Positions 1 through 64,000 are shown, counted from the first letter of the stretch. The stretch: DNA of 64,000 nt from an uncultured bacterium (GCA_902778895.1 CACYZF010000006.1:145154-209153), one strand, 5' to 3'. The notes: generated by a model from the sequence alone, not told the origin. Made by a program: numbers and translations.

Positions 1-955
1 CCGGAATTGGAATATCCTCTAAGCGGCCGGTTTCAGGATTGATATAATCCGAGACGCGATAAAAGTATGTGTTCGTGTCGTCCGACAGAGAATCTGTCAT
101 CAGAAGAACATCGCTCAGTTTGACAATAAGACCGCCCGGGAGTGTAATGGTCCTGTCCGTCGTGTCGTTGACGGTGGTGTCCGTTTTGGTCGTGTCCGTG
201 AGCGTGTCCGTCGGATTCGCGAACACGGTGATGGTGCCCGGGTCGGGATTCGGCTTGGAGATCGTGAGCTTGCCTTCCTCCGGGGGATTGTCCTCATGAT
301 AAACCATCATGTATCCCTCTTTTACCAGGGATTCCAGGTATTCCTGTGTTTCCCCGTACTGAACAAAATGATACTGATGATGGCCGCCTCCGATGGGATT
401 TGGGCCGTCCAGACTGCCCGGATCGACTGTGGTGTCCGTTTCGTCAACCACTGGAACAAGTTTGAGCGGTTCACCTGGTTCACCTTCAACCAAAACCAGT
501 TTGTACTCTTGGGGCGTGGTATCCACTGATTCCAGCCAATTCACCGAATAGGTCGGTCCCTCCCATGTTACGCCTTTGCCGTTGATATCAAGCCCGAGAA
601 TTTCCATGATTTCTTTCGTCGTTTTTCCTGAAATGTCAATCGGAGTCCCGGCTATCATGATGTTGGATGACTGTTTCTCTGGATCGGCGAGCATAATGTA
701 GTTTGCAGGGCCATGTACGATTTCACTGTTCACTTTGATTTCCGTGCCGAAAACTTCTTTCCACGTTTTACCTGTTACGTCAATCGGTACTCCTGTGACA
801 ACGACATTCGCATACTCTTTTTCAACCGCTTCATCAATGTTGATGGAAACCGTGATGAAGCCGCGTTTCCTCAGTTCCTCCAGGTACTCGGGGGTGTCAT
901 CGGGCCGGATGAAATAGACCATCCCACACGTTTCGCTCAAATACGTTTCGCTCAT
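1..955 (-). CDS. Unknown repeat-containing protein, 3' end beyond the window
   Basis: I do not recognise this protein. An open frame runs without a stop from an ATG at 955 to the left edge, about 318 codons. Two similar pairs of segments are visible. DTPEYLEELRKRGFITV near residue 21 resembles TQEYLESLVKEGYMMV near residue 205, and VVVTGVPIDVTGKTWKE near residue 51 resembles IMIAGTPIDISGKTTKE near residue 101. This suggests two degenerate copies of one module. A Thr/Asp-rich stretch (TDTLTDTTKTDTT) follows near residue 247. No signal peptide is visible from this start. The in-frame region upstream has no ATG before a stop, but codon 12 is an alternative Met. A strong minus-strand promoter lies about 80 bp upstream. 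Lower GC than most neighbours. Confidence 0.7.
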   Translation of the reverse strand, partial: MSETYLSETCGMVYFIRPDDTPEYLEELRKRGFITVSINIDEAVEKEYANVVVTGVPIDVTGKTWKEVFGTEIKVNSEIVHGPANYIMLADPEKQSSNIMIAGTPIDISGKTTKEIMEILGLDINGKGVTWEGPTYSVNWLESVDTTPQEYKLVLVEGEPGEPLKLVPVVDETDTTVDPGSLDGPNPIGGGHHQYHFVQYGETQEYLESLVKEGYMMVYHEDNPPEEGKLTISKPNPDPGTITVFANPTDTLTDTTKTDTTVNDTTDRTITLPGGLIVKLSDVLLMTDSLSDDTNTYFYRVSDYINPETGRLEDIPIP

Positions 956-1035
956 TTTCGGTCTCGCTTTCCCACCTCGGGACGAGGTGAATGAAAAAGG
1001 TTGTGATACCGGATATTTCTTATATTCCGATACCC

Positions 1036-1063
1036 AATATAGCACGAAAAATCAGCATGTCAA
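1036..1063 (-). promoter_or_regulatory. Sigma70-type promoter for the left-edge gene
   Basis: On the minus strand a TTGACA -35 (1058-1063) and a TATATT -10 (1036-1041) are separated by 16 bp. They lie about 80 bp upstream of the ATG at 955. Confidence 0.7.
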
Positions 1064-1189
1064 GGACTTATGTCATTTTTTTTTTTTTTGAAAACTGGTT
1101 AAAACCTAAAATATAAAACGATTAACCTAAAATTTGAGGGAGGCGGAGATTCCCAGAAAAAGCGCCGTTTCCAGAGCATGGACAGTGAA

Positions 1190-1220
1190 TATGGGTCGTA
1201 TAGGTCGTATAGGACCTATT
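1190..1220. repeat. Short tandem GTCGTATAG-type repeats
   Basis: The segment carries GGTCGTATA twice in direct succession, followed by a related GGACCTAT. A second low-complexity stretch with ATAAGACT and AAGACTTATAA motifs lies at 1337-1372. Neither is coding. They flank the hairpin repeats at 1244-1336. Confidence 0.5.
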
Positions 1221-1243
1221 TTGTGCCTGGCTTCGCTCAAATA

Positions 1244-1336
1244 CAAGGACAAGTCCTTGACTGGGGCAGTGCGCGGCTAACGCTCGCGGGAGGGCAAGCC
1301 CTCCACGTCAGTAATGTGCGGCTAACGCTCGCGCAC
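1244..1336. repeat. Two tandem two-hairpin (REP-like) repeat units
   Basis: Unit one has the palindrome CAAGGAC/GTCCTTG (1244-1259), a spacer ACTGGGGCAGTG, and a CGCG/CGCG hairpin (1272-1288). Unit two has GGAGGGC/GCCCTCC (1289-1304), a spacer ACGTCAGTAATG, and GTGCG/CGCAC (1316-1336). The layout (hairpin, about 11 nt spacer, second hairpin with a GGCTAACGCTCG-like centre) matches the repeats near 10.5, 16.3 and 43.9 kb. The remaining 956-1545 intergenic sequence holds the left-edge gene's promoter, AT-rich sequence and the GH51 leader; I see no gene in it. Confidence 0.75.
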
Positions 1337-1458
1337 GATAAGACTCATAAGACTTTTAAGACTTATAAAAATACGTGTCGTGAGCTCAAATGCGCTCACA
1401 CACGGAGTGTACGGGAACGCGAAAAACCGGATTTTTCCGTTTTCTTTTTCGTTTTCAC

Positions 1459-1486
1459 TGGATTTTAGGGAAAAAACTGTTACATT
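1459..1486 (+). promoter_or_regulatory. Possible promoter for the GH51 gene
   Basis: TGGATT (1459-1464), a 16 bp spacer and TACATT (1481-1486) lie 60 bp upstream of the start codon at 1546. The -35 match is weak. Confidence 0.35.
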
Positions 1487-1545
1487 ATCGGTGAATGAAA
1501 TCACCGATCACTGTTTTTAGTTCAAAACAAACGAAAGGAACCCCC

Positions 1546-3540
1546 ATGAAACACAAGGCTCTCATCGGCATCACCGCCGCGGCGGCCATCCTCTCGGCCG
1601 GCGCCGGGCTGGACGCGCAGACCTCCGACGCGCCGAAGACCATGACCGGCACGCTCGACCCAGCCAAGGTCAAGTTCGACATCAGCCCGACGATGTACGG
1701 CGTCTTCTTCGAGGACATCAACTTCGCGGCGGACGGCGGACTCTACGCCGAGCTCATCAAGAACCGTTCCTTCGAGTTCCCGAACGGGCTTTCCGGCTGG
1801 GAGACGGACGGCAAGGTCGAGGTCGTGAAGGGCCGCGAGGGCGACGTCCCGTTCCCGCGCAATCCGCATTTTGCGCGCCTCACCGCCGAATCCCACCGCG
1901 ACCAGTGGACCGCGCTTGACAACGGCGGATTCCGCGGCCTCGCGTTCGAGAAGGACAAGACCTATCATCTCTCCGTGACGGCGCGCCTCGCCCCCGGCAC
2001 GACCGAGCCGGTCAGGTTCGACGCCGCGTTCGTCCGCGAGGACGGCACGATGGAGGCCCGTACGCCGTTCACGGTGGACAGCCGCGAGTGGAAGGAATAC
2101 AAGGTGGACGTGAAGGCGGCCAGCACGCAGACGCGCGGCAAGTTCCGTCTGCTCCTGAACGGCCACAGGGGCGCGGTCGACATGGACCACATTTCGCTGT
2201 TCCCGGAGGACACCTGGAAGGGCCGCGCGAACGGCCTCCGCAACGACCTCGCGCAGGCGATCGCCGACCTCAAGCCGAAGATCTTCCGTTTCCCCGGCGG
2301 CTGCATCATCGAGGGCACCACGCTTGACCAGCGCTACCAGTGGAAGAACTCCGTCGGCCCGGTCGGCAACCGTCCGCTGAACGGCAACCGCTGGAACAAC
2401 ACGTTCGTCGACCACCTGACCCCGGACTACTTCCAGAGCTACGGCCTCGGCTTCTTCGAGTTCTTCCAGTTCTGCGAGGACATCGGCGCGGAGCCGCTGC
2501 CCGTGCTGAACATCGGCCTCGCGTGCCAGTTCCAGAACGACGCGAACGACCTAACCGCCCAGGTCGCGCTCGACCAGCTCGGCCCGTACATCCAGGACTG
2601 CCTTGACCTCATCGAATTCGCGAACGGACCCGTCACCTCGACCTGGGGTAAGGTCCGCGCCGACATGGGCCACCCGGAGCCGTTCAACCTGAAATACATG
2701 GGCATCGGCAACGAACAGTGGGGCAGGCTCTACACCGACCGCCTGCCGATCTTCCTGAGGGAAATCCGCGCGAAACACCCCGAGATCAGGATCATCGGAA
2801 GTTCCGGCCCGAACCCGGACGGCGCGGACTTCGACTACCTCTGGCCGAAGATGCGCGAGTTCAAGGCGGACCTCGTGGACGAGCACTACTACCGCGATCC
2901 CGCGTGGTTCCTCAGCCACATCGACCGCTACGACAAGTACGACCGCACCGGCCCGAAGGTCTTCGCGGGCGAATACGCCTGCCATGACAACCCGACGAAC
3001 TCCCTCCGCGCCGCCCTCTGCGAAGCCGCGTTCCTGACCGGCATCGAGCGCAACGCCGACGTCGTCCGCATGACATCCTACGCCCCGCTGCTCGCCAACT
3101 ACTACGCGTGGCAGTGGGCGCACGACATGATCTGGTTCGACAACACCACGGTCGTGAAGACGCCGAGCTACATGGTGCAGAAACTCTACAGCACCAATGC
3201 CGGAACGCACACGCTTGACCTCTCCGGCCTCGGCGCGCTCCCCGCCGACTGCTACTGCGGCGCGGTCCTCGATGAGACCGCCGACGGCAACAGCGTGATC
3301 GTGAAGTTCATCAACCTCGGCAAGACGACGGTGCCGATCTCCATCAACATCCCCGGCGCGGCCGACGGCGCGGAAGTCTCCGTGACCGGCATCAAGGGCG
3401 CGGACCCCGCGGACAAGAACGACCTCGCGAATCCCGAGCTCGTCAAGATCGAGGATTCCACGCTGAAGATCGCCGCCGGCATCTTCGAAGCCAAACAGGC
3501 CCCGTTCAGCTTCATGGTCTACCGCATCCCGGTCAAATGA
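1546..3540 (+). CDS. Secreted GH51 alpha-L-arabinofuranosidase
   Basis: Predicted to release terminal alpha-L-arabinofuranosyl units from arabinan or arabinoxylan outside the cytoplasm. The 664-residue protein starts with a signal peptide (MKHKALIGITAAAAILSAGAGLDAQ). A carbohydrate-binding-like beta region (about residues 75-230) follows. The catalytic barrel contains GNEQWG, with the likely acid/base Glu at about residue 390, and AGEYACHD, with the likely nucleophile Glu at about 476. A C-terminal beta domain completes the usual GH51 arrangement. I chose the ATG at 1546, not the in-frame one at 1495, because it has an AAAGGA site 6 bp upstream and begins directly with the signal peptide. It stands alone and ends at a hairpin terminator. 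A GH43-type enzyme near 57 kb may act on similar substrates. Confidence 0.9.
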   Translation: MKHKALIGITAAAAILSAGAGLDAQTSDAPKTMTGTLDPAKVKFDISPTMYGVFFEDINFAADGGLYAELIKNRSFEFPNGLSGWETDGKVEVVKGREGDVPFPRNPHFARLTAESHRDQWTALDNGGFRGLAFEKDKTYHLSVTARLAPGTTEPVRFDAAFVREDGTMEARTPFTVDSREWKEYKVDVKAASTQTRGKFRLLLNGHRGAVDMDHISLFPEDTWKGRANGLRNDLAQAIADLKPKIFRFPGGCIIEGTTLDQRYQWKNSVGPVGNRPLNGNRWNNTFVDHLTPDYFQSYGLGFFEFFQFCEDIGAEPLPVLNIGLACQFQNDANDLTAQVALDQLGPYIQDCLDLIEFANGPVTSTWGKVRADMGHPEPFNLKYMGIGNEQWGRLYTDRLPIFLREIRAKHPEIRIIGSSGPNPDGADFDYLWPKMREFKADLVDEHYYRDPAWFLSHIDRYDKYDRTGPKVFAGEYACHDNPTNSLRAALCEAAFLTGIERNADVVRMTSYAPLLANYYAWQWAHDMIWFDNTTVVKTPSYMVQKLYSTNAGTHTLDLSGLGALPADCYCGAVLDETADGNSVIVKFINLGKTTVPISINIPGAADGAEVSVTGIKGADPADKNDLANPELVKIEDSTLKIAAGIFEAKQAPFSFMVYRIPVK

Positions 3541-3572
3541 CCCGCTGAAACCGGCCGGAATTCTAAAAAATT

Positions 3573-3608
3573 ACCTCATGGCCTCGTCCGCGGGACCATG
3601 AGGTTTTT
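3573..3608 (+). terminator. Rho-independent terminator after GH51 gene
   Basis: The stem ACCTCATGG (3573-3581) pairs with CCATGAGGT (3596-3604) and is followed by a T run. Confidence 0.8.
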
Positions 3609-3682
3609 CTGTTATCGGGTTGAAAAAAGTTTGGAAGAATCTGTCTCGTCTTCGTTCATCGTTGTTTTCTGACGGTTTGATT

Positions 3683-4285
3683 TTACATGTGCGTCATGTG
3701 AAAGAAGAGCGTGTTGTGCGCCGGGTCGAAGAGGACCATGACCCCGTAGGGCGCTCCCTGCTGCTGGATTTCGCCGTCATAGTAATACGAATAGAGCAGC
3801 GACCTGTCCTTCAGACCCATGACGTCGATCATGCAGCGCCTTTCTTTTTTCATATATTCCTGATAACCATCGGATTCGACCATGTACTTGTCCTGCGACA
3901 CCGGGCGCCAGTCGTATTTCCCGAGGATGCGTTGCGTCTCCTCTTCCGTCAGGACGACGAACCCGGAGATGATGACGTCATAGTCCGAGGGCGACGGAAC
4001 CAGGGCGGAGAGCGACAGGAGCCGTACGTTGTTCCTGCCTTTCAGCGCCCATTCGCAGGAGACGACGTTCGGGCCGAACGTGATCTTGCTCTTCCGGGTA
4101 AACGCGTCATAATCCGTGCTGGAGGAGATCAGTTTCTCCGAATGGTCCGTGCAGGCGTCGGCGAGTGCGAGGACGGCCACGAGGTTGGTGATGCACAGAA
4201 GCGTGAACCCGAGACATCCGAGGCAGGAAAACGCCGCGCAGGACAGAAACTTTTTCTTCTTTTTCGGAGCGGTCGGAACGGTCAT
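3683..4285 (-). CDS. Unknown membrane-anchored protein
   Basis: I do not recognise this 200-residue protein. The N-terminus has a lysine run (PKKKKK) followed by one hydrophobic segment (about residues 14-42, with three Cys). The rest, about 155 residues, is a soluble domain probably facing outward. AGGAGG lies 6 bp before the ATG, so the start is well supported. It has its own promoter at 4349-4377 and converges with the GH51 gene. The cysteines in the hydrophobic segment do not make a clear lipobox. Function unknown. Confidence 0.75.
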   Translation of the reverse strand: MTVPTAPKKKKKFLSCAAFSCLGCLGFTLLCITNLVAVLALADACTDHSEKLISSSTDYDAFTRKSKITFGPNVVSCEWALKGRNNVRLLSLSALVPSPSDYDVIISGFVVLTEEETQRILGKYDWRPVSQDKYMVESDGYQEYMKKERRCMIDVMGLKDRSLLYSYYYDGEIQQQGAPYGVMVLFDPAHNTLFFHMTHM

Positions 4286-4348
4286 GCTCGGCCTCCTATG
4301 GTGCTTTATACGAGCTTATTTTATGGCGTTTTTTTGTACGTTGCGATT

Positions 4349-4377
4349 AATATAACATGTTGAAATCCGCATGTCAA
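4349..4377 (-). promoter_or_regulatory. Promoter for the 3683-4285 gene
   Basis: On the minus strand TTGACA (4372-4377), a 17 bp spacer and TATATT (4349-4354) lie about 65 bp upstream of the start codon. Confidence 0.7.
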
Positions 4378-4467
4378 GAGAAAGTAATGAGGATCTTGTT
4401 TTTTTTGTTTAGTTTCTAATGCTTGTTGCCGCGGCTGTATCCGGGGCGTGTTGCCGGACGGAAGGGA

Positions 4468-5298
4468 TTACAGCGGGAGCTCGACGGCCTCGCCGCGGAC
4501 GAACGCCGTGTGCGTGGTCCAGCCGATGGAGCGCGCGAGTTCGGCGGCGCGGTCGAACGCATACGCGACGTGTTCCGGTTTGTGCGCGTCGGAGCCGAGC
4601 GTGATCTTCATCCCGGCGCGGAAGGCGGCGCGGAGAAGTTCGGGCGAGGGGTAGATCTCGTCCGCGGCCACGCGGAGCCCGGCGGTGTTCAGCTCCAGGC
4701 GGATGCCCTTCGCAGCGGCGCATTCGTAGATTTCGGTCATGCGGCGAATGACGCTTTCATAGTCGGACGGCCGGAACCCGAATTTCTTCGGCAGGTCGGA
4801 GTGCGCCATGACGTTGAATCCGCCGAGCTCGACGAACGCTTTCAGGTCGGTCAGGTAGCCGTCCCAGACGGCGTCCACGCCGAAACGCGGCCATTCGTCG
4901 AGCTTGTCCGGGTCGTCGAACGCGAACTCGCCGACGTAATGCACGGAACCGATCAGGTAGTCGAACTTCGGGCGGAGCGGGTCGAGCGCGGCGAAGACCT
5001 CGTCCATGCGGCCCGGCACATAGTCGAACTCGACGGCGGCGAGGATCTGCAAGTCGGATCCCTTTGCGGTTTCGCGGAGCGAATCGAGGATGCCGAAATA
5101 ACGCGGCAGGTCGTCGGGCGCCATGCGGAACGCCGCGTCGTAGCCCGCGGGGGCGGGGAAATGGTCGGAGACGCCCCAGTACGCCAGCCCGGCCTTCCGC
5201 GCGGCGGCGAGGTATTCCTCCGGCGTGCCGGAAGCGTGCCTGCAGAGGGCGGTGTGCGTGTGGAGGTCCGCCCGGGGCTTCATGGACTGTGCGCTCAT
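4468..5298 (-). CDS. hisK: PHP-domain histidinol-phosphatase (HisJ/HisK family)
   Basis: Likely hydrolyses histidinol phosphate to histidinol, the penultimate step of histidine synthesis, in the cytoplasm. The 276-residue length fits the HisJ/HisK type of PHP phosphatase. Visible metal-binding motifs are DLHTHTALCRHASG near the N-terminus, SDHF near residue 45, and LGSDAHKPEHVAYAFD near the C-terminus. No other his gene lies in the window, so a different phosphoesterase substrate cannot be excluded. The ATG overlaps the stop of the upstream gene by 4 nt (ATGA), suggesting translational coupling. Confidence 0.8.
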   Translation of the reverse strand: MSAQSMKPRADLHTHTALCRHASGTPEEYLAAARKAGLAYWGVSDHFPAPAGYDAAFRMAPDDLPRYFGILDSLRETAKGSDLQILAAVEFDYVPGRMDEVFAALDPLRPKFDYLIGSVHYVGEFAFDDPDKLDEWPRFGVDAVWDGYLTDLKAFVELGGFNVMAHSDLPKKFGFRPSDYESVIRRMTEIYECAAAKGIRLELNTAGLRVAADEIYPSPELLRAAFRAGMKITLGSDAHKPEHVAYAFDRAAELARSIGWTTHTAFVRGEAVELPL

Positions 5299-6152
5299 GA
5301 TCTCTTTCCGGCGTTCGGATTGTCCTCGCCGGAGCCGTTGCCGTAGGGGTAGGGGAGGAACGACAGGTCCTTCTCCCCGATGGCGGCGGCGAGCGGCGCG
5401 CCGATCGTGTAGAGGTAGCGGAAGCCGTCGGACGCGACGGCTGAGACGAACAGCACGGAGGAGACGTAGCGCAGGATGGTCTGGGTGTCCCAGACGACCG
5501 GGGGCTCTTCGCCCTCCGCCACGCCGCCGTAGAGCTGCCAGTTGTCGACGGGGAAGATGAGGCGGCCTGCACTGTCGGCGACCGCGGTGTCGATGCCGAC
5601 GCGGACCACGCTGAAACGGTTCTGCGTGGAGGAGGAGAGGATGGCGGCGATGCAGGCGAAAATGAGGTCGGAGCCGATTTTGTCCTCCAGGACCGCGCCG
5701 ATGCAGAAGGAATCGGGGTGGAAATCGCGGTTTTCGGGGCGGTCGGGGAACATCTTCCGCATGAACTCGGCCATGCCGAAGAGGTCGGCGGGATGCGCCT
5801 TGCGGTACTCCGCCTCAAGCTCGCGCCACTGTTTCTCCACAAACGACTGCTTGTCGTTGTCGAACCAGCACAGATGCAGGCGGATCAGCCCCGTGAGGAG
5901 CGAGATGGGGCGTTCGGGCGGCTGCATGAAGATGCGGCGGCGGGAGCGCGCCATGAGGGCGTGCTGAAGCTGGCGGGTGCGCTTGCGGATGCGCGGATTG
6001 TCGGACTTCTGCATGTCGCGGAGAACCGGTTCCAGCGCGGTGCTGCCTTTCGTGAGCAGTTCGGCCATGGCCATGCTCGCGGACTGCTCGTTTTCGTCGT
6101 CGAGCAGTTCGACCAGGTATTTCATGTCGTTTTTGTCGTCGGGCTGGTTCAT
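5295..6152 (-). CDS. Unknown protein, HEAT-like N-terminus
   Basis: I do not recognise this 285-residue protein with confidence. The first 70 residues (LVELLDDENEQSASMAMAEL, VLRDMQKSDNPRIRKRTRQL) look like one or two HEAT-type helical repeats. A mixed domain follows, with GAVLEDKIGSDLIFACIAAI near residue 150. This faintly recalls the SirB1/transglutaminase-like family, but no catalytic Cys-His-Asp set is evident. No signal peptide or membrane segment. It is coupled to the phosphatase gene by a 4 nt overlap and lies 33 nt after the exonuclease gene, so the three are probably co-transcribed. Confidence 0.75.
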   Translation of the reverse strand: MNQPDDKNDMKYLVELLDDENEQSASMAMAELLTKGSTALEPVLRDMQKSDNPRIRKRTRQLQHALMARSRRRIFMQPPERPISLLTGLIRLHLCWFDNDKQSFVEKQWRELEAEYRKAHPADLFGMAEFMRKMFPDRPENRDFHPDSFCIGAVLEDKIGSDLIFACIAAILSSSTQNRFSVVRVGIDTAVADSAGRLIFPVDNWQLYGGVAEGEEPPVVWDTQTILRYVSSVLFVSAVASDGFRYLYTIGAPLAAAIGEKDLSFLPYPYGNGSGEDNPNAGKRS

Positions 6153-6185
6153 GGTGCGGAAACCTCTCTGAGGGGAAATTGCTTG

Positions 6186-6998
6186 TCAGGGATGGACGGG
6201 GAACTTGCCGCGGAGGGCGTTCTGCGCGATCTTCTTGACGTCGTCGTCGAAGTCGGCGCGGATGATCCACTGGAGGAAATCGGGCGCGTTCGCAGCGACC
6301 TCGCGGAGCGTTTCGCCGTTGTGCCGCCCGAACGACACGACGGCCTCGCCGTTGCGCCATTTGAAGCGGCCGTTTTTGTCGACGTTGCTCGGGTTGACCG
6401 GATTGCAGAATGCGTGGAGCTCGTCGAGCGTCTGGGGGAACGCCGCGACAGTCTCGGGGAACTGGTCGGGCGTCATGGCGGAGTAGCGTTCGAGCTGGGC
6501 CTCCAGGACTTCGAGAGAAGCCTGCGTGTCGGCGGCGGCTCCGTGCGCGCCTTCGAGCTTCTTTCCGCAGAAGAATTTGTACGCGGCCGTGAGGTTGCGC
6601 GGCTCCATCTGGCAGAAGATCGTGTAGGAGTCGAAGATGCGGCGGCCCGTGGTGGAGAACTGGATGCCGCAGCGGGCGAACTCGCGCGTGAGCACCGGGA
6701 TGTCGAACTTGCCGATGTTGTAGCCGCCGAGGTCGCACCCCTCGAAGTAGATCGCGAGGTTCTTGGAGAGCTGGCGGAACGTCGGCGCGTCCTTCACGTC
6801 CTCGTCGGAAATATGGTGGACCGCGGTCGCCTCGGGCGGGATGGGCATTTCCGGGTTGATCAGGCGGGTCTTGGTCTCGCGCGTGCCGTCCGGCATGATC
6901 TTGATCACGGACAGCTCCACGATTCGGTCGACGAAAAGGTTGACGCCGGTCGTTTCCAGGTCGAAAAAGATCAGCGGTACATTGTCGGTAAGCTTCAT
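6186..6998 (-). CDS. DEDDh-family 3'-5' exonuclease (DnaQ/RNase T superfamily)
   Basis: A 270-residue DnaQ-superfamily exonuclease acting on DNA or RNA 3' ends in the cytoplasm. Exo I is FFDLETTG (Asp13, Glu15), Exo II is GYNIGKFDIPVL, and Exo III is GAHGAAADTQASLEV with the His and Asp of the DEDDh type. The last 60 residues (VVSFGRHNGETLREVAANAP, DFLQWIIRADF) resemble the small DUF3820-like module often found after such exonucleases. It is too small and lacks the partners to be called the polymerase proofreading subunit. First gene of a three-gene minus-strand unit. Confidence 0.88.
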   Translation of the reverse strand: MKLTDNVPLIFFDLETTGVNLFVDRIVELSVIKIMPDGTRETKTRLINPEMPIPPEATAVHHISDEDVKDAPTFRQLSKNLAIYFEGCDLGGYNIGKFDIPVLTREFARCGIQFSTTGRRIFDSYTIFCQMEPRNLTAAYKFFCGKKLEGAHGAAADTQASLEVLEAQLERYSAMTPDQFPETVAAFPQTLDELHAFCNPVNPSNVDKNGRFKWRNGEAVVSFGRHNGETLREVAANAPDFLQWIIRADFDDDVKKIAQNALRGKFPVHP

Positions 6999-7165
6999 GA
7001 CATATCCTTTTTTGAAAATGTGCTATTATACTATATCACAAAAACCGCAAAATGAAACCGGACACGCGCGAAAAAAGCGGAAAATCGGGCGAAAAAGACG
7101 TGTGCTGCGGGAGCCGGATGAGCGGATGCCGGTCCCGGTTTTTCCTCAAAGGCGCGGGAAATGCC

Positions 7166-8239
7166 TCAGGAAAAGCTTGTCTGCCGGAGGGGCAGGTATG
7201 GCATTCTTTGAATGGACGGCAGACTGTCAGCCTGCGGACAACAAGGAAACGGTTTCTTCACGGTCTGTTTAATGAAGAGGCAAATGCAGTTCATCGCATA
7301 CATGAGTGCAAATGAGACGTCGTTCACATGGCGGGAGAAAAAGACGCTTGCCCGCAAACCCCATTTCCAGTTCTTGTTCCCGAATGCAGGGAAATGGTTT
7401 TGCATGAACCCGGAGACCTTGTGCAGGAAAGCATAATCTCTCTGGTCCTTGGGGATCCCGTAGGTGTATCTCCAGATCCTGACTGCCGCTTGTGCGACCT
7501 GTTTTTTCAGGCGGTCTATGATCTCCTGATCGTTTCTGATCTCGGGAATTGCGCTTAAACGGGTGTATCTTTCGTTGAACGACACCCAGTAGTCCAGAAT
7601 GTTACTCATCGACGGCGTGTGAACGATGCTGCCTGCCCTCATCCGGTAATGATACAGGGGGGTCGATACACATGACAGCGAATTGGCCTTTAAAACCACC
7701 TTGTAGATGGTGTAGATTTCTTCATAATTGTGGTTTTCCGGAAAGAGAACGCCCGACCAGACGGCTTTTTTATACAGTTTGTTCCAAACCCCGTTGCTGA
7801 GCTTGCATATCAGCGCATGGATCGCTTCCGTCCCGGGATAGACGTCATCGAACATGCTGTAAACGCTGTGAGTGTTCAGGTATTCGCTCCACACGCCGCC
7901 GGCGGAGATGTCCGATCCGGTCTCCTCCATCCTTTTGAGGAGAATTTCATACATGTCCGGCTCAATCCAGTCATCGGAGTCGACAAAACCGATAAGCTCG
8001 CCTTTCGCTTCCCGAAGTCCCATGTTGCGTGCCGCGGAAAGGCCTTGGTTTGCCGTATGAAAGACCCTGACGCGAGGGTCGATCCGCGCGTATTCCTCGC
8101 AGATCTCGCCGCATTTGTCCGGGGATCCGTCGTCGATCAGAAGGATCTCGAGATTCTGGTAAGTCTGGCCGAGAATGCTCTCAAGGCATTGATGAAGGTA
8201 AGCTTCGACCTTATAAACGGGAACAATAACGCTGATCAT
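7166..8239 (-). CDS. Family 2 glycosyltransferase
   Basis: A 357-residue GT-A fold glycosyltransferase that would transfer a sugar from a nucleotide donor to a surface glycan. The N-terminal third is classic: ISVIVPVYKVEAYLHQCL, the nucleotide-binding EILLIDDGSPD, the NQGLSAARNMG helix, and the metal-binding FVDSDDW. The C-terminal part, about 150 residues, is less conserved, with no clear membrane segment. GAGGAG sits 5 bp before the ATG, and a good promoter lies about 100 bp upstream. No other polysaccharide genes are adjacent, so the acceptor is unknown. Confidence 0.88.
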   Translation of the reverse strand: MISVIVPVYKVEAYLHQCLESILGQTYQNLEILLIDDGSPDKCGEICEEYARIDPRVRVFHTANQGLSAARNMGLREAKGELIGFVDSDDWIEPDMYEILLKRMEETGSDISAGGVWSEYLNTHSVYSMFDDVYPGTEAIHALICKLSNGVWNKLYKKAVWSGVLFPENHNYEEIYTIYKVVLKANSLSCVSTPLYHYRMRAGSIVHTPSMSNILDYWVSFNERYTRLSAIPEIRNDQEIIDRLKKQVAQAAVRIWRYTYGIPKDQRDYAFLHKVSGFMQNHFPAFGNKNWKWGLRASVFFSRHVNDVSFALMYAMNCICLFIKQTVKKPFPCCPQADSLPSIQRMPYLPLRQTSFS

Positions 8240-8337
8240 ATAATCTCCTCTGTGTCCAGCCTGAACTCGGGAGTTCTTCCCTCATGGCAAGCTGTTTCCG
8301 TTTCTTTCTCAGCTTGTAACATGTTTAGAAAATATAT

Positions 8338-8366
8338 AATATAGCACCATTTTTGAAAAAAGTCAA
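8338..8366 (-). promoter_or_regulatory. Promoter for the GT2 gene
   Basis: On the minus strand TTGACT (8361-8366), a 17 bp spacer and TATATT (8338-8343) are seen. The rest of 8240-8507 shows no gene. Confidence 0.7.
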
Positions 8367-8507
8367 ACAATTGGACGGATCGCTGAAACAAAAGAGGCGA
8401 AAAAAGACGGGAAGAGGGGAAACGGAAAAAAGGCGAAAAAGACGGGCAGGGGGGATGCGCGCGGCGGAGGTGTACGCCTCAATGCACGGCGCGGAGGAGA
8501 GGCAGGA

Positions 8508-8900
8508 TCAGGCGATCACGGCTATGATGTGAAGCAGAATGTAAAGCGCGAAAAGAAACACGCCGACGTGCAGTAATTCGCGATCCCCGTCGTCTTCGAT
8601 CCGGGATGCGGCCTTATGGCAGAAGAAAAAGCAGAGGAAGATTCCCGGGCCGCTCGTCATGACGAAGGGAAACAGGATCAGCAGCCCGCCTTGACCGCTC
8701 GAAAGGGCGAAGGGCAGTATGAGCGCATGAATCAGCACAATGACATACATCCACAGCAAAGGCGTCCGCATTTCCCGGAAGCGCTTGATGAAAAACAGCA
8801 GGATGATGACGGCGAAGATGTCCATCAGCATTGGGAGATAGATCGACGGGTCCTCGCGGAACCAGTATGTCAACCTGAGCCACAGTTGATACGTGTTCAT
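8508..8900 (-). CDS. Small multi-pass membrane protein, unknown
   Basis: I do not recognise this 130-residue protein. Four hydrophobic segments are visible (about residues 22-39, 49-66, 70-93 and 111-129), so it is an integral inner-membrane protein with little outside the bilayer. It lies 23 nt after the 8924-9526 membrane-protein gene and ends the run of envelope genes that starts at ilvE. Similar in style to its two upstream neighbours, but not clearly homologous. Confidence 0.65.
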   Translation of the reverse strand: MNTYQLWLRLTYWFREDPSIYLPMLMDIFAVIILLFFIKRFREMRTPLLWMYVIVLIHALILPFALSSGQGGLLILFPFVMTSGPGIFLCFFFCHKAASRIEDDGDRELLHVGVFLFALYILLHIIAVIA

Positions 8901-8923
8901 GTCCCGAAATCTTCCTGTTGTGT

Positions 8924-9526
8924 TTAATGGAACATGAGAATGAATTCGATGAAAAAAACAAAGAGAAAAAACGGGATCAGAAAGATGTCACCGACCGCGA
9001 TCGGGATGAGATCGATCATACAAATGATTCTGGCAGGCCCGAAACATGAGGTCTCGCAGAACCTTTTTGCGAAAAGGGTTTTCAGAAAAAGAACATACCA
9101 TTTTATCTCAAGAACCGGATAAGAAATAAATATGATCGTACCGAGCAATTTTAGGTCTTTTGTCAGCACGAAGACCCAGAGCCATGGAACCAGAATCGCG
9201 TGAAGCACCGCCAGAATGAGCAAAACCGTTACAGCCCGATACATGTCCTGTCTTTGCTCGCGGGCACAGATGTCGTGAATGGCGGCCTGAACGTAGTGCG
9301 GCGAGCTGGTGTCGCAGATGATGACCGAACTGCCTCGGTGGTGCACAGCGCCGTCGGGATCGTCCTGTTTTGCTTGAGGCGATTCGCCTTCCTTGTCGAG
9401 TTTGCCGCGTGTCCGTGAAATGGTCGGGATCAGGAACAGGAGGATCAGCAGGGCGATGGCGCACAGAAAGCCGCAGATACTGGATATCTCGAGGATACCC
9501 AACAAGATTTGCCCAATTTTTTCCAT
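8924..9526 (-). CDS. Unknown multi-pass membrane protein (paralogue of 9552-10025)
   Basis: The 200-residue protein begins with a hydrophobic segment (ISSICGFLCAIALLILLFLIP). A hydrophilic loop of about 55 residues carries SSPHYVQAAIHDICARE. Three or four further hydrophobic segments follow, ending in ARIICMIDLIPIAVGDIF. The first and last segments match those of the next gene upstream almost residue for residue, so the two are paralogues from a local duplication. The start is supported by AAAGGA just upstream. The loop is larger than in its paralogue. Function unknown. Confidence 0.7.
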   Translation of the reverse strand: MEKIGQILLGILEISSICGFLCAIALLILLFLIPTISRTRGKLDKEGESPQAKQDDPDGAVHHRGSSVIICDTSSPHYVQAAIHDICAREQRQDMYRAVTVLLILAVLHAILVPWLWVFVLTKDLKLLGTIIFISYPVLEIKWYVLFLKTLFAKRFCETSCFGPARIICMIDLIPIAVGDIFLIPFFLFVFFIEFILMFH

Positions 9527-9551
9527 GTTCCGTGTTCCTTTCTGGTCGTGC

Positions 9552-10025
9552 CTAGAAATGTCTGAGAAGGAAAAACCAAATGAGAATGACCGGGATCATA
9601 AGGATGGCGACAAGCGCGATCGGGATCAGATCAATCATGCAAATGATCCTGGCTGGCTTGTAAAAAGGAGTCTCGCGAAACTCCTCTGCGTAGAGGGTTT
9701 TCCGAAAAAGAACATACCAGATGATTTCAAAAGCCGGATAAACAATAAAGAAGATCTGACCGAGCGGTTTTATCAGGATGAGCCCCCAGGGGATCACAAT
9801 CGCGTGAATCGCCGTCAGAAGGAGCAGACGCGTTACAGTCCAGTTCGCGTCCAGATTTTGCTCGTCTTGAAGCGATCCGCTTTCATTGCCGAGTTCGTCA
9901 TGGCTGTCCGTTGCGGATACGTTCGGGATCCGGAACAGGAGGATCAGCAGGGCGATGGAGCACAGGAAGCCGCAGATGCTGGATAACACGAGGACCCCCA
10001 CCAAGACCATTGCAAATTCTTCCAT
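9552..10025 (-). CDS. Unknown multi-pass membrane protein (paralogue of 8924-9526)
   Basis: A 157-residue protein with an N-terminal hydrophobic segment (LSSICGFLCSIALLILLFRIP), a short acidic loop, then hydrophobic segments ending in ARIICMIDLIPIALVAI. The strong match to the downstream gene shows a tandem duplication. I prefer the ATG at 10025 (MEEFAMVL), which has AAAGGA 8 bp upstream. An in-frame ATG at 10076 would overlap the preceding gene and add 17 polar residues. Function unknown. Confidence 0.68.
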   Translation of the reverse strand: MEEFAMVLVGVLVLSSICGFLCSIALLILLFRIPNVSATDSHDELGNESGSLQDEQNLDANWTVTRLLLLTAIHAIVIPWGLILIKPLGQIFFIVYPAFEIIWYVLFRKTLYAEEFRETPFYKPARIICMIDLIPIALVAILMIPVILIWFFLLRHF

Positions 10026-10050
10026 GACCTGTGTTCCTTTCCGGGTTGGT

Positions 10051-10590
10051 TCAGGGGAGGGGGATGACGTCGGCATCGGCGGCCGGCTTGTTCTGTTTAT
10101 TCGGGTTCAGCAGATTGTCGAGGTATTCGTCGGCGGAACGGAGCAGAAGGACGTTCGTGCCGGCATTCTCGCGGATTTCGTTTTCGGCGCGGGGCAGGGG
10201 GATGACGCGCAGGCCGAGCTTTTTCGCCTCGGCCTCGGTGTAACCGACTGCGACGTCGCCCCAGCCTTTGCGGATGGCCTCCGGGATCACGGAGGATTCG
10301 GCGATCTTGAAGACGACCTGAAGCCCGGCTTCATTGGCGGTGCTCTTCACATAGAGCAGGTCGAGCGGATTCGCGCCGTCGCGGTAGAGGCAGATGAAGC
10401 CGCCCGCGGCGGCGATGAGTTGGGACCGTGTCGGGGAGACGTTGTCGGGTTCCGGCTTGGCGTCTTCGAACAAGGCGCAGGAGTACATGAAAAACGGAAG
10501 AAACGCGAGCGCGAGGGAGGCAAGGCCTCCACTGAAATAGTGTCCGGCTGCGTTCGGACACAGGAAGGCTTTGCACCCTTCCAGGTTCAT
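10051..10590 (-). CDS. Unknown protein; 5' end lies inside a repeat element
   Basis: I do not recognise the 179-residue product. Its ATG overlaps the stop of the preceding gene (ATGA), but residues 3-25 are encoded by a two-hairpin repeat (10515-10582). After the repeat comes a hydrophobic segment (LASLALAFLPFFMYSC) that looks like a signal peptide ending in a weak lipobox Cys, then a soluble domain of about 140 residues. The ancestral start may have been replaced when the element arrived, or the gene may now be translated through the element. The soluble part (VFKIAESSVIPEAIRKGW, ADEYLDNLL) suggests a periplasmic or lipid-anchored domain. Confidence 0.55.
   Translation of the reverse strand: MNLEGCKAFLCPNAAGHYFSGGLASLALAFLPFFMYSCALFEDAKPEPDNVSPTRSQLIAAAGGFICLYRDGANPLDLLYVKSTANEAGLQVVFKIAESSVIPEAIRKGWGDVAVGYTEAEAKKLGLRVIPLPRAENEIRENAGTNVLLLRSADEYLDNLLNPNKQNKPAADADVIPLP
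10515..10582. repeat. Two-hairpin REP-like repeat overlapping a gene start
   Basis: GGAGGC/GCCTCC (10516-10530), a spacer ACTGAAATAG, then GTGTCCG/CGGACAC (10540-10561), then a further imperfect GGAAGG/CCCTTCC hairpin (10563-10582). Same layout as the copies at 16262-16500. It lies inside the predicted coding region of the 10051-10590 gene, close to its start. Confidence 0.8.
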
Positions 10591-12122
10591 TTCTTCGCGG
10601 CTCCGCCGTTCCAGATGATGCGCTTCGACCAGCGTTTTTCGCCCTGCAACTTGCCGACGGCGAAGCAGTTGCCGTTGGTGTCGATCACGCAGAACGCGTG
10701 AATGGCGTCATGGTAGAAGACGAACACATTGTCTCCGGCCGTGGCGGGACGGAGCTGTTCCATGATCACGCTGTCGGCGGCCTCCAGAGTGGCGGGGTCG
10801 ATGATGTCAATGCGGCCTTTGACCTTGAACGCGACGCCGATCTGGCTGCCCTGTTCCACGGGGATCGCGAATCCCGCGCTGCGTCCGTCGAGCGAATCCT
10901 TCATGGAGGAGCGCACGAAGATCGGCGCGGAATCGTCGCGGTAGGCCGGGCAGAGGAGGAAATCGGTCTGTGCGCCGTTGAAGAAATAAATGGCGACGGG
11001 TTTCCAGCCGAGGTCAAGCGTAGTAATGGATTTGCGTCTGTATTTCGCGGAGGGAGTAAGATCGAAGTACTCGATGGCCTTCAGCGAGGCGGCGGCGAGG
11101 GACTTCCCGTCCGGCGTGACCGCAAGCGCCGAGGCGGGCGAGACGGTTTCGAACGTGTGGAACGGGAGCTCGGAATCCTTGGCGACGGGGAGATGGATGC
11201 AGAAAACGGTCGAGCCGAAGAAGCCGGAGCAGATGATCCGGTCCTGCATGGCGAGCAGTGCGATGTCCTCCGGTCCGATCTTCGCGTTGAACGGGAACGA
11301 AAGCGGAAGGAAGCCCTGTTCCTTTCCCGCCGCGAGGTCGAGCGTGGCAAGCCCGAAATCCTGTTTGATGGAGAGCTGCGGAAACGCAATGGCGGCCAGC
11401 GTGGTGCTTCCGGGGATGAACGCAAGCTTCTTCAGCATGCGGCCGACCGTGAAGGCGCGGATGACCTGCCAGTCCGAAGTGTTGACCAGGATGATCCGCG
11501 AGCCGTTCGGGCCGAGCGCCGTGCCGGTCCGTTCGGCAATGGCGAGCACGGAGCCGTCCTGCGAAATGGCAAAGGCGTCAAGGCGCGCGCCGCGGAACCC
11601 CTGCGAGGCGAAGGCCGGATGCCAGAGAAAAGCCGTTTCCGAATCGCCGTCCGTGATCTTTTCCGCGAGGGAATCGGCGGGGAGCTTCGAGGTGAGGGGA
11701 ATCTGGCGTCTGGATTCGCGGATCGGCTGGATGGAAGACTTCGGCACCGAACGGACGTTGGTGGAATCAACCTCGATCTCCGGGAGTTTGTCTACCTTGA
11801 TCGTGTTGGGATTTGTTTTCGGCGTGGCGGTGATGGAGAGCGAACCGTCGCGAATGCTGTTCCGTTCCTGCCCGTCCGACTCGGACTGTGTCTGAGGTGC
11901 GACCGCTTCAGGTTTGGCTTGTGCCGAGGCCTGGGGCGGAGCCGGGGTCTTCCGGACGGGTTGATCCTTTTCTTCCGGCTGCGTTCGAGCCGCCTCGATT
12001 CCGGCGGAAGGTTTTGAGGAGGCGGACACTGAATGATTCATTTGCGCGAAAACGGCGCCGAAGACCGCTGCGATCACAACGGCTGCGGGCATCAGTGCGA
12101 GTTTCGGGACGGATCGTTTCAT
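10587..12122 (-). CDS. Secreted/anchored protein with WD40-like propeller
   Basis: A 511-residue protein with an N-terminal hydrophobic segment (LMPAAVVIAAVFGAVFA), a Pro/Gln/Glu-rich linker (about residues 35-125), then a domain with beta-propeller character. Repeated phrases such as FAISQDGSVLAIAERTG, LKKLAFIPGSTTLAAIAF and ALAVTPDGKSLAAASLKA are typical of WD40-like blades. I cannot assign a function; propellers usually bind proteins. It lies 40 nt after ilvE and is coupled by ATGA to the next gene. Confidence 0.75.
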   Translation of the reverse strand: MKRSVPKLALMPAAVVIAAVFGAVFAQMNHSVSASSKPSAGIEAARTQPEEKDQPVRKTPAPPQASAQAKPEAVAPQTQSESDGQERNSIRDGSLSITATPKTNPNTIKVDKLPEIEVDSTNVRSVPKSSIQPIRESRRQIPLTSKLPADSLAEKITDGDSETAFLWHPAFASQGFRGARLDAFAISQDGSVLAIAERTGTALGPNGSRIILVNTSDWQVIRAFTVGRMLKKLAFIPGSTTLAAIAFPQLSIKQDFGLATLDLAAGKEQGFLPLSFPFNAKIGPEDIALLAMQDRIICSGFFGSTVFCIHLPVAKDSELPFHTFETVSPASALAVTPDGKSLAAASLKAIEYFDLTPSAKYRRKSITTLDLGWKPVAIYFFNGAQTDFLLCPAYRDDSAPIFVRSSMKDSLDGRSAGFAIPVEQGSQIGVAFKVKGRIDIIDPATLEAADSVIMEQLRPATAGDNVFVFYHDAIHAFCVIDTNGNCFAVGKLQGEKRWSKRIIWNGGAAKK

Positions 12123-12162
12123 GTGCGCCTCCCTGGTGCTGAGGTTGAGCTTAAAACCGGCC

Positions 12163-13194
12163 TCAGATGGTGTAGAGCCAGTCGTGCGTGTCTTCCAGTT
12201 CGCCTCTCTGGATGCCGGTGAGGCGGTCGTAGAGCCGCTGGGAGATCGGGCCGCATTCGTGGCCGTATTCGATGACCTTGCCGTGGATGGTGACGGAGGA
12301 GATCGGGGTGATGACGACGGCGGTGCCGCAGGCGTCGACTTCGGCGAAGGTCGGGAGTTCCTCCTCGGCGACGATCGGGCGTTTTTCGACGGTGAGGCCG
12401 AGGTCGCGGGCGACCTGCATGAGGGACATGTTGGTCACGCTGGGGAGGATGGACGGGGAGTCGCTGGTGACGTACTTGCCGTCCTTCGTGATGGCGAGGA
12501 AGTTGCTGGTGCCGAATTCATCGATGTACTTGTGCTCGCGCGGGTCGAGGAAGAGCGGGATGGGGAATCCGGCCTTCTTGGCGAGCTTGGCGGGCATGAG
12601 GGACGCGCCGTAGTTGCCGGCGACCTTGAACTGGCCCATGCCTTTCGGCGCTGCGCGGTCGAAGTCCTCGATGACGAGCGCGGGAACGCCCTTCAGGCCT
12701 TCCTTGTAGTACGCGCCGACGGGCATGACCATGATAAGGAAATCGTATTCCGTGGCGGGGGAGACGCCGATCTGCGGGCCGGTGCCGATGAAGAGCGGAC
12801 GGATGTACATGGATCCGCCGGATTCGCAGGGCGGGACGTAGTCGATGTTGTCGAGGACGACGCGATGGATGGCGTCGAGGTACATTTCCTCGGGGATCTC
12901 GGGATGGAGCAGCTGATGTCCGGTGCGGTTCATGCGCTTGATGTTTTCCCATGGACGGAAGACGCGGACTTTGCCGTCTTTGCAGCGGAACGCCTTCATG
13001 CCTTCGAAGCAGGCCTGTCCGTAGTGGAGGCAGGTGGCCGCGATGCTCATGGAGATGGTGGGATCAGTTCTGAGTTCGCCTTTGTCCCAGGCGCCGTCTT
13101 TCCAGTGGAAGGCGATGTGGGAGCGGGTGGGCATGAAACCGAAAGAGAGAGCCGACCAGTCGATGTCGGTGCGGATGGGACGGGGATAGTCCAT
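12163..13194 (-). CDS. ilvE: Branched-chain-amino-acid aminotransferase
   Basis: PLP enzyme interconverting Val/Leu/Ile and their 2-oxo acids with glutamate, in the cytoplasm. The product of about 343 residues is full length for the eukaryote-like (BCAT2-type) branch, longer than E. coli IlvE. Key features are YGQACFEGMKAFR, the GSMYIRPLFIGTG region, the PLP-lysine context MGQFKVAGNYGAS, and FGTSNFLAI. I chose the ATG at 13194 (MDYPRP) because GGAG lies 6 bp upstream; an ATG at 13206 is also in frame. It has its own promoter (13262-13289), divergent from pal. Confidence 0.92.
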   Translation of the reverse strand: MDYPRPIRTDIDWSALSFGFMPTRSHIAFHWKDGAWDKGELRTDPTISMSIAATCLHYGQACFEGMKAFRCKDGKVRVFRPWENIKRMNRTGHQLLHPEIPEEMYLDAIHRVVLDNIDYVPPCESGGSMYIRPLFIGTGPQIGVSPATEYDFLIMVMPVGAYYKEGLKGVPALVIEDFDRAAPKGMGQFKVAGNYGASLMPAKLAKKAGFPIPLFLDPREHKYIDEFGTSNFLAITKDGKYVTSDSPSILPSVTNMSLMQVARDLGLTVEKRPIVAEEELPTFAEVDACGTAVVITPISSVTIHGKVIEYGHECGPISQRLYDRLTGIQRGELEDTHDWLYTI

Positions 13195-13261
13195 AAAAAA
13201 CTCCATTTGTTAAACGATGCGGCGGCGAGAAAAGGCCGTCAAAATGAAATGAACATAAAGA

Positions 13262-13289
13262 AATTTACACGATTTTCGGCGATAGTCAA
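13262..13289 (-). promoter_or_regulatory. ilvE promoter
   Basis: On the minus strand TTGACT (13284-13289), a 16 bp spacer and TAAATT (13262-13267). It lies back to back with the pal promoter. Confidence 0.65.
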
Positions 13290-13309
13290 TGTTTTTTTCA
13301 GAAATCGTA

Positions 13310-13337
13310 TTGATTTTTTTCGTTTTTGGGCTAATTT
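13310..13337 (+). promoter_or_regulatory. pal promoter
   Basis: TTGATT (13310-13315), a 16 bp spacer and TAATTT (13332-13337), about 48 bp before the pal start codon. Confidence 0.6.
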
Positions 13338-13384
13338 AATGGATGTATGTTGTATCAGCAACCAAACATGAAGGAATTTTCCCA

Positions 13385-14074
13385 ATGAAATTATCCCGTC
13401 TCTCCATTCTCGCCGTGGCGGCGCTGAGCTGCGCCGCATTCGCCATCTCCTGTGAATCCGACGATGCCAGCGCGCTTGCACCGTTCTGGGCGGACGGTGA
13501 CGTCGACGGCGACGCCATGAAAGGCGGCGCCGGAAACGGCCTGAACGGAGACGGATTCGGCGATGCCGGCCTGAACGGCGGCGATGCCGGCCTGAACGGC
13601 GGCGACGGCTTCGGCGACGGCGGCCTGAACGGCGGTGACGGCTTTGACCCGAACGGCCCCGGCGCTTACGGCGAAGACCTGAACAAGACCCCGTACATCG
13701 ACGGTTTCGGCGCGAGAATCGAGGGCGTCGAATTCCAGCCGCTCTATTTCCCCTATGATGCGAACACCATCTCCTCCTCCGAGGAAAACAAGGTCGCGGC
13801 GGTCGCACAGTATCTGCTCGGTCACCCCGAGGCGGGCGTCGTGGTGGAAGGCTACTGCGATGAACGCGGCACCGACGAATACAACCGCGCCCTCGGCGAA
13901 CGCCGCGCTCTCGCCGCCAGTGAAATGCTCATCGACATCTACGGCATCGAAGCCGCCCGCATCAAGACGGTCAGCTACGGCGAAGAACGTCCGGCCGTGA
14001 CCGGCACTGGCGATTCTGTCTGGACCAAGAACCGCCGCGACGAGTTTGTGCCCGTGTATCTGAAGAACAACTGA
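13385..14074 (+). CDS. pal: Peptidoglycan-associated (OmpA-like) lipoprotein Pal
   Basis: A 229-residue outer-membrane lipoprotein that tethers the outer membrane to peptidoglycan. The signal peptide ends in a lipobox (AAFAISC, Cys at about residue 23). A Gly/Asn/Asp-rich linker follows (about residues 40-88) with several GLNGGD-type repeats. The C-terminal OmpA domain has LYFPYDANTIS, the VVVEGYCDERGTDEYNRALG peptidoglycan-binding motif and RRALAASEML. I chose the ATG at 13385, preceded by AAGGA, over the upstream in-frame ATG at 13343, because the signal peptide starts here. No tol genes are adjacent. Confidence 0.9.
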   Translation: MKLSRLSILAVAALSCAAFAISCESDDASALAPFWADGDVDGDAMKGGAGNGLNGDGFGDAGLNGGDAGLNGGDGFGDGGLNGGDGFDPNGPGAYGEDLNKTPYIDGFGARIEGVEFQPLYFPYDANTISSSEENKVAAVAQYLLGHPEAGVVVEGYCDERGTDEYNRALGERRALAASEMLIDIYGIEAARIKTVSYGEERPAVTGTGDSVWTKNRRDEFVPVYLKNN

Positions 14075-14102
14075 TCCGGGGGACGGTTTCGATTCAAACA
14101 CG

Positions 14103-14135
14103 AATCCGGGCACAGGCGACTGTTGCCCGGATTTT
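14103..14135 (+). terminator. Terminator after pal
   Basis: AATCCGGGCA (14103-14112) pairs with TGCCCGGATT (14124-14133), followed by T-rich sequence just before truA. Confidence 0.65.
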
Positions 14136-14159
14136 ACTTTTTCAGGCAGGAACGGACGT

Positions 14160-15080
14160 ATGACATTGCAGTACGAAACAGCAGAATCCGCCGGAGCGGA
14201 AAACGCCGTGACCGGCGAAGCCCGGGCTGTATCTGTTTCCACGCCTGAAAACGAGCTTGTTCCTCCCTCAGAATCCGCTCCCCGGACGACGTTCAGGATG
14301 GAGCTGTCGTTCGACGGTACCGCCTACCACGGCTGGCAGCGTCAGCCGAACGGCATCACGGTGCAGGAAGTGATCGAGGAAAAACTGTACCGTCTCTTCG
14401 GCGAACGCGAACACATCCGGATTCAGGGCAGCAGCCGCACGGACGCCGGAGTCCACGCGCTCGGCATGGTATGTTCCTTCTCCGCGCCGCCTTCGCCGTA
14501 CATCCCGGACTGGAAGCTCAAAAAAGCGATGAACCGTCTGCTCCCGGACGATATCCGCGTCCGTACCGCCGAGGTCGTGAAGGACGGTTTCAACGCGCGG
14601 TTCGATGCACTCGCGAAATCCTATGTCTACGTGGTCAACACCGGCGACATCAACCCGTTCAGCGGACGCTATTCGTGGCACATGGAGGACATGACGGAGA
14701 TCGGCGCCCTGCGCGAAGCGGTCAAGCACGTCGAGGGGCGGCACGATTTCTCCACGTTCACGGTCGAGCGCGGCAAGATCGACGATCCGGTCCGCACGAT
14801 CCTCCGCAGCGAGATCGTCACGTTCGGCCCGCTCGTCTGCATGTACTTCCTCGGCACGGGATTCCTCTACAAAATGGTCCGCAGCATGGTCGGCGCGCTG
14901 ATGTTCGTGGGGCGCGGCCGCATGACGCCGGACGAATTCCGGGGCATCCTGCTGGCCTGCGACCGCGCGAAGTGCAAGGACACCGCGCCCGCCCGGGGCC
15001 TTTTCCTCAAACGCGTTTTCTACGAACCCGACGCTTGGCTGGACGACCTGCCGGCACGCCCGCCGTTCTGGATCGCATGA
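14160..15080 (+). CDS. truA: tRNA pseudouridine(38-40) synthase TruA
   Basis: Converts uridines 38-40 of the tRNA anticodon arm to pseudouridine. The 306-residue protein has an N-terminal extension of about 40 residues before the family start (FRMELSFDGTAYHGWQRQPN). The catalytic Asp lies in QGSSRTDAGVHALG. FNARFDALAKSYVYVV and GTGFLYKMVRSMVGAL are further family motifs. AGGA lies 8 bp before the ATG at 14160, so the extension appears to be translated. Its composition (Ala/Glu/Ser-rich) suggests a disordered tail. Confidence 0.93.
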   Translation: MTLQYETAESAGAENAVTGEARAVSVSTPENELVPPSESAPRTTFRMELSFDGTAYHGWQRQPNGITVQEVIEEKLYRLFGEREHIRIQGSSRTDAGVHALGMVCSFSAPPSPYIPDWKLKKAMNRLLPDDIRVRTAEVVKDGFNARFDALAKSYVYVVNTGDINPFSGRYSWHMEDMTEIGALREAVKHVEGRHDFSTFTVERGKIDDPVRTILRSEIVTFGPLVCMYFLGTGFLYKMVRSMVGALMFVGRGRMTPDEFRGILLACDRAKCKDTAPARGLFLKRVFYEPDAWLDDLPARPPFWIA

Positions 15081-15135
15081 TCCGGATAAACGACCGAAGT
15101 CAACCCGCACACCTCAGCATAAGGACAGAACCGAT

Positions 15136-16260
15136 ATGAACACAGCAGAAAACATCCCCGAAGCACCCGTCATCCTGGCGGCGAACAGGATTAGCATCCA
15201 GGACCGCTACAGCATGGAACGCCTCCGCGATCTTACCCTCGAAATCCGCAGGGGCGACGTCATCGCGCTGATCGGCTCGTCCGAACCTGCAAAACGTCTT
15301 CTGCTGCGCTGCCTGGACCTGCTGGAACAGCCCGATGGCGGCAATATTGAGCTGAACGGCGAACCGGTGATGTGGCGGCACGGCGGAGCGGACCGCGCAC
15401 GTAGAAACATCGGGATCGCGTTTTCGCGCGAATCCCTGTTTCTGAATCTCTCTGTGATGGATAATATGATCCTTGCGCCCCTCGATGGATCATCCCATGA
15501 GGATGAAATGCTGGTCCTCGAACGGGCAAAATCCCTGCTGAAGTTCGCCGGGCTTTCCGGCGCCGCGGAAGAGCTGCCCGTCGACCTTTCTGCGGGACAG
15601 CGTCGGCGTCTGGCCATTGTGCGTGCGCTGATGCTTCAGCCCCGGATCCTGCTGATCGAAGATCCCGGCGCGGATCTGCTTCCTGCCGAGAAGAACGAGG
15701 TGTATGCCCTCATCCGTGCCGTGAAGAAGACCGGCCTGGCGATCTTCTTCTCAACGCGCGATCTGGATTTTGTCCGCGAGATCGCCACGCGGGTGGTTTT
15801 CATGGCGGACGGCATGATCCGTGAGGACGGTACGGTGAAGGAAGTCCTGGATCATCCGCAGTATGACCGGACACAGGCGTTCGTCCGGAAGAATACGGGA
15901 TTCTATCGCGAGTTCAACGCGCGTTCGTTCGACGACTATGAATTCGAGGGCGCGATCGAGGCTTTTGCCGCCGGAAAACTGATTTCCCCCGAACGCCGCC
16001 GCAAGCTTTGCAACGCGCTGAAGATCCTGCTTGCCCGGATGATTTTTCCGCATGTCACCAGAATCATCCTGACGCTTGATGTGGATGCGAAAACGGGAGA
16101 TATGGTCGCGGTCGCACAGTATTCCGGAAACAGTTTCGATCCGCTTTCCCTTGACAGCAAGGAGGCGGAATCCGCGAAGTTCGAACTCTTCACCTTCGTC
16201 AAATCCGTGAAATATCATCTGCCCGCGTCCGGCAGAAATGAGGTCGTCATCACCGTCTGA
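15136..16260 (+). CDS. Degenerate ABC ATPase with a GHKL-like C-terminal domain
   Basis: The first 245 residues align by eye with amino-acid-importer ATPases (GlnQ/HisP type), including RTQAFVRKNTGF at the domain end. However, the catalytic motifs are altered. The P-loop reads GSSEPAKRLLLRC, without the GxGKS/T pattern. Walker B reads ILLIEDPGADL. The switch His is replaced by Arg in FFSTRDLDF. LSAGQRRRLAIVRAL is near normal. The last 115 residues (RIILTLDVDAKTGDMVAVAQ, YSGNSFDPLSL, GRNEVVITV) are not typical of ABC ATPases and recall a degenerate GHKL/RsbW-like ATPase fold; that reading is inference. No permease or binding protein is adjacent. Probably non-hydrolysing and regulatory. Confidence 0.75.
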   Translation: MNTAENIPEAPVILAANRISIQDRYSMERLRDLTLEIRRGDVIALIGSSEPAKRLLLRCLDLLEQPDGGNIELNGEPVMWRHGGADRARRNIGIAFSRESLFLNLSVMDNMILAPLDGSSHEDEMLVLERAKSLLKFAGLSGAAEELPVDLSAGQRRRLAIVRALMLQPRILLIEDPGADLLPAEKNEVYALIRAVKKTGLAIFFSTRDLDFVREIATRVVFMADGMIREDGTVKEVLDHPQYDRTQAFVRKNTGFYREFNARSFDDYEFEGAIEAFAAGKLISPERRRKLCNALKILLARMIFPHVTRIILTLDVDAKTGDMVAVAQYSGNSFDPLSLDSKEAESAKFELFTFVKSVKYHLPASGRNEVVITV

Positions 16261-16261
16261 T

Positions 16262-16500
16262 GGGGAGGCAGAGCCTCCACTGCGGTAGTGCTCTCAGCTT
16301 CGCTTGAGCACGGGGAGGCAGAGCCTCCACTGCGGTAGTGCTCTCAGCTTCGCTTGAGCACGGGAGGCAGAGCCTCCACTGCGGTAGTGCTCTCAGCTTC
16401 GCTTGAGCACGGGAGGCAGAGCCTCCACTGCGGCAATGTCCGGCTACGCTCGTGGAGGGCAAGCCCTCCACGGAAGTAGTGCCAGGCTACGCTCGGACAC
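16262..16500. repeat. Tandem array of about 50 bp two-hairpin repeats
   Basis: Starting one base after the preceding stop codon are units at 16262-16311, 16312-16361 and 16362-16410 (50, 50 and 49 bp, nearly identical), then diverged units to 16500. Each has GGAGGC/GCCTCC, a spacer ACTGCGGTAG, and GTGCTC/GAGCAC with an inner AGC-TTC-GCT. The last units change to GTCCGG- and CGGACAC-type stems and GGAGGGC/GCCCTCC. There are no unique spacers, so this is not CRISPR. Confidence 0.92.
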
Positions 16501-16510
16501 GGGATTAAGT

Positions 16511-17320
16511 TCAAGGTCTGATGACCGTGTACGGCTCGGGATCGGTCGCGCGCGGATATTCCACGGCGGAAAGGCCGAAGAGCATCACCGCGCCGATTCT
16601 GTATCCGGGCGGGAGATGGAGCAGGGAGCGCATGCCTCTGTTCAGCGTGAACGCATAGTATGCGAATCCGCACCAGCATGTGCCGACGTCGAGGCTCTGC
16701 GCGTAAAGGTCGAACTGCGTGAGCGCGATGGACGCGTCGAACTTGCCGCAAGGAGCATCCTTCGGAGAAGCGACGACGATCATGTGAGGGGCGTTGCGGA
16801 ACACGAAATCCGTGCCGCCGAGCATGGATTTCTCGAAGCGCTTGTAGCCGGGATAGACGATCCGCATGATGCCGGATTTGATGAGGAACCTCGTGATCCT
16901 CGCCATGCGCGTGCGGAACGGCTCCATCTTCGCGATGTCGTCGATGACCGTGAAGACCAGGCGGTGGTCGTTGCATCCGGTCGGGATCCAGCGCAGGGAT
17001 GCGATCAGCTTCTCCATGACTTCGGGCGGAAGGTTTTCCTGTTTGAACTGGCGTATGCTGCGGCGCTGGCGGATCAGGTTCATCATGCGCGACTCGTCGG
17101 GCAGGGGGCCTGCCGGAACGCATTGGTCCGGTGTGTGTCCGTCGCAGATGAGCGCGCCCGCCGGACAGACGGCGAGGCTGTGCTGGCAGTGCATGCAGAA
17201 GCGTTCGAACTGTTCGGGTACGGACGGGATGCCGTTTTTGCCGCGGTGGATGACCTGGACCACGCAGTCAGCGATACAGCGGCCGCAACGCGTGCATTTT
17301 GATGTATCGACGGAAATCAT
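16511..17320 (-). CDS. Ferredoxin-nitroreductase fusion protein
   Basis: The N-terminal 60 residues are a 2x[4Fe-4S] ferredoxin-like domain. Cluster one is CTRCGRCIADC. Cluster two reads CMHCQHSLAVCP, in which the third ligand position is Ser, so it has one Cys too few. Residues about 75-269 form an FMN nitroreductase-like domain (IRQRRSIRQFKQENLPPEVM; WIPTGCNDHRLVF; GTCWCGFAYYAF). Such proteins are common in anaerobes and move electrons from ferredoxin to an unknown acceptor. It sits downstream of the V-ATPase operon behind a terminator, so it is probably separate from it. Confidence 0.85.
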   Translation of the reverse strand: MISVDTSKCTRCGRCIADCVVQVIHRGKNGIPSVPEQFERFCMHCQHSLAVCPAGALICDGHTPDQCVPAGPLPDESRMMNLIRQRRSIRQFKQENLPPEVMEKLIASLRWIPTGCNDHRLVFTVIDDIAKMEPFRTRMARITRFLIKSGIMRIVYPGYKRFEKSMLGGTDFVFRNAPHMIVVASPKDAPCGKFDASIALTQFDLYAQSLDVGTCWCGFAYYAFTLNRGMRSLLHLPPGYRIGAVMLFGLSAVEYPRATDPEPYTVIRP

Positions 17321-17349
17321 GTTGAACCTGTGTAAATAGAATGGATGTT

Positions 17350-17386
17350 AAAAAGGCTCCGCACCGGGTTTGGATGGTACGGAGCC
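17350..17386 (-). terminator. Terminator at the end of the V-ATPase operon
   Basis: On the minus strand GGCTCCG (17380-17386) pairs with CGGAGCC (17355-17361), followed by TTTTT. Confidence 0.75.
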
Positions 17387-17419
17387 TGTGTCTTTTGCGA
17401 GAAAAGAGCTTGCCTTCGA

Positions 17420-17992
17420 TCAGGCGGCACCCAGAGAGCTGAGCAGAACGATCGAGAAGGCGAGGACGAAGATGGCGACGGTCTCGACGATACCGAGCGC
17501 CATCAGCTGGTTCGCGAAGCCCTTGCCGGTCTCGGCGAAGGCGTCGCAGGCCGCGGCCGCGCTGATGCCCTGCCAGAGGGCGGAGACGCCCATGGCGATG
17601 CCGGCGAGGACGCCGACGAGGGAGTAGGCGATCCACTGGCCGGCGGTGGCCGCGCTGACACTGGCCGCGCCGCCCATGACGATGAACATCACGATCATGC
17701 CGTAGATGGTCTGGGAGAGCGGGGCGCCGGCGAAGATGAGCAGCTGGAACGGAGCGGGCTTGTTCTGCGCGTAGCACTTCTTCCACGCGCCCATGGCGGC
17801 GCAGGAGGCGGAACCGCAGCCGTAGGCGGAACCGATGGCGGCGAAACCGATGGAGGTGAACGCCGCGGCGTAGATCAGGGCCTTCTGTTCGAAGAAGGGG
17901 ATGTCCTGTGCGGCGACCGCAGCAGCGGCGGTCTGGGCGGCGTCGGCCGCCTGTGCGAGGACCGGGGTGAGGGAGTTAAGAAGCAGACTCAT
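17420..17992 (-). CDS. atpK: V-type ATPase proteolipid subunit K (c ring)
   Basis: Ion-translocating ring subunit of the V-type ATPase. The 190 residues hold an N-terminal Ala-rich segment and two c-type hairpins. Hairpin one contains GAPLSQTIYGM. Hairpin two contains the ion-binding Glu in LMALGIVETVAIFVLAF. The duplicated-hairpin architecture with one carboxylate is typical of V-type K subunits. Whether H+ or Na+ is bound cannot be told from these residues. Last gene of the operon, 36 nt after subunit I and before a terminator. Confidence 0.93.
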   Translation of the reverse strand: MSLLLNSLTPVLAQAADAAQTAAAAVAAQDIPFFEQKALIYAAAFTSIGFAAIGSAYGCGSASCAAMGAWKKCYAQNKPAPFQLLIFAGAPLSQTIYGMIVMFIVMGGAASVSAATAGQWIAYSLVGVLAGIAMGVSALWQGISAAAACDAFAETGKGFANQLMALGIVETVAIFVLAFSIVLLSSLGAA

Positions 17993-18028
17993 GGTTGTTT
18001 CTCCTATTGTTTGTATTTGTTTTTATGG

Positions 18029-19912
18029 TTAATCGTTGTTTTGTTTGGCAGAGAAAGGTTTGAACTTGAATCCGGCCCACTGGAGGCCCATGTGGTTGGA
18101 GAATTCAAGGGTGTTCAGGCGGACGGCATGGACGAGCACGCCGAGGAACCCGAGCGCGAGGTTCAGGATATGTCCGGCGACCGCGACGAGGATCAGCAGG
18201 ATGAACCCGACGACAGCGTACTTGTCCGGGACGGCGTCCTTGGCCATTATGCCCATCATGTTGAACTTCTGGGCAATGTACATGCCGGAGAGGCCGACCG
18301 CGAAGAGGCGGATGTAGGACAGCACGTCCGTGAAGCTGCCGATCATGTCGAACGGCAGGTTCAGCAGCTGCGCGGGGCGGATCGTGACGAGGATGAGCGC
18401 CGCGCCGGCGATGTAGACGTACACGCCCCAGGACGGGAACGTGCCGCTGAAGACGATCAGACCGACCGCGAGCAGGAAGTTCGCGAAGATCATCAGCGCC
18501 CAGCCGATGTTGGAGAGTTCGCGCCAGTCCTTGCGGATGCCGGTGAAGAAGCGCACGATGTGCGCGCTCATCAGGTGGAGCATCGCCAGTAGGAAGCAGA
18601 ACCACTGCGTGAGCTTGCTCGGGAAGCCGTCCCAGAAGGACTGCGTCAGCTGCTTGTCGCTGATGCCGTAGAATTTCACGAACTTGTGGGCGGCGGTGCT
18701 ATGCGCGGGATCCGTGATCATGCTCCAGCCGCGCATCCAGCCGGGCAGGACGTCGGCCGGAAGTCCGAACCAGGCGCCGTTGAGCCAGCCCCAGATGAAC
18801 GTGAAGGTCGCGAGGAAGATCAGCAGGACGAGCGGGAGGCGCGCCGCTTTCTTCGCTTGGAGCGCGATGAGTCCGATGGTCCCGGCGACGAGCATCAGCG
18901 CACCGTAACCGGCGTCGCCGAGGATCATGCCGAAGAAGATCGGGAAGAAGAAAAAGAAGAACACGTTCACGTCGCTCTCGCGGTAGCCGGGCGAGATGCC
19001 GACGAAATCGAACAGCGGATCCAGGACGTTCAGGAAGCGCGCCTTTTCGATGTAGGTCGGGACATTCTGGTCGTCTTCCGCGGGGTCGTCGATCTGAAGC
19101 GCCCAGCCGTTCTTCACGGCGGCTTCCTTCAGTTTTTCGATGCGCGTGACGGGGACGTAGCCCTGCAGATAGGCGATCGCGCCGGACTGCTCCATGCCAT
19201 CGCGGGCGGAGGCGAATTCCAGCTGATTGCGGAGCGCGGCGAGCTTGGTCTCCAGGCGCGGCAGAAGCGCTTTCGCCGCGGCGATGGACGCGTCGGCGTC
19301 CCTGATCGCGGCCTGGCAATTCGCGAGGTCATTCTTCGTTGCGGAGAGCGTCTGCTCGGGGAGGACGACCGGGTCGAACGAGCCTTCCGCGAGTGGAGCC
19401 TCGGAGACAAGCGCGTAGTGGACCATGTTCTTGTCCATGCGGATCACGGAGACGGCGGCTTCCGCGGGGAATGCGTCGTCCTTTTTGCGCTGGTCGAAGA
19501 CGTTGCGCGGAGTGGCGCAGAGCGTGACGTACACGCCTTTTCCCTGAAGTTTCGCGATGGCGGAACGGTCGAATTCGCCCCACGGGGCAAGAAGATTCAG
19601 ATCGTGCTGAAGACGTTCCTGCTCCTTGAACGCGGCGACCTTGCCGGAGATCAGCTTGGACACGTACGCGACGAGTTCGCCGTCGGCGACTTCGGGCGCG
19701 GCGGGCGGATTCTTCATCGCCGGGGCGCTGCGGACAATGCCGATCACGCGTTCGCATTCGGCGAGCTGTGCGGAAATGGAGGCGACGTCCTTCGTGGCGG
19801 GCGCGGCGGTGCGGCAGAGCTGCATGAGCTCAAGTCCGGCGAGCGCGTCGACCGCGGCGGAACGGTCCTGCTCCAGGCAGAGGAGCGTAACAAGTTTCAT
19901 GGGGATGATCAT
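18029..19912 (-). CDS. atpI: V-type ATPase subunit I (a-subunit/stator)
   Basis: The 627-residue protein has a cytoplasmic N-terminal half (residues 1-300, with a helical stretch around 205-245). The membrane half begins at NVFFFFFFPIFFGMILGDAGYG and has seven to eight segments, including the conserved SYIRLFAVGLSGMYIA containing the half-channel Arg. This is standard for the V-type I/a subunit. Its start overlaps subunit D by 4 nt. Confidence 0.94.
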   Translation of the reverse strand: MIIPMKLVTLLCLEQDRSAAVDALAGLELMQLCRTAAPATKDVASISAQLAECERVIGIVRSAPAMKNPPAAPEVADGELVAYVSKLISGKVAAFKEQERLQHDLNLLAPWGEFDRSAIAKLQGKGVYVTLCATPRNVFDQRKKDDAFPAEAAVSVIRMDKNMVHYALVSEAPLAEGSFDPVVLPEQTLSATKNDLANCQAAIRDADASIAAAKALLPRLETKLAALRNQLEFASARDGMEQSGAIAYLQGYVPVTRIEKLKEAAVKNGWALQIDDPAEDDQNVPTYIEKARFLNVLDPLFDFVGISPGYRESDVNVFFFFFFPIFFGMILGDAGYGALMLVAGTIGLIALQAKKAARLPLVLLIFLATFTFIWGWLNGAWFGLPADVLPGWMRGWSMITDPAHSTAAHKFVKFYGISDKQLTQSFWDGFPSKLTQWFCFLLAMLHLMSAHIVRFFTGIRKDWRELSNIGWALMIFANFLLAVGLIVFSGTFPSWGVYVYIAGAALILVTIRPAQLLNLPFDMIGSFTDVLSYIRLFAVGLSGMYIAQKFNMMGIMAKDAVPDKYAVVGFILLILVAVAGHILNLALGFLGVLVHAVRLNTLEFSNHMGLQWAGFKFKPFSAKQNND

Positions 19913-20529
19913 GCTGCGGGCTCCTGAAGTTTTTTCTTGGCGATCTTGGAACGTGCGACTGCGGCGATGTCATTGTCTGAGATGGATATCTGGATGAGGC
20001 GGATGTTTTCTTTCGCCTCGGGGATCTTCACCTTTTCGAAGAGGTTGACGCGCTGCGTGGTCACGCGGAGCTCCTGGACGATCAGGCGGTTCTGCTCGCG
20101 GATGATGTCGCGTTCGATGCGGAGTTCGACGATGGCCTTCACGGCCTCGATCCCGTCATCGATCCAGGGATCGGCGGAGAAGAGGTCGTACGGTTCCAGC
20201 TCGAAGTCCGTCGAGTGGTAGACCGGGACGTTCACGCCGGCGATGTTCTCGTATTCGCGGTTGACCTGGCGGATACGGAGCTTCGCGGCGATCACGGCGG
20301 CCGCGTCGGCGTCGCCGAAGAGCATGGTCCATTCGGCGAGTCTGGCGACGGCCTCCTGTTCCTTGCGTTCATTTGCGGCGATCCGCTCGGCGCAGAGTCT
20401 GATCTCGAGCTGGAGCTGCTGTTTTTTGAGCTGGAGCGTGGGGAGGAAGCGCGTGAACTGCTTCAGCTGGTCCCTCTGGCGTTTCAGCTCGGTTTTTGTA
20501 AATTTGATCTTTGCCATGGCGAAGGTCAA
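19909..20529 (-). CDS. atpD: V-type ATPase subunit D (central shaft)
   Basis: A 206-residue, mostly helical protein with the N-terminal coiled-coil signature of subunit D ([20 protein letters not shown]) and a C-terminal coil ([20 protein letters not shown]). It forms the rotor stalk in the A3B3 head. Four-nucleotide overlaps on both sides (subunits B and I) imply coupled translation. Confidence 0.93.
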
Positions 20530-21824
20530 TCCTTTTTAGGCCAGAACTGTTCGAGGAGGGAGGTCTTGATGCCGGTTTCGGTGGGGTCGAAGCAGTCGGC
20601 GAGGATCTTCCAGCCGAGGTCGAGGGCGTCTTCGAGCTGGATATTGAGGGAGAGGTCCATCATGTTCTTCTCGAAGAGCTTGCCGTATTTGAGGAGCTTG
20701 TTGTCCCAGTTGGACATCTGGAAGCCCATGGACTGTTTTTCCAGCGTCTCCTTGTAGTCGGCGTAGAAACGGATCATCGTGTCCATGACCGTGCGGTGGT
20801 CCGCGCGGGTCTTGCCGTTGACGTTCTGTTTGAGGCGGGAGAGGGAGCCGAACGGTTCGATACGGCCGCCGCGGAGATAGAACTGGCCTTCGGTGATGTA
20901 TCCGGTGTTGTCGGGGATCGGGTGGGTCACGTCGTCGCCGGGCATGGTGGTCACGGCGAGGATGGTGATGGAGCCCGCGCCGTCGAAGTCGACCGCCTTT
21001 TCATAGCGGGAGGCGAGCTGGCTGTAAAGGTCGCCGGGATAGCCGCGGTTGGAGGGGACCTGTTCCATGGTGATGGCGATCTCCTTCATGGCATCGGCGA
21101 AGTTGGTCATGTCGGTGAGGAGGACGAGGACGCGCTTGCCTTCGAGCGCGAAGCTCTCGGCGACCGCCAGGGACATATCCGGCACGAGGAGGCATTCCAC
21201 GGTCGGGTCGGCAGCGGTGTGGACGAACATGACGGAGCGGGAGAGCGCGCCGTGCTCGTCGAGGGTGTTGCGGAAGGTGAGGTAGTCGTCGTATTTGAGG
21301 CCCATGCCGCCGAGGACGATCACGTCGACTTCGGCCTGCATGGCGATGCGCGCGAGCAGTTCGTTGTAGGGTTCGCCGGCGATGGAGAAGATCGGGAGCT
21401 TCTGGGATTCGACGAGCGTGTTGAAGACGTCGATCATCGGGATGCCGGTGCGGATCATCTTGCGGGGGATGATGCGCTTCGCCGGGTTCACGGAGGGGCC
21501 GCCGATCTCGATCATGTTGTCGCGGATCTCGGGACGGCCGTCGCGCGGGACGCCTGCGCCGGTGAAGATGCGTCCGAGGAGGGCGTCGGAGGCGGAGACG
21601 CGCATCGGGTGGCCGAGGAAGCGGACCTCGTCGCCGGTGTTGATGCCGCGCGTGCCGTTGAAGACCTGGAGGAAGACTTTGTTGTCGAGGAGGCGGATGA
21701 CCTGGGCGAGGGAGGTGCCGCGGACGCTGGTGACTTCGGCGAGATCGTTGTTGGCGACATTTTCGGCCTCGACGGTGATGACGTTGCCCGCGATCTGGAT
21801 GATTTTATGGTAAACTTTACGCAT
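20526..21824 (-). CDS. atpB: V-type ATPase subunit B (non-catalytic)
   Basis: The 432-residue non-catalytic nucleotide-binding subunit. It shows the family sequence [34 protein letters not shown] where the degenerate P-loop sits, and the [20 protein letters not shown] region near the C-terminus. No catalytic GKT P-loop, as expected. Overlaps subunit A by 8 nt and subunit D by 4 nt. Confidence 0.95.
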
Positions 21825-23556
21825 TTGCGATTCTCTCCTTGATTTTTGCGTCGATGACTTCTTCCTGGTGTTTGAACTTGTCGGAACCGAACGCGATGTA
21901 GTTCCAGTCGATGAATGTGAGCTGGAGTTCCTGGAAGAAACGGCGCGCCTGGTCCTTGTCGTCGAACTTGAAGTCGGCCTTCAGGACGCCGATGACCTTG
22001 GCGAAGCAGTACTGCTGGCGCTTGTCGTCGCTGGCGGCGTCGACCGCGTCGAAGGTGTTCTGCTGGAGGTAGACGAAGTCGAGGAATTCGCTCTTCAGGT
22101 AAGTCACGAAGTCGTCCGTATTGGTGCCTTCTTCGCCGACGACCTTCATCATCTGGTTGACCTCCTGCCCGCGGCGGAGCGTGGCGCGAGCGAACGCAAG
22201 GTCCTCGGCGGGCACGATGCTGTGGTAGTGGCTCCAGCTGTCGAGCGGGTGGATGGACGGGAAGCGGCGGGCGTCGGAACGTTCGCGGGAGAGGCCGAGG
22301 AACGCGCCGACGACTTTCAGCGTGGCCTGTGTGACGGGCTCTTCGAAGTTGCCGCCGGCGGGACTGACGGAGCCGCCGATGGTGACGGAGCCGGTGCGCT
22401 TGCCGTCGTTGAGCAGCACGAGACCGGCGCGTTCGTAGAAGCCCGCGATCAGGGATTCGAGGTAGGCCGGGAAGGCTTCTTCGCCGGGGATTTCCTCGAG
22501 TCGACCGGACATCTCGCGGAGGGCCTGTGCCCAGCGGGAGGTGGAGTCGGCGAGGAGGAGGACGTTCAGTCCCTGCTGGCGGTAGTATTCGGCGATGGTC
22601 ACGGCCGTGTAGACGGACGCCTCACGGGCGGCCACCGGCATGGAGCTGGTGTTGCAGATGATGACCGAGCGGTCCATGAGTGTCTTGCCCGTGCGCGGGT
22701 CTTCCAGCGTGGGATATTCGCGGAGGATTTCCACGACTTCACCGGCGCGTTCGCCGCAGGCTGCGATCACGACGACGTCGGTTTCGGCGTAACGGCTGAT
22801 GGAGTGCTGGAGCACGGTCTTGCCCGCGCCGAAGGGACCGGGGGTGCAGAACGTGCCGCCGGTCGCGACGGGGAAGAAAGTGTCGATGGTGCGCTGCTGG
22901 GTGATGAGCGTCTTGGTGGGGAGCAGCTTTTCCTTGTAGCAGGAGATCGGGAGCTTGACAGGCCAGAACTGGACCATGGTCACGTCGCGTTCCTCGCCGT
23001 CGGCGCTGCGGACATGCGCGACCGTGTCGCTGATCTTGTGCGGGCCGGCGGGAGCCACGGAGACGACTTCCCAGGTTCCGGCGAAGCGGAAGGGAAGCAT
23101 GATGTAGTGGGTGAAGATGCCTTCGGGGACGCTGCCGATGTAGTCGCCCGCGACGAGCTTGTCGCCGGGTTTGGCGATCGGGGTGAAGTCCCAGACGGAT
23201 TCCATATCGAGGGCGTCGAGGTAGAGACCGCGCTGGAGGAAGAATCCGGCCTTTTCGGCGAGGAGGTTCAGGGGGTTCTGGAGTCCGTCGTAGACCTTGG
23301 TGAGGAGGCCGGGTCCGAGTGCGACGCACAGCATGTCGCCGGAGAATTCGACGGGGTCGTCGATCTTGAGTCCGGCGGTGCTTTCGTAGATCTGGAGGTC
23401 GGCGCGGTTGCCGCGCACGCGGATGACCTCGCCTTTAAGGCGTTTGTCGCCGACGATGGCATATGCGACTTCATTCTGCATGACCGCGGTGTCGAATTCC
23501 ACCGTGACCAGGTTTCCGTTTACGCCTTTGATGCGTCCTTTCTGAAGTTCAGGCAT
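21817..23556 (-). CDS. atpA: V-type ATPase subunit A (catalytic)
   Basis: The 579-residue catalytic subunit. Walker A is [11 protein letters not shown] (about residue 240), and [12 protein letters not shown] carries the catalytic Glu. The V/A-type non-homologous insert (about residues 110-190) distinguishes it from F-type beta. [20 protein letters not shown] and [14 protein letters not shown] are further family motifs. Hydrolyses or makes ATP at the cytoplasmic head. Confidence 0.96.
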
Positions 23557-23604
23557 GTGAGTTCACGCTCCTGCGTTCGTATGGTTGATATTTGTTTGTG
23601 TGAA

Positions 23605-24228
23605 TCAGTTCTGTGCGCCGGGATCGGTTGCGAGCACGGACAGGACGGTCCGGTCGAGCCCCTCGGCGGAGTTCCCGGCGGATCTGGCGGCCCATTTCTC
23701 CGCGATCTGGATGCGGATGCTGTAGGCGCAGACGGTGTCGAAATTGAAGGGAGTGCGGTTCTTCACCTCGAGTTCGTCGAGCTTGTTCCAGCGGGCCGTG
23801 TCGAGGATGCGTTCGCGTTCGACCGGGTTCGGGGCGGCGAACGCCGCGCGGACCATGCGGTCGGCTTCGGGATCGAAGAAAACGTGTCCGGGCTTCGGAG
23901 CGGCGAAGGCTGTGCCGAGCTTGGCGGCGCGGATCTTCATGGCGCTGTGGCGGAGCGCGGATTCAAAGCAGAGGTATTCCCGTGCCAGGGAGCCCTTCGG
24001 AAATTCCGCGATGAACGCCTCGAGCGCGTCGGGATTGTCCGCCGCGGCGTCCTGCGGCTTCTCTCCCGGGCGGAGACCCGGCACGAGCGAGAAGCGGCGG
24101 AGCATGTCGGTGCGTTTGCCGTCGAGCAGGCCCTCGCAGTCCGACATGAATTTCCCGTAGCTCACGAGCGGCGCTTCCGTCATGCGGAGGAGCGGCAGGG
24201 AGGAAACGAGCGAAATATAAAGATTCAT
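23605..24228 (-). CDS. V-ATPase operon protein, DUF2764-like
   Basis: A 207-residue protein starting MNLYISLVSSLPLLRMTEAP, which fits the DUF2764 family found between subunits E and A in spirochaete, chlamydial and Bacteroidetes V-ATPase operons. Its role is thought to be that of the missing C-type subunit or an assembly factor; this is unproven. Mostly helical, no membrane segment. Its position between E and A matches the chlamydial order. Confidence 0.8.
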   Translation of the reverse strand: MNLYISLVSSLPLLRMTEAPLVSYGKFMSDCEGLLDGKRTDMLRRFSLVPGLRPGEKPQDAAADNPDALEAFIAEFPKGSLAREYLCFESALRHSAMKIRAAKLGTAFAAPKPGHVFFDPEADRMVRAAFAAPNPVERERILDTARWNKLDELEVKNRTPFNFDTVCAYSIRIQIAEKWAARSAGNSAEGLDRTVLSVLATDPGAQN

Positions 24229-24272
24229 CCGATGAATCCTTTATGGTGCTGGATGAGGGGTTGCCGGTGCGG

Positions 24273-24872
24273 TCAGGCTTTGATGACGGCGGCGAGTTTC
24301 GGACCGACGAATTCGCAGATGACGTCGGCGAGCGCTTCATCGCTGAAATCGAGGAAGACTTCGGAGTCGTTGAACCCGATCTTGAAACCGGCGGCGAACC
24401 CGCGTCCGAGCTGGACGGTGGAGTTCTTCTTCAGGACGTCGGGGAGGCAGCCGATGAGCTTCTGCGCGGCGTCTTCGCGTTCGCGGACGGAGAGAATGAC
24501 CTCCGCGCCGGAGGCTGCGTTCTTCGCGAAATGTCCGGCGATCTGGGCGATGAGACCGGCCATTGCTTCCGGGGTCATGGCCTGCGCGGCGGCCTCGCGG
24601 ACCACGGCGCGGAGCTTTTCCTGGAGATCGTCTTTCAGGGAGATGATGACGTCGCGGGCGGCCTGTTTGACGGCGGCGTCGGCTTTCTTTTGGGAAGCCT
24701 CGGCGTCGGCCTCGGCGTCCTTGCGGATCTTGTCGGCCTGGGCTTTGGCGTCGGCGATGATGGCGTCGGCCTGGGCTTTCGCTTCGGCGACGAGCCGTGC
24801 GCGTTCATTTTCGGCCTTTTCCAGACCTTCGGCCTGAATCTTGTTCAAAAGTCCCTGAAGTTCTTCGGACAT
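24273..24872 (-). CDS. atpE: V-type ATPase subunit E (peripheral stalk)
   Basis: The 199-residue peripheral-stalk subunit. Residues 1-110 form a long Ala/Lys/Asp-rich coiled coil (RLVAEAKAQADAIIADAKAQ) and the rest is a globular head-binding domain (VFLDFSDEALADVICEFVGP). First structural gene of the operon; CAGGAG lies 9 bp before the ATG. No F, G/H or C subunit genes are present in the window, as in chlamydial-type operons. Confidence 0.9.
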   Translation of the reverse strand: MSEELQGLLNKIQAEGLEKAENERARLVAEAKAQADAIIADAKAQADKIRKDAEADAEASQKKADAAVKQAARDVIISLKDDLQEKLRAVVREAAAQAMTPEAMAGLIAQIAGHFAKNAASGAEVILSVREREDAAQKLIGCLPDVLKKNSTVQLGRGFAAGFKIGFNDSEVFLDFSDEALADVICEFVGPKLAAVIKA

Positions 24873-24980
24873 GTGCGGGTTCTCCTGTGGTTTGATATAT
24901 TTTGAATTGACGTTGAAAACTGAGGTTTGTGCGCCGGGGTTTCAGCGGAATTCAAGCCCGCACGGCCCGGCGTCTCCGGA

Positions 24981-25463
24981 TTACTTTTTCCAGAATTCCC
25001 ACCACTTCTTGGCGGGGGCCGGGGCGGCGGTCACACCAGACGAGATCGTGCGGCGGCGGCCCGAAGACGCGCTGTTCTGCGCGAGCTCCTTCTGAATCGC
25101 GTCCTGGTCGACGTGGACGCCGGACGCCGCCTGCTGGTTCTGGACGGCGGCGAGCTTCTCGTTGTTTTCCTCGGCTCCGGTCTTGAACCGGGCGAGCTTC
25201 ACGGTGTTCGTGGAGGGACGGGAAACGGGTTTCGCTCCTTTGAGCGGGATGTGAACAGAGGTGTTTTCACCGGACGCGGCTTCTTCCTTGGCGCGCATGG
25301 CGCGGGCTTTCAGCTCGCGACCCGCGGGACCCGGGGGCGGTTCCATGGCGAATTTCGCCCCGCAGCCGGGGCACTGGGCTTTTTTCTCAAGAAGAAGAAT
25401 CGGAACGTTGAAGGTGTCGCCGCAACGAGGGCATGCGACTTGGAAGGTATCTTCGTCAGGCAT
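24981..25463 (-). CDS. Zinc-ribbon protein of unknown function
   Basis: A 160-residue protein with an N-terminal zinc ribbon: CPRCGDTF and CPGCGAKF (two CxxC pairs, residues 10-35). The rest is low-complexity, Ala/Lys/Gln-rich and probably disordered, ending in the Trp-rich KKWWEFWKK. The last motif may bind membrane or a partner. It has a good promoter at 25504-25532 and lies 108 nt before the V-ATPase genes with no clear terminator between, so it may be co-transcribed with them. Confidence 0.75.
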   Translation of the reverse strand: MPDEDTFQVACPRCGDTFNVPILLLEKKAQCPGCGAKFAMEPPPGPAGRELKARAMRAKEEAASGENTSVHIPLKGAKPVSRPSTNTVKLARFKTGAEENNEKLAAVQNQQAASGVHVDQDAIQKELAQNSASSGRRRTISSGVTAAPAPAKKWWEFWKK

Positions 25464-25503
25464 AGTAAAAAATCTCCGGATTTAAGACGCTAATCAAATA
25501 AAT

Positions 25504-25532
25504 AATATACTGCATAAAAGCTGTTTTGACAA
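25504..25532 (-). promoter_or_regulatory. Promoter for the zinc-ribbon gene (possibly also V-ATPase)
   Basis: On the minus strand TTGTCA (25527-25532), a 17 bp spacer and TATATT (25504-25509). Confidence 0.7.
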
Positions 25533-25581
25533 GTAAAAACGAAGAAAAAGCAGAAAAAAAAGGAAAAAACGGCAAACGGTG

Positions 25582-25610
25582 TTGGAATTCTTTAGAAAGT
25601 GTGGTATTTT
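25582..25610 (+). promoter_or_regulatory. Promoter for the Prc-type protease
   Basis: TTGGAA (25582-25587), a 17 bp spacer and TATTTT (25605-25610), 68 bp before the start codon. Confidence 0.55.
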
Positions 25611-25677
25611 ATAGGAATGCCTGTTTCATTCGCCACATTACGATTCGTTTTCCCTCTGCAACAGGAGTTGTCAGTTT

Positions 25678-27924
25678 ATGAATGTCCTTACTCGCAAATC
25701 TTGTGTTAAAATCCTTCTTTCCGTGATCGCGGCTGCGGCCGTGTTCTGTCCCCATGTCCCCGCCTTGTCCGCGCAGGACGGGAAGCAGGACGCCACGCAG
25801 AACGAAGCGTCCGCGCCGACGTCGGTCACTCTGAAACGTCCGGACCGGAAGATGGGGCTGATTGCATCGCTGGTGGTGCAGCTCCTGGCGAAGGAGCACT
25901 TCACGAGACGGCAGATGGACGCCGCGTTCTCCGGAGAAGTCTTCGACGAATATCTCCGCGTCATGGACCCGACGCGCATTTTCTTCCTGCAGGAAGACGT
26001 CGACATGTTCGCGAAATCCAAGGACGATCTGGCACGCAAGGCCGCTGCGGGCGACGTGCAGATCGCGTTCGATATCTTCAATGTGCGTTCGCTCCGCCTC
26101 GCCGAATACCGCGATTTCGCGCGGGATTTCCTCTCGAAGCCGGTCCAGTACGATCCGGACGAGACCTATCACATCGACCGCGAGGATGCCCCGTGGCCGA
26201 AGGACGCGAAAGAACAGCACGAGATCTGGGCGAAGCGCATCAAGAACGAGCTGATCGTGGCCCGGATGAGCGACAAGGCCGCCGAGGAAGAGGCGAAGGA
26301 AGCCGCTGCGGAAAAGGAAAAGGCGAAGGATGCCGAGGCGAAAGACGGTGAAACCAAAGAGGAGAAAGAGGAAGAAGCGCCCGCACCCGCGGTTTCTCTG
26401 CTTTCCCCTGAAAAACGCGTCCAGAAGCGCGTCGATCAGCTCCTCATCACGGTCGAGGGCATGGACCCGATCGACGTACTGGAGGGCTACCTGACCGCGT
26501 TCGCGAACGTCTGCGACCCGCACTCCACGTATATGTCCCCAGCCACCGGCGAGGATTTCGACATTCATATCTCCCTCAATCTCTCCGGCATCGGCGCCGT
26601 GCTGTCCTCCGAGGACGGCTACACGAAGATCGTCGAGGTCGTGCCGAACGGCCCCGCGGACAAGGAGGGCACGCTCCGCGAAAACGACCGGATCATCGCC
26701 GTGGCGCAGGAAGGCGGCGAGCCTGTCGACGTGATGGATATGCCGCTCTCGAAGGTCGTCACGCTGATCCGAGGCAAGGAAGGGTCGCGCGTTACCTTGA
26801 CTATTCTTCCCGCGCGCAAAGGCGCGCAGGCCGCGCCCGAGAAGGTCACGATCACGCGCGGCAACGTCCCGATGAACGAATCCCATGCGCAGAGCCGTAT
26901 CATCGAAGCGAAAACCGAGGACGGCCAGACGAAGAAGATCGGTGTGATCGACCTGCCGTCGTTCTACATCGACTTCGCCGCCGTCCGTCGCGGCGACGAG
27001 GATTACAATAGTTCCGGACACGACGTCCTCAAGATCCTGAATGACTTCGCCGACCAGAAGATCGACGGCCTGATTGTCGACCTGCGTGCGAACGGCGGCG
27101 GCAGTCTTACGGAGGCTGTCGACCTTTCCGGCTTCTTCATCCCGGAAGGCCCGATCGTCCAGGTGAAGGACAAGGCGTCCACCTCGGTCCTGCGCGACAA
27201 CGACCGCGGCCAGATCGCCTACAGCGGGCCGATGCTCGTGCTCGTGAACCGCTATAGCGCGTCCGCCACCGAGATCTTCTCCGCCGCGCTGAAGGATTAC
27301 CACCGCGCCGTCGTGGTCGGCGATCCGCACACGCACGGCAAAGGCTCCGTGCAGGTCGTGACCGACCTCAACAACTACATGCTCTATATCGCGTCCGAGC
27401 GGTTCGACGCCGGACAGCTCAAGCTCACGAACGCGAAATTCTACCGCATCAACGGCGAGTCCACGCAGATCAAGGGCGTCGAGGCCGACATCCCGCTGCC
27501 CGGATTCTCCGAGACCGAGGAGACCGGCGAACGCGCGCTCCGTCATGCGCTCCCGTACGACACGATCCGTCCCGCGCGCTATTCCGTGTACGACGGCAAA
27601 TACGCCGTGACGCCCGGCCTGATCTCCGAGCTCAAGGCGAAGTCGGAAGCCCGCGTCGCCGAAGACCCGATCTTCAAGGCCCTGATGGCCGACGTCGCGC
27701 TCTATGAGGAGATCAGGAAGAACAAGGACGTCGCCCTCGATTTCGACAAGCGCTGGGCGGAATATGAACGGGAAAAGGCCATCCAGAAGGAACAGGACAA
27801 GATTTACAAGGCCGACCGCAATTCGTCCTCGTCCAGGAAGAACAAGAAGGATGACGGCCCGGATCCCTACCTCGACGAATCCGTCAATATCATGCTCGAC
27901 ATGATCCAGGCGTTCGACAAGTGA
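25678..27924 (+). CDS. prc: Carboxy-terminal processing protease (Prc/Tsp type, S41)
   Basis: A 748-residue periplasmic protease that degrades or trims proteins from the C-terminus. It has a signal peptide (VKILLSVIAAAAVFCPHVPALSAQ), then a helical N-terminal domain as in E. coli Prc. A charged Lys/Glu insert (about residues 200-240) is followed by a PDZ domain (about 295-395). The S41 core has NRYSASATEIFSAAL (catalytic Ser in the 527-529 region) and HGKGSVQVV with the catalytic Lys at about 555. The C-terminus ends in a Lys/Arg-rich tail. A terminator follows. The charged insert is unusual. Confidence 0.93.
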   Translation: MNVLTRKSCVKILLSVIAAAAVFCPHVPALSAQDGKQDATQNEASAPTSVTLKRPDRKMGLIASLVVQLLAKEHFTRRQMDAAFSGEVFDEYLRVMDPTRIFFLQEDVDMFAKSKDDLARKAAAGDVQIAFDIFNVRSLRLAEYRDFARDFLSKPVQYDPDETYHIDREDAPWPKDAKEQHEIWAKRIKNELIVARMSDKAAEEEAKEAAAEKEKAKDAEAKDGETKEEKEEEAPAPAVSLLSPEKRVQKRVDQLLITVEGMDPIDVLEGYLTAFANVCDPHSTYMSPATGEDFDIHISLNLSGIGAVLSSEDGYTKIVEVVPNGPADKEGTLRENDRIIAVAQEGGEPVDVMDMPLSKVVTLIRGKEGSRVTLTILPARKGAQAAPEKVTITRGNVPMNESHAQSRIIEAKTEDGQTKKIGVIDLPSFYIDFAAVRRGDEDYNSSGHDVLKILNDFADQKIDGLIVDLRANGGGSLTEAVDLSGFFIPEGPIVQVKDKASTSVLRDNDRGQIAYSGPMLVLVNRYSASATEIFSAALKDYHRAVVVGDPHTHGKGSVQVVTDLNNYMLYIASERFDAGQLKLTNAKFYRINGESTQIKGVEADIPLPGFSETEETGERALRHALPYDTIRPARYSVYDGKYAVTPGLISELKAKSEARVAEDPIFKALMADVALYEEIRKNKDVALDFDKRWAEYEREKAIQKEQDKIYKADRNSSSSRKNKKDDGPDPYLDESVNIMLDMIQAFDK

Positions 27925-27953
27925 ATTCAAATGAGCTCAACTTCAGTTCAGTT

Positions 27954-27994
27954 GGCCGGGCGGCGCGAAGAATGCCGGACCCGGCCTTCCTTTT
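27954..27994 (+). terminator. Terminator after the protease gene
   Basis: GGCCGGG (27954-27960) pairs with CCCGGCC (27980-27986), followed by TTCCTTTT. Confidence 0.65.
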
Positions 27995-28144
27995 GCCAAA
28001 ACATGCATCGAAACGTACATAAAAAGAGTTCAAAACGAGCTGTGCGAGGCGAAATGAGGCGGAAGAACCGGACTTTTTTTGATTTATTTCTCGTTCATTA
28101 TGAAGGAGAAACAACTTTTTCTAGAAAAAGTGTCAAAAAAGGGC

Positions 28145-28173
28145 TTGCATTTTTTGAAAACATGGGGTATAAT
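28145..28173 (+). promoter_or_regulatory. Promoter with long leader for the 28317-28556 gene
   Basis: TTGCAT (28145-28150), a 17 bp spacer and TATAAT (28168-28173). The start codon is about 140 nt further on. The leader holds a possible CCGGTTC/GAACCGG stem and an A-rich segment before the ribosome site. Confidence 0.75.
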
Positions 28174-28316
28174 ATAACCAGTTTTTGAAGCATACCGGGA
28201 TTCATCCCGCCGGTTCGGCCAGTACGATCGGAACCGGAAAGGATGTCACGTTTTTGCTTTTCGTCCCCAAACGACACCAAAAACAAAACAAAAAACCTAC
28301 ATAAGGAATTACAACT

Positions 28317-28556
28317 ATGGCAGACAAAAAAGAAATCTTCGCAGACGGCATCGGTCAGATCCACTTCGCCGGCAACATGGTCCGTTTTGACTTCGTCACC
28401 CTTCAGCCCGCTGGCGAAGGCGAAGCCCCGACCCCGGTCGCGAACGTCCGCGTGATCATGCCTCCGCAGGGCTTCCTCGGCGCCATGAACTCCATGCAGC
28501 AGCTCATCGACAAGATGGTCGAAGCTGGCGTTCTCCAGAAGAACGAAAACAAGTAA
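28317..28556 (+). CDS. Small unknown protein, 79 aa
   Basis: I do not recognise this acidic 79-residue protein (GQIHFAGNMVRFDFVTLQPA; NVRVIMPPQGFLGAMNSMQQ). The pattern of short beta-strands followed by a C-terminal helix suggests a small globular domain. Codon use matches highly expressed neighbours, AAGGA lies 9 bp before the ATG, and the promoter is near consensus. I think it is a real and probably well expressed gene. No signal peptide. Confidence 0.7.
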   Translation: MADKKEIFADGIGQIHFAGNMVRFDFVTLQPAGEGEAPTPVANVRVIMPPQGFLGAMNSMQQLIDKMVEAGVLQKNENK

Positions 28557-28583
28557 TTCGATCCAAAGGCAAAGGCCAATCCT

Positions 28584-28988
28584 GTGAACTCGGAACTTAA
28601 ATTCAGAATTTCTGACTGCGCACGCGAGTACGCGTTTTCCTTCTGCGGTATTATCCCGCAGCGGGAAGGCGGCTTCATGTGCAGACTTCCGGGTTCGCAG
28701 CATTCCCTCGGAACCTGTTTCGGTTTCCCGGTCAGACTGGAGGCGGGGACGCTCGCCTTCTCTCTGCCGATGCCGGAATATTCCTTTGGTTTTCTTCATT
28801 CGGTCGGCGCCAGCCTGCGTGCGGGCGCCTACCGGCTCATCAATGCGGCAACCGATTTCTACTGCACGGTGTCGAACCTCGTCAAAACGGGGACGAAGCG
28901 GGTGAAACATCAGTGCATCCGGGTGATGAAAGACATCCCGAAAGCGTTTGCGCACGTGAGCCGAACAGTTTTAGGATGGCGACTATGA
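28584..28988 (+). CDS. Possible unknown protein, GTG start
   Basis: An open frame of 134 codons from a GTG, 27 nt after the preceding gene. Third codon positions are mostly G or C, as in real genes here, but the first dozen codons are AT-rich and the ribosome site (AAAGG) is weak. The product (Cys-rich N-terminus, basic C-terminus) resembles nothing I know. Overlapping frames on both strands are also open, so this may be non-coding. Confidence 0.35.
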   Translation: MNSELKFRISDCAREYAFSFCGIIPQREGGFMCRLPGSQHSLGTCFGFPVRLEAGTLAFSLPMPEYSFGFLHSVGASLRAGAYRLINAATDFYCTVSNLVKTGTKRVKHQCIRVMKDIPKAFAHVSRTVLGWRL

Positions 28989-29016
28989 CTCAGAGACACG
29001 AAGTTGAAAACAACTG

Positions 29017-29065
29017 ACTCAGTTCTGCAAAGTTGGATGGCTCCGATTCAGAACTGAGTTTTTTT
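29017..29065 (+). terminator. Terminator downstream of the small-gene pair
   Basis: ACTCAGTTCTG (29017-29027) pairs with CAGAACTGAGT (29049-29059), followed by a run of seven T. Confidence 0.85.
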
Positions 29066-29513
29066 GTGCCCGTGTGACGGAGAATGGAACCGCCCTGCGG
29101 CCGGGCAGGGGAGGAAAAGAAGGGGAGATGAAGAAAAAGTGTATCGGACTCATATGCCGGAATTCGCGTTTTTTCAGGACAATCCGGTGATATTGACGGT
29201 GTATTCGGATGCGGATGGACGAAACAAGATGCGGACGGACAGAAATGGAAAAATGGGTGATTGACAGTCTGGATTATTGTGTACATGCGATAAGTGGTGG
29301 ATATGTGTATCTAAAACGGATGTAAGATATTGAATTTATATTAGATTGCAAAAAACAAACAGGCCTCTTTTTGACATTGTTTTGAAGCTGAATATTTTTA
29401 TTTTTAACTTTTTTTTGGCACTGGGCTTTTTTTTTCGCGTTTGCGGTGTATATTATAGCTTCAAACGCCCGCGTATTCAATATTGAACTTTTATTCATAA
29501 GGACACCCCCAGC
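29066..29513. other. AT-rich intergenic region without a clear gene
   Basis: The 448 bp before the secretin operon become strongly AT-rich toward the right, with T runs. A TATATT at about 29451 could be the operon's -10, but I see no good -35 at the right distance. Short open frames here lack ribosome sites. Confidence 0.5.
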
Positions 29514-31031
29514 ATGACGCCCATTGCCCGCCGCACCTTCTGCATCTTCCTCGCCCTGGCCGCGCTTACCGGCACCTCGATCCTCGCCGACGAGCCGATC
29601 TCCGGCTTCGACTCCACTGAAGTCGTCGAACGGACGCCGGAATCCATTGAAGAAGGCAAAAGGAACGTCGTGTCCGTGGCGCAGCAGCTCCGCGAGATGT
29701 TCCAGCCGATCCGCAAGCAGGCCCGTCAGGTGGAGGAGGAGCCCCCGTACCTGAAGATCATTCCGTCGACGAATGACACGAGCATCCTGATCTACCGCTG
29801 CCGCTATGTGACGGCTTCGAAGCTGCGGAACAGCGTGGACGCGATGATCTCCGACACGGGCTATGTGGAATACGCCGTGGAGGAAAACCTGCTGACGATC
29901 CGCGACGCGGCGGAGAACGTGGAGGCGATCGCGAAGACGCTGCCGCTGATCGACATCGCGACGCCGCAGGTGCTGATCGAGGCGAAGATCGTGGAAGTCC
30001 TGCTCTCCGATAACACCCAGCGCAACCTGTCGTTCATGTTCAACAGCCCGACCACGATCTCCATGATCGACGGCATGAACCAGCGGTATGACGGCGATAC
30101 CATGAGCTACGGCGGCATGCAGACTTCACCTCAGGGCGGCAACACTTCGGACGGTGGTGTGGCCAACTGGACGTTTGCCGCCGGGCACAACAACTTCAAC
30201 ATCGCGCTCCAGTGGCTTCTGACCGCGCTGGACGCCAAGGTCCTGTCCTCGCCCGTGATCGTGGTCGGCCGCAACGAGGAAGCCGAAATCTCCAACGGCC
30301 AGGACGTGCCGATCCAGTCCCAGACCATCACCAACGGCAGCATCAGCACCAGCACCACGTTCAAGCGTGTCGGCGTGACGCTGACCGTGGAGCCGCTCAT
30401 GGTCAACAAGGACAACGTGACGCTCCGCGTCGAGCCGGAAGTCTCCAATATCCAGAGCTACCAGACGATCGCGAACGGCAACGGATTCTACCAGGTGCCC
30501 GTGATCTCCATCCGCAGTATCTCCTCCTATCTCCGCCTCGCCGACGGCCAGATCGTCATCATGGGCGGCCTCTACACCAACCGCAATTCCGTCCAGCAGG
30601 AACGCATCCCGTTCCTGAGCGACATCCCGTACCTCGGCGAGCTCTTCACCTCGAAATACACGGACAAGGAGATCCTTCAGCTGCTCTTCTTCCTCCGCGT
30701 CCGCATCCTGAACCCGAACGACATGGCGGACGGCGTGCTCTTCGATCCGGAAGAAATGATCCGCACGACCAATGAGTTCGGCGAAGTCATGCGCAACTCC
30801 AAGGAACTCCCGACCCTCGAAACGACGATCGAGAAAGTGAATGACGAATTCATCCAGAACCCGCTCGTGTCCTGGAAGACGCTGTTCGGGGACGATGACG
30901 ACGAGAAGGATGATGCCGATAAGGAATCCGCGGAGAACCCGTCCGAAGGCGAAGCCGCGGATTCCAACGCCGAATCCTCCGAATCCGCCGCGCCCGCGGC
31001 GGTCCCCGCAACCTCCCAGCCCGGAGAATAA
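29514..31031 (+). CDS. Secretin-domain outer-membrane channel protein
   Basis: A 505-residue secretin-family protein with a signal peptide (FCIFLALAALTGTSILA) and a short periplasmic N-domain (about residues 80-160). The secretin core runs from about 235 to 405: LTALDAKVLSSPVIVVGRNE, the TFKRVGVTLTVEP strand region, LADGQIVIMGGLYTN, and the signature VQQERIPFLSDIPYLGELFT. A long acidic tail (about 450-505) follows. It is short for a GspD/PilQ and has fewer N-domains. No GspE, GspF, pilin or type III genes are nearby. It is 3 nt upstream of a membrane-fusion protein, followed by ABC exporter genes, so it is probably the outer-membrane exit of that exporter. An RBS-like AAGGA precedes the ATG. 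Confidence 0.92.
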   Translation: MTPIARRTFCIFLALAALTGTSILADEPISGFDSTEVVERTPESIEEGKRNVVSVAQQLREMFQPIRKQARQVEEEPPYLKIIPSTNDTSILIYRCRYVTASKLRNSVDAMISDTGYVEYAVEENLLTIRDAAENVEAIAKTLPLIDIATPQVLIEAKIVEVLLSDNTQRNLSFMFNSPTTISMIDGMNQRYDGDTMSYGGMQTSPQGGNTSDGGVANWTFAAGHNNFNIALQWLLTALDAKVLSSPVIVVGRNEEAEISNGQDVPIQSQTITNGSISTSTTFKRVGVTLTVEPLMVNKDNVTLRVEPEVSNIQSYQTIANGNGFYQVPVISIRSISSYLRLADGQIVIMGGLYTNRNSVQQERIPFLSDIPYLGELFTSKYTDKEILQLLFFLRVRILNPNDMADGVLFDPEEMIRTTNEFGEVMRNSKELPTLETTIEKVNDEFIQNPLVSWKTLFGDDDDEKDDADKESAENPSEGEAADSNAESSESAAPAAVPATSQPGE

Positions 31032-31034
31032 GCC

Positions 31035-32543
31035 ATGAAGAAACCCGCGAAAGTATTCATCTTTGTGCTCCTGCCGGCGCTGCTGCTGGCGGGAGGGCTG
31101 TACTACGGCGTTCGTGTGTATAAGCAGAAGACCGTGTCCGCCGACCGCGCCGTGAGCAAGGACCCCGACCGCACCTACCGCGTCGTGAAGGGCGACATGA
31201 CCCTCGGTCTGCGCCTCAACGGCACGATCGTGGCGAACAAGAAGCACAAGCTCGGCCTCGAGGCCAACTTTGCCACGCAGATCCTGACCGTGGTGGACGA
31301 GAACACCTCCGTGAAGGAAGGCGACATCCTGATCGAGTTCGAGGACAGCGACCTGATCGAACGCATCGAGGAAATGCGCACGACCCTCTCCAATACGGAA
31401 GAAGAGCTCGTGATCGCCATTGAAAACGAGAAGATCCAGGAACGCAAGAACGAGGTCACGCTTCGCGAGGCGGAGGACCGCGTGCGCCAGGCCGAATCCG
31501 ACCAGCGGAAGTATCTGCGCCTCACGCGCACGCAGAAGCGCGACAGCAACGACCTGGCGATCGCGAACGCCGAGGCCAATCTTGCCACTGCGAAGAAGAA
31601 TTACTCCGACAAGAAGTACGACATCGCGCATTCGGGCGTGACGGACGAGGCCGCCCGTAAATCGAACGAAAACGAATTGAAGAATCTCCAGGGCAAGATC
31701 GAATCGAGCGAGAATTCCCTGAACCAGGCGGAGATCGACTCCAAGAGCTTCAAGCACTACGACGATCCGATCAAGCTCATGTCCCTGAACAATTCCCTGG
31801 AGCAGGCCCGTCTCAATCTTGAACAGGCGCGCATCTCCACCTCGTCATCCCTGATCCAGGCGAAGAAGCGCGTCGACAACCTCCGCGCGAACTCGCGCCG
31901 CCAGGCCGCCACGCTCGAACGCTACGAGTCATACCTGCCCATGATGAAGCTCATGGCGCCGACGGACGGCATCGTGATCTACGGCGACCCGGACCGCCGC
32001 TGGGGCGGAGAGGACATCAAGCCGGGCCTTGAGGTCCGCAAAGGCGAAATCCTGCTCACGATCCCGGAAATGACGAACCTGATGGTGAACTTCGACCTGC
32101 CGGAGGCGTTCCGCTCGAAAGTGCAGATCGGCAACCAGGCGATTATCACGCCGGAAGCCATCACCACGCTCAAGATCAAGGGCCAGATCACCGAGATCGC
32201 CACGCTCCCGGTCAACCAGATGTACTGGGACGAGACTTCGCCGAAGATCTATCCCTCGCGCATCGCGCTCGAAGTTCAGGATCCGCAGCTGGTGAACGGC
32301 ATGTCCGTGATCGTCGAGATCGTCTCCAGCATCCTGCACGATGTGATCTCCGTGCCGATGGAAGCAGTCTTCGAGAACGACAAAGGCTTCTTCGTCTTCG
32401 TCAACAAGAACGGCAACCCGGAGGAAGTCCCGGTCACGATCGGCGACTCCAACGATACCGCGGTCTGCATCACCGACGGACTGAAGGACGGCGACGTGGT
32501 GTACCTGTACCGTCCGTACCAGAAAAAGCAGTCCGACCAGTAA
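31035..32543 (+). CDS. MacA/HlyD-type periplasmic membrane-fusion protein
   Basis: A 502-residue adaptor with one N-terminal membrane segment (FVLLPALLLAGGLYYGV) and a lipoyl-like half motif (NTSVKEGDILIEFEDSDL). A long coiled-coil hairpin spans about residues 110-305, with the second lipoyl half at SYLPMMKLMAPTDGIVIYG. Beta-barrel and membrane-proximal domains complete it. The hairpin is longer than in typical MacA, and I could not find the TolC-docking RLS motif with its usual spacing at the tip, only a degenerate RLTRTQKRDSND. This would fit a partner other than TolC. It lies between the secretin and ATPase genes. Confidence 0.92.
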   Translation: MKKPAKVFIFVLLPALLLAGGLYYGVRVYKQKTVSADRAVSKDPDRTYRVVKGDMTLGLRLNGTIVANKKHKLGLEANFATQILTVVDENTSVKEGDILIEFEDSDLIERIEEMRTTLSNTEEELVIAIENEKIQERKNEVTLREAEDRVRQAESDQRKYLRLTRTQKRDSNDLAIANAEANLATAKKNYSDKKYDIAHSGVTDEAARKSNENELKNLQGKIESSENSLNQAEIDSKSFKHYDDPIKLMSLNNSLEQARLNLEQARISTSSSLIQAKKRVDNLRANSRRQAATLERYESYLPMMKLMAPTDGIVIYGDPDRRWGGEDIKPGLEVRKGEILLTIPEMTNLMVNFDLPEAFRSKVQIGNQAIITPEAITTLKIKGQITEIATLPVNQMYWDETSPKIYPSRIALEVQDPQLVNGMSVIVEIVSSILHDVISVPMEAVFENDKGFFVFVNKNGNPEEVPVTIGDSNDTAVCITDGLKDGDVVYLYRPYQKKQSDQ

Positions 32544-32558
32544 TCCCGGCGGGTCCGT

Positions 32559-33371
32559 ATGAACGACGATGTGGTAGTGCAGCTGCGGGACATCCGCAAG
32601 ACGTACAATCCCGGCGGCCTGGCCGTGCATGTGCTGAAGGGGATTTCCTTCTCGATCCAGCGCGGACAGTTCGTCGGTATCGTGGGCACGTCCGGCAGCG
32701 GCAAATCGACGATGCTGAACATCCTCGGCATGCTTGATGTGCCGACGTCCGGCGATTATTTCCTGGAAAAAGTGAACGTGGCGACTCTGTCCGACAGCGC
32801 GCAGGCCACCGTCCGCAACATCCGCATCGGATTCATTTTCCAGAGTTTCAACCTGTTCCCGTACCTGACCATTGAGCAGAATATCGAAGTGCCGATGATC
32901 TACAAGCGCGTCGCGCCGCGCATCCGCCGGGCGCGCGCCCTTGAGCTCGCGAAGGTCGTCGGACTCGGCCACCGCCTCGGGCACCGTCCCACGCAGCTCT
33001 CCGGCGGCGAATGCCAGCGCGTGGCCGTGGCGCGGTCGCTCTGCAACGACCCGGCGTTCCTGCTGGCCGACGAGCCGACCGGCAACCTCGACGAGAAGAC
33101 CGGCAACGAGATCATGGCGCTCTTCCACCGGATCAACAAGGAGCAGAACGTGACGATCATCATGGTCACGCACAACCCGATGTTCGAGCCGCATTACGAC
33201 AAGGTCATTCGGCTCCGCGACGGCCGCATCGTGCAGACGAAGCCGACCGACTCCGTGGACGAGCTGACCGGACCGCTGTCCGGGTTCGGCGAGCTCCCGC
33301 AGGACAAGATGGCCGCCGACGCGAAGGCGACGCTGACGACCACGGCGGAACAGGAGGGCGCGTCCAAATGA
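32559..33371 (+). CDS. MacB-type ABC exporter ATPase
   Basis: A 270-residue ATPase of the MacB/LolD group. Walker A is GTSGSGKSTMLNILG, the Q-loop region is FIFQSFNLFPYLT, the signature is LSGGECQRVAVARSL, Walker B is AFLLADEPTGNLD, and the H-loop is IIMVTHNP. All catalytic residues are present. The last 35 residues are an extra low-complexity tail. In classical MacB the ATPase is fused to the permease; here they are separate genes overlapping by 4 nt. Confidence 0.94.
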   Translation: MNDDVVVQLRDIRKTYNPGGLAVHVLKGISFSIQRGQFVGIVGTSGSGKSTMLNILGMLDVPTSGDYFLEKVNVATLSDSAQATVRNIRIGFIFQSFNLFPYLTIEQNIEVPMIYKRVAPRIRRARALELAKVVGLGHRLGHRPTQLSGGECQRVAVARSLCNDPAFLLADEPTGNLDEKTGNEIMALFHRINKEQNVTIIMVTHNPMFEPHYDKVIRLRDGRIVQTKPTDSVDELTGPLSGFGELPQDKMAADAKATLTTTAEQEGASK

Positions 33372-34654
33372 TGCGGTTCACCGACATCGTGTCGCTGTCC
33401 TTCCTGAACCTGCGGTTGCACAAGACGCGTTCGCTGCTGACCTCGCTCGGCGTGATCTTCGGCGTCGGGAGCGTGATCTCCATGATGGCGATCTCGAAGG
33501 GCGCGGAACGGTCCGCGCTGTCCCAGATCGAATCCATGGGCATCGACAAGATCATCATCTACACCAAGAAGCCGCATTTCGATACGTCCGGGGGCAGTTC
33601 CTCCGGGCGCGGCGCCGCCACCAGCTCCGTGGAGGACTACGGCCTCAACGTCCGCGACTACCAGTTCATCCACACGATGGAGAACGTGCATCACATCACC
33701 ACGATCCGGAACACGCGCCAGCCGATCACGAAGGGCGAGACGCGCCTCGACCTGAAACTCTGCGGCGTTTCCCTCGGATTCATGAAGGACACCTCCTGCC
33801 ACCTCACGTCCGGACGCTGGTTCAACGAGATCGATTTTCGGGAGCCTTCGACCATCTGCGTGATCGGGCAGAACGTGAAGCACAGGCTCTTCCCGCTGGG
33901 CGCGACGGACGTGGTCGGATCGAACATCCGCACCCCGTACGCGTCCTACCGCATTGTCGGCGTGATCTCCAACGATAACGGCACCAGCCTGCCGGAAGTC
34001 GGCAGCCCGAACGACCTGATCCTGATCCCGTCCAACACCGACCTCTCCATCTACGGCAACTACGCGAGCGAGAGCCAGGGGCGGAACCGCAACAAGGCGA
34101 TCCTGGTCGACTACGACGTGATGCTTGTGAATGTGGAAAACCTCGAATACATCGACAATACCTCCAAACGCCTCCAGAACTATCTGGAAAAGGCGCACTC
34201 GAAGAGCAAGGACTGGGACATGATCGTCCCGCTGGACCTGCTCAAACAGCGCGAACGCACCCAGAAGATCTTCACCATCGTCATGGGCGCCATCGCCAGC
34301 ATCTCCCTGCTCGTGGGCGGCATCGGCATCATGAACATCATGCTCGCGAGCGTGTCCGAACGCAAGAAGGAAATCGGCACGCGCCGCGCGCTCGGCGCGC
34401 AGAAGTTCGACATCCTGTTCCAGTTCCTGATCGAGACCGTGATCCTGACCACGCTCGGCGGCTGCGTCGGCATCGGCCTGGGGCTCGGCCTCTCCGAGAT
34501 CGTGAAGCGCTACGCGGAAATGCCGACGGAAGCCTCCATGACGAACATCGTCGGTTCGCTGCTGATCTCGTCGTTCGTGGGCGTGGTCTTCGGCACATAT
34601 CCGGCATGGCGTGCGGCGCAGCAGAACCCGATCGATGTGCTGCGTTCCGAGTAA
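33368..34654 (+). CDS. MacB-type ABC exporter permease
   Basis: The 428-residue permease has a first membrane segment (LLTSLGVIFGVGSVISMMAI), a large periplasmic domain (about residues 50-290), and three C-terminal segments starting at VMGAIASISLLVGGIGIMNI. It carries the family motif SERKKEIGTRRALGA. This is the mechanotransmission (MacB/FtsX) architecture that drives periplasmic substrates outward without moving them through the inner membrane. Start at 33368 or 33371 (adjacent ATGs), coupled to the ATPase stop. Confidence 0.94.
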   Translation: MMRFTDIVSLSFLNLRLHKTRSLLTSLGVIFGVGSVISMMAISKGAERSALSQIESMGIDKIIIYTKKPHFDTSGGSSSGRGAATSSVEDYGLNVRDYQFIHTMENVHHITTIRNTRQPITKGETRLDLKLCGVSLGFMKDTSCHLTSGRWFNEIDFREPSTICVIGQNVKHRLFPLGATDVVGSNIRTPYASYRIVGVISNDNGTSLPEVGSPNDLILIPSNTDLSIYGNYASESQGRNRNKAILVDYDVMLVNVENLEYIDNTSKRLQNYLEKAHSKSKDWDMIVPLDLLKQRERTQKIFTIVMGAIASISLLVGGIGIMNIMLASVSERKKEIGTRRALGAQKFDILFQFLIETVILTTLGGCVGIGLGLGLSEIVKRYAEMPTEASMTNIVGSLLISSFVGVVFGTYPAWRAAQQNPIDVLRSE

Positions 34655-34867
34655 TTTCTCCGAACCGCCGGACAAAAAGCCGCGAAAAGCCGGTCCCGGC
34701 CGGAAAAAATCATGAGTTTTTCGGGAAAAACACTGGTAAAATCAGCGATTTGGAGTATCTTTAAAAGGTGAATCGGTGAAATGCCGCCGAAGCCTTCCGC
34801 GGGATCTTTCGCGTGCGGCTTCCGTCCGGCGGTTCGCCAGCAGAACGGTAAATTCCCGGAGGCCGAG

Positions 34868-35752
34868 TTGAATCTTCTGAAATTCTCGAAAATGAGCGGC
34901 GCAGGCAACGATTTTGTGGTCGTTGACTGTTCCGAGTCCGCCTATGTCTTCACGGCGGACAGCATCCGGAAGATCTGCGACCGCCGCCGCGGCATCGGCG
35001 CGGACGGACTGATCCTGCTCTCCAAATCGCGTGTCCCCGGCTGCGACCAGGTCGTCATGGAGTTCTTCAACTGCGACGGGTCCAAGGCGGAACTCTGCGG
35101 CAACGGTCTTCGCTGCGCTGGGCTCTTCGCCTACGAACACCGCCTCTCGCGAGAACCGTCCATTACGTTCGCGACGGGTGGCGGCGAGCTTGCCGCCGAG
35201 GTCATCGGAAACGATCTGGTCCGCATCGAACTGCCCGTGACCGAGGATTTCGAGGCGCACGAGCACACCGCTGGATACACGGTCTTCAAGGGCGCGGTCG
35301 GCGTGCCGCATGCCGTGGTCCGCATGGACGGACTGGAACGTGCGGACATCGTGCGTCCCGGCCGCGAATTGCGTTATCACGAGGCGTTCGCGCCCGCGGG
35401 CGTCAACGTCGATTTTCTGGAATTCGGACACGATTTCTCCGAACCGGTTCTGATCCGCACCTACGAACGCGGCGTCGAGGACGAAACGCTGGCGTGCGGG
35501 ACCGGGATCGCGTCCTCCGCACGCGTGCTTGCGAAGTTCTTCCACGCGCCCGCCGACCTCACGTTCCGCACGCGTTCCGGCGACCTCGTCAGGACGCATC
35601 TCCCCGACGGCGATTCCGGACGGATCATTCTGACCGGCCCCGCGGTCGAAGTTTACCGGGGGACCGCCCCCGCTGACAGATTCGAACTTAAACTGGCGTC
35701 CTTCACGGTCGCCGACAGCCCATATTCCAAGGAAAAGGATTCCCAATCATGA
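34868..35752 (+). CDS. dapF: Diaminopimelate epimerase
   Basis: Converts LL- to meso-diaminopimelate for lysine and peptidoglycan synthesis. The two catalytic cysteines lie in CGNGLRCAG and LACGTGIASSA, and SGAGNDFVVVD is the conserved N-terminus. I chose the TTG at 34868 (MNLLKFSKMSGAGND, 294 residues) because GGAGG lies 5 bp upstream and this gives the normal family start. An in-frame ATG at 34781 would add 29 unlikely residues. Its stop overlaps the dapA start (ATGA). Confidence 0.93.
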   Translation: MNLLKFSKMSGAGNDFVVVDCSESAYVFTADSIRKICDRRRGIGADGLILLSKSRVPGCDQVVMEFFNCDGSKAELCGNGLRCAGLFAYEHRLSREPSITFATGGGELAAEVIGNDLVRIELPVTEDFEAHEHTAGYTVFKGAVGVPHAVVRMDGLERADIVRPGRELRYHEAFAPAGVNVDFLEFGHDFSEPVLIRTYERGVEDETLACGTGIASSARVLAKFFHAPADLTFRTRSGDLVRTHLPDGDSGRIILTGPAVEVYRGTAPADRFELKLASFTVADSPYSKEKDSQS

Positions 35753-36618
35753 AAATTCAAGGTCTTTACACGGCGCTTGTGACTCCGTTCCGCAACGGAG
35801 CAGTGGATTACGATAGACTCACGAAGCTGGTCGAAATGCAGATCAGCTACGGCGTCGACGGAATCTCCCCGGTCGGCACCACCGGCGAGTCGCCCACGCT
35901 GAGCTTCGAGGAACACGAACGCGTGATCGCGACCGTGGTCCAGCTCGTGAACGGCCGCTGCAAGGTGCTCGCCGGAAGCGGTGCGAACTCCACCGCCGAG
36001 GCGCTGCACCTGACCCGCCACGCGAAGGCCGACGGCGCGGATTTCTCGCTCCAGGTCGCCCCGTACTACAACAAGCCCACGCAGGAAGGCCTGTACCGCC
36101 ACTTCGCCACCATCGCGGATTCCTGCGACATCCCGATCGTGATCTACAACGTGCCCGGACGCTCCGGCGTCGCCGTTTCCGCAGAGACCATCGCGCGCCT
36201 CGCGAAAAACCATAATGTGGCGGGCGTGAAGGAGGCCAGCGGCTCCGTCGACCGCGTGTCCGAGATCCTCGATCTCTGCGATATCCCGGTCCTCAGCGGC
36301 GACGACGCGCTCACCGTGCCCATGATGTCCGTCGGCGCGGTCGGCGTGGTCAGCGTGGCGTCGAACATCATCCCGAAGGAAATGAAGCAGCTCGTCGACC
36401 TCTGCAACGCCGGAGCGTTCGACCAGGCGCGCGCGATGCACCGCAAACTCTACAAGTTCTTCAAGGCGATGTTCGTGGAGACCAACCCGATCCCGGTCAA
36501 GGCCGGCATGGCGATCCGCGGCCTGCTCGACGAGGAATACCGTCTGCCGCTCTGCCCGCCTTCGGACAAGAACCGCGAATTCCTGCGCCAGATCCTCGCG
36601 GACGTTCCGGTTGATTGA
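35749..36618 (+). CDS. dapA: 4-hydroxy-tetrahydrodipicolinate synthase
   Basis: Condenses pyruvate with aspartate semialdehyde, the first committed step of the DAP/lysine pathway. The 289-residue protein is full length. Visible motifs are SPVGTTGESPTLSFEE, YYNKPTQEGLYRHF, IVIYNVPGRSGV, and GVKEASGSVDRV with the Schiff-base Lys. Forms a two-gene unit with dapF and ends at a terminator. Confidence 0.95.
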   Translation: MKIQGLYTALVTPFRNGAVDYDRLTKLVEMQISYGVDGISPVGTTGESPTLSFEEHERVIATVVQLVNGRCKVLAGSGANSTAEALHLTRHAKADGADFSLQVAPYYNKPTQEGLYRHFATIADSCDIPIVIYNVPGRSGVAVSAETIARLAKNHNVAGVKEASGSVDRVSEILDLCDIPVLSGDDALTVPMMSVGAVGVVSVASNIIPKEMKQLVDLCNAGAFDQARAMHRKLYKFFKAMFVETNPIPVKAGMAIRGLLDEEYRLPLCPPSDKNREFLRQILADVPVD

Positions 36619-36652
36619 ACAGAACAACCTCTGTTTTGAACAAAACTATTTC

Positions 36653-36686
36653 GCCCCGGCTACCAAGATGGAGCAGGGGCTTTTTT
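36653..36686 (+). terminator. Terminator after dapA
   Basis: GCCCC (36653-36657) pairs with GGGGC (36676-36680), followed by six T. The stem is short but GC-only. Confidence 0.6.
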
Positions 36687-36724
36687 ATGTCACGAGAGTT
36701 TTTTCAAAAAAAGGAAAAAAGGTC

Positions 36725-36753
36725 TTGTCATTTTTACGGACTTGAGGTATAAT
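36725..36753 (+). promoter_or_regulatory. Promoter for the 36798-37040 gene
   Basis: TTGTCA (36725-36730), a 17 bp spacer and TATAAT (36748-36753). Confidence 0.75.
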
Positions 36754-36797
36754 AGTATTAGACAAAAGCAAAAAAACGGATTTTCAGGGGTCAGACC

Positions 36798-37040
36798 ATG
36801 CACTTGCAGGACACAGTAGATAAAACTCTCCTTCGGCGGCACTTCTATGTCGCATTTCCGATCGCCTTCCTGTATTTTTTCATACTTGACGGGGGGCGTA
36901 TGTTTATCTGTTTCATCCTTGTGGATTCTCTGGTCCTTGCGATCCGTATCCTGATGCCGAAAAAGGGGTCTTATCTCGACATGTTCCTTCCGCTTGCCGC
37001 GGCGATCCTGGCATTTTTTCTTGCCGAGCTCACACGATAA
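36798..37040 (+). CDS. Small membrane protein, unknown
   Basis: An 80-residue protein, mostly hydrophobic, with two to three membrane segments (FYVAFPIAFLYFFILDGG, MFICFILVDSLVLAIRILM, DMFLPLAAAILAFFLAEL). I do not recognise it. A near-consensus promoter and AGGGG 8 bp before the ATG support expression. Stands alone between dapA and the convergent 37134-38773 pair. Confidence 0.6.
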   Translation: MHLQDTVDKTLLRRHFYVAFPIAFLYFFILDGGRMFICFILVDSLVLAIRILMPKKGSYLDMFLPLAAAILAFFLAELTR

Positions 37041-37133
37041 CGCAAAACAGATCATACCCCGAAAAAAACGCCCCGATCTCCCTTGCTGGAGTTCGAGGCC
37101 TTTTCTTATTGGACTTCAGGATTTTATACCTGC

Positions 37134-37775
37134 TTAGTCTTCTTCTACTAAAAGGATGCGGGTCAGATTGCTGATCTTCGCGGGGTAGAACCCGATCTTC
37201 AGGCCGCCTTCCGGGGTGGCCGCGAGGTCATGGACGGCCTCGAACGCCAGTTTCAGCTTCTCGTCGTCGATGTCGTCCGCCGTGATCTTCTCCTTGATGA
37301 AACCGGAATTTGCGACCGGCAGATATCCTGCGCGCATCTTCAGCGAAGAGACGGTCAGCACGCCGTCCGCGATCACGGGCGATGCCGAGCCGCGCACGTT
37401 GACGCCCTTCACGACGGGCAGGGGAATGGACGCGGCGGCCCTGATCGCGGAGTTCTCCCAGCCGAGGGAACACTCGATGCCGTCGTCCTTCAGCTCGCGG
37501 TTGAGGCGGTATGCGGCGACGTGGAGCAGGGCGTTGACGTTCTCCGCCGGGATCGTGACGACGGCGATTTCAGGGATATTGCCGTCCTCGTCCACGACGG
37601 CGTCGGAGATCATGTCGACGATCTCGGACGCCGCCAGGGCGTCGTTTTCCGCTTCCTCGACCGAGTACGGGAATTCCTGCGGCGCGGAGAAGATGAGCAA
37701 AGCGAGGACGACGATAAGGATCATGATCGCTGCGAGAACGGCGAGGGTGATCTTGAGAACTTTTTTCAGTTTCAT
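37134..37775 (-). CDS. Unknown membrane-anchored protein
   Basis: A 213-residue protein with one N-terminal membrane segment (ITLAVLAAIMILIVVLALLIF) and a periplasmic domain of about 180 residues. I do not recognise it; the domain (NVNALLHVAAYRLNRELKD; VRGSASPVIADGVLTVSSLK) has the beta-rich look of AsmA- or lipid-binding-like modules, which is only an impression. Its ATG overlaps the stop of the 37772-38773 gene by 4 nt, so the two probably work together. Confidence 0.7.
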   Translation of the reverse strand: MKLKKVLKITLAVLAAIMILIVVLALLIFSAPQEFPYSVEEAENDALAASEIVDMISDAVVDEDGNIPEIAVVTIPAENVNALLHVAAYRLNRELKDDGIECSLGWENSAIRAAASIPLPVVKGVNVRGSASPVIADGVLTVSSLKMRAGYLPVANSGFIKEKITADDIDDEKLKLAFEAVHDLAATPEGGLKIGFYPAKISNLTRILLVEED

Positions 37776-38773
37776 TTCGTGGCGGCTCCTATGATGTTGA
37801 TTGCTATGTCCGCAGCGCCGGCCACGGCCTGCTCCATAAGATAATAGGCACGGACTTTGTCGAGCGTGGCTTTCGGGAGCTTGATCTCAACTTTTGCCTT
37901 GCTGCCCGAGGCGGTCGCGGTGTAACTGCTGTTCAGTTCCTTGAAGAGGTTCTTATCGAGGGAGAAGAGCGAAACGAGCGTGATCTGGAGGAAGCTCCTG
38001 ACGCGGCGGACCGCCAGCTGGGCTTCCTTCTCGCCCTTGCATTCCATGTTCAGCACGAGCGAGGCCGCGCCGGACTCGTACTCGGAAACGATGAAGTCGC
38101 CGGATTTCACGAGCGCGGAGAGTCCGGTCGGGTCGTCTGCCGCTGGGATCGGGAAGCTGCGCAGGATGCCGACCGCGACCGCCTCCGCCGGAGCGTTCTG
38201 AAGCATGTCGAACTCCTTCGCGGGGAGATCCTTGCCCGCAAAGAAGGTGTGGTCGAGCGGGTGTCCCTTGCGTCCGAAGGCGACCGTTTGAGGCGTGAGG
38301 TACAGGATTTCGCCTGCCGGCCTCAGTTCCTGCATGTTCGTCTTGCGGTTCCTGTGCGGTTCCTTCACCGTGATGAGCTGGCCGAGTCCGGTCTTCCGGG
38401 TTTCGACGGTTCTCTGTTTGTTGTATTTCGCGTCCATGGCTTTGGCGAGTTCGTCCGGCGTCTTGTCGGTCCCGACGAGCATGGCGTAGCTGTCGCCCAT
38501 CCGGGGCGCGTAGACGATGACCGGATCGGGAACCGTGCCGGCTTTGTTCCATGGGATGTCCTTCAGGTCGTTGCGGATCCCGAGGACGTCGCCGGATTCC
38601 GCCACGGCCTTGAATGTCGAGGACGAATAGAGTTTGCCGAGGTTCAGGTTCATGACGAGTGCGGCCCCGTCCGGGATCTGCGAATAGCGTTCGTCCTGCG
38701 CGAACGCGGCGAGTCCGGCGCATAGCAGGAATGTCATGACGGCGAATTTCAGGAAACGATTTCCGGTTTTCAT
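37772..38773 (-). CDS. Secreted protein of unknown function
   Basis: A 333-residue protein with a signal peptide (FAVMTFLLCAGLAAFAQ). The mature part begins SQIPDGAALVMNLNLGKLYS and is rich in beta-strand and helix alternation. Proteins of this look are common and unnamed in PVC bacteria. No catalytic motif seen. GGAGG lies 4 bp before the ATG, and a near-consensus promoter lies about 90 bp upstream. Translationally coupled to the 37134-37775 gene. Confidence 0.75.
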   Translation of the reverse strand: MKTGNRFLKFAVMTFLLCAGLAAFAQDERYSQIPDGAALVMNLNLGKLYSSSTFKAVAESGDVLGIRNDLKDIPWNKAGTVPDPVIVYAPRMGDSYAMLVGTDKTPDELAKAMDAKYNKQRTVETRKTGLGQLITVKEPHRNRKTNMQELRPAGEILYLTPQTVAFGRKGHPLDHTFFAGKDLPAKEFDMLQNAPAEAVAVGILRSFPIPAADDPTGLSALVKSGDFIVSEYESGAASLVLNMECKGEKEAQLAVRRVRSFLQITLVSLFSLDKNLFKELNSSYTATASGSKAKVEIKLPKATLDKVRAYYLMEQAVAGAADIAINIIGAATK

Positions 38774-38858
38774 TTTTCCTCCAGGATATCATGGTCCCAC
38801 TGAAAATGCTGATTCTGCGGAACATGGTGGACCAATTATTTGATGATTCCGATAATCT

Positions 38859-38886
38859 ATTATAACACGCATGAAACAAAAATCAA
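38859..38886 (-). promoter_or_regulatory. Promoter for the 37772-38773 operon
   Basis: On the minus strand TTGATT (38881-38886), a 16 bp spacer and TATAAT (38859-38864). Confidence 0.65.
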
Positions 38887-38973
38887 GCAGAGCAAAGGCG
38901 TTTTTCCAAATATGTGTCGAGAATGAGATATGCGGAACGGGATATGAAGAAGAATTTCCGACCACTGGAATGC

Positions 38974-40368
38974 TTACAGGAAGGGGTATTTCGCGAGGAA
39001 GACGAGGGACGCGCCGATCAGGATGGGGTTGACGCGTTCGCGGTGTCCGCAGAGCAGATTGACGGCGGTCCAGGCGATGAATCCGAATCCGATGCCGTCG
39101 GCGATGTTATAGGAGAACGGCATGACGATGATCGCCACGAGACACGGGAAAAGCTCCGTGATGTCATCGAAATTGAGATGCCTGATCTGGGCGACCATCA
39201 GGAATCCGACCATGGTGAGGGCGGGGGCCGTGGCGAACGCCGGAATCGCGGTAAAGATCGGCGCGAACAGCACCGAAAGCAGGAAAAGCACGGCGGTCAC
39301 ACAGGCGGTCAGGCCGGTTCGGCCGCCCTCGGAAACGCCTGTGGCGGATTCGACGTAGGATGTCGTGGTGGTCGCTCCGAGCAGAGCGCCCGCGGTGGTC
39401 GCGACGGCATCGGCGAGCAGGGCTTCCTTCAGGCGCGGCATGCTGCCGTTTTTGTCGAGCATGTTCGCGGTGGACGCCACGCCGGTCAGCGTGCCGAGCG
39501 TGTTGAAAAGGTCGTCGAACAGCATTGTGAAGACCACGATCAGAAAGCTGCCCGACATGAGGAGTTTCCATCCGGTCAGGTTCGAGCCTGCCTGTGACCA
39601 TTTGCCTGCGTTCAGGCACTCTCCGAAGAGCGAACCGAACTCGCGGAACGCGCCGCCGATACTGCTGAAATTCAGCGTGGGATACAGCGAGTACATCTTT
39701 GCGTCCGGGTTGACCTGATAAAGCCCCGTTGCCTGGCAGAGCATGCCGAGTCCCCATGTGAACAGGATGCCGATGAGGATCGCGCCCTTCACCCGCTTGT
39801 GGAACAGCACGACCGTCGAGAGGAGTCCGATCAGCGCCAGCGTGGCGCAGATGCCGTTTGTGGCCCATGCATTGCGGAACGACACGAGCGTAGTCAGAGA
39901 CGAGCCTTCCACGATGATCCTTCCCCCCTGCAGTCCGATGAACACGATGAAGAACCCGATGCCCACGCCGATGGAGGTTTTCAGGGGCAGGGGGATGGCG
40001 TCGAATATCTTTTCGCGGACCGGGATCAGCGTGCAGATCAGGAAGATAATGCCCTCCACGAATACCGCCATCATCCCGAACTGCCATGAGATCCCCATGC
40101 CCGATACCACGGAGAACGCGAAGAACGGCACGATGCCGACGCCCGGCGCCAGCGCGAACGGATATTTCGCGATGAGTCCCATCAGGATCGTGCCGATGAA
40201 CGACGCGAGCGCGGCGGCGACGACCGCTCCTCCGGCCGGAATTCCGATCTCGCTCATCACGCTCGGATAAACGGCCAGGATGTATACCATGGAGAGGAAG
40301 GTGGTGATTCCGGCGATGATTTCGGTCTTGACGGTCGTGCCGTTTTCGGTGAGGTGGAAATGGAACAT
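38974..40368 (-). CDS. AzgA-type purine permease (NCS2 superfamily)
   Basis: A 464-residue inner-membrane transporter probably importing adenine, guanine or hypoxanthine with protons. It has 12-14 hydrophobic segments, the N-terminal motif EIIAGITTFLSMVYILAVYP, FALAPGVGIVPFFAF, and the C-terminal half motif GATTTTSYVESATGVSEGGR of the AzgA branch. The promoter overlaps a perfect palindrome and the leader contains a nine-base C tract (mRNA sense), either of which might control expression. Not linked to purine salvage genes here. Confidence 0.92.
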   Translation of the reverse strand: MFHFHLTENGTTVKTEIIAGITTFLSMVYILAVYPSVMSEIGIPAGGAVVAAALASFIGTILMGLIAKYPFALAPGVGIVPFFAFSVVSGMGISWQFGMMAVFVEGIIFLICTLIPVREKIFDAIPLPLKTSIGVGIGFFIVFIGLQGGRIIVEGSSLTTLVSFRNAWATNGICATLALIGLLSTVVLFHKRVKGAILIGILFTWGLGMLCQATGLYQVNPDAKMYSLYPTLNFSSIGGAFREFGSLFGECLNAGKWSQAGSNLTGWKLLMSGSFLIVVFTMLFDDLFNTLGTLTGVASTANMLDKNGSMPRLKEALLADAVATTAGALLGATTTTSYVESATGVSEGGRTGLTACVTAVLFLLSVLFAPIFTAIPAFATAPALTMVGFLMVAQIRHLNFDDITELFPCLVAIIVMPFSYNIADGIGFGFIAWTAVNLLCGHRERVNPILIGASLVFLAKYPFL

Positions 40369-40386
40369 CGGTCCGCGTATCCTTTC

Positions 40387-40395
40387 GGGGGGGGG
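40387..40395 (-). repeat. Nine-base homopolymer in the purine permease leader
   Basis: Nine consecutive G on the plus strand (C in the transcript) lie between the promoter and the permease start. Tracts of this length can slip during replication. Confidence 0.6.
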
Positions 40396-40430
40396 AGGGG
40401 CTTGGCGCAGGTTTTCGGAGGATAAATATC

Positions 40431-40464
40431 AGCGATAATATATCGCTTTTTTTTTCATTGTCAA
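40431..40464 (-). promoter_or_regulatory. Purine permease promoter with overlapping palindrome
   Basis: On the minus strand TTGACA (40459-40464), a 16 bp spacer and TATATT (40437-40442). The -10 is embedded in the perfect inverted repeat AGCGATA-ATA-TATCGCT (40431-40447), a candidate operator. Confidence 0.65.
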
Positions 40465-40514
40465 GCGTGCCGTTTTCCGGCAGGGAAATAGGCCGGGAAA
40501 ACGGGAAAGCGGAT

Positions 40515-40543
40515 TTGAAAAACCGCGCGCACGCATGTATATT
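40515..40543 (+). promoter_or_regulatory. nrdR promoter
   Basis: TTGAAA (40515-40520), a 17 bp spacer and TATATT (40538-40543), 55 bp before the nrdR start. Confidence 0.65.
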
Positions 40544-40597
40544 TATATTCTGAACTTTTTTATCCGCCCGACTGAACCAAATCAGGAGAACTCTGCT

Positions 40598-41095
40598 ATG
40601 CGCTGCCCCCGTTGCGGCTGCCAGGAAGACCGCGTGATCGATTCCCGCGCCTCGAAAGACGGCGCGGCCGTGCGCCGTCGCCGTGAGTGCACGGCCTGCG
40701 GACACCGGTTCACCACGCACGAGGAGATCATCCAGGCGGAACTGAAGGTCGTGAAACGCGACAACTCGCGGGAGGATTTCGACCCGAACAAGATCCGCGC
40801 GGGGATCGAGAAAGCCTGCTGGAAGCGCGATGTGAAACCCGAGACGATCGACATGGTCGTGTCGCAGGTGACGAGCAGCTTGGAGGCGGATTACGAACGC
40901 GAGGTGCCGTCCAGCGAGGTCGGCAACCGCACGATGGAGGCGCTGCGCCAGGTCGACAAGGTCGCCTATGTGCGGTTCGCCTCCGTGTACCGCGATTTCA
41001 AGGATATCGACGAGTTCATCGACGAGATTCGGAGCATGGGACGCAACCGCGCGAAGAACGCGGCGGCGCCGTCCCGCGGCGGAAAGAGCATCTGA
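40598..41095 (+). CDS. nrdR: Transcriptional repressor NrdR
   Basis: A 165-residue ATP/dATP-sensing repressor of ribonucleotide reductase genes. The zinc ribbon (MRCPRCGCQEDRVIDSR, CTACGHRFTTHEE) is followed by an ATP-cone (KRDNSREDFDPNKIRAGIEK ... VAYVRFASVYRDFKDIDEF). I chose the ATG at 40598, which has AGGAG upstream and starts at the zinc ribbon; an upstream in-frame ATG at 40535 is unlikely. The last 20 residues are a basic tail beyond the usual end. No nrd genes in the window; followed after 13 nt by a ClC channel. Confidence 0.95.
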   Translation: MRCPRCGCQEDRVIDSRASKDGAAVRRRRECTACGHRFTTHEEIIQAELKVVKRDNSREDFDPNKIRAGIEKACWKRDVKPETIDMVVSQVTSSLEADYEREVPSSEVGNRTMEALRQVDKVAYVRFASVYRDFKDIDEFIDEIRSMGRNRAKNAAAPSRGGKSI

Positions 41096-41108
41096 GAGAA
41101 AGTCCGCC

Positions 41109-42914
41109 ATGCGTTTTTCGTTTCTTTCGTGGCTTCACGGCCGTTTTCTCCGCATCGTCAACCCTTTCCAGAAGACGCTCGGCGAGCAGAACTACATCAT
41201 CCTGCTGAGCGTGCTCGTCGGTCTGCTGTCCGGCGTGGCCGGGGCGCTGATGAAGATCGTAGAGCATCTGGTGCAGTCGCTGGTGGCGTACATCCCGGCT
41301 GATAATGCATGGGCGGTCTGGGTGCTGCCCGCCACGCCCGCGCTCGGCGTGTTCTTCTGCATCTTCGTGACGCAGGTCATCATGCGCGGCAAATACGAAC
41401 GCGGCCTGGCGGGCGTCATCATGAGCGTGAAGAACCGCACCGGGGCCGTGCCGCTCCATAAGACGTTCTCGCACATCATCACCAGCGGCGTCAGCGTCGG
41501 GTTCGGCGTGTCCGCCGGACTGGAAGCCCCCGTGGCGCAGACGGGCGCGGCGATCGGCAGCAACGTTGCCCGCAGTCTGCTCCTGAACCACGAAAACCGC
41601 ATCCTCCTGCTGTCGTGCGGCGGCGCGGCGGGTATCTCCGCCATGTTCAATGCGCCCGTCGCCGGTGCGTTCTTCGCCATGGAGATCCTGCTCCCGAAGA
41701 CCGCGAGCGCGATCCCGGCGATCATCCCTCTGATCCTGTCGTCCGCGACCGCGCTGCTCGTGTCCCAGCAGATCTATCCGCCGCGGTTCTACGATTTCAA
41801 CCTGCTGCAATGGAATATGCGCGCGGTGCCGTACTATGTGATCCTCGGCGCGGCGGCGGGGCTCGTTTCCGTGCTCGTCATCAAGATGTACACGAGGATT
41901 TCGAAGCAGTACGGACACGTGCGCAATCCGTGGGTGAAGGGCCTGATCGGCAGCGTGATTCTGTATCTGGCGATCCTGATGTTTCCGGCGCTGCGCGGAG
42001 ACGGCTATCATTTCATCAGCCGTCTACTCTCCGAACCGGAGGCGCTGTACGATGCCAGCCCGCTTGCCGCGGTCTTTTCGAATCCGTGGGTGTTCCTGCT
42101 TCTGACGTTCCTGCTGGTGTTCCTGAAGGCAATGACCTCGATCTCGAGCTTGGAGAGCGGCGCGGACGGCGGCATCTTCGCTCCCTCGATGTTCATCGGT
42201 GCGTTCTTGGGCTACTCCGTCTCGAAATTCGTCCATCTGGCCGGGCTGGCCTGGGGCGGACATGTCAGCGAACTGAATTTCCTTGCCGTCGGGATGGGCG
42301 GCGTGCTGGCGGGCGTGATGCACGCGCCGCTCACCGGCATGTTCCTGATCGCCGAACTGACTGGCGGCTACCGGCTCTTCATCCCGCTGATGATCGTGTC
42401 CGCGCTCTCCACGTTCGTCTGCCGCAAACTCTGCACGCACAACGTCTACAAGACGATGATCATGTTCCACGGCGGCGACCCGGACGGCACGAGCGACGCC
42501 GACGCGCTTACGCGGGCAATCCCGGACGAACTGATCGAAAAGGATTATCTGCCGCTGTCCGAATCCGACTCTATGCGGACCGTGCTGAACTCGGTCATGA
42601 AGACGCACCAGAACGTGTTCCCCGTGCTCGACCGGGACGGACGCCTCGCCGGCATCGTCACGCTCGACGACATCCGACACTATCTGCTGGAGACGTCGCT
42701 CTACGACGTCGCGCTGGTCTTCGACATCATGCGCACGCCCGAAGCCGTCCTGCATCCGGGCGACACGCTCGGACGCGCGATCAACCTCTTCGAGAAGCAC
42801 CAGGAGACGGAGGTCCCCGTGGTGCGCGATGGCGTCTTCATCGGGTTCATCACAAAGCACCGCGTGCTGGACCGCTACCGCTATCTGATCGAAAACCGCC
42901 CCGAACTGTTTTGA
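41109..42914 (+). CDS. ClC-family chloride channel/transporter with CBS pair
   Basis: A 601-residue protein with the ClC membrane fold (about residues 20-440) and two C-terminal CBS domains (about 470-590, with FPVLDRDGRLAGIVTLDDIR and TEVPVVRDGVFIGFITKHRV). The gating-Glu motif reads GLEAPVAQTGAAIGSN, keeping the Glu but lacking the usual GREGP glycine. GADGGIFAPSMFIGAFLGY is the second conserved motif. The CBS domains may bind adenosine nucleotides. Lies 13 nt after nrdR. Confidence 0.93.
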   Translation: MRFSFLSWLHGRFLRIVNPFQKTLGEQNYIILLSVLVGLLSGVAGALMKIVEHLVQSLVAYIPADNAWAVWVLPATPALGVFFCIFVTQVIMRGKYERGLAGVIMSVKNRTGAVPLHKTFSHIITSGVSVGFGVSAGLEAPVAQTGAAIGSNVARSLLLNHENRILLLSCGGAAGISAMFNAPVAGAFFAMEILLPKTASAIPAIIPLILSSATALLVSQQIYPPRFYDFNLLQWNMRAVPYYVILGAAAGLVSVLVIKMYTRISKQYGHVRNPWVKGLIGSVILYLAILMFPALRGDGYHFISRLLSEPEALYDASPLAAVFSNPWVFLLLTFLLVFLKAMTSISSLESGADGGIFAPSMFIGAFLGYSVSKFVHLAGLAWGGHVSELNFLAVGMGGVLAGVMHAPLTGMFLIAELTGGYRLFIPLMIVSALSTFVCRKLCTHNVYKTMIMFHGGDPDGTSDADALTRAIPDELIEKDYLPLSESDSMRTVLNSVMKTHQNVFPVLDRDGRLAGIVTLDDIRHYLLETSLYDVALVFDIMRTPEAVLHPGDTLGRAINLFEKHQETEVPVVRDGVFIGFITKHRVLDRYRYLIENRPELF

Positions 42915-42940
42915 ACAGGCATGAGAAGGACGAACCACTC

Positions 42941-43927
42941 ATGATCGAACTTTCCGCACAGTCGATCTTCCTTCAGGATTCGCACGGATGCGCCGTGCCG
43001 TTTGACCCGGACGACCTTGCCGCCCGAATCCGGTCCGTCCTGCCGGAAAACGGCGTTGAGTCCGACGCGCTCGCCCGTGACGCCGTCAGCGCCGTGGAAT
43101 ACGCGCTGCGTCACGCCGGAAAGCCGAAAAAAGGCCCGCTGTACGTGAAGGCGTCCGCGGTCGACGCCATGATCGCGAACATTCTCCAGTCGGTCGGTCT
43201 GAACGATGCCGCCGCGGCCTATGGGCGCACGAAGCGGATCGACGACGAATCGGACCGTTTTCAGGATGCCAGGATTACAACGCTGCTTGGCGAACGCCTT
43301 CCCCTGAGCGGCGAACGCCTCGCCGCGGTCGCGCGGAAAGTCTCCAATACGCTGCGCGCCATCGGCGCGGACGTTTCCTCGACCGACCTCGTTCTTGAGC
43401 TTGCGAAACATTTCGCGGATTCGCTCGACGCCGTCGGATCGGTGAACTTGTCGCTCCCTGAACCCGGCTGGAACGACAAAGGTTTTATCCTTCCTTCCGA
43501 GGAGTTCATCAGCCGGATCACCGCCGCGTCCGCGCGCCTGCTGGATCCGCAGTGCCGCGCGGTGAAAGTCCAGCCCGTCGACCTGCGCGTGTTCCCCGCG
43601 CTCCGCGTGGAACTGCGCTTCTTCCCGCTTCTGCGTGAATCCAAACTGGAAACGCCCGTTACGGAGTTGGCCTTTGCACCGCTTCTGGTTCCGGTCGCGG
43701 CGTGCGTGGACGAGCTCTGCATCGCGGCGGACGACGCCTGCGGTCGGCACGGCGGCGAATCCGTTACGCCGCTGAAACTCCTGCTGCATTTCGCCGACGC
43801 CGAAGTGTTCGCGTCCGAGGCGATGGGGTGTTCCGGCCGGAAAGCTTCCGCCGGGATTCTGAACGGCCTTGCCTCGTTTTTCACCGGCATGATCACGCGC
43901 CGTCCGGAAAAGATCACCTGCGGCTAA
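42941..43927 (+). CDS. Unknown protein with ATP-cone-like N-terminus
   Basis: A 328-residue protein. Residues 5-95 look like an ATP-cone: QDSHGCAVPFDPDDLAARIR, an AVSAVEYAL helix, and a closing GLNDAAAAYGR that parallels VAYVRFASVYR of NrdR. ATP-cones sense ATP/dATP in ribonucleotide reductases and NrdR. The remaining 230 residues are unfamiliar; they include SVNLSLPEPGWNDKGFILP and no reductase motif (no Gly-radical or CxxC pair). Third gene of a nrdR-ClC unit, 26 nt after the channel. A repeat array begins at the base after its stop codon. Confidence 0.75.
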   Translation: MIELSAQSIFLQDSHGCAVPFDPDDLAARIRSVLPENGVESDALARDAVSAVEYALRHAGKPKKGPLYVKASAVDAMIANILQSVGLNDAAAAYGRTKRIDDESDRFQDARITTLLGERLPLSGERLAAVARKVSNTLRAIGADVSSTDLVLELAKHFADSLDAVGSVNLSLPEPGWNDKGFILPSEEFISRITAASARLLDPQCRAVKVQPVDLRVFPALRVELRFFPLLRESKLETPVTELAFAPLLVPVAACVDELCIAADDACGRHGGESVTPLKLLLHFADAEVFASEAMGCSGRKASAGILNGLASFFTGMITRRPEKITCG

Positions 43928-44138
43928 CACACTGCGTGTGCTGTAGTAGTGCGCTCAGCTCCGCTTGCGCACACACACTGCGTGTGCTGTAGTAGTGCGC
44001 TCAGCTCCGCTTGCGCACACACACTGCGCTCAGCTCCGCTTGCGCACACACACTGCGTGTGCTGTAGTAGTGCGCTCAGCTCCGCTTGCGCACACACACT
44101 GCGTGTGCTGTAGTAGTGCCGGGCTTGCGCTCCGGCAC
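43928..44138. repeat. Tandem array of 46 bp two-hairpin repeats
   Basis: Units of 46 bp: CACAC-TGC-GTGTG, a spacer CTGTAGTA, then GTGCGC/GCGCAC with inner AGC-TCC-GCT. Full units start at 43928, 43974, 44049 and about 44095. A unit at about 44019 lacks the first hairpin, and the last unit ends in GTGCCGG/CCGGCAC (44116-44138). The array starts at the base after a stop codon. Degenerate hairpins continue to about 44215; nothing else is seen before mraY. Confidence 0.92.
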
Positions 44139-44237
44139 ATGATATGTCCCGTGTGCGAGCGCAACCGCGCACAACCGCGGCACAGCTTGCTGAGTTCCGC
44201 CTTGCGGGAATACGCTGGGACTGCGTCGGGCGGAGGC

Positions 44238-45398
44238 TTACCTGAGTTTCAGCGTGGCGAGTCCTGCCATCGCGCAGAGGATCGCGAGGATCCAGAACCC
44301 CATGACGATCTTGTTGTCGGGGATGCCCATCATCTCGAAATGATGATGGATCGGGGCGCGGAGGAAGATGCGTTTGCCGTGTCTGAGCTTGTAGCTCGTG
44401 CGCTGGAGCCAGACCGAGAGCGTTTCGATGACGAAGACCAGTCCGATGATCGGGACCAGGAGCTGCTGGGCCAGCATGATGGCGATCATAGCCAGCGCGC
44501 CGCCCAGGGCGAGGCTTCCGGTGTCGCCCATGTAGATGGACGCCGGAGCCGTGTTGTGCCAGAGGAATCCGAGGCAGGCACCCGCGATGGCGCATGCGAA
44601 AACGCCGATTTCGCCCGCCTGCGGCACATGCGGGATGCCGAGGTAGTTGGCAAACTCGAAATGACCGTTCAGGTACGCCACGACGGCGAACGCGAGCGCT
44701 GCGATGAACATGCATCCCGCGGCAAGTCCGTCCTTGCCGTCGGTCAGGTTCACGCCGTTGCTGGTCCCCGCCACCACGAGATAATTGAATCCGAGCATGA
44801 AGAGCAGGCATCCCGGCATGCACCAGAGCGGCAGATGGAACAGCGGCTGATACCGGAACGGCACGATGACCGAGATGGATTCCAGTTCGGGATAGAACTG
44901 GAACGGCTGGCGGGAGAAGGGAAAGAAGACCTGCATCGTGACCGCGCCGTGCGTCTTGTAGAGCAGATACAGCGCGACCACCGTGACGATGGCCTGCACG
45001 ATCATCTTGGTGCGTTCCCGGACGCCGTCGCGTTCCGAGCGCAGATACTTCGTCTTGATGATGTCGTCGACCATTCCCAGGATCCCGAGGGCGACGGTCG
45101 AGAGGACGAAGATGATGAGCGCGCGTTCCGTGATCTTGCTCCAGAGCATGGTGGCGATCACGATCGCGGAGATCATGAAGACTCCGCCCATCAGCGGCGT
45201 TTTGGGCTTTTCCGGCTGGTCGTCCATACGCGGCGACATCTGCACGAAGTGCACCTTGAAATACGGGAGAAAGACCGGGATCGAGAGCAGGACGATCAGA
45301 AAGGCGGTGAGGAAAGCGCCTCCCGCCCGGAACGTGATATAGTTGAAGAGACGGAGCGGTCCCCAGTCGGTTTCAAGCGAGCTCAGATAATAATACAT
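44238..45398 (-). CDS. mraY: Phospho-N-acetylmuramoyl-pentapeptide-transferase
   Basis: Inner-membrane enzyme that makes lipid I from UDP-MurNAc-pentapeptide and undecaprenyl phosphate. The 386 residues carry about ten membrane segments. Motifs are KPKTPLMGGVFM, LGMVDDIIKTKYL with the catalytic Asp pair, GTSNGVNLTDGKDGLAAG, FLWHNTAPASIYMGDTGSLA, and HHHFEMMGI near the end. A larger loop around residues 160-190 is typical of the Verrucomicrobia/Chlamydia-like branch, as far as I recall. Not in a mur/dcw cluster here. Confidence 0.95.
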   Translation of the reverse strand: MYYYLSSLETDWGPLRLFNYITFRAGGAFLTAFLIVLLSIPVFLPYFKVHFVQMSPRMDDQPEKPKTPLMGGVFMISAIVIATMLWSKITERALIIFVLSTVALGILGMVDDIIKTKYLRSERDGVRERTKMIVQAIVTVVALYLLYKTHGAVTMQVFFPFSRQPFQFYPELESISVIVPFRYQPLFHLPLWCMPGCLLFMLGFNYLVVAGTSNGVNLTDGKDGLAAGCMFIAALAFAVVAYLNGHFEFANYLGIPHVPQAGEIGVFACAIAGACLGFLWHNTAPASIYMGDTGSLALGGALAMIAIMLAQQLLVPIIGLVFVIETLSVWLQRTSYKLRHGKRIFLRAPIHHHFEMMGIPDNKIVMGFWILAILCAMAGLATLKLR

Positions 45399-45430
45399 TT
45401 CCTGCCTTCCTTGTGTTTATCTTTAGAATT

Positions 45431-45458
45431 AATGTAGTTCGCAAGATAAAAAAATCAA
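45431..45458 (-). promoter_or_regulatory. mraY promoter
   Basis: On the minus strand TTGATT (45453-45458), a 16 bp spacer and TACATT (45431-45436). Confidence 0.55.
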
Positions 45459-45518
45459 GCTGGAATTTTCAAAAAGGATGAAAAAATAGAACCATTTTTT
45501 CGCAGTACCTTTCAGAAA

Positions 45519-45558
45519 CAAAAAAACGGGGTATTTGCCGAAGAAAGGCATACCCCGG
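45519..45558 (-). terminator. Terminator after the 45587-47875 gene
   Basis: On the minus strand CCGGGGTATGCC and GGCAAATACCCCG form a long stem with one mismatch region, followed by seven T. Confidence 0.8.
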
Positions 45559-45586
45559 TGTCAGTGAGGTCAAATCGTTAAGGACG

Positions 45587-47875
45587 TTATTTCCGGTCTT
45601 TTTGCCGGGACATGGCTTCCCTGATTTTTTCCAGGCTGGATTTTGTAAAGGCATCGTCCGGAGCGAAGATGAGCAAATGCTTGCACTGTTCTTCTGCCTG
45701 AATGTATCTCTGGTCCGCGATGCTCTTTTCAATGACCTTCTTCATGCACGTGATCCAGAGTTCAACGATGTCGGCACGATAATTCACCTCTCTGCGCGGG
45801 AAATCGAGCGTGGCCACGGCTTCCTCGTATCTGCCGGTTTCGGAGAGACGCTGCGCGTAGACGAATGCGGAAAGAATCGATTTCCTTTTCTCAAATCCGT
45901 TCTTTGCCGCTTCAACGGCCTTTTCCTGATCACCTTTTGCCTTGTAGATTTCGGAGAGGTTTACATAAATCAGCACGGGGTTGGAATAGGACTCCATGAT
46001 CGCTTTATACTTTTTCTCGGCATCGTCAAGCCAGTCGAACTCGCTCAGGCGCGTCGCCGCATAGAACGCCATTTCAGGATCGTCGTTCGACGTCCCGGCC
46101 AGCATTTTGAGCGCTTCGTTGCGTTTCCCTTCGTCTTCTGTCAGGATAAGCGCGGCGGCACGGAAGAAAACGCTGTCCTGTTTCAGCTTCCCATCCTGTG
46201 CGGTGTCGAGCTTGTCCGCCATGGCGTTCAGGTCGTTTTCCCGTTTTGCGGCCACGCAGAACCGGAAATATCTGGTCAGAAGACCAGTGTCGAACTGTGA
46301 GAGCTCAATCAGTTTTTCAAATATTTCGGCGGCCTCATCGGTTTGTCCGAGCTGATCCAGCGCAAGCATTTTCAGGAATAGCGCACTGTTGTTTATTTCC
46401 TCCTCTTCTTTCGCATTCTGAAGCCGTTCGATCAAGGGGAGTGCCTGTTCCGCCTTGCCGCTGAGGATCAGAAATTCGGCGGCGGTCTGCGTCAGAAGAA
46501 GGCTTTCCGGGTACTTCCCCAGCGCGTCAAGCAGATCGGATTCTTTGACAAGTCCTTTTTTATACTGGTCGACCAGAATGATCGTAGTGAGGAGCTGGCT
46601 GCTTTCCACATGGTTGATCAGCAGCTGCGCCAGTTCAGCCATTTGGGAGGGATCATCCTGATTCTCCGTCTTCATCATTTCATTCCTGATGTATTCCACG
46701 CAGGCCATAACCGCCTGGTTCCGCAGGTCGCCGAGCGGAGGCGCGGCAAAGAAATCTTTCGCCGCGGCATGAATCTCGTTATAGGATTTGGTTTCCAGCG
46801 CGACCTGCAGACGGATGAACAATGCGAGCGGGGAGGAAATGAACTTGCCGGACTTGCGGACTTGTTCCGCGAGCGACTCCTTGTCTTTTTCCAAATAGGA
46901 GATGAGGATGTCGCAGTAATCCGTCAGAACTTTGAAACGTATGCCCTTCTTATGGAATTTCTCCACGGTCTCCTTGAGGATATCAAGCCTTCCCTCCAAC
47001 GTGCAACTCTCAAGATACATCAGATACATGGTCATGTCGTCGATCGTTTTCAGGTACGGAGTCAGCACCCCGGTCACGTCCCCGAAACGCGATAATGCAA
47101 AGTAATAGTCCGCAAGAACCGGAGTCCCGGCATAAAAATTGATTTCCGTAAGCTGTTTTATCAGGTCTTCGATCGTTGTGCCGATGTCCCCCGCACCGCC
47201 CTTGGCCATACGGGAAAACTGAAGACGGATCGTGGAATAAAGCGCTTCGAAACGGATAGAGGAATCCTCCGATTTGAGCATCTGCTCCAAAAATTCATCC
47301 CGTTTCGCATCGGGGACCGACGGATAAGTCGCCATAAATTCCGCGAGGCGTCCGAGTTCGCTTTCCTGAAAGATATTCGGGGTTTTGTCGTGCTTTTTCT
47401 TATACAGGTCTTCCGCCTCTTTCTGGTGTCCGGTTCGGCACGAGGCGATCAAATACAGAAACAGCTCCCGGTCGTCAAGCTTCTCGTCGATTTTTGCCTT
47501 TCGGCCGATGATGCTGTACAGCAGGCTGTAGCTCGCGGATGCATGGGCCGCATTCAGCATGTTTTCATGGTATTCCTCTTTCAGCGGGTTCAGCGAGCTG
47601 GCCATTTGCCACATTTCGGCCTCCATCCCGATGTTGCCGAACTCATGATAGATATGAGCCAGCGCCGCATACTCCGGCTCGCTGTTCGAGTCCTTCATCA
47701 CGTATGCAAGCAGAAGGCGTTCCGCCTCCTCATAGTCCTTTTTTTCGTAAGCGGCCATCGCCGTGCGTCTCTGATAGGTCCGGCGAACCGTCTTCGCCCC
47801 GAAATAACCGCATGCCAGCAGACATGCAAAGAGGATGAACCCCAGGATCAGGATCGCAATCTTTTTTCGCGTCAT
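45587..47875 (-). CDS. Membrane-anchored TPR-rich protein
   Basis: A 762-residue protein with one N-terminal membrane segment (IAILILGFILFACLLACGYFG). A nearly all-helical repeat domain follows. TPR-like units are seen at MAAYEKKDYEEAERLLLAYV, YINLSEIYKAKGDQEKAVEA-type positions near 640, and RLSETGRYEEAVATL near 690. Such proteins scaffold envelope complexes; no specific role can be given. Composition is more AT-rich than the V-ATPase region. Monocistronic, with a terminator. Confidence 0.8.
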   Translation of the reverse strand: MTRKKIAILILGFILFACLLACGYFGAKTVRRTYQRRTAMAAYEKKDYEEAERLLLAYVMKDSNSEPEYAALAHIYHEFGNIGMEAEMWQMASSLNPLKEEYHENMLNAAHASASYSLLYSIIGRKAKIDEKLDDRELFLYLIASCRTGHQKEAEDLYKKKHDKTPNIFQESELGRLAEFMATYPSVPDAKRDEFLEQMLKSEDSSIRFEALYSTIRLQFSRMAKGGAGDIGTTIEDLIKQLTEINFYAGTPVLADYYFALSRFGDVTGVLTPYLKTIDDMTMYLMYLESCTLEGRLDILKETVEKFHKKGIRFKVLTDYCDILISYLEKDKESLAEQVRKSGKFISSPLALFIRLQVALETKSYNEIHAAAKDFFAAPPLGDLRNQAVMACVEYIRNEMMKTENQDDPSQMAELAQLLINHVESSQLLTTIILVDQYKKGLVKESDLLDALGKYPESLLLTQTAAEFLILSGKAEQALPLIERLQNAKEEEEINNSALFLKMLALDQLGQTDEAAEIFEKLIELSQFDTGLLTRYFRFCVAAKRENDLNAMADKLDTAQDGKLKQDSVFFRAAALILTEDEGKRNEALKMLAGTSNDDPEMAFYAATRLSEFDWLDDAEKKYKAIMESYSNPVLIYVNLSEIYKAKGDQEKAVEAAKNGFEKRKSILSAFVYAQRLSETGRYEEAVATLDFPRREVNYRADIVELWITCMKKVIEKSIADQRYIQAEEQCKHLLIFAPDDAFTKSSLEKIREAMSRQKDRK

Positions 47876-48041
47876 AGCCGTCGTTTACCTTTTGATTTAT
47901 AAAATGTTGTGATGTTGCCGGAATGAAAAAACAATCCGGCTTTTGTTTTCTTTTCCCATTTTCCGGTTTCTGCCGGAATCCCCTCGCTTTGCGGATGTCT
48001 GGTTTTCCTTAATCTTAAAGTAGACGTCTTTTTTTCGTACG

Positions 48042-48074
48042 AAAAACAAGGGGGAACCGGATGATTCCCCCTTG
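48042..48074 (-). terminator. Terminator after the 48089-48688 gene
   Basis: CAAGGGGGAA (48065-48074 complement) pairs with TTCCCCCTTG (48047-48056 complement), followed by TTTTT on the minus strand. Confidence 0.8.
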
Positions 48075-48088
48075 AATGGTTCAGTTTA

Positions 48089-48688
48089 TCAGGACTTAAC
48101 CTGTTTGCGGTTGCGGTACATCACGAACGCCGCGCCGAAACCGAGGGCGATGAGAAGCGTGACGACCGGAGTCGGAAGCGGAGAGCCGAAGATGAACTGC
48201 GCTTTTTTATCCGACGGATTGGAGAATGAGCCAGTTGTAAAATCAACGGTGCTGTTGCCCACATAACTGTAAGCGCTCTGGTAGTTTGCATGGACGGAAT
48301 GGAAAATAAGATTTGGCTCGGTAACATAGTCGCTGACTCTGAGCGCATATGTGGTATTGGCCCCGTCCAGTGTGCTTAAAACAGGCAGTTGAACGGTTTG
48401 CCATCCGGTATTCTCCAACTCTTTGCTCCAAGTGCCTCCGACTTGATAAAGCTCATACACGAAATCATCATTTCCCTTGACCGAAAGAGAAATGCTGGCT
48501 CTGTAAGTCGGTTCTTCGCTTGTGGTCCTCCAGTAGTTTGTTCTGGCATTGTAAACGATATTTTGGTTCAGGGATGTCGCGTTCTCATAATCAATGATAA
48601 GATTTCCATCGTTATACGTGGGTGCGGCGGAGGCGATGCCAGCTGTGAGGAAGAGAGCGGCGGTGATAATGAGATTGTGAAGCTTCAT
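48089..48688 (-). CDS. Exported protein with PEP-CTERM-like sorting tail
   Basis: A 199-residue exported protein. It has a signal peptide (HNLIITAALFLTAGIASA), a beta-rich mature domain with Tyr/Asn/Thr-rich strands, and a tripartite C-terminus. The tail has SPLPTPVVT, a hydrophobic stretch (LLIALGFGAAFVMY) and a basic end (RNRKQVKS). This matches the layout of PEP-CTERM/exosortase substrates, with PLPTP replacing PEP. AAAGG lies 8 bp before the ATG. No exosortase is in the window. Confidence 0.8.
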   Translation of the reverse strand: MKLHNLIITAALFLTAGIASAAPTYNDGNLIIDYENATSLNQNIVYNARTNYWRTTSEEPTYRASISLSVKGNDDFVYELYQVGGTWSKELENTGWQTVQLPVLSTLDGANTTYALRVSDYVTEPNLIFHSVHANYQSAYSYVGNSTVDFTTGSFSNPSDKKAQFIFGSPLPTPVVTLLIALGFGAAFVMYRNRKQVKS

Positions 48689-48889
48689 GGTAAAAACCTT
48701 TCATTTTTGTTTGATTCGGCGGATTGGTTTTCCACCGATGTTCTTTCAGCTCGTGTTTGAGTTTGTTGTTTTACCGATGAGCTGAAAGAGAATTCAAAGG
48801 GTCGGAAGAAGAATAGAGTAACGGACGACCCGGTTTCCGCATTCTGTTACACCCGAATCCGAACTGCGAGTCCGATGCGGGCGTACGCC

Positions 48890-49372
48890 TCATTCCCTCA
48901 GGCAGAACAAATCTGGTCCCGGGGAGATCGTGTGATTTGATTCAGGCGGATTTAAAAACAAAATGTTCATGCGGAAAAGGCGTGCCGTGATGAGCATGGC
49001 CGTTGCCGCGTTTTGTTCGTCTTTTGCTGAATGCCGGAGAGCACATTTCCTGCGGGCGAGCCCGAACGCCGCACCGAGGAGGAGCGTAATCAGAACGCCG
49101 GGAAGCGGCTGACCATGAATCTCTCGGATCCCGAGGTCGTTTGCGAGCGAGGACGCGACCGCCTCTTTGAGGAAGCTCGTGAAAAGGGAGAAGGAGAAAG
49201 ACTGTCCTTTATCCTGGACAAAACCGGATTCGGAATCCGAGACATCTTCCAAAATCGGGGAAACGGCAAAGGCGTTGACAGCGGACGCATCAAACGTGTT
49301 CGCGGCAAGCCCCTCGAACGAGAAGCCCGCAACGAACAAAATCATCAGAATTGCCGTCAAAAACCGTTTCAT
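48890..49372 (-). CDS. Exported protein with internal PLP-type sorting motif
   Basis: A 160-residue protein with a signal peptide (RFLTAILMILFVAGFSFEGLA), a Ser/Phe-rich middle, and GQPLPGVLITLLLGAAFGLA followed by RRK. This repeats the sorting-tail pattern of the 48089-48688 gene. Unusually, the frame continues about 46 residues past the basic cluster, so a frameshift or read-through into downstream sequence is possible. I chose the ATG at 49372 (AGAGGAG upstream) over the one at 49399. Confidence 0.6.
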   Translation of the reverse strand: MKRFLTAILMILFVAGFSFEGLAANTFDASAVNAFAVSPILEDVSDSESGFVQDKGQSFSFSLFTSFLKEAVASSLANDLGIREIHGQPLPGVLITLLLGAAFGLARRKCALRHSAKDEQNAATAMLITARLFRMNILFLNPPESNHTISPGPDLFCLRE

Positions 49373-49403
49373 AAAAACTTTTCTCCTCTTAATATGCACT
49401 ATA

Positions 49404-49431
49404 AATATAATCTAAAAAAAAGATATATCAA
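49404..49431 (-). promoter_or_regulatory. Promoter for the 48890-49372 gene
   Basis: On the minus strand TTGATA (49426-49431), a 16 bp spacer and TATATT (49404-49409). Confidence 0.6.
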
Positions 49432-49544
49432 GATAAAAACCTATTTTTTTTGAAAAAAAAGAATAGAAACAGGCGTCTTTCTGAAAGCCTGTATGACAAT
49501 CAAGATTTTTGTGCGGATTCTGTCCGTTTAGGACAGAGGATTGG

Positions 49545-51398
49545 TTATCGGGCTGATTCGAGCTTGCGTTCGATGGCGTCGAAATCTACGTCGCCATCGA
49601 GGCTCAGCGCCTTTTCCCAGTATTTGCGGGCGGCGGCCTTGTCGCCGAGGGCGTTGAAGATGTCTCCCGCGTGGTCCATGATGGTGGCGTCAATGTCGTC
49701 TCCGAGAAGTCCGATGGCGCGCAGGATCTCCTTTTTCGCTTCCTCATAGCGTTTCAGCTTGAAGAGGATCCACGCATAGCTGTCGGCGATCGCGCCGTTC
49801 TCCGGATCGAGCTCGACGGCCTTCAGAAGGTATTCGAGGGCGTCGTTGAGGCGGTAGTCGTGGTCGGCGAAGATGTAGCCGAGGGAGTTGTAGATTTCGG
49901 CCTCCGGGACGTCCTCGGACGGCGGCGCGGGCGGACGGCTGGTGAGGAGCGGCGCGAGCATCTGTTCGACGTACTGCATGTTGTTCGCCTTGTCGGCGAT
50001 GTTCGCGCTGATGAGGCGGAACCTGCGTCCTTCGAGCAGGGCGGGGGTGATGCGCGCGGCGTTGCGGATGCGTTCGAGCGCCTTGTCGTAATTGCGGAGG
50101 CGCAGGTAGCAGTCGGTCTCGATGAGGAGGCGTTCCGCATCGAGCGGGGCCTTCTGGAGCAGTTCGAGCGCCTTTTTGTAATTGCCTTTGTTGAATTCAA
50201 GCTGACCGAGCTTCGTGTTGATGAGGTCCGGCGACTCCAGGAACGTGCCGAGGATCCGGTAGGTGCGCTCGGCGTCGTCGTAGAGTTTTGCCTCGGTCTG
50301 AAGTTCGGCGCAGACGGCGAACATGCTCGGGGAAGGGGATTTCACGATGGCGAAGATGCGGTCCCAGGCGCGCGCGCCGATAAGCGGTTCATCCAGCTCG
50401 TCGGCGAGGATCGCGACCGTGAACAGCGCTTCGGTGTCATTGGGGGCTTCCGCGATGCGCGCGAGCGCGGCGGCCATGACCTGCGATCTGTAGCCGAGGT
50501 CGCAGAGGACGCGGAACGGCTGGGGGAATTCAGGATCCTCGACCTCTTTTTTTCGGTCGAGCAGGCAGGTCAGCGAGGTCCGGGCGAGACGGTACATCTC
50601 GTCGCGGAGCGCCCACGCGGTCCGGTTGAACGGGACGAGCACGGAAGTCGCGAACGGGGATTTCGCATCGGAGGTCTCCATGTCCCCGGCGCAGGAGATA
50701 ATCAGCGCGGACTGCACCTGGGGGGAGGCGTCGAAAACGCGCATGGATGCGAGTTCGGCGCGAAGGGCGCGGAGTTTGTCCTGATACTGCTGCACCTCGT
50801 CGGCGAGCGCGGGATCCTCGCGGCGTTTCCTGTCGAACGCCTTGTCCGAGTAGACGAGGACGAGCTTGGACGCGATGTTTTCGTTGTACTCGCGGCGGCG
50901 TTCGGAGGGCGGTTCCGGGTCTTTGCGGACGACTTCGAAGGCATGCTCGAAATACCTGACGGCCTCGTCGGTGCGCTTGTCCTGCACGAGGATCTCGCCG
51001 CAGGTGAGGTTGAGCTCGCGCGAATCGGGATTGTCGTCGGCGAGCTTCAGCAGGCGCGGCAGGACCTTGTCGTGGAACGCGGGCTGGACGACGGCCTGGA
51101 CGAGCGGGGAGAAGAACGCCTCGTTGTCCGGGTGTTTCGCCGTCATCTCGAAGAACTTCTCGATGTCCGCGTCCGTGAACTGGTTCAGGAGGAGGGCATT
51201 GTCGAAGATCTTCGCCAGGTCGGCCAGCGTTTCCGCTTCCTCCTGTGCCGCGTGCGAGGGCAGCAGCTCGTCGAAGAAGAGTGTGGTGTTCGGCAGCCAG
51301 TCGGAATCCATGTCGCCCTGCGCGAAAAGCGCGGGCGCGGCGGCAAACGTCAGAGCCGCCGTGAGGATGCGGAGTCTGGATGTGAGGAGAGGAGTCAT
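49545..51398 (-). CDS. Secreted TPR-repeat protein
   Basis: A 617-residue protein with a signal peptide (ILTAALTFAAAPALFAQ) and TPR units throughout. Clear ones are LGQLEFNKGNYKKALELLQK, LRLRNYDKALERIRNAARI, NSLGYIFADHDYRLNDALEY, SYAWILFKLKRYEEAKKEIL and DIFNALGDKAAARKYWEKAL. The C-terminal set resembles periplasmic TPR proteins involved in envelope assembly. It lies about 130 nt after the COX24-like gene, separated by a terminator. Confidence 0.85.
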   Translation of the reverse strand: MTPLLTSRLRILTAALTFAAAPALFAQGDMDSDWLPNTTLFFDELLPSHAAQEEAETLADLAKIFDNALLLNQFTDADIEKFFEMTAKHPDNEAFFSPLVQAVVQPAFHDKVLPRLLKLADDNPDSRELNLTCGEILVQDKRTDEAVRYFEHAFEVVRKDPEPPSERRREYNENIASKLVLVYSDKAFDRKRREDPALADEVQQYQDKLRALRAELASMRVFDASPQVQSALIISCAGDMETSDAKSPFATSVLVPFNRTAWALRDEMYRLARTSLTCLLDRKKEVEDPEFPQPFRVLCDLGYRSQVMAAALARIAEAPNDTEALFTVAILADELDEPLIGARAWDRIFAIVKSPSPSMFAVCAELQTEAKLYDDAERTYRILGTFLESPDLINTKLGQLEFNKGNYKKALELLQKAPLDAERLLIETDCYLRLRNYDKALERIRNAARITPALLEGRRFRLISANIADKANNMQYVEQMLAPLLTSRPPAPPSEDVPEAEIYNSLGYIFADHDYRLNDALEYLLKAVELDPENGAIADSYAWILFKLKRYEEAKKEILRAIGLLGDDIDATIMDHAGDIFNALGDKAAARKYWEKALSLDGDVDFDAIERKLESAR

Positions 51399-51431
51399 GC
51401 CGAAGCGAAGCCTTCTGAAGAGAATAAGCGG

Positions 51432-51479
51432 AAATAAGAAACGCGCCGGTAGTGCCGGAGGGGCACCGCGGGGCGCGTT
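51432..51479 (-). terminator. Terminator after the COX24-like gene
   Basis: On the minus strand AACGCGCC pairs with GGCGCGTT, with an inner GGTGCC/GGCACT stem, followed by TCTTATTT. Confidence 0.65.
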
Positions 51480-51527
51480 CCATTCGTCCCGGACGTCCGC
51501 CGGGGGTACAAGAAGCGGGATGGCCGC

Positions 51528-51617
51528 TTACTTGTTTTTATGCCGCATGGCCTTCAGCAGTTTTTTGCGTTTGTGCTGAGCGATTTTGCGGCGGCGTTTT
51601 TTTCTCAGATTGCCCAT
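51528..51617 (-). CDS. 29-aa basic AURKAIP1/COX24-domain ribosomal-type protein
   Basis: A 29-residue, strongly basic peptide beginning MGNLRKKRRRKIAQHKRKK and ending AMRHKNK. This matches the short bacterial proteins annotated as AURKAIP1/COX24 domain, related to mitochondrial ribosomal protein mS38, found in Bacteroidetes and PVC bacteria. It probably sits on the small ribosomal subunit. It is very short but has its own promoter (51671-51698) and a terminator, which supports it as a real gene. Confidence 0.85.
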   Translation of the reverse strand: MGNLRKKRRRKIAQHKRKKLLKAMRHKNK

Positions 51618-51670
51618 GGTTGAAGATTCCTGGTTAAAAGTATGGCTGGTTTGAAAAAAATATTGGTAAG

Positions 51671-51698
51671 AATATAGCATCAAATCCGGAAATGGCAA
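51671..51698 (-). promoter_or_regulatory. Promoter for the COX24-like gene
   Basis: On the minus strand TTGCCA (51693-51698), a 16 bp spacer and TATATT (51671-51676), 54 bp before the start codon. Confidence 0.7.
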
Positions 51699-51761
51699 GT
51701 GAAAAACGCTTTTTTCACCAAAAAAAACGCGTTTTTGTTGCGAACCGGCAGTCCGGCGTCG

Positions 51762-52319
51762 TCAGAATCCTCCGCGAGAAATGGCCCACATGTACATCTT
51801 CGTATCCACGCCGCAGCCTTCGGCTTCCGCCTTGCGGATGAAGTCCGCCAGCTCGTCTTGCCCGACGAGGAACGTTTCGATGTATTCGGACTCGTCGAAG
51901 TGCGTGGCGAGATCCTTCTGCGCGTCGAGGTCAACGGTCATCCTCACGAGATGCACGAACTCGGAGGAGAGGCCGGGCGATGTGAAGACGCGCGGCGAGC
52001 AGTAGTCGACCGTGCCGACATAGCCGGTCTCCTCCTTCAGCTCGCGCACTGCCGTTTCCACCGGGTCCTCGCCGGGGTTGATGAGCCCGGCGGGGAATTC
52101 GTAGACGAGGCGTCCGGTCGGAGGGCGGAACTGCCGGATGATGATGAGCTTGTCGCCCGGCTTCGTAACGGGGATCATCATGACTGCGCCCTGGGAATGG
52201 ACGCGGGCGGCGCATTCCCAGGTGCGGGTCTTGCCGTCGTGGCCGAGATAGGTGACCTTCTGGAGGGAGATCCAGCCGCCGGACGCGATGGTTTCGCGGT
52301 CGAGAATTTTCATATCCAT
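51762..52319 (-). CDS. NUDIX hydrolase (ADP-ribose pyrophosphatase type)
   Basis: A 185-residue NUDIX enzyme. The NUDIX box is GLINPGEDPVETAVRELKEE-TG, a full GX5EX7REUXEEXGU match. The N-terminal strand region (QKVTYLGHDGKTRTWECAAR, VMMIPVTKPGDKLIIIRQFR) and the FVHLVRMTVDL C-terminal part fit ADP-ribose/nucleoside-diphosphate-sugar pyrophosphatases. Last gene of the ior operon, 6 nt after iorA. Confidence 0.92.
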   Translation of the reverse strand: MDMKILDRETIASGGWISLQKVTYLGHDGKTRTWECAARVHSQGAVMMIPVTKPGDKLIIIRQFRPPTGRLVYEFPAGLINPGEDPVETAVRELKEETGYVGTVDYCSPRVFTSPGLSSEFVHLVRMTVDLDAQKDLATHFDESEYIETFLVGQDELADFIRKAEAEGCGVDTKMYMWAISRGGF

Positions 52320-52325
52320 GGCGCG

Positions 52326-54095
52326 TCAGCCTTCCTGTCCGGGGATTGCAACGGGCGCGATCGCTCCGAACTTGCAGACGGATTCGCAGAGACGGCAGCC
52401 GGAACACAGCTGCGGGTCGATGGCGGGCTTGCCGTTGGCCGTGACCACGATGGCCGGGCAGCCGCATTTGAGGCACGCCTTGCAGTTTTTGCACTTGGCG
52501 GCGTCGATGGCGCGGACCGGGCCGAGACGGCGGCGGATCTGGAGCGGGCAGGGGGCCTTCGAGATGATGAGGGACGGCTCGTCCGCGGCGATCTCCTCCG
52601 CGAGGACCTTGTGCAGCTGTTCCTGGTCGAACGGATCGCAGACCGTGACGCGTTTCATGCCGCAGGCGCGCGCGATGGCTTCGATGGACGCGGCGGGTGC
52701 GGGCTCGCCGGAGATGGTACGTCCGGTGCCGGGGTGGTCCTGATGGCCGGTCATGGCGGTGCTGGAGTTGTCGACGACGATGAGCGTGGACGTGCCCTTG
52801 TTGTAGACGACGTCGAGCAGGCCCGTGATGCCGGAGTGGAAGAACGTGGAGTCGCCGAGCACGCCGACGACCTTCTTCTTCTCGCCCGCCTTGTCGAGGC
52901 CGTGCGCGAGCGTGAAGCCGCCGCCCATGCAGATCAGTACGTCGGTGCGTTCCAGCGGCGGGAAGACCGCGAGGCTGTAGCAGCCGATGTCGCCCGTCAC
53001 GATCACGTCGAATTTGGTCAGCGCGTAGAAGAGCGCGCGGTGCGGACAGCCGGGGCAGAAGACCGGAGGCCGCATCGGGAGGCCGTCGGCCTGCGGGAAC
53101 GGTTTCGGAAGGGCGTTGTTCGTGCCGCGGATTTTTTCGCGGATCTCGAAGATGCGGTCCGGCGTGAGCTCGCCGCAGCGCGGCACGACGTCGGATTTGC
53201 CGGAACACGCAATGCCGAGCGAACGGACGTGTTCCTCCAGGATCGGGTCGCCCTCCTCGATCACGACGACGCGTTTGACGGAGGCGGTGAATTCGCGGAT
53301 CATGGAGTCGGGGAAGGGCCAGGGCCAGCCGAGCTTCAGGACCGGGGCTTCCGGCATGAGCTCGCGGCAGTACAGCGCGGTAATGCCGCAGGTGATGATG
53401 CCGAGGTCGGCGGCGGCGCCGGGGATCACATGGTTCAATGTTGCGTGCGACGAGGCGTCGGCGGATTGCGCGTCCATGCGTTCCTCGACTTTCACGCGGA
53501 GCTTGCGGCCCCAGAGCGGGAGCGGCACGAAGCGCGATGGTTCTTTCTTGAACTCGGTCACGTTGCGCGGACGCGCCTCGCCGCATTCCACCAGCGCACG
53601 GGAATGCCCGACGCAGGTGGTGGTACGGAGGATGACCGGGCAGCCGTACTTTTCGGAGAGCTCGAACGCCTCCAGCATGAAGGCGCGGGCGTCGACAGCG
53701 TCGGCGGGGTCGAGGATCGGGACCTTGGCGAGACGGGCGTAATGGCGCGTGTCCTGCTCCGTTTGGGACGAATGCTGGCCGGGGTCGTCCGCCACGACGA
53801 CCACGAGTCCGCCGCGGACACCGACGTATGAGAGCGTCATCAGCGGGTCGGCGGCGACGTTCAGTCCGACGAGTTTCATGGTGACGATGCAGCGCGCCCC
53901 GGCGATGGAGGCTCCGGCGGCCGCCTCGAGCGCGACCTTTTCGTTCGGGCTCCACTCGCAGTAGACGCCATCGTATTTGACGAGGTTTTCGAGGATCTCG
54001 GTGGACGGGGTGCCGGGGTAGCCGAACGCCGCCGTCACGCCGCCTTCCCACGCGCCGCGGGCGATGGCCTCGTTTCCGGTGAGGAGCAGACGCAT
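52326..54095 (-). CDS. iorA: Indolepyruvate:ferredoxin oxidoreductase alpha subunit
   Basis: With IorB, oxidatively decarboxylates aryl pyruvates to aryl-acetyl-CoA, reducing ferredoxin; oxygen-sensitive. The 589 residues hold the pyrimidine-binding half (LLTGNEAIARGAWEGGVTAA), the ThDP half (TGDIGCYSLAVFPPLERTD, GDSTFFHSGITGLL), and two C-terminal [4Fe-4S] sites (CKNCKACLKCGCP and CSGCRLCESVC). Separated from iorB by the ligase and aminotransferase genes. Confidence 0.95.
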   Translation of the reverse strand: MRLLLTGNEAIARGAWEGGVTAAFGYPGTPSTEILENLVKYDGVYCEWSPNEKVALEAAAGASIAGARCIVTMKLVGLNVAADPLMTLSYVGVRGGLVVVVADDPGQHSSQTEQDTRHYARLAKVPILDPADAVDARAFMLEAFELSEKYGCPVILRTTTCVGHSRALVECGEARPRNVTEFKKEPSRFVPLPLWGRKLRVKVEERMDAQSADASSHATLNHVIPGAAADLGIITCGITALYCRELMPEAPVLKLGWPWPFPDSMIREFTASVKRVVVIEEGDPILEEHVRSLGIACSGKSDVVPRCGELTPDRIFEIREKIRGTNNALPKPFPQADGLPMRPPVFCPGCPHRALFYALTKFDVIVTGDIGCYSLAVFPPLERTDVLICMGGGFTLAHGLDKAGEKKKVVGVLGDSTFFHSGITGLLDVVYNKGTSTLIVVDNSSTAMTGHQDHPGTGRTISGEPAPAASIEAIARACGMKRVTVCDPFDQEQLHKVLAEEIAADEPSLIISKAPCPLQIRRRLGPVRAIDAAKCKNCKACLKCGCPAIVVTANGKPAIDPQLCSGCRLCESVCKFGAIAPVAIPGQEG

Positions 54096-54101
54096 GGGGG
54101 A

Positions 54102-55301
54102 TTACCTCCGGGCCGCGGCCATGGCGCGCTTGAAGGACGGGAGCGAATCCGTGATGGTGCGTTCCGGTACGCAGAAGGCGAGGCGGATGAAGCCCGCCAT
54201 GCCGAATCCGACGCCGGGCACCGCGAGGATGCGTTCGCCTTGGAGGATGCGCACGAACTCGACGTCGTCCGCGATGGGGGCCTTCGGGAAGAAATAGAAC
54301 GCTCCGGGCGGCAGGTAGAACTCGAATCCTGCCTCGCGCAGGACGTCGGCCATCATGTCGCGGCGGCGTCCGTAGAGGATGGGATCGACCTCGCAGTCGA
54401 TGCAGCGGTTCAGGACGCGCTGGCCGATCGCGGGGGCGTTCACGAATCCGAGGATGCGGTTCGTCATGGTGACCGCGGCGATGAACTCCTTCACGCCGTG
54501 GAAGTCCGGAGCGGCAGCGACGTAGCCGACGCGTTCGCCCGCGAGCGAGAGGTTCTTGGAGAACGAGCCGATCACGATGGAGTCGTCGTAGAGCGAGAAG
54601 AGCGACGGGATCTCCGTATGCTCGAAATTGAGGAAACGGTACGGCTCGTCGGAGATCAGCAGGATCGGACGGCCGTTCTTTTCGGACTGTTCGCGGAGCA
54701 GGCCGGCGAGGGCTGCGAGCTCTTCACGGTTGTAGATGCGCCCGGTCGGGTTGTTCGGGGAGTTGATGATGACGGCGCGCGTCCTGTCGCTGAGCGCGGC
54801 GCGGAAGCCCTCGATGTCGAGAGAGAAATCCTCCGGGTGCGACGGGACGGGGCGGAGCTTGCCGCCGAAATTCGAGACGTAGAAGCCGTATTCGACGAAG
54901 TAAGGGGCGGGGCAGAGGACTTCGCAGCCGGGTTCGAGCGTGGCGCGGAACACGGCGTTCAGGCCGCCCGCCGCGCCGCAGGTCACGACGACGTGCGATG
55001 CGTCGATCTCCGCGGACTGTTCCTGCGAGACCTTTCGCGCGAGGGCTGCGCGGGTGTCCGGGAAACCGGCGTTCGGCATGTAGCCGATGGAGTAGGGCTG
55101 GTCGGCGGTCTGCGCGAAGTCGAGGAGCGCGGCCTTCACTTCGGGCGGCGGGGGCATGTCGGGATTGCCGAGGCTGAAATCGTAGACCTGGTCGTCGCCG
55201 TATTTTTTCTTAAGTTCAATGCCCGCTTCGAACATCCTGCGGATCCAGGAGGAATGCTCCATGTAGCCGAGGATTTCGGGAGAGACTACGCTGTCCATCA
55301 T
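54102..55301 (-). CDS. PLP aminotransferase (class I, aromatic/aspartate type)
   Basis: A 399-residue fold-type I aminotransferase. NPTGRIYNREELAAL and the PLP-lysine motif GSFSKNLSLAGERVGYVA are clear, and VYDFSLGNPDMPPPPEV is the N-terminal motif. In this operon it most likely makes aryl pyruvates for IOR from Phe, Tyr or Trp. Adjacent ATGs at 55301 and 55298 overlap the ligase stop; AGGAG precedes both. Confidence 0.92.
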   Translation of the reverse strand: MMDSVVSPEILGYMEHSSWIRRMFEAGIELKKKYGDDQVYDFSLGNPDMPPPPEVKAALLDFAQTADQPYSIGYMPNAGFPDTRAALARKVSQEQSAEIDASHVVVTCGAAGGLNAVFRATLEPGCEVLCPAPYFVEYGFYVSNFGGKLRPVPSHPEDFSLDIEGFRAALSDRTRAVIINSPNNPTGRIYNREELAALAGLLREQSEKNGRPILLISDEPYRFLNFEHTEIPSLFSLYDDSIVIGSFSKNLSLAGERVGYVAAAPDFHGVKEFIAAVTMTNRILGFVNAPAIGQRVLNRCIDCEVDPILYGRRRDMMADVLREAGFEFYLPPGAFYFFPKAPIADDVEFVRILQGERILAVPGVGFGMAGFIRLAFCVPERTITDSLPSFKRAMAAARR

Positions 55302-56596
55302 TTGTCTCCTTCGTTTTTCTTTTCTTCGCCGACGGTCTCGTGGAAGATGCGCTTGGCTTTGCCTTCCGTGCGCGGGAGTTCGCCGGGCTTGTAGATGTCG
55401 CCTTCTGGTGAGAACCCGAGGTCTTCCTTGAGCTGTTTTTCGACCATGTATCCGGTCACGCCGGGCTCGGCCTCGACGTTCACGCGGAGGCTCTTGATGC
55501 CGTGGTCGTCGCGGATGATGATCTGGTAGTTCGGGAGCACGCCGGGGATCTTCAGCAGGGACTGTTCGACCTGGTTCGGGAAGAAGTTCACGCCGGAGAT
55601 GATGAGCATGTCGTCGAGGCGTCCGCTGATCGTGTCGAGGCGCAGGTGGGTGCGTCCGCAGACGCATTTTTCACGGGTCAGGATGCGGCCTCGGTCGCCG
55701 GTGCGGAACCGGATCACAGGGAGCGCTTCGCGGGTGAGGGACGTGATCGTAATCTCGCCGAACTCTCCGTCGGGGACGGGCTCGCCGGTGTCGTGGTCGA
55801 CGACTTCGACGATGTACTGGTCTTCCCACATATGGATGCCTTCGTGGGCGGGGCAGTCCATGCCGCTGCCGATGCCGCCGGTCTCGGTCATGCCGTAGAT
55901 GTCGAACGCGTCGATGCCGAGTCCGTCGCGGATGCGCTTCTTCATGCCGGGGGAGAACGATTCCGCGCCGAAGATACCGATCTTCAGGTCGGGCAGGGAC
56001 TGGTCGGTCTCAGCGAGGATCTCCATGATGCGGATGGAGTAGGACACGACGGCGACCATCACGCGGGTCTGGAAGTCGCGCGCCAGCTTGATCTGGCGGA
56101 CGGTGTTGCCCGCGCCGGTCGGGACGACGAAGAGTCCGGCCTCGCGCGCGCCGTGGTAGCAGCCGAATCCGCCGTTGAAGAGCCCGAATCCGGGCGTGAT
56201 CTGGCAGGTGTCGCCGGGATTCGCGCCCGCCATGACGTAGCAGCGGCCCATACAGGTCGCCCACTGCTTGAGGTCGGCGAGCGTGTAGGGCATCACGACC
56301 GGGGTGCCGGTGGAGCCGCTGGACATGTGCATCTCAGCGAGCTTATTGCGCGGAACGCAGGACATTCCGAGCGGATACTGTTCGCGGAAATCCTTCTTGG
56401 AGCAGAAGGGGAGTTTATGCAGGTCGGCGAGGCCGCGGAAGTTCGCGGGATTGACGCCGGCGGCCTTGTAGCGGGCCGCGGACCAGGGGGAGCTCTTCGC
56501 CGTGTGGGCGACGATCTCCTTCAGGCGTTTATTCTGGAGTTCGGTGATCTGGGCGCGGGAGAGCGTCTCGGCTTCTTCGTTCAAATATCGGAACAT
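55298..56596 (-). CDS. paaK: Phenylacetate-CoA ligase (PaaK-type)
   Basis: A 432-residue AMP-forming aryl-acetate:CoA ligase. It has the ATP-binding SSGSTGTPVVMPYT, DIYGMTETGGIGSGMDC, and a C-terminal domain with RLDDMLIISGVNFFPNQVEQ. Beside IOR it could link aryl-acetyl-CoA and free aryl acetates. In many anaerobes such a ligase is encoded next to ior. Overlaps iorB by 16 nt and the aminotransferase by 4 nt. Confidence 0.93.
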   Translation of the reverse strand: MFRYLNEEAETLSRAQITELQNKRLKEIVAHTAKSSPWSAARYKAAGVNPANFRGLADLHKLPFCSKKDFREQYPLGMSCVPRNKLAEMHMSSGSTGTPVVMPYTLADLKQWATCMGRCYVMAGANPGDTCQITPGFGLFNGGFGCYHGAREAGLFVVPTGAGNTVRQIKLARDFQTRVMVAVVSYSIRIMEILAETDQSLPDLKIGIFGAESFSPGMKKRIRDGLGIDAFDIYGMTETGGIGSGMDCPAHEGIHMWEDQYIVEVVDHDTGEPVPDGEFGEITITSLTREALPVIRFRTGDRGRILTREKCVCGRTHLRLDTISGRLDDMLIISGVNFFPNQVEQSLLKIPGVLPNYQIIIRDDHGIKSLRVNVEAEPGVTGYMVEKQLKEDLGFSPEGDIYKPGELPRTEGKAKRIFHETVGEEKKNEGDK

Positions 56597-57165
56597 AGCA
56601 TTCTTCCTTTCATGAATGCGGTTAAATTTGCTTCTTCAAACCCTTTTTTGACGCGGGCGAGGAGTCCGGTGCGCCAATGGTCTTCGGAGATTTCGGGGAG
56701 TCCTTTGGAAAGCGTGCCGGTCAGGATGGTGTTCGCGAGGCGGGCGTTGCCCAGTTCCAGCGCGAGCGCGGCGCAGTCCAGATAGACAAGGCGCGGGAAG
56801 ACGGCATGGAGGCGTTCCTCCACGTCGGCGGGGTAGGTGCAGGCGCCGTTGGTCACGGTCACCGGGATCACGCTCGATTTCGCGACGACGGCGAGCCCGT
56901 CCGGTTTCAGCCAGTGGGCGTAACGGACGGCTTCGATGTGCTCCATGGCGGCGATCACGTCGATGCTGCCGGAGACGGCCAGCGGAGCGAACGAGCCTTC
57001 GCCGTAGCGGACCTGGGCGGTCACGCTGCCGCCGCGCTGCGCCATGCCGTGGATCTCGTTGGTCGTGACGTTGAACCCGGCGGCTTCGGCGGCGGACGCG
57101 ATGATGCCCGCCGCGAACAGGATGCCCTGTCCGCCCACGCCGGTCAGCAGGATGCTTTTGATCAT
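56581..57165 (-). CDS. iorB: Indolepyruvate:ferredoxin oxidoreductase beta subunit
   Basis: The 194-residue gamma/beta-type subunit. It starts MIKSILLTGVGGQGILFAAG with the conserved GxGGQG motif and has NEIHGMAQRGGSVTAQVRYG. I chose the ATG at 57165, which gives the normal family start; an in-frame ATG at 57195 adds ten odd residues. AGGAG lies about 13 bp upstream, which is long. First gene of the operon, behind the promoter at 57247-57275. Confidence 0.93.
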   Translation of the reverse strand: MIKSILLTGVGGQGILFAAGIIASAAEAAGFNVTTNEIHGMAQRGGSVTAQVRYGEGSFAPLAVSGSIDVIAAMEHIEAVRYAHWLKPDGLAVVAKSSVIPVTVTNGACTYPADVEERLHAVFPRLVYLDCAALALELGNARLANTILTGTLSKGLPEISEDHWRTGLLARVKKGFEEANLTAFMKGRMLCSDI

Positions 57166-57246
57166 AATTGCTGTACAGCTCCTTCTATGCTGCATGCGGA
57201 AAGAATGTCTCCGCTTTGAGTCGGAATTGTTTTAAAACAAAATCCT

Positions 57247-57275
57247 AATATAGCATAACCGTTTCCAAAAATCAA
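57247..57275 (-). promoter_or_regulatory. ior operon promoter
   Basis: On the minus strand TTGATT (57270-57275), a 17 bp spacer and TATATT (57247-57252). Confidence 0.7.
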
Positions 57276-57296
57276 GCGATATGCGCGCGCGAATAC

Positions 57297-57334
57297 AAAA
57301 AAATACGGAGACGGTCCGTGGAAACCGTCTCCGT
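57297..57334 (-). terminator. Terminator after the GH43 gene
   Basis: ACGGAGACGGT pairs with ACCGTCTCCGT (57305-57315 and 57324-57334), followed by a seven-T run on the minus strand. Confidence 0.9.
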
Positions 57335-57363
57335 GCGGAGATTGGCTGAAGTATGCCGCCCGG

Positions 57364-58464
57364 TCAGTATTCTTCGAGGCCGCAGTATTTCGCGAAGGCT
57401 TCGGCTTCGTCCTTGGTCAGCATGATGACCGCGCCGTGCTTGGCTCCGGTGAAGTTCGTGGTCTTCATGACGCCCTGGTTGAATCTACCGAGGTTCGTGA
57501 ACTCGCGGAAATCGGTGGTCTCGCTGAACGCCATTTCGTTGGGGAAGGAGTAGTTGTCGAACATGAGGACGTACTTGTCGGTGCCGATGCGGCGCCACAC
57601 GTTCGGGGCCTCGACTGCGCCGCCTGTCTTCGCGCAGTTCTCGTCGTTGACGTACTTGTAGCCGTAGAGCAGGTGGTCGGATTCGGCGTGCTTGATGCCG
57701 CTGTCGTAGTCGAAGAGGTGGTACTTGCCGTTTCCGTAGGAGAGGTCGCCGTCGATGTAGGAGTGGTCGCCGAGGTCCGGGTCGAATCCGAGGAGCTTCG
57801 GCACGGTGACGAGCTGGGTGAAATCCTTATCCGTGTAGGAATAATAGAGCTGCTTCACTTCGCCGCCTTTGAGTCCGAGCGTGAAGTAGACGAAGATCTT
57901 GCCCTCTTCCGGGTCGTAGGCGGTCTCCGGGGCCCACGCCTGGCTGATGTCGCCGAGTTCCGGGAAGGCGGCCGCGACGTCGAAGTGCGTGCTGGTCCAG
58001 TTGATGAGGTCCTTCGACTTCATGAGGACGAGACTGCGGTTGTTGCCCCAGCCGTATTTCTGGCCGTCGCGCTGCCACTGGGTGGAGCGGAGCCCCTGGC
58101 GCTGGGCGTGGATGTGCAGGTCGGTCGCGGCCATGTAGAATCCGTCGGGTCCGCGGAAGATGTGCGGATCGCGGATGCCTTTCTGTTCGGCGAGGTCGAT
58201 GCCGAGGAGCACGGGCTTGTTCCCGTTCACGTCGGTGAACGTGTAGCCGTCGCTGCTGAGCGCGAAGAAGATGTCGTGGGACTGTTCGCGGAACGAGACC
58301 ATCAGGTACGCGCCGAAATTGTCCTCCGTGACTTCCGGCAGGCTGTCGGAGGAGTCGGAGGAGCCGCAGGCGCAGGATGAGACGGACGCGGAGAGGAACA
58401 TGGCGGCGGACGCGACTGCGAGCGAGGCGAGTACACGGCGGAGGAGACGACCGGTTGATTTCAT
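57364..58464 (-). CDS. GH43-like glycoside hydrolase lipoprotein
   Basis: A 366-residue putative lipoprotein: the signal peptide ends SASVSSCACGSS, followed by a five-bladed propeller of the GH43 clan. IRDPHIFRGPDGFYMAATD carries the second-blade Asp, WAPETAYDPEEGKIFVYFT the third-blade motif with Glu, and SYIDGDLSYGNGKYHLFD a later blade. Likely cleaves arabinosyl or xylosyl linkages outside the cell. Lies 60 nt after the GT2 gene and ends at a strong terminator. Confidence 0.85.
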   Translation of the reverse strand: MKSTGRLLRRVLASLAVASAAMFLSASVSSCACGSSDSSDSLPEVTEDNFGAYLMVSFREQSHDIFFALSSDGYTFTDVNGNKPVLLGIDLAEQKGIRDPHIFRGPDGFYMAATDLHIHAQRQGLRSTQWQRDGQKYGWGNNRSLVLMKSKDLINWTSTHFDVAAAFPELGDISQAWAPETAYDPEEGKIFVYFTLGLKGGEVKQLYYSYTDKDFTQLVTVPKLLGFDPDLGDHSYIDGDLSYGNGKYHLFDYDSGIKHAESDHLLYGYKYVNDENCAKTGGAVEAPNVWRRIGTDKYVLMFDNYSFPNEMAFSETTDFREFTNLGRFNQGVMKTTNFTGAKHGAVIMLTKDEAEAFAKYCGLEEY

Positions 58465-58524
58465 GGGGGGTGGATCCTTATGGTGAGTGGTTCTTTAGAG
58501 TTCGGATCGGGGATGACGGACGCG

Positions 58525-59241
58525 TCAGAGGCGGAAAAGCCCGTACTGGACGATGCAGCGGAGCGCGGAGACGCCGTCCTTCCAGTTGATCTTCTTGCCT
58601 TCCTCGTAGCTGCGGGGCGCATAGGAGACAGGGACCTGCCAGGCGCGCGGATGGAGACGGGCGATCTTGAGGGTGAATTCCGGCTCGAAGCCGAAACGGT
58701 TTTCGTTCAGTTTGATCTTCTGCAGGAGCTCGCGGCGGACCATCTTGTAGCAGCATTCCATATCGGAGAGCGCGAGATTGGAGAACATGTTGCAGAAGCG
58801 CGTAAGGAATTCATTGATCTTCGAGTGCCAGTAGAGCATGACCTGATGAGTTCCATTGCGCAGGATGGACGTGCGTGCGCCGAATACGACATCCGCCTTT
58901 CCTTCGAGGATGGGCTGGAGCACGGACGGGAGTTCCTCCGGGCTGTATTCGAAGTCGGCGTCCTGGACCGTGACGACGTCGCCTGTTGCCATGGCGAATC
59001 CCGTGTGGAGCGCGGCGCCCTTGCCGCCGTTGATCTCGTGGCGTTTGAGCTTGAATCCGCGCGCTTCCCACGCTTGAAGACGATCCCACGTATTGTCCGT
59101 GGAGTGGTCGTCGACTGCGATGTATTCCAGTTCGACGCCTTCCTGGAAGCGAACGGCGCAGACCCGTTCGAGGATGGCGTCGATGTATCGTTCCTCGTTG
59201 TAAACGGGGATCACGATCGAAAGTTTGATGGTATCCGGCAT
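58525..59241 (-). CDS. GT2 glycosyltransferase, dolichol-phosphate-mannose-synthase-like
   Basis: A 238-residue GT-A glycosyltransferase (LSIVIPVYNEERYIDAIL, EYIAVDDHSTDNTWD, GGKGAALHTGFAMATGD, VQDADFEYSPEEL). The form without C-terminal membrane segments resembles bacterial DPM1/polyprenyl-phosphate glycosyltransferases. The acceptor is probably a polyprenyl phosphate. Upstream of the GH43 gene, possibly co-transcribed. Confidence 0.9.
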   Translation of the reverse strand: MPDTIKLSIVIPVYNEERYIDAILERVCAVRFQEGVELEYIAVDDHSTDNTWDRLQAWEARGFKLKRHEINGGKGAALHTGFAMATGDVVTVQDADFEYSPEELPSVLQPILEGKADVVFGARTSILRNGTHQVMLYWHSKINEFLTRFCNMFSNLALSDMECCYKMVRRELLQKIKLNENRFGFEPEFTLKIARLHPRAWQVPVSYAPRSYEEGKKINWKDGVSALRCIVQYGLFRL

Positions 59242-59375
59242 TTTCTATCCATAGTTGAAGCCCGCCCGGCTGTTCTGCCGGCGGCGCAGGACGCTATTTT
59301 CTGTTTTTTACGATAAATAAGATATGCCGGAATTGCATTTTTTCAAGTCCAGGAGACTTTTTTTTGAAAAACCGC

Positions 59376-59404
59376 TTGCATTTCTCCTGTTTCAGAGTTA
59401 AATT
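59376..59404 (+). promoter_or_regulatory. Promoter for the 59461-60108 lipoprotein gene
   Basis: TTGCAT (59376-59381), a 17 bp spacer and TAAATT (59399-59404). Confidence 0.65.
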
Positions 59405-59460
59405 TTAAGATGAATTTTCTTCCATGACAAGTAATCCGATTATAAGAAAGGATTTCCGAC

Positions 59461-60108
59461 ATGAAATATTTTCTGCTTTCCGTCATCCTGCTTGGCTTCC
59501 TCTGTTCCTGCGCCCATGACCCGGAACCGCAGCCGCTGTACACCAGCCGCTTCTATATAGAAAAGGACGCTGCCTCCCCGAACGGCTGGCGTTGCCGCGA
59601 GGACGGTTTCTATGCGAGACCGTTGTCGTTCGAAGTGACACCGTGCCTTGGACTGGACGAGAGCAGCAACAAGTATGACGAACGCGCCAATCTTTTCACG
59701 ATCAACGCCGGCGAAAAGCCCGCCATGTATTTTTACAGCGGTTATTATGAAGTGGAGGACGACTCCATCATTGATGTCGTGGCGGATGCGGCAGGAAAAG
59801 GTTCGTTCTCGCTCGGCGTGGAGTTTTTCGATGCCGACCGGGAGTTCATTGGGGAACGTCATCAGGGATTCAATCTCCTGCCCGTCAGTGGCGACAAGCC
59901 GTTTAAAAACTACCGCTACCGCCTGTACTTCCTGGCAAACGAGAACGGAAAAGCCCGGTATGTCCGCCTCATGTTCATCACCGATTCTTTCTCCTCGCTG
60001 ACGTTGCGCAATATTTCGCTCGACATCACGCCCTACGAGATTAACCGGATGGACAGCACGTACATCAAGTTCAAGGAACAGGAAGAGAAACAGAACCGGA
60101 AGAAATGA
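59461..60108 (+). CDS. Unknown lipoprotein
   Basis: A 215-residue lipoprotein: the signal peptide MKYFLLSVILLGFLCSC ends in a plausible lipobox Cys. The mature domain (SRFYIEKDAASPNGWRCRED; AMYFYSGYYEVEDDSIIDVV; ARYVRLMFITDSFSSLTLRN) has the beta-sandwich look of carbohydrate-binding-like modules, which is inference only. Single gene with its own promoter and terminator. Confidence 0.75.
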   Translation: MKYFLLSVILLGFLCSCAHDPEPQPLYTSRFYIEKDAASPNGWRCREDGFYARPLSFEVTPCLGLDESSNKYDERANLFTINAGEKPAMYFYSGYYEVEDDSIIDVVADAAGKGSFSLGVEFFDADREFIGERHQGFNLLPVSGDKPFKNYRYRLYFLANENGKARYVRLMFITDSFSSLTLRNISLDITPYEINRMDSTYIKFKEQEEKQNRKK

Positions 60109-60134
60109 AACGGTGTTCTGTTTGAAAGTGATTT

Positions 60135-60163
60135 CGGCGGAGTCTTCGGACTCCGCCGTTTTT
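60135..60163 (+). terminator. Terminator with UUCG tetraloop
   Basis: CGGCGGAGTC (60135-60144) and GACTCCGCCG (60149-60158) flank a TTCG loop, followed by TTTTT. Very strong; may also serve the convergent bio genes. Confidence 0.9.
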
Positions 60164-60190
60164 GTGTCTTCGGACGAATCCCCGAGTCTG

Positions 60191-62111
<1,921 letters not shown>

Positions 62112-62122
<11 letters not shown>

Positions 62123-63362
62123 TTGCAAGGCACCTCATGGCGGACGCGATACGGTCCAGCGCGGTGTTGTCCGTGACGAACGGCGGCATGGTGTAGACGA
62201 AGCGGTCGTACGGACGCAGCCAGACGCCTGTTTCCAGCACGATCCGCTGTGTTGTTTTGGGGGAGGGGATTCGGTTGACCTCCAGCACGCCGACAGCCCC
62301 GAGGACGCGGACGTCCCGGACGTTCGGACAGTCGCGGCAGGGGGCGAGGGCCGCTTTCAGATGCCTTTCGATTCGGGCGACTTCGGATTCCCAGTCGTAA
62401 GAATCAAGCACGTCGAGCGAAGCGCACGCGGCGGCGCAGGCGAGCGGATTAGCCATGAAGGTCGGACCGTGAAGAAATGTTTGAATCGGGGCGGCGACCC
62501 GGTCGGACGCGGCTGCGATAGCGAGCGAGACCGTCCCGGCGGTCAGAGCTTTGCCGATGGTCATGATATCGGGCGTGACGCCCGCGTATTCCGAGGCGAA
62601 CAGCCTGCCCGTGCGCCCGAATCCCGTGGCGATCTCGTCGAAGATCAGCAGAATGCCGCGTGCCGTGCATGCCGCGCGGAGTTTGCGGAGATATTCCGGA
62701 TGATAGAACCACATCGCGTTCGCGCCCTGAAAAATGGGTTCGACGATGACTGCGGCGAGTTCGTCTTCATGCTCGTCCAGCATCGTTTCCATTGAGGCGA
62801 AATCCGCGTCGTCCCAGTCGCCGTCGAACCGGCACGAGGGGCGTTCGGCGAAGAATTGTTGAGGGAGAATCCCGTGGAAGATGCGGTGCATGCCGCCGGG
62901 GTCGCTGACCGCCATCGCGCCCACGGTGTCGCCATGGTAGCCGCCCTTCAGCGCGGCGATCCGGGAACGTTCCGGGTGTCCGGTCGCGGCCTGATACTGG
63001 ATCGCCATTTTCAGGGCGCATTCGACCGCGATGGAACCTGAATCAGCGTAGAAGTAATGATTGAGACCGCGCGGCATGAGCGCGTTGAGGCGTTCGGCGA
63101 GCTCCATGGCGGGACGATGCGTGAAGCCTGCGAACATCACATGCGGAAGATCCTGTGCCTGACGCCGGATCGCCTCCACGACTTCGGGACGGCTGTGTCC
63201 GTGCGCCGCGCACCACCACGAGGAAATACTGTCGATGAGACGTGTCCCGTCGTCGAGTGTGATATACGCGCCGTCCGAGGCGGACGCGCCCAGCACGGGC
63301 GGCGGCGCGACGGCGGATGCGTACGGATGCCAGAGATTTGCACGGTCAACGGTGTAATCCAT
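62112..63362 (-). CDS. bioA: Adenosylmethionine-8-amino-7-oxononanoate aminotransferase
   Basis: A 416-residue PLP enzyme that makes 7,8-diaminopelargonate. Motifs are ANLWHPYASAV, SWWCAAHGHSRPEVV, YFYADSGSIAVECALKMA, LIFDEIATGFGRTGRLFASE, and the PLP Lys in TIGKALTAG. I chose the ATG at 63362 (MDYTVDRANLWHPY), with GGAGG 6 bp upstream, instead of the longer frame from 63437. It overlaps the bioD end by 17 nt and the bioWF start by 11 nt. Confidence 0.95.
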
Positions 63363-64000
63363 GCAGCGCCTCCCGGAAAATGGGGAAGAAGTCCGGCTGA
63401 GCGGCATCGTCGGACGCGGCGGCGTCTCTTTTGCCAAGGCGGACGAGCTCGGGCGGATATCCGGACTGACGCATGGCGGATGCGATCATGCGAGGCGTAT
63501 CTTCATCGATGACCGGATCGGCTTCGGCGCAGTAATTGTAAACGACTCCGGCGAGGTCCATGTCACGGTGCTTCAGCGCCTCAATCGAGAGGAGTGCGTG
63601 GTTCAGAGCGCCGAGCTTGCCGGAACACACCAGGATGACCGGCCAGAGCTCTGCGGCGGCAAAGTCGATTGTCAGGTATGTTTCCGTGAGCGGTACGGCA
63701 AGTCCGCCCGCGCCTTCGACCAGCGTGACGTCGTACTTTGCGGAAACCTGCCGGACGCAGTCGGAGATGCGGTCCGTGTCGACGGCGCGGTGTTCGAGCT
63801 TGGCCGCCAGATGCGGCGAGGCGGGAAATTCGAAAATCTGCGGAGCGGTCAGCCCGGCGGCATCTTCCGGGAGCGGCGGGATGCCCATGATCGTACGGTG
63901 CATGTCGAGGTCCTCGGAGAAGCCGCGGCATCCGGTCTGGACCAGCTTGACCGTGGCGACTGAGAGGTGTTTGCCGAGCAGCCAGCGCGCCATGACCCCG
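63346..64000 (-). CDS. bioD: Dethiobiotin synthetase, N-terminus cut by window edge
   Basis: About 218 codons of BioD, which closes the ureido ring of dethiobiotin with CO2 and ATP. Visible: VKLVQTGCRGF, the Walker B-like VTLVEGAGGLAVPLTE, and ALNHALLSIEALKHRDMDLA with VVYNY. The P-loop (TGTDTxVGKT) should lie just beyond the right edge; the frame stays open to base 64000. First visible gene of a bioD-bioA-bioWF unit; bioB is not in the window. Confidence 0.92.
   Translation of the reverse strand, partial: GVMARWLLGKHLSVATVKLVQTGCRGFSEDLDMHRTIMGIPPLPEDAAGLTAPQIFEFPASPHLAAKLEHRAVDTDRISDCVRQVSAKYDVTLVEGAGGLAVPLTETYLTIDFAAAELWPVILVCSGKLGALNHALLSIEALKHRDMDLAGVVYNYCAEADPVIDEDTPRMIASAMRQSGYPPELVRLGKRDAAASDDAAQPDFFPIFREALHGLHR

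Follow-up and report, generated by a model that had tools for sequence, protein, structure and literature searches.

A MacAB-type exporter operon headed by a secretin in the place of TolC in Lentisphaeria and related bacteria

Organization of the operon

The window analyzed here is a 64-kb stretch of DNA (64,000 nucleotides) from a genome of 3.24 Mb in 20 contigs, the nearest named relatives of which are rumen Lentisphaeria and Victivallales MAGs. Four closely packed genes encoding a secretin, a membrane-fusion protein (MFP), an ABC ATPase and a permease lie near its center, and their features are as follows.

29514-34654, + strand: operon of four genes (secretin, MFP, ATPase, permease)
29514..31031, + strand: secretin, 505 aa, first gene (Pfam Secretin 5.4e-40, residues 240-399)
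29637..29702, + strand: N-terminal amphipathic helix of the secretin, residues 42-63, V/L/L/F pattern (structure model)
29751..29951, + strand: single periplasmic N domain, residues 80-146 (model and a weak Pfam Secretin_N match at 93-152)
29967..30710, + strand: secretin beta-barrel core, residues 152-399 (Pfam, PDB profile, model and fold match)
31035..32543, + strand: MFP (periplasmic adaptor) of MacA type, 502 aa, with N-terminal membrane anchor (HlyD_D23 2e-9)
31347..31946, + strand: long alpha-helical hairpin of the MFP, residues 105-304, tip near 199-205 (AlphaFold2 model)
31641..31664, + strand: tip insertion of the MFP, 8 residues, 203-210 (alignment columns against TolC-type adaptors)
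31749-31775, + strand: mid-hairpin kink of the MFP, residues 239-247 (column conservation among secretin-type adaptors)
32559..33371, + strand: ABC ATPase of MacB/LolD type, 270 aa (ABC_tran 3.9e-30)
33368..34654, + strand: permease of MacB type with periplasmic core domain, 428 aa (MacB_PCD 4e-24 and FtsX 1.6e-21)

Our ORF calls match exactly the gene set, outer coordinates and spacings given in an earlier note on this DNA, with gaps of 3 nt between secretin and MFP and 15 nt between MFP and ATPase, and a 4-nt overlap of ATPase and permease. The sequence AAGGA stands 10 nt ahead of the secretin's ATG, and a TTGACA/TATTTT pair about 115 nt upstream of the start is promoter-like by pattern match only. 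The ATPase contains the Walker A motif GTSGSGKST and the signature LSGGE. Its NCBIfam scores for MacB (234 bits) and LolD (228 bits) are both below cut-off, as is the MacB score of the permease (180 bits over positions 253-647). MacB is nonetheless the nearest family for both proteins, and the secretin falls partly on GspD, again below the membership cut-off. A MacB-type permease with a periplasmic core and its cognate ATPase are thus present, split over two genes. Profile searches of the operon and of the 64-kb window detect no OEP/TolC gene, and the secretin stands in that place. The earlier note had also remarked on the lack of secretion-system genes nearby, and the whole-genome search agrees, with a second secretin, a TolC/OEP and a T2SS ATPase all absent from the window. 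No conserved cargo or accessory gene is found in the flanks, where no gene is common to more than 9 loci, and the four genes are therefore the unit.

The secretin

The product of the first gene belongs to the PF00263 superfamily, its Pfam Secretin score being 137 bits against a gathering threshold of 27.5. GspD is its best match both by profile (1e-43 in the PDB search, profile positions 123-411) and by fold (5wq8 at 6e-20), with PilQ, InvG and pIV also among the fold matches, although an NCBIfam GspD score of 165 bits against a cut-off of 351 places it outside the GspD family. The structure model (pLDDT 79) consists of a signal-peptide helix, a helix at residues 42-63, an N domain (80-146) whose strands and helices are mostly above pLDDT 90, the core (152-399) and a disordered tail. 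This single N domain in a protein of 505 aa bears out the description of the secretin as short with few N-domains. Helix 42-63, in which V55, L59, L/M62 and F63 are conserved, occupies the place of N0-N2 in the GspD of the T2SS, and our guess is that it might be an adaptor-docking element.

Conservation and co-inheritance

Relatives were reached by two independent routes, one from the secretin and one from the MFP in a named genome collection. Secretin and MFP are adjacent in 38 of the 40 loci chosen via the secretin, most of which also contain the ATPase and permease, and the two exceptions are a contig end and a real split. Among 74 order-level loci found via the MFP, the secretin is directly upstream in 68, the remaining six being five contig ends and the split genome, G039. 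Across the 137 genomes of the order the MFP occurs in 82, the secretin in 81 and both in 80, leaving two genomes with the MFP only, one with the secretin only and, by subtraction, 54 with neither. In the high-quality genomes of the order each protein is found in 35/61. All three mismatches involve partial matches (an MFP beginning at contig base 2 in G012, a partial MFP in G424 and a partial secretin in G065). Operon absences are scattered over families and genera (f2, f3, f4, f5, f6, f7, f8 and g3), which suggests several joint losses of secretin and MFP. The only clear natural split is that of G039, in which the secretin lies on one contig and the MFP-ATPase-permease trio, without TolC upstream, on another with different neighbors, and yet both have been kept (L073, L269).

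Carriers include Victivallis vadensis DSM 14823 (L144) and the complete chromosome CP071032 (G085, L135), and the gene order is also held in other families and classes of the phylum. The secretin-MFP-MacB synteny, proposed by the earlier note as a check, therefore extends far beyond close relatives, both within the same order and into families of other classes. A scan of the genome collection with peptide patterns of this order gave, beyond the order, just weak adaptor matches and no secretin.

In one gut Lentisphaeria genome of the same family (G016; L276-L280, L156), conserved genes contain in-frame TAG codons and neither TAA nor TGA. The genes concerned are the operon secretin, the MFP, the OEP and 3 of 42 ABC ATPase domains, and relatives have a glutamine opposite one TAG of the secretin. 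A suppressor tRNA search covered five short contigs of this genome. TAG may be reassigned in G016.

A probable single exchange of tolC for a secretin

When the MFP profile was searched across the phylum, 164 of 388 genomes gave a match. In the 39 loci that we examined, the first gene is TolC in 25 and a secretin in 12, with neither seen in 2. The genes that follow are usually MFP, ATPase and permease, in that order, in TolC-led and secretin-led loci alike. Pfam checks on samples of both types confirmed the first gene as OEP or Secretin, respectively, and some genomes contain both operons (L216/L263, L217/L264, L218/L265 and L220/L266). Secretin-type operons form one clade in the trees of the MFP (SH-aLRT 100), permease (99) and ATPase (93), and do so again (99) when the hairpin columns are removed from the MFP alignment. 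The operon secretins likewise form one clade (99), apart from the other secretins sampled in these genomes, and it shows the same division into two major subclades as the trees of the MFP and permease. A single exchange of tolC for a secretin is the simplest reading of these trees, the root of which is carried by a single, long-branched outgroup, the TolC-type operon of the window's own genome.

The adaptor and its tip

The MFP has the inner-membrane anchor, hairpin, lipoyl and barrel domains of a MacA-type adaptor. It matches MacA in the PDB profile search (1e-15), and its best fold match is MacA in MacAB-TolC (9qgy/5nik). In the AlphaFold2 model (mean pLDDT 85) the hairpin at 105-304 is built from two helical arms, each about 95 residues long, very nearly where a long coiled coil (about 110-305) had been noted from the sequence. 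The hairpin spans 207 aa in the window's MFP and 206-209 in secretin-type adaptors, compared to 199 in most TolC-type adaptors. According to the alignment, this difference is accounted for by an 8-residue insertion exactly at the hairpin tip, which is present in 49 secretin-type adaptors and in none of the 21 TolC-type adaptors compared. A hairpin of 265 aa is seen in two secretin-type adaptors from another family (L245 and L246, genomes G222 and G403).

The insertion falls where TolC-type adaptors have an L-x6-S/T motif. Around the tip of the latter, the L column does not vary and Y/F, S/T and E are retained, whereas the tip columns of secretin-type adaptors rank with the most variable positions of the hairpin, and column conservation reveals no positive docking motif there. 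The pattern L-x6-[S/T/N]-x2-[E/D/Q], which was set after inspecting the tips and controlled by shuffles and column conservation, marks the tip of 24 of 26 TolC-type adaptors (shuffles expect 3.1) and of 2 of 51 secretin-type adaptors (shuffles expect 5.0). Its L and S are those of the RLS motif, whose spacing the pattern follows. The paralogous TolC-type adaptor in the window's own genome keeps RAQTLFQSKTMTRSD at its tip, and the tip of the window's MFP is, as the earlier note had observed, devoid of a normally spaced RLS motif. RLS is named as the TolC-docking motif in PMC8277102. As a docking test, however, the strict RLS pattern was rejected since it is matched by only 2/26 TolC-type adaptors (and by 0/51 of the secretin type). 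Loss of the tip motif fits an adaptor that may have been released from TolC. Taken together, these comparisons of sequences establish gene content, gene order, co-inheritance and the loss of the TolC tip motif, and they support a single swap.

At the mid-hairpin kink, F-K-R-Y-D-x-P-x-K is conserved in secretin-type adaptors (F 95%, P 97%) and much more weakly in TolC-type adaptors. Residues 239-247 are perhaps a second partner site.

TolC and type II secretion elsewhere in the genome

The window's genome has one OEP gene, which heads its own complete TolC-MFP-ATPase-permease operon. A third OEP match corresponds to the hairpin of a neighboring MFP and was discarded as an OEP gene. The T2SS has a separate GspD of 880 aa with N0 and N1 domains, adjoining GspE, and the T2SSE matches all lie outside the window, one of them beside another secretin. 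Because TolC has its own operon and GspD sits beside GspE, each of these systems has its own gene partners. The earlier note had named two further findings that would speak against a secretin in the role of TolC, namely a dedicated TolC partner for this MFP and a secretin working for a T2SS or type IV pilus from another part of the genome. Neither emerges from our comparison, which puts the genome's sole TolC in a separate operon, finds secretin-type MFPs without the TolC tip motif, and distinguishes the T2SS secretin from the clade of operon secretins. At least one OEP protein is encoded in 98 of 100 relatives, the exceptions (G027 and G061) both being incomplete genomes. Absence of TolC was therefore rejected as proof of the swap, and a shared TolC is compatible with the gene counts.

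Twelve of the 15 secretin matches in the window's genome are arranged as six pairs of neighboring secretin genes in tandem, all outside the window, at these positions.

C3:50866/52536, C3:146344/147906, C3:214178/217031
C6:1507/3493, C7:5517/6809, C17:16474/18249

The pair at C3:214-217k is similar to pilus secretins of the Amuc_1098 type, although its scores of 330 and 263 bits do not reach the cut-off.

Discussion

The four genes most probably encode a tripartite MacAB-type exporter in which a secretin serves as outer-membrane duct instead of TolC, a reading to which we assign a probability of roughly 0.84. It was put forward in the earlier note, and conserved synteny, separate partners for TolC and the T2SS, and the lost tip motif now argue for it; the support from anatomy and evolution is strong, short of proof. 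In every part except the duct, homology places the operon among MacAB-type exporters. It shares with MacAB-TolC of Escherichia coli (5nik, 9qgy) a MacA-type adaptor and a MacB-type ATPase and periplasmic-core permease in one operon, but differs in its secretin duct, in a much longer adaptor hairpin that lacks the L-S tip motif, and in having ATPase and permease as separate proteins rather than one MacB chain. The TolC-MFP-ATPase-permease operons of the phylum (L221-L244, L263-L266) contain the homologous trio in the same order with a hairpin of about 199 aa, although OEP/TolC comes first, the tip motif is kept and there is no tip insertion. The secretin barrel and the preceding domain align with GspD chains in the PDB, but the operon secretin lacks N0-N2, scores below the family cut-off and is unlinked to T2SS genes. 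Similarly, it shares the secretin core with filamentous-phage pIV and pilus PilQ, yet no phage or pilus genes are linked to it and the genes beside it are those of an ABC exporter.

The MacB-like ATPase and permease would act in the inner membrane, ATP driving cargo from the periplasm by mechanotransmission, as homology suggests. The MacA-like adaptor would form a long coiled-coil funnel, its hairpin tips docking on the secretin's short periplasmic portion (a single N domain and the helix) where those of relatives hold TolC, and cargo would leave through the gated secretin barrel. Such a machine would have a single origin, in the replacement of tolC at the head of a TolC-MFP-ATPase-permease operon. 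Contact between adaptor and secretin, a continuous duct, the direction of transport and the outward flow of cargo by MacB mechanotransmission are what we infer from this arrangement. MacA forms hexamers and most known secretins have 12 to 15 subunits, numbers with which the chain counts in our table of PDB matches agree, so that a 6:12 fit or a symmetry mismatch is to be expected.

An ordinary MacAB pump might instead borrow the genome's TolC, the secretin being merely co-transcribed and serving a T2SS or type IV pilus elsewhere. OEP proteins are encoded in nearly all relatives, T2SS-type ATPases are present in the window's genome, and one TolC serves many pumps in E. coli; that two adaptors could in principle share TolC is the main reason why our confidence goes no higher. 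We consider this arrangement improbable nevertheless, as a GspD dedicated to the T2SS is encoded beside GspE, the operon secretins form their own clade, separate from those of T2SS and pilus-like type, the secretin and the MFP are retained or lost jointly even when split (G039), and the secretin sits in the place of tolC next to an MFP without the TolC tip motif. Only marginally less improbable is a role for the ABC unit and adaptor in acting on the secretin, by assembling it, anchoring it or opening its gate in the way that FtsEX acts on EnvC, with Sec-delivered periplasmic cargo passing through the secretin. MacB-type (type VII) ABC proteins can carry out mechanotransmission without transporting cargo across the inner membrane, the operon has no linked cargo gene, and the remaining gene data are the same as for an exporter. 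The unit descends, however, from tripartite TolC-type operons of the same gene order, for which export is the default function. Finally, the same gene order in about 80 independent genomes from this taxonomic order, including the complete chromosome and the V. vadensis type strain, refutes a local accident or assembly artefact as the origin of this neighborhood.

Our search of the open literature (subscription papers and preprints lay outside it) found no description of a secretin paired with a MacAB-type exporter, in keeping with the earlier note's remark that no described example was known. To our knowledge, every tripartite pump of the ABC, RND or MFS kind uses a member of the TolC/OEP family as its outer-membrane duct, and the systems served by secretins are T2SS, T3SS, pili, Tad and phage. 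Both halves of the operon are hence of known kinds, and it is their combination that is, as far as we know, new.

More tentatively, the operon might represent a separate kind of secretion machine, part tripartite pump and part type II-like, in which a MacB engine, an adaptor funnel and a wide gated secretin pore handle large or folded cargo in several Verrucomicrobiota-Lentisphaerota classes, a proposal that we hold a little less probable than its converse. If it is true, the secretin pore, being wider than TolC, would allow large or folded cargo to pass. The secretin-for-TolC exporter would itself be a natural swap between unrelated duct families, making the adaptor a modular joint and providing a test of what the adaptor tip recognizes, and it predicts that bulkier cargo is exported by the MacB engine. 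The carriers are gut and environmental bacteria, Lentisphaeria and their relatives. The swap can be located on a tree and the operon is present in a cultured type strain, Victivallis vadensis DSM 14823, so that these predictions may be tested directly.
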